A stretch of DNA of 23,215 nucleotides. It comes from a virus. The translations under genes were made by a program, and so were the position numbers. Under the pieces are notes generated by a model, which was given only the letters and a program-made list of their open reading frames with translations, did not search any database and was not told the origin of the DNA. The stretch covers positions 1-23,215 of the IMG/VR virus record IMGVR_UViG_3300021379_002405; one strand, 5' to 3'. Each line of letters starts with the position of its first letter. Position 1 is the stretch's first letter. This document shows, in pieces, positions 1 to 23,215 of the stretch.

Positions 1-1125
1 TCTCTCCTTGAGTTTTCGTTGAATATCTTGCTTTTCAATAAATGAATAGAATGCTCTGTTCTGAGGTTTGACAGCAATAAAAACTTCGCCGTATCTTCTG
101 GGGTCATTGTCTTCTCCGCCCCATCCAGCAAGAGAATCTAAGTTTGGTACAAGGACTCTGGTGTAGGTCAAATAGTCTTCCAGAGTAACAAGTCTACCCT
201 GTGCCGCAAAATATTTCGGAGCATTGAACTTAATTTCCGAAATAGTCTCTCTAGATTTTCCTCCACTTGCTGCCTGAACAGTCGTTACTTCGCATTCAGT
301 CTGTCCTGCTACTCGACCAGTAGGATTAAAAACAAATGCCTTATTTGCTCCTTCTCCGTTTGTAGAAATGTAGTCGAGGAGAATGACATTGCCGTCTTCG
401 ATTCTGCGTCCGAGTGTTCCGTTTCCGAATGTAACCTCAAACCTTCCATTATCTACCTCATCCAAGAAGTAGCAGTTCGTCGTAGGGAAGATTTCAGTAA
501 CATTATTTGCGATAGACCAAACTGTAGAGGTTTCGTCTTGCTGACTAGATTGTATGACTACGTCGAGCGTAGTAACATCAGCACTCGCATTTCGGACCAA
601 AAATCTCTGATCAGGGTTTGTATCGTCATTGACATAGTTGTGACGTATAGGGGTGCCTTCTCGGAGTTGTACGTTCTCAGCAAGGTAGTCTCCTTGCCTA
701 TTCGGTTTTACTGTGATTGCCTCTGTCGTGACGAAGAAATATTCCTCTCCGTTTACCTCTGTAACAAACTCTGTATACTCATCGATTATTAGTGGTGCTG
801 CTGTCGGTGTGTCTGGAGTTATCAGAAGGTTGACAATCGCCATAGGAGCGATCGCAGACCGAGGTGTGTAACCGAGGGTCTTTGCTTTGGAGACAACATT
901 GTTTCTGAGTTGTGCTGACTCCAAGAAGGATTCATTGGCGAGTTGGTTGACGTAGTACGAATTGTAGAATGTATTATACGCCAGGACATCGGCCATCAGA
1001 TTCAGGTTTGATCCCTCAAAGTCAAAGTCTGCGAACTGATTTTTGGATTTGATGAAATTGATTAGATTAGTTTTGATTCCATCAAAATCAAGTTCGGATA
1101 CCTGAAGTGCCGTATTGACTGCCAT
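1..1125 (-). CDS. 6: Baseplate wedge protein gp6 (3' end outside window)
   Basis: T4 gp6-like inner baseplate wedge protein, which forms the ring of dimers linking the wedges around the hub. The frame is open from the ATG at 1125 to the window edge (375 codons), so the C-terminus is missing. The N-terminus carries the family pattern of helical segments (NLINFIKSKN, NLNLMADVLAYNTFYNSYY, LESAQLRNNVVSKAKTLGY), followed by beta-rich domains with FGNGTLGRRIEDGNVILLDY, typical of gp6/baseplate-J proteins. The start is fixed by a TAATG overlap with the gp25 stop and a purine-rich AGGGGTAGG just upstream. It is the last visible gene of the minus-strand baseplate operon and follows gp25, its physical partner in the wedge. 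No frameshift was seen when the codons were read through. Confidence 0.93.
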   Translation of the reverse strand, partial: MAVNTALQVSELDFDGIKTNLINFIKSKNQFADFDFEGSNLNLMADVLAYNTFYNSYYVNQLANESFLESAQLRNNVVSKAKTLGYTPRSAIAPMAIVNLLITPDTPTAAPLIIDEYTEFVTEVNGEEYFFVTTEAITVKPNRQGDYLAENVQLREGTPIRHNYVNDDTNPDQRFLVRNASADVTTLDVVIQSSQQDETSTVWSIANNVTEIFPTTNCYFLDEVDNGRFEVTFGNGTLGRRIEDGNVILLDYISTNGEGANKAFVFNPTGRVAGQTECEVTTVQAASGGKSRETISEIKFNAPKYFAAQGRLVTLEDYLTYTRVLVPNLDSLAGWGGEDNDPRRYGEVFIAVKPQNRAFYSFIEKQDIQRKLKER

Positions 1126-1520
1126 TACCTACCCCTAGTTAAAGTCTGAACGACTTCTATTTCTTGTTGTGTATCTTTAACAATGCAGACAATGAATATA
1201 TCATATTTATAGTTATCTTCGTCAGCAGATATCCCTACACTTTGAACAATTACTCGAGGTTCTTGTGCTTCAATCGCTGTCTCAATCGCAGTTTGCATCT
1301 TTGCCTCTGTAAAGGCATTCATGGGTTCAAACAGCATCTGTCTGATCCCTGCTCCGAGGTCAGGGCGAAAAAGTCTTTCGCCGTTATCCGTAGATAAAAT
1401 ATTTCGGATGCTCTGACCGATCGCCTTCTCATTCTCAAGTTCTGCGATGTCCTTCGTGACTGGGTTAGCAACCAAGGACAGGTCGATATCAGAGAATGAT
1501 TTAGGAGGAGTGAGAGGCAT
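1125..1520 (-). CDS. 25: Baseplate wedge protein gp25
   Basis: 131 residues, the usual size of the gp25/GPW family. This protein lies in the inner core of the wedge and is thought to nucleate sheath polymerisation and transmit the contraction signal. The family signature is visible: NEKAIGQSIRNILST, then NGERLFRPDLGAGIRQMLFEP (residues about 46-67), then a helix and a beta hairpin to the C-terminus. The stop overlaps the gp6 start by one base. There is no Shine-Dalgarno sequence before the ATG. Instead CTAAATA lies four bases upstream and overlaps the stop codon of the preceding 1557-residue gene (see the separate site). Confidence 0.95.
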   Translation of the reverse strand: MPLTPPKSFSDIDLSLVANPVTKDIAELENEKAIGQSIRNILSTDNGERLFRPDLGAGIRQMLFEPMNAFTEAKMQTAIETAIEAQEPRVIVQSVGISADEDNYKYDIFIVCIVKDTQQEIEVVQTLTRGR

Positions 1521-1524
1521 ATTT

Positions 1525-1531
1525 TATTTAG
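1525..1531 (-). promoter_or_regulatory. CTAAATA late-promoter-like element before gp25
   Basis: On the minus strand CTAAATA is followed by AAAT and the gp25 ATG. It resembles the T4 late promoter core (TATAAATA) and is identical to the motif at the gp48/gp4 divergent region. A start site at T4 spacing would fall at or within a base of the ATG, giving a leaderless or near-leaderless message. The heptamer also occurs by chance in AT-rich DNA, so this remains a candidate. Confidence 0.35.
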
Positions 1532-4500
1532 TTTACCGGAATTACCCGAGAAATATCTTTTTGTATTTCAATAATCTCTCCAGGATTATTCGGATACTCT
1601 GGATCGACTACTACGTCATACGAAAATTGTTTACTCTCACCAAATCCATTTTTAGCAAAACACATGTAGTATTTTGCCTCAGTAGGTATTGTAACACCAG
1701 ATACGGTCCTCGTAAGTTCTGCTAGATCATCATCAGAAATACTGGCGACTCCGTGGGAAATCCGACCTCCACTCGTATATGCAGTAAAGGCAGATGAATC
1801 CAATGGAGTCTGAAGTGTAGAATCCGTATAAAGTTTCAATGTTACAAAATCACTCTGGATCTCTGCATAATAACTATTACCATCTAATTCGGTCGTACCA
1901 CCTACGCCTATAAATTCTATAAAGTCACCTGACGACATTTGATGATTATTGTCAGCCAATGTAACTTCAGTCTCCGTTCCTATGACTACGTTTGTAATAA
2001 AACCCTGGCCATTTCCACGGCGACCTGTTGTATCTATCCTCGTAAAATCTTCTGTACCAAAATAGATTGTGTAGTTGTCTATCAACTGCTCATCAATAGC
2101 AGGAGTGATGGTAAAGTCTCCTGTAATCTGATCGTTGACTGTATCCACGTCAGTGAATGCTACGTTCGGAGGAAAGAATGCTGGTACGTCTCCAAGATCA
2201 TTAATCGGTATATTTAGGGACGACCTCATCAGGACTTGGGCACCAGGGACGTTTCTCTTATTAAGAGCAGTAAAAATCATAAAGTGAGTCATATCAGGTG
2301 TCAAAGTCGTAGTCGGAATCGGTGCAGTCAATTCTCCATTGATGTCTATAAATCGGAAGTTGACATCTGTTCCGATCTGCGTTCCGATTTGTGCTATGGC
2401 ATTCGTAGTTGGGTTCCTGGATCCGATAAAAACCTTGTAGACTGTATCGATACCATTGATAGAGGTATGGGTTCCAGGATTGATTTTAAGGTCACCAAAA
2501 ATCTGAGCACGATTTGCGTTCGTGTCTGTGAAAGTAGCAGACTGTGCTGTATCGAGTGCCGCAGTAATATTATAAAGATCAAAATAGACTGCAGAGGAGT
2601 ATCCGTTCTGATTCTCAGCGAAGACGATAAGATATCTCCAATCATTAAATGTAGTTGGTTTGAGATCAGTATTTCTTATTGTCCCTGTGATAGTATTCGT
2701 TCCACTGGCGTCAATAGCAGGTTTCTTGATTGACAGATACGGTGCAACATCGAGCTGCATTATATTGGAGTCAGCAAAGAAAATTCTGTAGCCAAGTACA
2801 GTAGATGCTCCGTTGTCGCCAGTCGTATCCAAGTCCTGTATTGTAAAGGACAAGTTCGTAATAAAAAATTCTTTAATGGAAACTGACGATGCTGTCTGAT
2901 CTACTACAACCTCTGGAGCAAGTGGGAGTCCTGTACTAATCGGAATAGCATGGACCTCAACAGATTCTACATCAGTGTATCTTGTCTGATTCCCAAGTCT
3001 GTCCTCGACAGTTGCAACTGAAACAAGGAGAGCATGGGTTGTACCCTCAGGGATCATGCCCTGACCTACACGGACCTCAACCTCCATTGGAATGTCATTG
3101 TCTACTCCGATATTGAAATCTGAGTCAGAAAGGAAATGATAGATCTCCTGGAGTTTCTCAAATGACTCGTTCTCAAATTCATCTAATGATACCTTTGCCC
3201 AATAGAGTTTGTATCCATTGATGTTCATCAGGACTTCGTCTTGGGGTGTCAATCTCTCAACAGAAAATTTCCAAAAGAATTGAACATCCTGAGAGGAGTC
3301 GAATGCTTGAATATTCGTAAATCCGAACATATCAGTTCCAAGTCCTCCACCTGTTCCCATATTTGACTGTAACTGACCAAATTCAAAATCAACCTCGCCC
3401 TGATAGGATCCGTCAAAAAATTTATCCTCTGCTCCTGGAGTCTGATTTAATCCTGAGATCAGATTTTGTTGCATCAGGAGAGAACTGTCATTGCCGACCT
3501 TATTCGTATTATTATTTCTTGCGTTGTCATCACCGAAGGTAGAAGTCATATGACTACCACGTCGAACGACCTCGTTGTACTGTTCTGTAGCATCCTCCAT
3601 AAAATGATTTAATGCCTTGTTGAATTTGTCTTCAAAGTTTCCTTTTGCCGTCTCCCAGTCTTTGAATGCTTGGTTGGTATTCATTGTATTCAAAAACCCT
3701 CTCGTATCTGCTTCAGTACCAAGAAACAGAATCGCCGTAGAGTATTTGAGACTCGATGGAGGGGCACCAGATGCTGATGATAACTTTTTGAGTTCCTCTC
3801 TCAGACCTGCCTTGCCGTTGGCTGTGAAGGATACAAAATAGATTCCACTGTCGCCAAGGACAACCAGTGCCTCAAACCATGCAATAAATCGGAGTATGGC
3901 ATCCTCGAGTTTTTTGAGGAAGTTTATCAACTCTCTCAGCATTTTCTGTATCTCTGCCAGAGCAGACGATCCACCCTTGGCGAACCCTCGGAGCATATTG
4001 GCAAACGACATTACGCCACCTCTCATAGCAAAAGCAAAATCAGGGAACATCTCGCCGACTGTAATCCTGCCGTTGAAGTCAGGGGCAGTAGATGGTGGGA
4101 AGTTGTACTCGTCGATCGTGAAAACCTCGTTGTTGAAATTTCCGAGGACGACTGAGATGTCATCGCCACCTGCTAGATTCTGGTCGATGATAATCGTTCC
4201 GTCTTCAGTCTCAGTTGCAACGTAGACTAATTCTTGATCCTGGAAAATCTTGCCATTGACAGGTTCGTATTTGCCCTGACCTTGAACATTAGTGTATGGA
4301 GCAACCAAAAGTTTTTGTACGGAGAAAACAGATTTCGTATCACCTGATTTGAATGTAATCGTAGGATCATTTCCTGGACGGACATCCTCAGCAGCAATAT
4401 TTGGGACGTTCCATTCACCAGATGCCTGATTGATGACAGACTGTTCTTGAGTTTTTGAGGAGGCAGTAAGCGAAGAATAGGGATTGTATTTATTTCCTTT

Positions 4501-6201
4501 GCTGTCGATAGCAGTAATACTCTCTCGCTCAGTTTTCATATTCTCGAGGACGATGACCGTATTTTTGCTAGACTCTCCGATTAAAATAGAACCCTTTTGT
4601 ATTCTATAGAAATCCTCTTTGACTTTAATCTTTGGAGTGTATTGTGTTTCTGTTCCCTTAGGTTTGTACTGAGTAACCTGACATACATTTCGGAGTTGTA
4701 TCTGTTTTTGAAGAACCTGGTTATTGAAGGCAGTCATTATCTTATTTGATGTCTCAGCCATAACCTTGTTGAAACCTCCACCGAAAACTGATCCGAGAAT
4801 TTCAAATACGTCGATCGGAATAGATTCCAGAGTCGGAAATCCGAGGTAGAATATGATCCCTGAATATTTGTCAAATCCTGAGTCAAGGTTTGCATTGATA
4901 GATTCATTATAACCTACACTCGAAAAGATACCATCTGCCCCTTCCATAAATGGATCTGGGTTTGCATTGGCATTGTATCCGAGCAGTTTCGGTCTGCCGT
5001 AAATATCTTTTTTAGGTTGTCCTAATTTTCCAATGACAGTCGTCGTATTTGACTCTAGATTTGTGATTGCTCCTTTAAGAGTTTTTATCCTTGCCTCGTA
5101 ACTTGATATCAGATTGTCGTCCCTCTGATTCGCAGGCAGAGTCTTCGCTCTTGAGAGAAGTGCCTCAAACTGTGTTAACTGAGACTTTGAGAAAAACCAT
5201 TCATTAATATTTTTAATCCTTGTCTCTTTTCGTTTGAGAGCAGGTTTGTCAGTATGGAGTTCAAAGTGAGGTGCTCCTGGTCGATTAAAATCACCTGGGT
5301 CATCTATTGCCTTTGCCATCGCAGAAAGAACATCACTTGCTGTCATTTTCACCAGTCCTGCGGCACCTGCTTTTTCACCAAGGTAAGCCATGCCAGCATC
5401 TGAGACGAATCTCAAAACTCTTGCAGTCTGACCTAAGACATTTTGATGCAAGGATGATCCATCGATGGCTACCCCACCTGCAACTGCCTGACTACCCACT
5501 GCCTCTGGTATATCCGTACTAGTCCCTTGTCTTTCCCGAATCAGTACAGTTGCTGCTTTTCCATACTTGGTAGCAAAATGTAAAGTCAAAAACGTATTGT
5601 CTGCAATCTGCCCGTAGGTAAATCTCATCATAAGATCAGACTCCTCAGCAGGTTTCATTGGTTGCTTACGTTTTTGTTTTACAGCATTTACCTTGTCCCT
5701 CGCGATCGCCTCATAGGGTCGTAGTTGTTGCTCAGCGATGTACTTCGCTTTTTCGATGCCCTCTGCGTCACGGACTTTCTGAACATTTTTGACACTTCCC
5801 TCTAAGCCAAGTACCATCTGTAGGACCTGAAAAGAAACTGTATCATCGAAGTCAGGATCAAGCAGGTCATTGATAAGTTGACCTGGATATGCAAATGCTT
5901 TACCGTCACCGACCTTGACTGTACGTTTTAACTCAACGTTAGTCGGGTCGATGATCATGTAGTATAGTCCTGTATTAAAAAGGGAGTTGACGTAGTCTTC
6001 AAGTGCCTGTGCCAGCACCTGAATGGCGATGAATAGAGGATTCATCAAACCTGTCAACAGCAAGTTCAGGAAAGCAATATTTCCCTGTGCCAACTGGGCT
6101 AAGGTCTTGACTACCTTTACTACATCGTCTACGTTTTTAAGGAAACCCTTTATTGCTTTCGTGTTACCGTCAGCGAGAGTTAATCCCTTCCACTGCGCCA
6201 T
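1528..6201 (-). CDS. Large tail/baseplate structural protein with C-terminal fibronectin-III-like repeats
   Basis: 1557 residues, no T4 homologue that I recognise. The position between the spike/hub genes and gp25-gp6 makes it a virion protein of the baseplate or its fibres. Residues about 40-65 form a hydrophobic helix, and a second hydrophobic helical stretch lies near 760-810. The last third looks like four FN3-type beta-sandwiches. Matching core strands occur at G996 (GYKLYWA), G1137 (GYRIFFA), V1254 (VYKVFIG) and Y1377 (YTIYFG), each followed by a late strand such as WRYLIVFAENQNGYSS or KYYMCFAKNGFGES. The fourth module is longer, with an insertion. Such modules on phage tails usually bind surface sugars. 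The start is supported by CAGGGAG upstream, and the first 32 bases overlap the small gene before it. It may be a functional stand-in for T4 gp7/gp10-type peripheral wedge proteins, which is inference. Confidence 0.8.
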   Translation of the reverse strand: MAQWKGLTLADGNTKAIKGFLKNVDDVVKVVKTLAQLAQGNIAFLNLLLTGLMNPLFIAIQVLAQALEDYVNSLFNTGLYYMIIDPTNVELKRTVKVGDGKAFAYPGQLINDLLDPDFDDTVSFQVLQMVLGLEGSVKNVQKVRDAEGIEKAKYIAEQQLRPYEAIARDKVNAVKQKRKQPMKPAEESDLMMRFTYGQIADNTFLTLHFATKYGKAATVLIRERQGTSTDIPEAVGSQAVAGGVAIDGSSLHQNVLGQTARVLRFVSDAGMAYLGEKAGAAGLVKMTASDVLSAMAKAIDDPGDFNRPGAPHFELHTDKPALKRKETRIKNINEWFFSKSQLTQFEALLSRAKTLPANQRDDNLISSYEARIKTLKGAITNLESNTTTVIGKLGQPKKDIYGRPKLLGYNANANPDPFMEGADGIFSSVGYNESINANLDSGFDKYSGIIFYLGFPTLESIPIDVFEILGSVFGGGFNKVMAETSNKIMTAFNNQVLQKQIQLRNVCQVTQYKPKGTETQYTPKIKVKEDFYRIQKGSILIGESSKNTVIVLENMKTERESITAIDSKGNKYNPYSSLTASSKTQEQSVINQASGEWNVPNIAAEDVRPGNDPTITFKSGDTKSVFSVQKLLVAPYTNVQGQGKYEPVNGKIFQDQELVYVATETEDGTIIIDQNLAGGDDISVVLGNFNNEVFTIDEYNFPPSTAPDFNGRITVGEMFPDFAFAMRGGVMSFANMLRGFAKGGSSALAEIQKMLRELINFLKKLEDAILRFIAWFEALVVLGDSGIYFVSFTANGKAGLREELKKLSSASGAPPSSLKYSTAILFLGTEADTRGFLNTMNTNQAFKDWETAKGNFEDKFNKALNHFMEDATEQYNEVVRRGSHMTSTFGDDNARNNNTNKVGNDSSLLMQQNLISGLNQTPGAEDKFFDGSYQGEVDFEFGQLQSNMGTGGGLGTDMFGFTNIQAFDSSQDVQFFWKFSVERLTPQDEVLMNINGYKLYWAKVSLDEFENESFEKLQEIYHFLSDSDFNIGVDNDIPMEVEVRVGQGMIPEGTTHALLVSVATVEDRLGNQTRYTDVESVEVHAIPISTGLPLAPEVVVDQTASSVSIKEFFITNLSFTIQDLDTTGDNGASTVLGYRIFFADSNIMQLDVAPYLSIKKPAIDASGTNTITGTIRNTDLKPTTFNDWRYLIVFAENQNGYSSAVYFDLYNITAALDTAQSATFTDTNANRAQIFGDLKINPGTHTSINGIDTVYKVFIGSRNPTTNAIAQIGTQIGTDVNFRFIDINGELTAPIPTTTLTPDMTHFMIFTALNKRNVPGAQVLMRSSLNIPINDLGDVPAFFPPNVAFTDVDTVNDQITGDFTITPAIDEQLIDNYTIYFGTEDFTRIDTTGRRGNGQGFITNVVIGTETEVTLADNNHQMSSGDFIEFIGVGGTTELDGNSYYAEIQSDFVTLKLYTDSTLQTPLDSSAFTAYTSGGRISHGVASISDDDLAELTRTVSGVTIPTEAKYYMCFAKNGFGESKQFSYDVVVDPEYPNNPGEIIEIQKDISRVIPVN

Positions 6202-6445
6202 TTATTACTCCCTGTAGAGAATCTTGTATTTCTTCGTAATTATCAATAACTGATTTTACATTTTTGTGGAATGCTTTCATCTCGTCCACATGTACCTGAT
6301 GCCGTTCTGCCCAATCTGGTTTTGACCACTCACCATCTTTGGGTGGTGGTTTATATTTTGATGAACTAGTTTTCGGCGTATGTTTTATATCGTCTACGAT
6401 TCGACTCTGCATCTTCATAGATGGAGTTGATATTTCGAAGTGCAC
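6170..6445 (-). CDS. Small protein of unknown function overlapping both neighbours
   Basis: 91 residues if started at the GTG at 6445, which has AAGGGG about five bases upstream. ATG codons at 6418 and 6412 in the same frame would give 82 or 80 residues. It is hydrophilic, with a Lys/Pro-rich N-terminal half (YKPPPKDGEWSKPDWAERH) and a helical C-terminal half (MKAFHKNVKSVIDNYEEIQ), and has no membrane segment or signal. It overlaps the end of the 1132-residue gene (80 bases with the GTG start) and the start of the 1557-residue gene (32 bases), so it is probably translated by coupling. I do not recognise the family. It may be a small linker or assembly factor for the two large proteins that flank it. 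Confidence 0.6.
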   Translation of the reverse strand: MHFEISTPSMKMQSRIVDDIKHTPKTSSSKYKPPPKDGEWSKPDWAERHQVHVDEMKAFHKNVKSVIDNYEEIQDSLQGVINGAVEGINSR

Positions 6446-9400
6446 TTTGTCCCCTTATAACTGTTCCTGTATCATCATTCATGAGAATATCTGCTGACTC
6501 ATAAACCTCTTTTGAATACCCTTCTGCTGTGACACCCTGATTTCCATTCCAATCATAGCTAGCAGAATTTGATATTGGAAATCCTATCCTAAACCTAAGA
6601 CTGTTAATGTAATCATTTCTGATGCCTTCCAAATAGTACATTGGCTCAAAAAATTCTTTGAATGTATAGGTGTAGGTCCATTGTATTGATCCTCCACCAG
6701 TTCCATAATTAAAGTAGTCACCCATCGCTCCACTATACTGATTGTTGTAGGATTCAATCTCAGTCAGATTCCACCTCTCAAAAGTCCATCTGAGATAGTG
6801 ATTAAATGCCTCATCCTTATGCATCTGTCCTACGGTCGCTCCGTTGCCTGGCCAGTCTGCGTAGTCATAAATAGTTTCTCCTGGCATAGTACGATAACTT
6901 CCTGAGTCATAGTCCTCGTAGAAAGGATCAATGACTGATCCTGCTTTGAAAGGTTCATCATTAAGAGCATTGTCTCTTGTAGGATCGTTAGAGAGCCATC
7001 GATTTCTCAAAGTCCGAACTGCCTTCCAATCATTGCTATCCAAAAATCGGGCAACGATGTTTATATCACATATAACTTCTTCAGAAGAGTAGGTAAGAGT
7101 ATGAAGAGTATGTAGGTATACAGTTGTCTGCTGTCCTGTATTTGGATCTGTATTGACACCAGTAACATCAACTCCTCCGTCGTAAACTGCATTTACCTTA
7201 AAAAGTTTTCCGTTAATCATCGTATAGTAGGTCCCTGCTTGATATTCAGGAGGACTAAAAGGATGCCCAACTCCTGCTCTCATCGATGATGTAGTAGTCA
7301 AAAGTGTTACTGAGAACTGAGAGGTCAGATTTCCATTAACATCATAGTTCTCATACGAATTGAGTTTCGGAAATGGACTGTAAGTCGAACTTCCAGTATG
7401 AGACCAGGCAGGCATTGTCATCGTCTTTGCATTTTTATTAGACCAAATATCTCTTGCGTCGCCTGCATGAATTACATTCGCACTCATGTTCAATTCTGCA
7501 GGATGTCGATCTCCATCTTTGTGCCAGCTAAAAGGATTTTCTGCCTGTTGGGGATGGCTACCATCGTATCTTGCTTCCTTGAGTCTGCTAATTCCGTTTC
7601 CGAGTGCGTCAGTTGCTCTCCAGGTTTTTACAGTAGAGATAGTATTATCCTCAGTTGAGTTTAGATACCCAGGGAGGTCTCTATTCGACGTAACAAAATT
7701 TTCTGCGTTTGCTCTGTCGTAGTCTGTTAGTCTTGGATTCGGTTGACACCTCCACCGAAGTTCAGAGAAGACACCAAATCCTGCTCCACCCTGAGGAGAC
7801 CCTGTTGAATCTTTGTTAAGAGTCCCATCCCAATAGACGAAGCAACCTGCGTATGGAGCAGACTTATCAGGGGCATCATCTGTCCTTGGGAAAAATGGGT
7901 TGTTCTCAATGTAGGCATAATGCTCATTTGATCTCTCGCCTGCAGAACGAGTCTGGCTAAACTGTTGATTGTTTGAACCTGTATTTGCCTGGCTAGATGA
8001 AAACTCCTGGCGTCGAGCAGATCGAGTAATCTGATTATCTGAGTTTGAGAACCATCCAAGGTAAGGTTCCCAAGTCGCCTGGTCCATCTTAGTCATTTCT
8101 TGAACTGGGATCGTGGTATTATAATCTGTATTCGCCGAGTTGTCATGGCGATTATTTGCTCTAAACCAGTCGTAGTTGACCTGCATACCTCTACCTGAAA
8201 CGATAGCCAGGAGAGCATTTGTATGAGGTGGTTCCTTGTAGACAGTCGTAGGAGTAACATTTGCCGCAGTAGTATTCGCAGGTTCTACTCGTAGTTCCTC
8301 TGGTACAGTTGACCGAGCATCATTCGCTGAGTTCGCTACTTCCTCGTCCTGGGCCAAAACTTCATCATGACCGATATGTCTTCTGAGTACCAAAGTTTTT
8401 CCAAGAGGTGGAGGGAGTGTATTATATGCAGTATCAGTCGGTGGATCTGCATACCCTGTCTGGATATTTCCTACACCCTGACTCATGCCATGAGAGAGAA
8501 TAAGTTTGGCAGGATAAAGTCCACCTGAGTCTGGAAACAGATACTGCTGTACATTCATTGTTCCGTACTGCTGACTCCAGGCATCCTGCTCGAAACCATT
8601 AATGAAGTCATCTGAGTCAGAGTTTGCGGCACCCTCTGGGATGTTGACGTTGCTTTCTGAAAGAGTCCATCTGAACTTTTTCGTGGCACCTCCGATGTAG
8701 CCAAAAGCACCTGTTCCCCCATCCTGCTGTACAAAATCACCTGGTTGGAAAATATTGCCAGCATCAAACTCTGCCTCATTCGATATACTGTCGCACTCCA
8801 ACATGGAAACGGCAGTATCTGTATTCTGCGATAAAATCCTACGAATGGCAACTGTATTGCCCTTGCTTGTCAGGAGAATATTTGAAGTCGTTGATGCATT
8901 AAAACCTTGGACTCCGATAACTCCTGCAACCTCTTTTTCTGTTGTTCCGTATTCAGTATTGACTGTGATCGTTTTTGGAGATGTAATACTTGGACCAACT
9001 GAGTTAATCTCCATCTCAAAAAATGCCTCAGGGCGATAGATATCCATTACCAGGATACCTCCGTTTAATCTGTAGTCTCGTCTTAGGTCTGTTGCCTCTT
9101 GAGGTTCCTTTGGTTTCTCAGTCTGAGTCACATCTCCGTTAACTGTATTCTTTGGTATGAAAGGGAGAGGTGTAGTATAGACTGTTAGATCATCATCGAT
9201 GTTATAGAGTTCGCCTGTCTCGTAGTTCTGAGCGAGGTAGTAGTCTCCAATGTAGTTTGAGAATGTATTGGTTCCGATCGTGAATGTAGATCCAGGATCG
9301 TTACTCATCTCAACCTCAGTATCTCCGTCGAGGTTCGTAATCAGAACACTGATTTCAAAATCATTTGACAGGTAGAGATCAGGTTCATTCTCAACCATTT

Positions 9401-9764
9401 CTGATCTTGCACCCATCTCAAAAAACATAGTTTGATCAGCAGAGTAGCCATGTAGCATCGTAAATTTCTTGCCGAGGTTTCTAAGGACCTTCTCCTTGGT
9501 TATAAAACCTATACCTCCAAAGGCAGGAACATTATTCTCTACGGTCTCCCAGGTAGATTGATTCCACTGCACCTCAATATCCTGATAAACTTTATTATGA
9601 GATATCGGAGCGAGTACAGCATTTTCTGTATCTGGTTCTCTGAACAGTTCGTCGACTGCCATCACTTGCGCAAGAACTCGTTGCCTAGAGTCCACCATCA
9701 TAACTGGTGCATCTAGGAGAGATTGATCTGCTTTTCTTGCTTCATCTTGTTTGTACGTACCCAT
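6366..9764 (-). CDS. Large virion protein of unknown fold (1132 residues)
   Basis: An unbroken 1132-codon gene in the baseplate operon, with its start one base after the stop of the 158-residue gene. It is soluble, acidic and rich in Asn, Tyr, Thr and Trp, with many short beta-type segments and no membrane helices, as expected of an extracellular phage appendage or baseplate shell. The N-terminus (about residues 1-110) is conserved-looking and helical, with VDSRQRVLAQVMAVDELF. The C-terminal 60 residues are charged and helical (SALRNINSIYEDAESNRRR). I see no catalytic motif and no resemblance to T4 gp7, gp8, gp9, gp10 or gp11. Its place next to the spike suggests a lineage-specific baseplate or short-fibre component. 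Confidence 0.75.
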   Translation of the reverse strand: MGTYKQDEARKADQSLLDAPVMMVDSRQRVLAQVMAVDELFREPDTENAVLAPISHNKVYQDIEVQWNQSTWETVENNVPAFGGIGFITKEKVLRNLGKKFTMLHGYSADQTMFFEMGARSEMVENEPDLYLSNDFEISVLITNLDGDTEVEMSNDPGSTFTIGTNTFSNYIGDYYLAQNYETGELYNIDDDLTVYTTPLPFIPKNTVNGDVTQTEKPKEPQEATDLRRDYRLNGGILVMDIYRPEAFFEMEINSVGPSITSPKTITVNTEYGTTEKEVAGVIGVQGFNASTTSNILLTSKGNTVAIRRILSQNTDTAVSMLECDSISNEAEFDAGNIFQPGDFVQQDGGTGAFGYIGGATKKFRWTLSESNVNIPEGAANSDSDDFINGFEQDAWSQQYGTMNVQQYLFPDSGGLYPAKLILSHGMSQGVGNIQTGYADPPTDTAYNTLPPPLGKTLVLRRHIGHDEVLAQDEEVANSANDARSTVPEELRVEPANTTAANVTPTTVYKEPPHTNALLAIVSGRGMQVNYDWFRANNRHDNSANTDYNTTIPVQEMTKMDQATWEPYLGWFSNSDNQITRSARRQEFSSSQANTGSNNQQFSQTRSAGERSNEHYAYIENNPFFPRTDDAPDKSAPYAGCFVYWDGTLNKDSTGSPQGGAGFGVFSELRWRCQPNPRLTDYDRANAENFVTSNRDLPGYLNSTEDNTISTVKTWRATDALGNGISRLKEARYDGSHPQQAENPFSWHKDGDRHPAELNMSANVIHAGDARDIWSNKNAKTMTMPAWSHTGSSTYSPFPKLNSYENYDVNGNLTSQFSVTLLTTTSSMRAGVGHPFSPPEYQAGTYYTMINGKLFKVNAVYDGGVDVTGVNTDPNTGQQTTVYLHTLHTLTYSSEEVICDINIVARFLDSNDWKAVRTLRNRWLSNDPTRDNALNDEPFKAGSVIDPFYEDYDSGSYRTMPGETIYDYADWPGNGATVGQMHKDEAFNHYLRWTFERWNLTEIESYNNQYSGAMGDYFNYGTGGGSIQWTYTYTFKEFFEPMYYLEGIRNDYINSLRFRIGFPISNSASYDWNGNQGVTAEGYSKEVYESADILMNDDTGTVIRGQSALRNINSIYEDAESNRRRYKTYAEN

Positions 9765-9765
9765 A

Positions 9766-10242
9766 TTACATTGGTGGTCCAGTAAAGGGGACTGGTGGTG
9801 TACCAGGAATTACCCCTGTAATTATTGAAGATTTACAATAGAGATCTATTGCGTTTGCTAATCCTTGTATGTATTGTATCCCTGCTGGGACTGGTACAGC
9901 AGTTATCAAATTGAGTTGCGATAATAGAACTCCGATATTTGCTACGACAGGTGCTACCTGAAACTGAGTCTGTACTGACATCCAAGCAGTATTAATCGCC
10001 CCTGCCAATAACTGTGCATGCATTGCCCCTGCTGGAACTGGCGACATCATGCCAGATTTAAGTTGTGCCTTACCTGCTGAAAATGCAGGCATGGAGATGA
10101 CAGGAAATCCCATAGAATTTTGTGCCGCCATCGCGTAAGTCTGAAAGGCAGTCATGATTATCTCAGCAGCCATCGCTCCACTTGCCTGAGGTGCGTTGAG
10201 TGGCGACATGAGTGAAATCATCTGAGGTGCTATAAGTGCCAT
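9766..10242 (-). CDS. Hydrophobic, Met/Ala/Pro-rich baseplate-cluster protein
   Basis: 158 residues with very few charged residues and many Met, Ala, Pro and Gln. It opens with MALIAPQMISLMSPLNAPQ and ends in a Pro/Gly-rich tail (TGVIPGTPPVPFTGPPM). No cleavable signal is evident, and the hydrophobic runs are broken by Pro and polar residues rather than forming clean membrane spans. It follows the gp5-like spike directly (TAATG overlap, preceded by a strong CGGAGGATA ribosome site), where T4-like phages often keep spike accessories such as the PAAR tip gp5.4. I cannot find PAAR repeats or a His/Cys metal site. It could be a spike-associated or membrane-interacting hub protein. Function unknown. 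Confidence 0.7.
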   Translation of the reverse strand: MALIAPQMISLMSPLNAPQASGAMAAEIIMTAFQTYAMAAQNSMGFPVISMPAFSAGKAQLKSGMMSPVPAGAMHAQLLAGAINTAWMSVQTQFQVAPVVANIGVLLSQLNLITAVPVPAGIQYIQGLANAIDLYCKSSIITGVIPGTPPVPFTGPPM

Positions 10243-12182
10243 TATCCTCCGAGGAAAATCTTTTTAGAAAGGGCAGTCATTACTTTCGCTGCTGTTGTCG
10301 GAGGACTCGTCGGACCTGATGGACTAAGGTGCATATGAGATGCATACTCAGTTGCAAAGGTCAATCCGAGAAGAGCAGGTTCGATTCCAATCCCTCCGAT
10401 AAAATGGAAGGGTGCGTCGAGGATCGTTACTGCTCCTGACTTAATGTAGGTCAGTGCTCCGGCAGTCTGGGTATTTAATGCTCCTGCTGTCACGTTAAAC
10501 ATCGTCGTAGTCGTATCGACCAGAGTCGGCGATGCCATCATTAATGCCTGTGTTCCAAGAGGATTTAGTTTCAAATATGTCAACCCTGTTACGTTGGTTG
10601 GCATATCAATCATGTCTGGAATCGGGGCAGTTTTTACCATCAATTCTATACCACCCAATTTCGGATTCGCTGTGTTAACTTTGAGAACGATATTTCCCAT
10701 CATCGTCTCAATCTCTTTTCCGTTCCAGTCAGTAAAAGGTACTCGTCCTTGTCCTACGTATTCGTTCGTATAGAACTCCTTACTGTACCCACCCTTGACT
10801 ACAAATCCAAACTTCGGTGCTATATTTGTGTTGCCCATAGAAGACATAGAGATGTCTGCTCCTGCGGCTAACTCAAGGTTGTTAGTATTTATATTCATCG
10901 TTCGATCAATTTGGAAATCCGTATTTCCTGCTGAATCAAACTGTAATTCCTTTGTCCTTACGCCAACGATTCCACCGTCACCTCCATCTGAGTCTATAAG
11001 GATTCCTCGTTTGGCTCCGACCTTCATAAATCCACCTGCGTTCATCATAATATCCCCACCCCCTGTCTCCATAGATATGGTCGCAGATGATCCACCTTTG
11101 AGAACTATCTCAGTAGTCTCAGCCATCATATGGATACCCTTGGCAGTCATCGCCTTGATACCCATCGTTCCCTCGTAGTTGTTTCCTACAGTCGTATCGT
11201 ATTGATCTCCATGGGTTCGATTGATCCTGTATCCGTTTGGACCGAACTCTGTAAACGTACCACCTCGGTGATACCAGTTCATCCTCTCAGATTTCGGAGT
11301 ATCATCGTACTCTATCAAGTGTCCAGATTCAGTCTCCTGAGCATGATTGTAAGGGTATTTCGTTTTGAAAAAGGAGGTCGGTTCCTGGAACGATGCATCA
11401 ATATTTACTGCTGATTTCAATACTGATTTTGCGATAGGGAAGGCACCGATAGATTTTCTCGTAGTCTCCTTGAGATAGAACTGAGACTTCTCGAGGTTTG
11501 AAATATCCTTTACTCGAGTCGCCTCTTTCGGATCCTGTATAAACGCATGAGATGCCTTAGGATCATTGTAGTCAAGTGAGACTCTCGGAATCGTAGGAGT
11601 ACCAATCAAACGTCCACTCGGATACGGCAGAGGATCAAACTCCCAGACCCTTACCTCGTTTTTCAACTGGTACATAGAGCCATCTTCATCGAGTGGCGTC
11701 CCTTCCTCTATAAAAACCTGTGCTGCTGGTCTTCTCGGAACGGAACCCTCAATGTCGGGCGACCCTGTGGTAGTGTTCTTTTGGAAGGGTTGGTCAGGAT
11801 TTCCCGTCGCCTCATACATCGACTCAACATTTCTCCATCGATTGTCCTTGAATGGGCCACCTTCTTTAAGACCACCCTTTGATGGGATGCCAGGAAGTGT
11901 ACCCATGATCACAGGTTCCTGCCCGTCCTCACCATCTCTAAAGAATCCGACTACATGCGTGCCTTCAACTGGACCAGTAGGACTTATACCTACGCCAGTT
12001 TGAGATGCAGACTGAATAGGGTTCATAGGGACTGCCCAAGGCAATGCATCTGTAGGCATCTTCTGCATATCAGGAGAGTGATATCCTACGATACGTACAC
12101 GACAACGACCCAGTCTGAGTGGATCTTGCCTGTCTTCAACTACACCAGTCCACCATGTAAACTGGGGGTATACATCATTCAT
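10242..12182 (-). CDS. 5: Baseplate central spike protein gp5-like (OB fold plus beta-helix, no lysozyme)
   Basis: 646-residue cell-puncturing spike, expected to trimerise below the hub. Residues about 8-105 are the gp5/VgrG OB fold, with GVVEDRQDPLRLGRCRVRI and VVGFFRDGEDGQEPVIMGTL. Residues about 270-330 carry the VgrG-type approach to the helix (YPYNHAQETESGHLIEYDD, then NWYHRGGTFTEFGPNGYRI). Residues about 335-445 are a repetitive beta-helix region rich in Gly, Ser and Met. The T4 lysozyme domain is absent: the stretch between the OB fold and the helix is shorter and lacks its catalytic pattern. The C-terminus carries ASHMHLSPSGPTSPP, with His616 and His618 in an HxH arrangement like the metal-binding tips of P2 gpV-type spikes. 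It starts by ATGA overlap with the gp27-like gene, its structural partner. Confidence 0.9.
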   Translation of the reverse strand: MNDVYPQFTWWTGVVEDRQDPLRLGRCRVRIVGYHSPDMQKMPTDALPWAVPMNPIQSASQTGVGISPTGPVEGTHVVGFFRDGEDGQEPVIMGTLPGIPSKGGLKEGGPFKDNRWRNVESMYEATGNPDQPFQKNTTTGSPDIEGSVPRRPAAQVFIEEGTPLDEDGSMYQLKNEVRVWEFDPLPYPSGRLIGTPTIPRVSLDYNDPKASHAFIQDPKEATRVKDISNLEKSQFYLKETTRKSIGAFPIAKSVLKSAVNIDASFQEPTSFFKTKYPYNHAQETESGHLIEYDDTPKSERMNWYHRGGTFTEFGPNGYRINRTHGDQYDTTVGNNYEGTMGIKAMTAKGIHMMAETTEIVLKGGSSATISMETGGGDIMMNAGGFMKVGAKRGILIDSDGGDGGIVGVRTKELQFDSAGNTDFQIDRTMNINTNNLELAAGADISMSSMGNTNIAPKFGFVVKGGYSKEFYTNEYVGQGRVPFTDWNGKEIETMMGNIVLKVNTANPKLGGIELMVKTAPIPDMIDMPTNVTGLTYLKLNPLGTQALMMASPTLVDTTTTMFNVTAGALNTQTAGALTYIKSGAVTILDAPFHFIGGIGIEPALLGLTFATEYASHMHLSPSGPTSPPTTAAKVMTALSKKIFLGG

Positions 12183-13771
12183 CTTGGAAATTGCCTTTGT
12201 GCTGTTCGTTCAACTACTTCCTTGGGTCTTGGACCTGCTGGAACCTCTTTGCTATCAGATGAGAATTGAAAGACTTTATACATTGCGTCATCCGTATCAG
12301 ACTCATCTGACCCTCTCTGTTTTGTTCGTTTTGCTACTGTACTCGGAGTCTTTGCCTTATTGTGTGGCATCGGATTGCCAGTATCAGGATCAATCTGCTG
12401 GTTTGGATTCTCAACTTTGAATACTGCATCAAGGGCAGTTTCATAAGTCTCCTTAGATAGATCCAATCGCATCATATATTTATCGCCACGTATCTGATGA
12501 TGTATGTCCGTAACCAGATACGCACCTGACCTGTAAATCTCCTGTTTGTCGGTGTATGGAAGTCTACTAGCAAACTCTATTATGACGCATGATCCTGCCT
12601 CTACTCGGTCATCACATGGAACGATTACTGAAAGTTTTACTGCCTCCAACTGTTTGACTTGAGATGCACGAGCCATCATCCACTTGTTTACATTATTACT
12701 TTGCCCTGCCGTCTCACTTCCGTTCAAGGGGAAAACCTGCACATGAGCAAACTGATTATGCTTTGACCCAGGTTTCTCTGACTCTGGTGGAGCGAGGGCA
12801 AGTGACTTGGATGATAGGAGTGCCTTGTTCGGATTGAGATGTGCTTGATTGAATCCGTCTCTATCATAGAAATACTCATACTCGTCTATCGTCATATTGA
12901 GAAGGTTGTGTGCTAGGAGTTTCCGAGTATACATACCCTCCTCAGTATTCTGAAGGGTATTAAAGTATTTGTCAAATCCGAAATCCTCTACACCATAGAA
13001 ATCTGCCTCTTCTAACTGCTCTGAGTTACCCAACTGCTTTGGTTTGACTACGAACTTTGGTATGTCCTCAATAGAGTTTTCTGCCCTTAGTTGATTGAAC
13101 CGAAGCATAATAGTCTCTAGACTTCGGAAGTAATATCCCTGCAAGGTCTCCCAGAAAAAGTAGAGAGCACCTGTAATCTTTTGCGAGTCAACATCAGATT
13201 GAGATCGTTTGGCTATCATGTTGATCGCCTCAAAGGGATGCTTACCTGGAAAGGCGATCGTAAACTGATCTTTGGTTGGCTCAATGTTAATAGGTTTGTC
13301 GTATGCCCTTGAGAATATGTCCTTCAACTGCCTGTTAAAATATTCCTCGTAGATTTTCCTTACCATATCGGAGTATCTGTTTCGAGAGTATGCATTATAA
13401 ACTCGGAGTCGGGTATTCAGAATCGCCTCAGGGGAGACGCATTTGACTCGGTAGGATACGGCAGTTGTATTACCCTCTGTAATTTTATCTATCTCATAGA
13501 CATGGAAAATTCTTCGGACTGCTTCCTCTCTGCTATTAGCAGTAAAGGTAATGAAGATTTTCTCCTCTCCGAAAAAGGGTATCGTCTCCAAAAGTCCTAC
13601 GGCATCATTCATCCAAATGTTCATCTGTAGAGTTGGAGCATAGATCGACTCAAAAATGTCAATCATATGGTAGTGGCTAGAGATGTCGAACATTATGCCA
13701 GCATAGTTCTGGACAGTTAGTTCCTTGATCTCATATGCACCAGGATGCGTTTTTACAGGAGTATTTGCCAT
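12179..13771 (-). CDS. 27: Baseplate hub protein gp27-like
   Basis: 530 residues. gp27 forms the trimeric torus between the tail tube and the gp5 spike. Support comes from the N-terminal beta-barrel pattern (YAGIMFDISSHYHMIDIFES, LQMNIWMNDAVGLLETIPFF), the later barrel (VIVPCDDRVEAGSCVIIEF, then GAYLVTDIHHQIRGDKYMMR), and above all its place immediately before the spike gene, as in gp27-gp5, P2 gpD-gpV and VgrG. It is longer than T4 gp27 (391 residues). Part of the excess is a charged, probably disordered tail from about residue 455 (KRTKQRGSDESDTDD). Both ends overlap neighbours (TAATG with gp53, ATGA with gp5). The assignment rests on pattern and context rather than a strong signature. Confidence 0.78.
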   Translation of the reverse strand: MANTPVKTHPGAYEIKELTVQNYAGIMFDISSHYHMIDIFESIYAPTLQMNIWMNDAVGLLETIPFFGEEKIFITFTANSREEAVRRIFHVYEIDKITEGNTTAVSYRVKCVSPEAILNTRLRVYNAYSRNRYSDMVRKIYEEYFNRQLKDIFSRAYDKPINIEPTKDQFTIAFPGKHPFEAINMIAKRSQSDVDSQKITGALYFFWETLQGYYFRSLETIMLRFNQLRAENSIEDIPKFVVKPKQLGNSEQLEEADFYGVEDFGFDKYFNTLQNTEEGMYTRKLLAHNLLNMTIDEYEYFYDRDGFNQAHLNPNKALLSSKSLALAPPESEKPGSKHNQFAHVQVFPLNGSETAGQSNNVNKWMMARASQVKQLEAVKLSVIVPCDDRVEAGSCVIIEFASRLPYTDKQEIYRSGAYLVTDIHHQIRGDKYMMRLDLSKETYETALDAVFKVENPNQQIDPDTGNPMPHNKAKTPSTVAKRTKQRGSDESDTDDAMYKVFQFSSDSKEVPAGPRPKEVVERTAQRQFPR

Positions 13772-14325
13772 TAGGGAGTAGGACCAAAAATGTTAGAAAG
13801 ATCGTTGAGAAGGGTAGGCAGGTATGCTTCCTGAGGTATTATGATTTCTCGTTTCGCTTCGTTTGCCTCTATCTCAAAATCAAAATGGTTTATCTGCCTA
13901 TTTTTGTCAGTATCTTTAATGTACTCTGCCCTATCAATTTCGTTCCCACGATCATCTTCGTAGTGGTGTATGAGGGCAACAGCAGCAGCGATACTACCAT
14001 ATTTCCTGATTAATCTTTCCTCCATTCTCTTGTCTGACCTGGGCCAGTCATTATATACATTCTGAATATTATTCACATACATAATAACCCATACATACCC
14101 AACTGACCCGTAGTTGTTAAAGGAGGTCATATCAGGTCGCTCTCCGTCAGGAATGTAGTAGGGTTGATACTGCTTGACAAGGTCCAGAGATCCCTGCCTA
14201 AATCTTGCAGTTACAGTTAGGTCTGGGACATCCTTGTAGTTGTAGGTCTTGTCAATATCAAATTTGACCTTTGGAAATATCCCAAAGTATTCAGTACTCG
14301 GAGGATTTGCTGTTTCTTTGGCCAT
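13771..14325 (-). CDS. 53: Baseplate wedge protein gp53
   Basis: 184 residues, close to T4 gp53 (196). gp53 joins adjacent wedges and gp25/gp6 around the hub. The family core is visible: YFGIFPKVKFDI near the N-terminus, then YGSVGYVWVIMYVNNI and the following NDWPRSD, matching the T4 segment around YGNPQLYWVLLMCND. The C-terminal helix (YLPTLLNDLSNIFG) parallels T4's FMNDLIRIM region. The start is set by a one-base TAATG overlap with the gp48 stop. In T4 gene 53 also lies between gene 4 and gene 5, and that neighbourhood is preserved here except that gp4 is on the opposite strand. Confidence 0.88.
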   Translation of the reverse strand: MAKETANPPSTEYFGIFPKVKFDIDKTYNYKDVPDLTVTARFRQGSLDLVKQYQPYYIPDGERPDMTSFNNYGSVGYVWVIMYVNNIQNVYNDWPRSDKRMEERLIRKYGSIAAAVALIHHYEDDRGNEIDRAEYIKDTDKNRQINHFDFEIEANEAKREIIIPQEAYLPTLLNDLSNIFGPTP

Positions 14326-15176
14326 TAGTATCCTTCATCAACCATTGTATCTGTGATCAATGTAGTCTCCTGGAAAGACAATGTAAGTTTAGTAGCACTC
14401 GGTCGGCCATCGTAGGTAAACGTAGGAACGATAGCACCCATACCATTGTAGTCTACCTCAACTGAAGTAAGAACTGATTTAGCAAACTTCTGTACGTATC
14501 CGAGACCTGCATCTACCTTACCACCAATCTTAGATATTCTCATTTCAATACCAAATACAGGTGGCATGGTAAAGAAGAATGCTGAACCAGAGGAGTCAAC
14601 TCCTGGTACGACAGACCTCTTAAAAAATTTGACGATCTCATGTATGCTTTGTGCCTCGCCTTGGTTGGATGGTATCAGTGTCCAGTTCATGCTATAGTTT
14701 CGAAAGTCAGGTCCTGAGTAGGTTACAAACTGAAATGGATTTCGGATTGTACCAAGGACATTATTTCTAAACTTAGATATGTTAGATCCTGCGGCAATCG
14801 ATGATGCAAGACCTTGTACTACATCAGCAGTTCCTGATTGGTCACCAGTACTGCCCTTGAGTTTCCCAAGTCCTGCCTCAAGCATTTCAGCACCCTTGCC
14901 TCCAGATTCTCCAGCAAGTTCTGCCTCTTTTACCGCCATCATTGCGGCACCACCTATTGCCCCTAGCGACTGATTCTCATAATTTGCTTTGTAGGATGAA
15001 GCCAATGCCCCTATAGGTATCGGAAGTCCTACTGTTTTAAGTATGGTTTCTTTAGATGAACCCTTGAATAGTCCTCGTTTTTTAGCAGTAAATATAATAA
15101 AATTCGGTTCACCTGCTGATTGGTCTCCAAGGTTCTCTGGCCACTTTAATGTTTCGTTCGTACTCTTGGTTGACAT
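14325..15176 (-). CDS. 48: Baseplate tail-tube cap protein gp48
   Basis: 283 residues when started at the ATG at 15176. A longer frame exists to 15278, but the inner start has an excellent ribosome site (CAAGGAGG five bases away in the leader CAAGGAGGTATATG), and the extension would cover the divergent promoter. gp48 caps the hub and begins the tail tube. Diagnostic segments are FRNYSMNWTLIPSNQGEA, IHEIVKFFKRSVVPG, FFFTMPPVFGIEMRI and the C-terminal strand TKLTLSFQETTLIT, shared with the tube-protein fold. Residues about 60-150 are Gly/Ala/Ser-rich and look flexible. It is the first gene of the minus-strand baseplate operon. Confidence 0.9.
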   Translation of the reverse strand: MSTKSTNETLKWPENLGDQSAGEPNFIIFTAKKRGLFKGSSKETILKTVGLPIPIGALASSYKANYENQSLGAIGGAAMMAVKEAELAGESGGKGAEMLEAGLGKLKGSTGDQSGTADVVQGLASSIAAGSNISKFRNNVLGTIRNPFQFVTYSGPDFRNYSMNWTLIPSNQGEAQSIHEIVKFFKRSVVPGVDSSGSAFFFTMPPVFGIEMRISKIGGKVDAGLGYVQKFAKSVLTSVEVDYNGMGAIVPTFTYDGRPSATKLTLSFQETTLITDTMVDEGY

Positions 15177-15179
15177 ATA

Positions 15180-15187
15180 CCTCCTTG
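15180..15187 (-). promoter_or_regulatory. Strong ribosome binding site of gp48
   Basis: On the minus strand AAGGAGG, nearly a full anti-16S match, ends three to four bases before the ATG at 15176. It decides the start of gp48 and is the strongest such site in the window. With T4 late-promoter spacing from the CCTAAATA at 15194-15201, transcription would begin near 15188, leaving a leader of about a dozen bases made almost entirely of this site. Confidence 0.85.
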
Positions 15188-15193
15188 TCGAGT

Positions 15194-15201
15194 TATTTAG
15201 G
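15194..15201 (-). promoter_or_regulatory. Late-type promoter for the baseplate operon (CCTAAATA)
   Basis: CCTAAATA on the minus strand, one arm of a perfect inverted repeat. It resembles the T4 gp55-recognised late element TATAAATA. It lies 17 bases upstream of gp48, a spacing that places the start point just before the ribosome binding site. No sigma70-type -35 is apparent, as expected for a late promoter. Confidence 0.6.
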
Positions 15202-15204
15202 TTG

Positions 15205-15212
15205 CCTAAATA
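15205..15212 (+). promoter_or_regulatory. Late-type promoter for the gp4-to-tape-measure operon (CCTAAATA)
   Basis: The plus-strand arm of the same inverted repeat (arms 15194-15201 and 15205-15212, spacer TTG). It points towards gp4 and the tail genes. At T4 spacing the message would start at about 15218, essentially on the gp4 GTG, so gp4 would be read from a leaderless message. Divergent late promoters sharing one palindrome would switch both structural operons on together. Confidence 0.55.
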
Positions 15213-15216
15213 TATT

Positions 15217-15648
15217 GTGGCACTGCGTGGAAAATACAAGTTAAAGAATCCAGAGAAGTATATCGGTGACCCCAGCAAAATAGTTTATAGATCGAGATGG
15301 GAACGTGAGACATTTAAGTTCCTCGAGCAGAACCCTAATGTAAAGAAATGGGCCAGCGAGGAGATCAAAATTCCTTACCTCGACTTCAAAGGTAAGTTAC
15401 ATCGATACTATCCTGATCTGTACTTTGAACTTAGGAACGGAAAGAAATACCTGGTTGAGATCAAACCTGCATCGCAGACTCGACCACCTACTACCTCTAA
15501 TCATAGAAGGTTTATCAAGGAGCAGGTTCGCTTCAAGATCAATCAGGCTAAATGGGAGGCAGCAAAAGACTTCTGTGCTCGCTCAGGACTTGAGTGGAGG
15601 ATCTGGACAGAACGTGATCTCAGCAAAACTCTTGGATTAAAAATTTAA
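15217..15648 (+). CDS. 4: Head completion protein gp4 (PD-(D/E)XK nuclease fold)
   Basis: 143 residues from the GTG at 15217. There is no ATG inside the gene, and the conserved N-terminus begins right there (RGKYKLKNPEKYIGDP). gp4, also known as gp50/4, finishes the DNA-filled head so that tail can join. The family has a TnsA-like nuclease fold, and its residues are all present: E29 in RSRWERE, P66-D67 in YYPDLYFEL and E81-x-K83 in LVEIKP. The frame stays open upstream to 15043 but that part runs antisense through gp48 and is not coding. There is no Shine-Dalgarno site; the CTAAATA element ends four bases before the GTG. It is the first gene of the plus-strand operon and overlaps the next by TAATG. 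Confidence 0.9.
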   Translation: MALRGKYKLKNPEKYIGDPSKIVYRSRWERETFKFLEQNPNVKKWASEEIKIPYLDFKGKLHRYYPDLYFELRNGKKYLVEIKPASQTRPPTTSNHRRFIKEQVRFKINQAKWEAAKDFCARSGLEWRIWTERDLSKTLGLKI

Positions 15649-16322
15649 TGGCTACACGCAGACAAGACCTAACAGAATCTCTACTCGATAGATTTAAGGA
15701 TGCCCTTAGAACAGGGTCTGCTAAAAACCTAAGGAAGGATGCTAGGAATTGGTTTAGGACCAAGATCCAGCAGGGTAAGAAATTAGCCAAGCAGACCTAC
15801 AATCGTGCCAAGGCAGGTGCCAAGGCAGGAATGACAGGGATGAAACCGAATGATATTCTCCGTGATGGAGGGTATCAACGTGCTCGGTTTACTGGGAGGA
15901 GAATCGTTTATGGGAAAATGTTCTTCTTTGAATACGACGCCAAATACAAGGCGACTTTGCCATACTGGGACAGGTATCCGTTAACGATTTTCTTCGATTA
16001 CTCCCCACCTCATTTGTTGGGGTTGAACCTACATTATTTGCCACCCTATCATAGGGCGACGTTACTTGATAATCTGAAGAGATTTCAACAGGGTAAAGAA
16101 CTTAACAGCGATACGTTTCTGAGACTTGACTGGAAGAAGATCTCTAATATCAAAGAGGTCAAACCTGCTGTCAAGAAATACCTGATAAATCGGGTAGGAC
16201 TTGCAGTTCAGATTCCAGCAGATGAATGGGACGTAGCGATCTTTCTGCCTGTAGCGAGGTTCGTAGGAGCATCTGAAGGGCAGGTTTTCAAGGACTCTAA
16301 GAAAGCAATGGCGAGGACGTAA
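15648..16322 (+). CDS. Basic protein of the gp4/tail cluster, function unknown
   Basis: 224 residues. The first 75 or so are strongly basic and helical (KNLRKDARNWFRTKIQQGKK, KQTYNRAKAGAKAG), suggesting contact with nucleic acid or an acidic partner. The rest is an aromatic-rich globular domain with KMFFFEYDAKYKATLPYWD, FFDYSPPHLLGLNLHYLPP and a C-terminal IFLPVARFVGASEGQVF. No catalytic motif or membrane segment is seen. It is coupled to gp4 and to the gp54-like gene by TAATG overlaps. In T4 the neighbour of gene 4 is gene 2 (DNA-end protector), and the basic N-terminus would suit that role, but I cannot show homology. A tail-completion or baseplate role is equally possible. Confidence 0.7.
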   Translation: MATRRQDLTESLLDRFKDALRTGSAKNLRKDARNWFRTKIQQGKKLAKQTYNRAKAGAKAGMTGMKPNDILRDGGYQRARFTGRRIVYGKMFFFEYDAKYKATLPYWDRYPLTIFFDYSPPHLLGLNLHYLPPYHRATLLDNLKRFQQGKELNSDTFLRLDWKKISNIKEVKPAVKKYLINRVGLAVQIPADEWDVAIFLPVARFVGASEGQVFKDSKKAMART

Positions 16323-17101
16323 TGCCAGCAACAGCAAAAAAGGGAGCATCGGCAAGATTTAACATCGATGACTTTGTAGAATATTTTAACAAAGGATTTG
16401 GTTATACTAATCTGTTTGTTTGCTATATCAATTTTGATAAGGTTACAAATGGCAAACATAGTCTCAAAACTCTAACAGATAAAACCTCTCCAGGTATCGC
16501 TCTGGCATGTCAGTCAGTAGCATTGCCTGGAAAAGCACTGATCACGAAGGAACGATTTACGCAGTCTGTCCCAAAACAGTTCGGGTATAACATTCAGTAT
16601 GCTGACATTACCTGCAACTTTCTCGTTGATGCAAACATCTCAGGAAAAAATACGTGGAACTTTTTCAATACCTGGTCAGACATAATTGTCAATCCTCGTA
16701 CAGGATTTGTTGCATACCATGATGACTACTCCTGCGATATGTATTTAAGTATGATGGATCACGACAATAGTATTCACAATCCTGCCCTCGGATCCAAGAC
16801 AGAAGGTGGGAATAAGATTATAGGAATACATTGCGAGAAGGTTTTTCCAAAGGCACTCGGTGAGGTCTCAATGGATGCAGGGTCAACAGACGTAGCAAAA
16901 TTCTCTGTAACCTTTGCCTCTCATAGATTCTATAGTGTATCAGATAATTGGTCTAACATGGGTGCGACAAGGAGCACAGATTTCGACGCATTTGATTTTA
17001 CTACACTACCCAAAAACGAATTTGCAAAACTACAAGAACAACAGGATGAAATAGCATTCAATACTATAGGTACAACAAGTACGTATGATAATGTAAGTTA
17101 A
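16322..17101 (+). CDS. 54: Tail-tube-fold protein, gp54-like tube initiator
   Basis: 259 residues. The second half has the tail-tube (gp19) fold pattern: FFNTWSDIIVNPRTGFVAYH, a strand with CDMYLSMMD, then GIHCEKVFPKALGEVSMDAG and DVAKFSVTFASHRFYS, which match the gp19-type order of helix, strand, 'V.P..I...SMD.GS.D.A.F.VTF'. gp48 is already assigned on the other strand, and this gene lies by the hub chaperone and tape-measure genes, so gp54, which sits on gp48 and starts tube polymerisation, is the best match. T4 gp54 is longer (320 residues). A minor tube paralogue or the tube protein itself cannot be excluded. The C-terminal 35 residues are a charged helical tail. The start is coupled by TAATG. 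Confidence 0.62.
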   Translation: MPATAKKGASARFNIDDFVEYFNKGFGYTNLFVCYINFDKVTNGKHSLKTLTDKTSPGIALACQSVALPGKALITKERFTQSVPKQFGYNIQYADITCNFLVDANISGKNTWNFFNTWSDIIVNPRTGFVAYHDDYSCDMYLSMMDHDNSIHNPALGSKTEGGNKIIGIHCEKVFPKALGEVSMDAGSTDVAKFSVTFASHRFYSVSDNWSNMGATRSTDFDAFDFTTLPKNEFAKLQEQQDEIAFNTIGTTSTYDNVS

Positions 17102-17115
17102 TTTGAAAGGACATT

Positions 17116-17826
17116 ATGGCATTACCTGTCTTGAACGCCAAGACATTTGAGGTTAAACAACCATCAACAGGTGACAAATTAAGACTGAGACCATTTTTGG
17201 TCGCAGAAGAAAAGATACTATTGCAGGTTTCAGATGGGACTCCTGCAGAGATGTCAGAGGCAACAAAGCAGATTCTGAAGCAATGCGTTCAGGATAACCC
17301 TGACTTTGACCCTGATAAAATACCATCATTTGACATAGAATATCTGTTCCTTAGATTGAGAGCAGAGTCTGTCGGAGCAAAGGTTACTCTTAATCTACCT
17401 CATAAAGATGAGTGTGAGAGGACAGAGTTCCAAATAGATTTGACTCATGTCAAAGTGGAGTTTGATGAAAACCACTCCAGCAAAATAATGCTCGACAAGA
17501 ATGTCGGTGTTATGATGAGGTATCCATCAGTAGATGTTTTATCAGAAATCGCAGAAATGGAAGAAGAGACTGAGCAATCATTCTCTCTTATGGGCAAATG
17601 TATCGAGCATGTATTCACAGCAGACGGAGAGATGCACGCATTTGACCAGGCGACTGATAAAGAAAAACAAGAATTTTTAGATTCAATGTCGACAGAGCAA
17701 TTTGCGAAGGTGCAGGACTTCTTTGTTACGATGCCGACTTTGAAATACATAGCCAAGGTAAAGAAGTGCGTTACCTGTGGTCAGCCATTCGAATATGAGA
17801 TTACGGGACTGGCCAATTTTTTCTGA
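17116..17826 (+). CDS. 26: Baseplate hub / tail assembly chaperone gp26-like (zero-frame product)
   Basis: 236 residues, with AAAGGA four bases before the ATG. It resembles the T4 gp26-like family of tail assembly proteins. The N-terminal beta domain (FEVKQPSTGDKLRLRPFLVA) leads into a helix, a second beta region and the C-terminal helices (FLDSMSTEQFAKVQDFFVTM). It ends in a short zinc-ribbon-like piece, C218-VTC-G221/222, and the terminal GLANFF. Position just before the tape-measure gene and the overlapping -1 reading frame downstream match the lambda G/GT type of chaperone, which coats and stabilises the tape measure during assembly. The stop codon directly follows a run of six T that forms a canonical slippery site, so a minority product should continue into the -1 frame (304 residues in total). 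Confidence 0.82.
   Translation: MALPVLNAKTFEVKQPSTGDKLRLRPFLVAEEKILLQVSDGTPAEMSEATKQILKQCVQDNPDFDPDKIPSFDIEYLFLRLRAESVGAKVTLNLPHKDECERTEFQIDLTHVKVEFDENHSSKIMLDKNVGVMMRYPSVDVLSEIAEMEEETEQSFSLMGKCIEHVFTADGEMHAFDQATDKEKQEFLDSMSTEQFAKVQDFFVTMPTLKYIAKVKKCVTCGQPFEYEITGLANFF
17817..17823 (+). other. Programmed -1 ribosomal frameshift site (T_TTT_TTC)
   Basis: The zero-frame codons are AAT TTT TTC TGA, so the heptamer T TTT TTC fits X_XXY_YYZ with Phe tRNAs able to re-pair fully after slipping back one base. The stop TGA follows at once, which favours slippage by stalling. A 5-bp hairpin (TGATA, loop TGCG, TATCA, 17824-17837) begins at the stop codon. That is closer than usual stimulators, so its role is uncertain. 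After the shift the next codon is CTG at 17823 and the frame stays open for 68 codons. Confidence 0.82.
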
Positions 17827-18029
17827 TATGCGTATCACATGACAATCTTGCAAATCATTTCAAGACGAACTTTGCCCTGCACAAATACCATGGGTACGCA
17901 TTAACTGAAATTAACAACATGATGCCTTGGGAACGAAAAGTATATATCTCTCAGATCCTACAAAATATGGAAAGAGAGAAGGCAGAACAAAACCAAGACG
18001 ATAACCTATTAGCACCAGTTTGGGAGTAA
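17823..18029 (+). CDS. 51: -1 frame extension of the gp26-like chaperone, gp51-like (T domain of a G/GT pair)
   Basis: 68 codons in the -1 frame, entered from the gp26-like gene by frameshift. The full product is bases 17116-17823 joined to 17823-18029, 304 residues. It has no usable start of its own: the first ATG in frame is at codon 33, and no ribosome site precedes the frame. The peptide is coherent and helical: NLANHFKTNFALHKYHGYAL, then TEINNMMPWERKVYISQIL and a charged tail. 'MPWER+.Y...L' followed by an acidic/basic helix is the typical end of frameshifted tail chaperones and of T4-type gp51. It terminates one base before the ATG of the tape measure and provides GGGAG as its ribosome site. 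T4 encodes gp26 and gp51 as separate proteins; here they appear to be joined. Confidence 0.78.
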   Translation: MICVSHDNLANHFKTNFALHKYHGYALTEINNMMPWERKVYISQILQNMEREKAEQNQDDNLLAPVWE

Positions 18030-18030
18030 G

Positions 18031-20415
18031 ATGGCTGAGGAAGCACCAAAACCACCTCATAAAGAATTTCAAGATTTCATGTCTTCGGTCAGGAAATCTC
18101 TTATAGAGCAAGGTAAAACTGCAGTAGAGAATAAAGAGGCAGACCAACATTTCTATAAGAGACAGATTAGAGATATTGCTGTTCGAGCTAAATCTGCCAA
18201 TGCTGTTCTTGGAAAGTTATCTAAGCATGAAGATTACCTGAAATCAACCTCAGAAAAGACACAAGAGAATATTACAACTGGTTTGTTGGCTATTGAGAAC
18301 ATGAAAATGTTCGGTAGAGATATCAAAAATGTAGTCAAGAATACTTCAGATGCATTGTCTCAGGATGGGTTTTTGAAATCTGTCATCAAACAAAATGGTG
18401 CAGTGATGTCTAAGAAATTAGACAATCTCAAAGATACCATGAAGGCAAATCGAGAGAGGATGGTGCATGCTATACAAACCTCTCCTGAGAGAATGATCGG
18501 TGGCATTGTCAATGGAGTATCTGCTGGAGTCAATAAACTCAGAGAGGGTTTGGTTGATAAGCATGACAAACTCCTTGCCTACTTTGGCAACAAAGATGCT
18601 AGAGACCGAATGGAAAAGAAAATGGAAGGTCGTAAGGCAGGTGGAGGTGATTCTGGATTTAAGGCAGATGTAAAAGAGAATGCTAAAAAGGCAGGTGGCT
18701 GGCTCAAGAAAATGCTTGGAATTCTTACTACATTTGGTACGGGTGCGTTCAAAGGTATCTTTACCAAACTGTTCCCTGCTATCGGCAAATTCCTGTTAAA
18801 GAATATCGGCAAACTCGGACTCGTAGGACTTGCAGTTGGTCTGCTTACAACCTTCTGGGATGATATCTCAAACTTCGTTAGTGGTCTTTTTAGTGGCGAT
18901 AGTGCTGAGGGAGGCAAAGCAACGAAGGATGGTGTCAAAGGCATGCTCGATAAGATGTGGGGATTTGTCAATGATATGATCAAAGATCTTTTTGGCGTAG
19001 ACCTCGGAAAAGTCCTTGCAGATAAGGGCATCGATATCGGTAGCATCACAACGACTATCTCAGAATATATTACACCTGTCATAAATGGATTTGCAACAGT
19101 AGCAAAAACTCTTGGAAATACCTTTAAGAATCTAGTCAAGTCTGCCTTCGGAGAAGAGGGCAAACCAGGAAAAATGACGGAGGTCTTTGACAACATAAAG
19201 GCGATCGCATCAGGACTTATTGATGGAGCAAAAAATCTACTTGGTGGGTTGTTCAACATGGACGGCAAAGATATGACCTTCGGAGAGGTTGTTAAAGCAA
19301 TGATGGGCAAGTTTGAGAATTTTGTCAATATGATAATGGACGGAGCGAGACGACTTACTGAATATGTTCTGGATCCAAGTGCTCTGGTAGCAGATGTAAA
19401 GAATGCTTTCGGTGGATTAGGTCGTATGATTTCAAATGTCTTTGACGACATCATGATATCCATTAAAGCACTGGCCCAGTCTACATTGAATCCTCTAGAA
19501 AGTTATGATGAAGCACTCGGTAGATTAAAGAAAGAGAACGCAGAGCAGAAGATCAAAGAAGCAAAGATGGCTGAGGCAAGTCTTGAGTCAGGTCTTAAAG
19601 CAATGGGTCTTAGTCCTGACGTGCTGGCAAAAATCCAAACAGGGATGGATGTCGGTACGTTTATGCGAGAGCAGTTCGGTGATAAGGATCTGAATGAAAC
19701 TCAAAAAGGAGTTATCGAGAATCAGATCAGGACTATTGTTGATGCTAGAGAGCGAGCACAGGAACAGCAGTTTGAAGCATTGGAGTCAGCAGCAGAGGGA
19801 ACAGTCCAGAAGATGCTTGAAGAACATAAGAAACAGAACCTCGGTAAAATGCTTTCTGGTGATTCTACTTTTAAAAAGCAAATACAAGAACTTGCTGGGA
19901 TGCAGAGTGGCGTTGGAGTAGGATTAAATGACAAGACACTTGAACAGTCTACTCGAGATTTTATCTCTAAAATGGATAAGGATACAGCACAGAAATTTTT
20001 GGGTCAACTTGAGACTTTGGATAAGGCAGGAGACTTCGGAGCGAAAGAAGCAGAAGCATTAGCAAAGCAACTCGGACTTGGCAACATAGGAGGAGAAAAA
20101 GGTAATGCTCTAGAGTTCTTTGAGATGTTGATGGATGCAGAGAATATTAAGAAGGCAGGAACGAAGATGACCTTCGGTGAAATCCACGGAGACAAGATCG
20201 GAGAAGATGTTGCAGATGCCTTACTCGCTACAGGATTCAAACAGAATAACGAAGCAATTACTGCGGCAGTGAAACAAATCGCAGGAATGAATGCTAACCT
20301 CGCCTCACTACCAGCAATCCTATCACAACTACCTGGTGCAGTCGCTGAAGGTTCTGCTTCTGGTGCTCGTCAAAAAGGTGCTAGACAGGAGAGTGATATG
20401 AAGTCGAATCAATGA
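18031..20415 (+). CDS. Tail tape-measure protein
   Basis: 794 residues, mostly alpha-helical with few aromatics. It lies directly after a G/GT-like chaperone pair, the standard position of the tape measure, and would occupy the role of T4 gp29 (590 residues), which sets tail length and is ejected ahead of DNA. Residues about 223-276 are a strongly hydrophobic stretch with LLKNIGKLGLVGLAVGLL, the kind of membrane-inserting segment common in tape measures. Amphipathic helices follow to about residue 480, then a charged coiled-coil-like part (LGRLKKENAEQKIKEAKMAE) and a Glu/Lys/Gln-rich C-terminal third. No lytic transglycosylase or peptidase motif was found. The start has GGGAG from the preceding stop region. 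It is the last gene of the plus operon and is followed by two hairpins. Confidence 0.85.
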   Translation: MAEEAPKPPHKEFQDFMSSVRKSLIEQGKTAVENKEADQHFYKRQIRDIAVRAKSANAVLGKLSKHEDYLKSTSEKTQENITTGLLAIENMKMFGRDIKNVVKNTSDALSQDGFLKSVIKQNGAVMSKKLDNLKDTMKANRERMVHAIQTSPERMIGGIVNGVSAGVNKLREGLVDKHDKLLAYFGNKDARDRMEKKMEGRKAGGGDSGFKADVKENAKKAGGWLKKMLGILTTFGTGAFKGIFTKLFPAIGKFLLKNIGKLGLVGLAVGLLTTFWDDISNFVSGLFSGDSAEGGKATKDGVKGMLDKMWGFVNDMIKDLFGVDLGKVLADKGIDIGSITTTISEYITPVINGFATVAKTLGNTFKNLVKSAFGEEGKPGKMTEVFDNIKAIASGLIDGAKNLLGGLFNMDGKDMTFGEVVKAMMGKFENFVNMIMDGARRLTEYVLDPSALVADVKNAFGGLGRMISNVFDDIMISIKALAQSTLNPLESYDEALGRLKKENAEQKIKEAKMAEASLESGLKAMGLSPDVLAKIQTGMDVGTFMREQFGDKDLNETQKGVIENQIRTIVDARERAQEQQFEALESAAEGTVQKMLEEHKKQNLGKMLSGDSTFKKQIQELAGMQSGVGVGLNDKTLEQSTRDFISKMDKDTAQKFLGQLETLDKAGDFGAKEAEALAKQLGLGNIGGEKGNALEFFEMLMDAENIKKAGTKMTFGEIHGDKIGEDVADALLATGFKQNNEAITAAVKQIAGMNANLASLPAILSQLPGAVAEGSASGARQKGARQESDMKSNQ

Positions 20416-20445
20416 TGGAATGGATTTGGATCTTGGTTGGGTTGT

Positions 20446-20489
20446 ACCCAGTCTGGATCATAATAAATCTGATCACACCCAGACTGGGT
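20446..20489 (+). terminator. Hairpin terminator after the tape-measure gene
   Basis: An 11-bp perfect stem, ACCCAGTCTGG pairing with CCAGACTGGGT, encloses a 22-base loop that can itself pair (GATCA with TGATC). It lies 30 bases after the tape-measure stop in the gap between converging operons. Only three T follow on the plus strand, so it is not a textbook Rho-independent signal. It could act in both directions or protect the message ends. The remainder of the gap from 20416 to 20553 shows no gene. Confidence 0.65.
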
Positions 20490-20515
20490 TTACCTTGTCT
20501 CTGAATGACTGCTTA

Positions 20516-20536
20516 TACCATAAGGATGTTATGGTA
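20516..20536 (-). terminator. Second hairpin in the convergent gap, downstream of gp32
   Basis: Perfect 8-bp inverted repeat TACCATAA / TTATGGTA with loop GGATG, 18 bases beyond the gp32 stop. It is AT-rich and has no strong T-run on either side. Because it is the first structure met by transcription leaving gp32, it is the likelier end for the minus-strand operon, while the larger hairpin would back it up. Strand is assigned by position only. Confidence 0.45.
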
Positions 20537-20553
20537 CAAGACTAAGAAACGAT

Positions 20554-21492
20554 TTAGGCAGTCTCAGCCAGTTTCTTAAAATAGTCAAGGTCAGCATCGT
20601 CGGTAGATGCTTCAGAGACGTTGGGGTTCTCTGCGACAGGTAAATCCTGTGCTGGTTCAGCAGTCTCTCTATCAGGGGCAGGTACACTCTGTGGAGAGTA
20701 TCCCATATCGCTAACGTCTTCTTCCATTGCACTAGCAGTTCCCCTTCCAGCATCCTCGATGCCGAGGACACGATGGAGTTTCGCCTCTAACTCAGAATAT
20801 GATTTAAAGGTGGACGGGTCAATAAACTCCTTCAGACTGTGTTCTGATTTCCAAATCTCTTCAAGTCTTTCATCTCCACCTTCAATCTCAGATGGCATGT
20901 CAAACTCAGATTTGTCATAGTTTCGATACCCTTCAACCTGGCGAATCTTCAGACGAAAGTTCGCACCTTTCCACAAGTCGAAAGGATTAACGGGTTGCTC
21001 ATCCTGGAATTCAGGATTGATAAGGTCCTGGATTTTCTGGAAAATCTTCTTTCCATACTTATACAGGAAAACTTTACCCTCGTTCTCAGGTCTCTTAGGA
21101 TCACTGATGACAAGGATGTTAGAGTAATAGGACAGACGACGTTTACGAGACCGAACGATGTCTTTGTCTGATTCGTCTCCGGAGTTCCAAAGTCGCGAGT
21201 TCATCTCGCTGACTGGATCTTTCTGACCGATAGTAGTCAGTGACTTTTCAATGTACCAACCACCTGTTCCCTGGAATCCATGATCCCATACTTGGACGTA
21301 TGGAAGGTCTTCCTCTGGAGGAGCAGGGAGAAATCGGATAACAGAGTATCCATTACCGGAACTGTCAACATCAGGTTTCCAGAAGTGATCGTCTTGCTGA
21401 CGTCCCTGACCACCTTGTGCAGTTTCGTTTACTTTTGATTTGAGTGCGTCGAAGTCCGACTGTGAGGATCTTTTGAGGGATGAGAAATCCAT
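20554..21492 (-). CDS. 32: Single-stranded DNA-binding protein gp32
   Basis: 312 residues (T4: 301). It coats ssDNA in replication, recombination and repair. The N-terminal basic cooperativity motif is present as LKRSS (residues 6-10). The OB-fold core is clear: SGNGYSVIRFLPAP, WDHGFQGTGGWYIEKS, YYSNILVISDPKRPENEGKV, YKYGKKIFQKI, WKGANFRLKIRQVEGYRNYD. The C-terminus is acidic and ends with DDADLDYFKKL, the partner-binding tail. Of the T4 zinc ligands only the histidine is kept (H71, for T4 H64). The three cysteines are replaced at S84, V94 and M97, and the protein has no cysteine at all. The ribosome site is AAAGGA. gp33 lies 33 bases upstream and probably shares the transcript. Confidence 0.95.
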   Translation of the reverse strand: MDFSSLKRSSQSDFDALKSKVNETAQGGQGRQQDDHFWKPDVDSSGNGYSVIRFLPAPPEEDLPYVQVWDHGFQGTGGWYIEKSLTTIGQKDPVSEMNSRLWNSGDESDKDIVRSRKRRLSYYSNILVISDPKRPENEGKVFLYKYGKKIFQKIQDLINPEFQDEQPVNPFDLWKGANFRLKIRQVEGYRNYDKSEFDMPSEIEGGDERLEEIWKSEHSLKEFIDPSTFKSYSELEAKLHRVLGIEDAGRGTASAMEEDVSDMGYSPQSVPAPDRETAEPAQDLPVAENPNVSEASTDDADLDYFKKLAETA

Positions 21493-21525
21493 ATATTCCT
21501 TTCGTATTTGCGTTGTATGGACGTA

Positions 21526-21783
21526 TTATAACGGTAATGTTGTGGCATTTTTCTTTGAAATCAGATTCAAAGATTTAGCCTCGGTCGCTAACCTCTGCTT
21601 GAGGGGACCGACTACATAGTGAGCAACCTGCTCTTCCTCAAGAGCATGGATGTCACAGTAATAGAGTATCGCTTCCAAGTAACCCATTGAGTACTTGTCT
21701 ACAATATTCTCTATCTCTTTAACAAATGTATCTGCTTTATTTAGGTCCAGATTAACCATAGGGATAGTGTATTGCCTTTTCAT
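21526..21783 (-). CDS. 33: Late-promoter transcription accessory protein gp33
   Basis: 85 residues (T4: 112). gp33 bridges host RNA polymerase and the sliding clamp to activate late promoters with gp55. The central part aligns with T4 by eye: VKEIENIVDKYSMGYLEAIL against the T4 segment containing MSYLEA, followed by EEEQVAHYV and IEKIQSEA-like GPLKQRLATEAKSLN. The T4 protein ends in LDFLL, used to bind the clamp; this one ends in TTLPL, without the acidic and Phe residues. The start could be the ATG at 21783 (taken here), which would be almost at the transcription start of the upstream promoter, or Met9 at 21759, after which the conserved core begins. Confidence 0.87.
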   Translation of the reverse strand: MKRQYTIPMVNLDLNKADTFVKEIENIVDKYSMGYLEAILYYCDIHALEEEQVAHYVVGPLKQRLATEAKSLNLISKKNATTLPL

Positions 21784-21790
21784 GTAAGTA

Positions 21791-21818
21791 ATTATACCAC
21801 ATTACAAAATTAAATCAA
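21791..21818 (-). promoter_or_regulatory. Host sigma70-type promoter with extended -10 for gp33-gp32
   Basis: Minus strand: TTGATT (21813-21818), a 16-base spacer, then TATAAT (21791-21796) preceded by TGG, giving an extended -10 element. The -10 is a perfect consensus and the -35 matches TTGACA at four of six positions. It fits exactly in the 36-base gap between the phosphatase gene and gp33. The predicted start point is about 21784, next to the first ATG of gp33. Such a promoter would be read by unmodified host polymerase, so gp33 and gp32 can be made early. Confidence 0.75.
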
Positions 21819-21819
21819 G

Positions 21820-22503
21820 TTATTTTATTTTAGGCAGTATCTGCCTAGCAAGTTCCTGTCCTGCCTCATGGTCAGAAGGAAAGTGCCAACCCATGCGTAC
21901 ACGATTGAGACCGAATTCGTCTCCCATTTCATTCAATGTTTGTGTATGCTTGGGGTATAGATTTGACAAGTGAAGTGCGATTGCCTTGCCGATAAAGGAA
22001 TGATTACTGGGGTAGGAGGGAGTCTTGGTAGTCTGCCCTTCAGGTATCTCAAGGTCCATTCCATAGACTTCAGCGACCTGATAGGGTCGAGGTCTTTGAT
22101 ACCGTAGTTTGTGAACCATGCCAATACGGGTTAGGTCATCGCCCAACCTGTCAATCAATGGACGGATGTTATCCATCTCTTCCTTTGCTATAAAGTCAGC
22201 AAAGGCATACTCGAACGAAGGTTTGGGTTTGTCTTGCTCAAACGATCGTGCTCGAAACTTCTCAGGTGAAGCAGTAATAATACCCTTCAACTGAAGTAGT
22301 TCTTGATATGTTGTTTCACTATCATTAGGAGGTGGTGGGATTATTTCGCAATCTTCCCAACCTTTGATTTCAATCTTACCAGTCGTGTATGCTTCTTCGC
22401 CACCTGCTGGAGACCCGTAACTTAGTTTCTTAAGTTTGAGTCGATCTACGAAACCGATCTTGAGACCTGAATTGTCTGCTGTGATTTCGTAGTCGTAGAT
22501 CAT
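21820..22503 (-). CDS. Soluble PAP2-family phosphatase
   Basis: 227 residues. The complete PAP2/class A acid phosphatase and haloperoxidase signature is present with correct spacing: K132-x6-R139-P140 (KLRYQRPRP), P165-S166-N167-H168 (PSYPSNHSF, where PSGH is usual) and R201-x5-H207-x3-D211 (RVRMGWHFPSD). H168 and H207 would be the acid/base and nucleophile. There is no signal peptide or membrane helix, unlike most lipid-phosphate members, so it probably acts in the cytoplasm on soluble phosphate esters or nucleotides. Residues 1-110 form an extra N-terminal part without recognised motifs. It starts by ATGA overlap with the preceding small gene and ends just before the gp33 promoter. Substrate unknown. 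Confidence 0.87.
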   Translation of the reverse strand: MIYDYEITADNSGLKIGFVDRLKLKKLSYGSPAGGEEAYTTGKIEIKGWEDCEIIPPPPNDSETTYQELLQLKGIITASPEKFRARSFEQDKPKPSFEYAFADFIAKEEMDNIRPLIDRLGDDLTRIGMVHKLRYQRPRPYQVAEVYGMDLEIPEGQTTKTPSYPSNHSFIGKAIALHLSNLYPKHTQTLNEMGDEFGLNRVRMGWHFPSDHEAGQELARQILPKIK

Positions 22504-22814
22504 GTGTAGGTTCTTGTTATGGCGAGGATAGCATCGATCTGTGATTCGATCTTCTCTTTACGATTGGGCCATCGAATGTATTCCTTCTCAGGATTCTTGG
22601 CCAGATTGATTAGCAACGGAATAATCATTTTCTCAAGTTTGCCCATATCCTTATCTCGTTGTGCTTTGACATCCTCGATAACTCGGACTCTCTGCTCGAC
22701 TTCTTCCTTTGCCTTCTCTTCACCTTCCTTCATCTCGCCCTCGGAGGCGAAATCTAATTCGCCCCAAGAGTCGACATCAAATTCAAAATCTAGATCGAAA
22801 TCCGTTTTAGGCAT
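22500..22814 (-). CDS. Small acidic protein, unknown function, next to gp33/gp32
   Basis: 104 residues. The N-terminus alternates acidic and aromatic residues (FDLDFEFDVDSWGELDF), a pattern often used as a short binding tail for clamps or polymerases. The middle is a charged helix that may form a coiled coil (residues about 25-60). The C-terminal part (MIIPLLINLAKNPEKEYIRW, then PNRKEKIESQI) looks like a compact conserved domain that I associate with small proteins of marine T4-like phages, with no function attached. It overlaps the 74-residue gene by eight bases and the phosphatase gene by four, so all three are translated from one message. Confidence 0.75.
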   Translation of the reverse strand: MPKTDFDLDFEFDVDSWGELDFASEGEMKEGEEKAKEEVEQRVRVIEDVKAQRDKDMGKLEKMIIPLLINLAKNPEKEYIRWPNRKEKIESQIDAILAITRTYT

Positions 22815-23031
22815 ATGCTCTACGTACTTGCTCTCTTGTGCCGTTAGGCAGTTTCATAATATCTTCCATCTTTGCTCCACCAGCGATTACGTCTTCGACC
22901 AGATGCCAATGTGCTCGGATTACTTGCTTACGCAATGCAGGACTCATGCCCTCTGAGGTTGAAACCTTTTTAGGAGCAGGTGTATTAACTGTCTCCTCTA
23001 AGGCACCAACTTTTTTATCTTTTTTAGCCAT
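22807..23031 (-). CDS. Small basic protein, unknown function
   Basis: 74 residues. A Lys-rich, probably flexible N-terminus (MAKKDKKVGALEE) is followed by a helical C-terminal half with LRKQVIRAHWHLVEDVIAG and MEDIMKLPNGTREQVRRAY, which could be a small helix bundle. There are no cysteines, membrane segment or recognised motif. The ATG follows directly on the peroxiredoxin stop codon, whose last codons supply AAAGGA as ribosome site, so the two are co-translated. It may bind nucleic acid or another replication protein; this is a guess from charge and context only. Confidence 0.72.
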   Translation of the reverse strand: MAKKDKKVGALEETVNTPAPKKVSTSEGMSPALRKQVIRAHWHLVEDVIAGGAKMEDIMKLPNGTREQVRRAYA

Positions 23032-23215
23032 TTATTCCTTTGTGGTATCGAACCAATCGAGAACGACCTGAGGTTTTGTTTTGACATAGGGATCATCATC
23101 TGACCCGTCATTGTTCATGCCATCCTCTTGTGAGAAAAATACAATTTCCATGTCGTCCACATACATGACGTAACGCCATGTCCTCATACCAAAACCGACA
23201 TGCCTTTTATTGACA
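23032..23215 (-). CDS. Peroxiredoxin, Prx5-like, C-terminal part (5' end outside window)
   Basis: The last 60 codons of a gene entering from the right edge. The segment HVGFGMRTWRYVMYVDDMEI matches the Prx5-type pattern 'G.GMRSWRY.M.V..G....', and the following acidic stretch, DDDPYVKTKPQVVLDWF, matches the family's 'GDPFEVSDADTMLKYL' end. The Arg in MRTWRY is the conserved active-site arginine of peroxiredoxins. The peroxidatic Cys lies upstream and cannot be checked. The enzyme would reduce peroxides with a thiol donor, plausibly to protect the infected cell. It reads into the small-gene/phosphatase cluster with no gap. Confidence 0.72.
   Translation of the reverse strand, partial: VNKRHVGFGMRTWRYVMYVDDMEIVFFSQEDGMNNDGSDDDPYVKTKPQVVLDWFDTTKE

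Follow-up and report, generated by a model that had tools for sequence, protein, structure and literature searches.

Is the gp51-like reading frame that overlaps the end of a gp26-like gene in this phage a gene of its own, or is it the second part of a longer protein that is reached by ribosomal frameshifting? We addressed this question in the window (the whole stretch of 23,215 nt that was analyzed) and in a set of related loci.

A slip site and an open -1 frame between tail genes

The 0-frame gene, here called G, reads GCC AAT TTT TTC TGA at its 3' end, confirming the claim of the initial annotation that a gp26-like gene ends in AAT TTT TTC TGA with a T_TTT_TTC heptamer (Table 1). No stops occurred in the -1 frame from position 17799 to the TAA at 18027 to 18029, which lies one base before the ATG of the next gene at 18031; the 68-codon open frame that had been described as ending just upstream of that ATG was thus borne out. 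The peptide encoded by this extension, here called T, is LICVSHDNLANHFKTNFALHKYHGYALTEINNMMPWERKVYISQILQNMEREKAEQNQDDNLLAPVWE. The -1 frame had also been said to be free of starts, which was wrong, since two consecutive ATGs are present at 17919 to 17924. No clear Shine-Dalgarno sequence was found at these ATGs, no start codon occurred upstream of them in the -1 frame, and the conserved peptide starts 32 codons before them. We do not regard them as the place where translation of T truly begins; some annotators of relatives begin "gp51" at the equivalent codon. In-frame heptamers of the type XXXYYYZ were found at 25 of 7,350 codons in all genes of the window; with this count, the family match of the -1 peptide, and the conservation described below, the slip site together with the -1 frame is more than chance.

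Table 1. Coordinates of genes and RNA elements at the G-T locus (window positions)
Feature	Position	Strand	Details
Upstream neighbor, gp54-like tail-tube initiator	16322-17101	+	phrog_45, E = 6e-30; T4 gp54 in same family
G, gp26-like putative short tail-assembly chaperone	17116-17826	+	236 aa, 0 frame; ATG at 17116, stop TGA
Shine-Dalgarno-like candidate stimulator (position in the group)	17802-17809	+	TACGGGAC; weak in the window phage
Slippery heptamer T_TTT_TTC	17817-17823	+	T_TTT_TTN kept in 76/76 nonredundant relatives
0-frame stop TGA	17824-17826	+	Directly 3' of heptamer in the sequence
T, -1-frame extension	17823-18029	+	68 codons + TAA (18027-18029); read ...N F F | L I C V S...
Downstream stem, 5' arm	17828-17841	+	13 bp with 17889-17901, A17837 bulged; MFE, -18.6 kcal/mol
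Downstream stem, 3' arm	17889-17901	+	Pairs with 17828-17836 and 17838-17841
Two in-frame ATGs inside T	17919-17924	+	Codons 33-34, MMPWERK; sole -1-frame ATGs before conserved motif
Downstream neighbor, probable tape measure	18031-20415	+	794 aa; by position; 37% identical to L003 orthologue

Both parts belong to the T4 gp26/gp51 sequence family. G matched phrog_150 (E = 1.9e-57) and PF12322 (gp26; E = 8.6e-52), and the -1 peptide matched phrog_634 ("gp51"; E = 2.3e-21), in line with the gp51 likeness proposed for it at the outset. T also aligned with the C-terminal end of phrog_150 (positions 228 to 278); no family was found for it in Pfam or NCBIfam.

The gene order was tube (gp54-like)-G-T-tape, which places the locus between tail-tube-type and tape-measure genes, as in the G/GT arrangement. 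The downstream 794-aa protein had no family match of its own; the gene at this place in Pelagibacter phage HTVC008M carries a tape-measure annotation and matches tape-measure PHROGs, and by position and this relative it is probably the tape measure. In some relatives, an extra gene of ~110 to 140 codons, absent from the window, was present between T and the tape-measure-like gene (L001, 3403 to 3735; L006, 2719 to 3048; L103, 3380 to 3745; and L104, 3346 to 3765). The tail cluster of the window is adjoined by genes for the gp32 single-strand DNA-binding protein (20554 to 21492, minus strand) and a T4-type late-promoter regulator (21526 to 21783, minus strand), confirming that the window is a fragment of a T4-like marine phage. 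Two proteins of 1,557 aa (1531 to 6201, minus strand) and 1,132 aa (6369 to 9764, minus strand) without PHROG match are encoded between baseplate genes, and no tRNA genes were found in the window.

An AlphaFold model of G (pLDDT, 92.9) was compared with known structures. For its N-terminal domain, PDB ranks 1 to 3 were 3FGX (Z = 8.6), HK97 gp13 2OB9 (Z = 7.3), and 5IR0 (Z = 5.0), all of them tail-assembly chaperones (TACs) (PMC9603447, PMC12987554). These matches came from a second-look aligner applied after Foldseek, which alone gave no significant match of the model to the PDB; searching PDB sequences with a profile of G yielded no real match. Because Z scores of 7.3 to 8.6 are middling by the aligner's own guidance, support for a TAC fold in the predicted structure of G was only moderate. 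The second-look comparison of a gp51 model returned no TAC. Alternatively, the short and long proteins might, as the T4 names imply, be structural parts of the hub or a folding catalyst rather than chaperones of the tape measure, with the frameshift itself being real. We regard such a role as improbable, given the TAC fold of G, the order of the genes (tube-G-T-tape), the very presence of a G/GT arrangement, and the published identification of T4-like TAC genes, as cited in PMC10885494.

Conservation of the slip site and selection on the -1 frame

A DNA search with the whole region gave only one weak phage match, and therefore proteins and contig collections were searched instead. Relatives were picked via two patterns located toward the N terminus of G, which made their choice independent of the slip site. 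Of the 82 loci gathered, 76 were <90% alike and formed the nonredundant set. The 3' end of G carried T_TTT_TTN in all 76 (47 TTC, 27 TTT, and 2 TTA); two loci encode FL, not FF, at the slip site and still kept the motif. The 0-frame stop followed 0 to 3 codons past FF in 75 of the 76 relatives, and the same -1 peptide was present in every one. At the F235 codon, TTT and a preceding T were each found in 100% of loci, compared to 31 to 89% (TTT) and 1 to 34% (preceding T) at other conserved Phe columns of G. Since the 76 loci share ancestry, slip-site conservation is given here without a P value. TTTTTTC was also kept in distant phages of other families.

The extension itself evolved as a protein-coding sequence in the -1 frame. 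Over the first 30 columns of T, mean pairwise differences were 0.37, 0.26, and 0.57 by codon position, with a strongly variable third position. Pooled dN/dS for T codons 1 to 32, determined from 25 disjoint pairs, was about 0.10 in the -1 frame, in contrast to values of 1.45 and 2.83 for the two remaining frames, and a comparison of the window with relative L003 over all of T gave 0.06. The check proposed in the initial annotation, for conservation of both the T run and a -1 frame with dN/dS below 1, was thus positive in the 76 loci and in the pooled pairs, respectively.

These results bear on a rival view of T, namely, that of a separate small gene (gp51) that has a start of its own and is expressed when ribosomes reinitiate past the stop of G. 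Many cyanophage relatives are indeed annotated with a separate gp51, and the stop overlaps with an ATG, as TAATG or TGATG, in some distant relatives (Dickeya, Cygsa01, K361, L115, L139, and L144). The Kutterviruses, however, are without the stop-overlapping ATG, and T_TTT_TTN is not required by reinitiation. Moreover, the first -1-frame start in the window is codon 33, yet selection and homology extend from codon 1 or 2. Among relatives, the first start codon fell at many different codons, so that its position was not conserved, which speaks against a separate T gene. Overall, we consider reinitiation at an independent gene very unlikely.

A relaxed slip site was observed in Ackermannviridae and some relatives, in which the P-site codon was ATT, CTT, or CAT before TTC, yielding N_NTT_TTC-like heptamers (A_ATT_TTC, A_CTT_TTC, and C_CAT_TTC; L092, 3790 to 3815; L094, 3725 to 3750; L091, 3650 to 3670; L100, 3290 to 3315; L120; L127; and L141). 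T_TTY was retained in most of them and the -1 frame was conserved; in several, an ATG overlaps the 0-frame stop. In these relatives, T could be made either by single-tRNA slippage or by coupled reinitiation.

RNA structure downstream of the heptamer

In the window, a spacer of 4 nt separates the heptamer from a stem, which L003 keeps with one G-U to A-U change. Group-wide, the folding energy of a ~70-nt segment starting 5 nt past the heptamer lay below that of synonymous recodings, with a mean z of -2.26 ± 0.20, and 68% of loci had a z below -1.5 at this place. In contrast, z ranged from -0.13 to -0.74 at control places (seven in G and three deeper in T). No single stem was shared by the whole set; the folds of individual loci paired with different partners, stems differed between clades, and pair counts were therefore made within clades. 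One clade stem showed a compensatory change from C-G to G-C, and a second showed changes from A-U to G-C and from C-G to U-A, while the 14-bp stem of a third clade had weak support against shuffles. Upstream of the heptamer, the anti-Shine-Dalgarno energy reached a minimum at about 15 nt (76 loci). This signal was only mildly stronger than coding demands (mean z, -0.92), and the encoded residues account for part of it; a role of the Shine-Dalgarno-like element as frameshift stimulator is suggestive only.

Altogether, the RNA signals at the slip site look made for frameshifting, and the group-wide structure provides a ready set of natural candidate stimulators. We give about even odds to a more specific proposal, namely, that frameshifting in the marine group is driven by a stem-loop ~5 nt past the slip site and that, while this site stayed fixed, unrelated stems with other partners, loop lengths, and topologies took over from one another many times, in some cases accompanied by a Shine-Dalgarno-like element upstream. 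If true, this stem turnover would represent a natural series on how a frameshift stimulator changes under protein-coding constraint. That the frame is changed by transcriptional slippage on the homopolymer present at the slip site, and not by the ribosome, appears highly improbable, as such slippage usually needs runs longer than 6 T, the run does not exceed 6 T in 49 of the 76 loci, and codon-phased conservation and RNA structure 5 nt downstream fit ribosomal slippage better.

Taken together, the conservation of the slip site, the purifying selection on the -1 frame, the RNA structure 3' of the heptamer, the gene order, and the chaperone fold led us to conclude that the locus very probably encodes a lambda G/GT-type TAC pair made by -1 frameshifting. 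The slip site (76/76), the selected frame (dN/dS, about 0.10), the excess RNA structure (z, -2.26), and the gene order, with a tape-measure identity that is itself indirect, are read directly from the sequences, and the chaperone fold is supported by comparison of models; slippage, its frequency, and the binding partners we infer. The proposal that a -1 frameshift joins the gp26-like and gp51-like parts in the manner of lambda G/GT thereby gained strong support. The majority of ribosomes would stop at the TGA at 17824 and release the 236-aa short form G. A minority would slip back one base on T_TTT_TTC, where both Phe tRNAs would pair anew with TTT TTT; the stop codon that follows and the stem-loop 4 to 5 nt downstream would probably promote this step. 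These ribosomes would add 68 residues from the -1 frame to give a 304-aa long form, GT. If the pair works as in lambda, the tape-measure protein, whose gene follows immediately, would be covered by numerous copies of G and a small number of GT, with tail-tube subunits brought in through T.

Comparison with T4 and other known systems

T4 gp26 matched phrog_150 at positions 14 to 235 only. T4 gp51 matched positions 13 to 280 of 282 in a single frame and, in addition, phrog_634; T4 therefore has a pair of paralogues, one for the short form and one for the long form. With an HMM built from frameshift-joined marine proteins only, T4 gp51 aligned across the junction (residues 116 to 245; whole-protein E = 1.5e-10), and gp26 aligned up to the junction. 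The initial annotation was thus right in treating T4 gp26 and gp51 as separate proteins and wrong in equating gp51 with the small peptide alone: gp51 corresponds to the whole joined G+T, and gp26 to the short form. The window phage, in contrast, has one gene and a frameshift; a single copy of G was found in the 23-kb record, which is a fragment, with T in the -1 frame.

In a tree with long branches, frameshift users split from gp26 and gp51 with support of 98/94 (gp51, 100/100; gp26, 83/46). Aeromonas phages AsFcp_2 and 65.2, which are classified together with T4 in one family, retain the frameshift. The simplest reading of a tree whose root is not shown would be that duplication replaced the frameshift within T4's family. 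In Klebsiella phage CP-p-KP-21068 (L099, 2501 to 3792), gp51-like and gp26-like genes lie head to tail on one strand, whereas the T4 pair is divergent; the Klebsiella arrangement is possibly nearer to the original duplication. In two T4-type records, gp51 as deposited seems to be disrupted by a small indel: the gene of L113 (3001 to 3746) has stops in the matched frame, and the match of Acinetobacter phage ZZ1 (L101, 2501 to 3249) falls into two pieces; either sequencing error or a real frame change may account for these breaks. One trait is thus found in two designs, a frameshifted single gene in most of the wider family and two paralogues in T4 and its close kin. The results also correct the tail-gene annotation in hundreds of marine T4-like phages, in which "gp51" has been given arbitrary starts or omitted.

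A 2016 review described G-T frameshifting as widely conserved, with T4 as the exception (PMC5009743). Vladimirov et al. (2022) identified the TAC genes of T4-like phages, as cited in PMC10885494, the PRFect paper, which refers to that study for phages that have one short copy and one long, fused copy; in PMC12846349, the same study is credited with poly-T signals for -1 frameshifting in TAC-N genes of T4-like phages. Judged from these citing papers, their TAC genes are of the same family as those of the window. Because of these credits, we take the principle as already known: frameshifting is a familiar mechanism in phages and has been reported in T4-like ones, and the window phage is a further, well-supported case. 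In agreement with Vladimirov et al. as cited, our comparison shows T4 relatives that keep the usual G-T design. The TAC locus of Vandenendeviridae and Andersonviridae (PMC12846349) likewise uses a -1 frameshift and was formerly annotated as a hypothetical gene; it differs in its slip motif, GTTTTT, and in belonging to other phage families. No significant sequence match linked G/GT of the window to named TAC families. With lambda G/GT, the locus shares a short 0-frame protein and a presumably rarer -1 extension, a slippery heptamer near the 3' end, and a position between tail-tube-type and tape-measure genes, whereas the slip sequence differs and G of the window phage is larger (236 aa).
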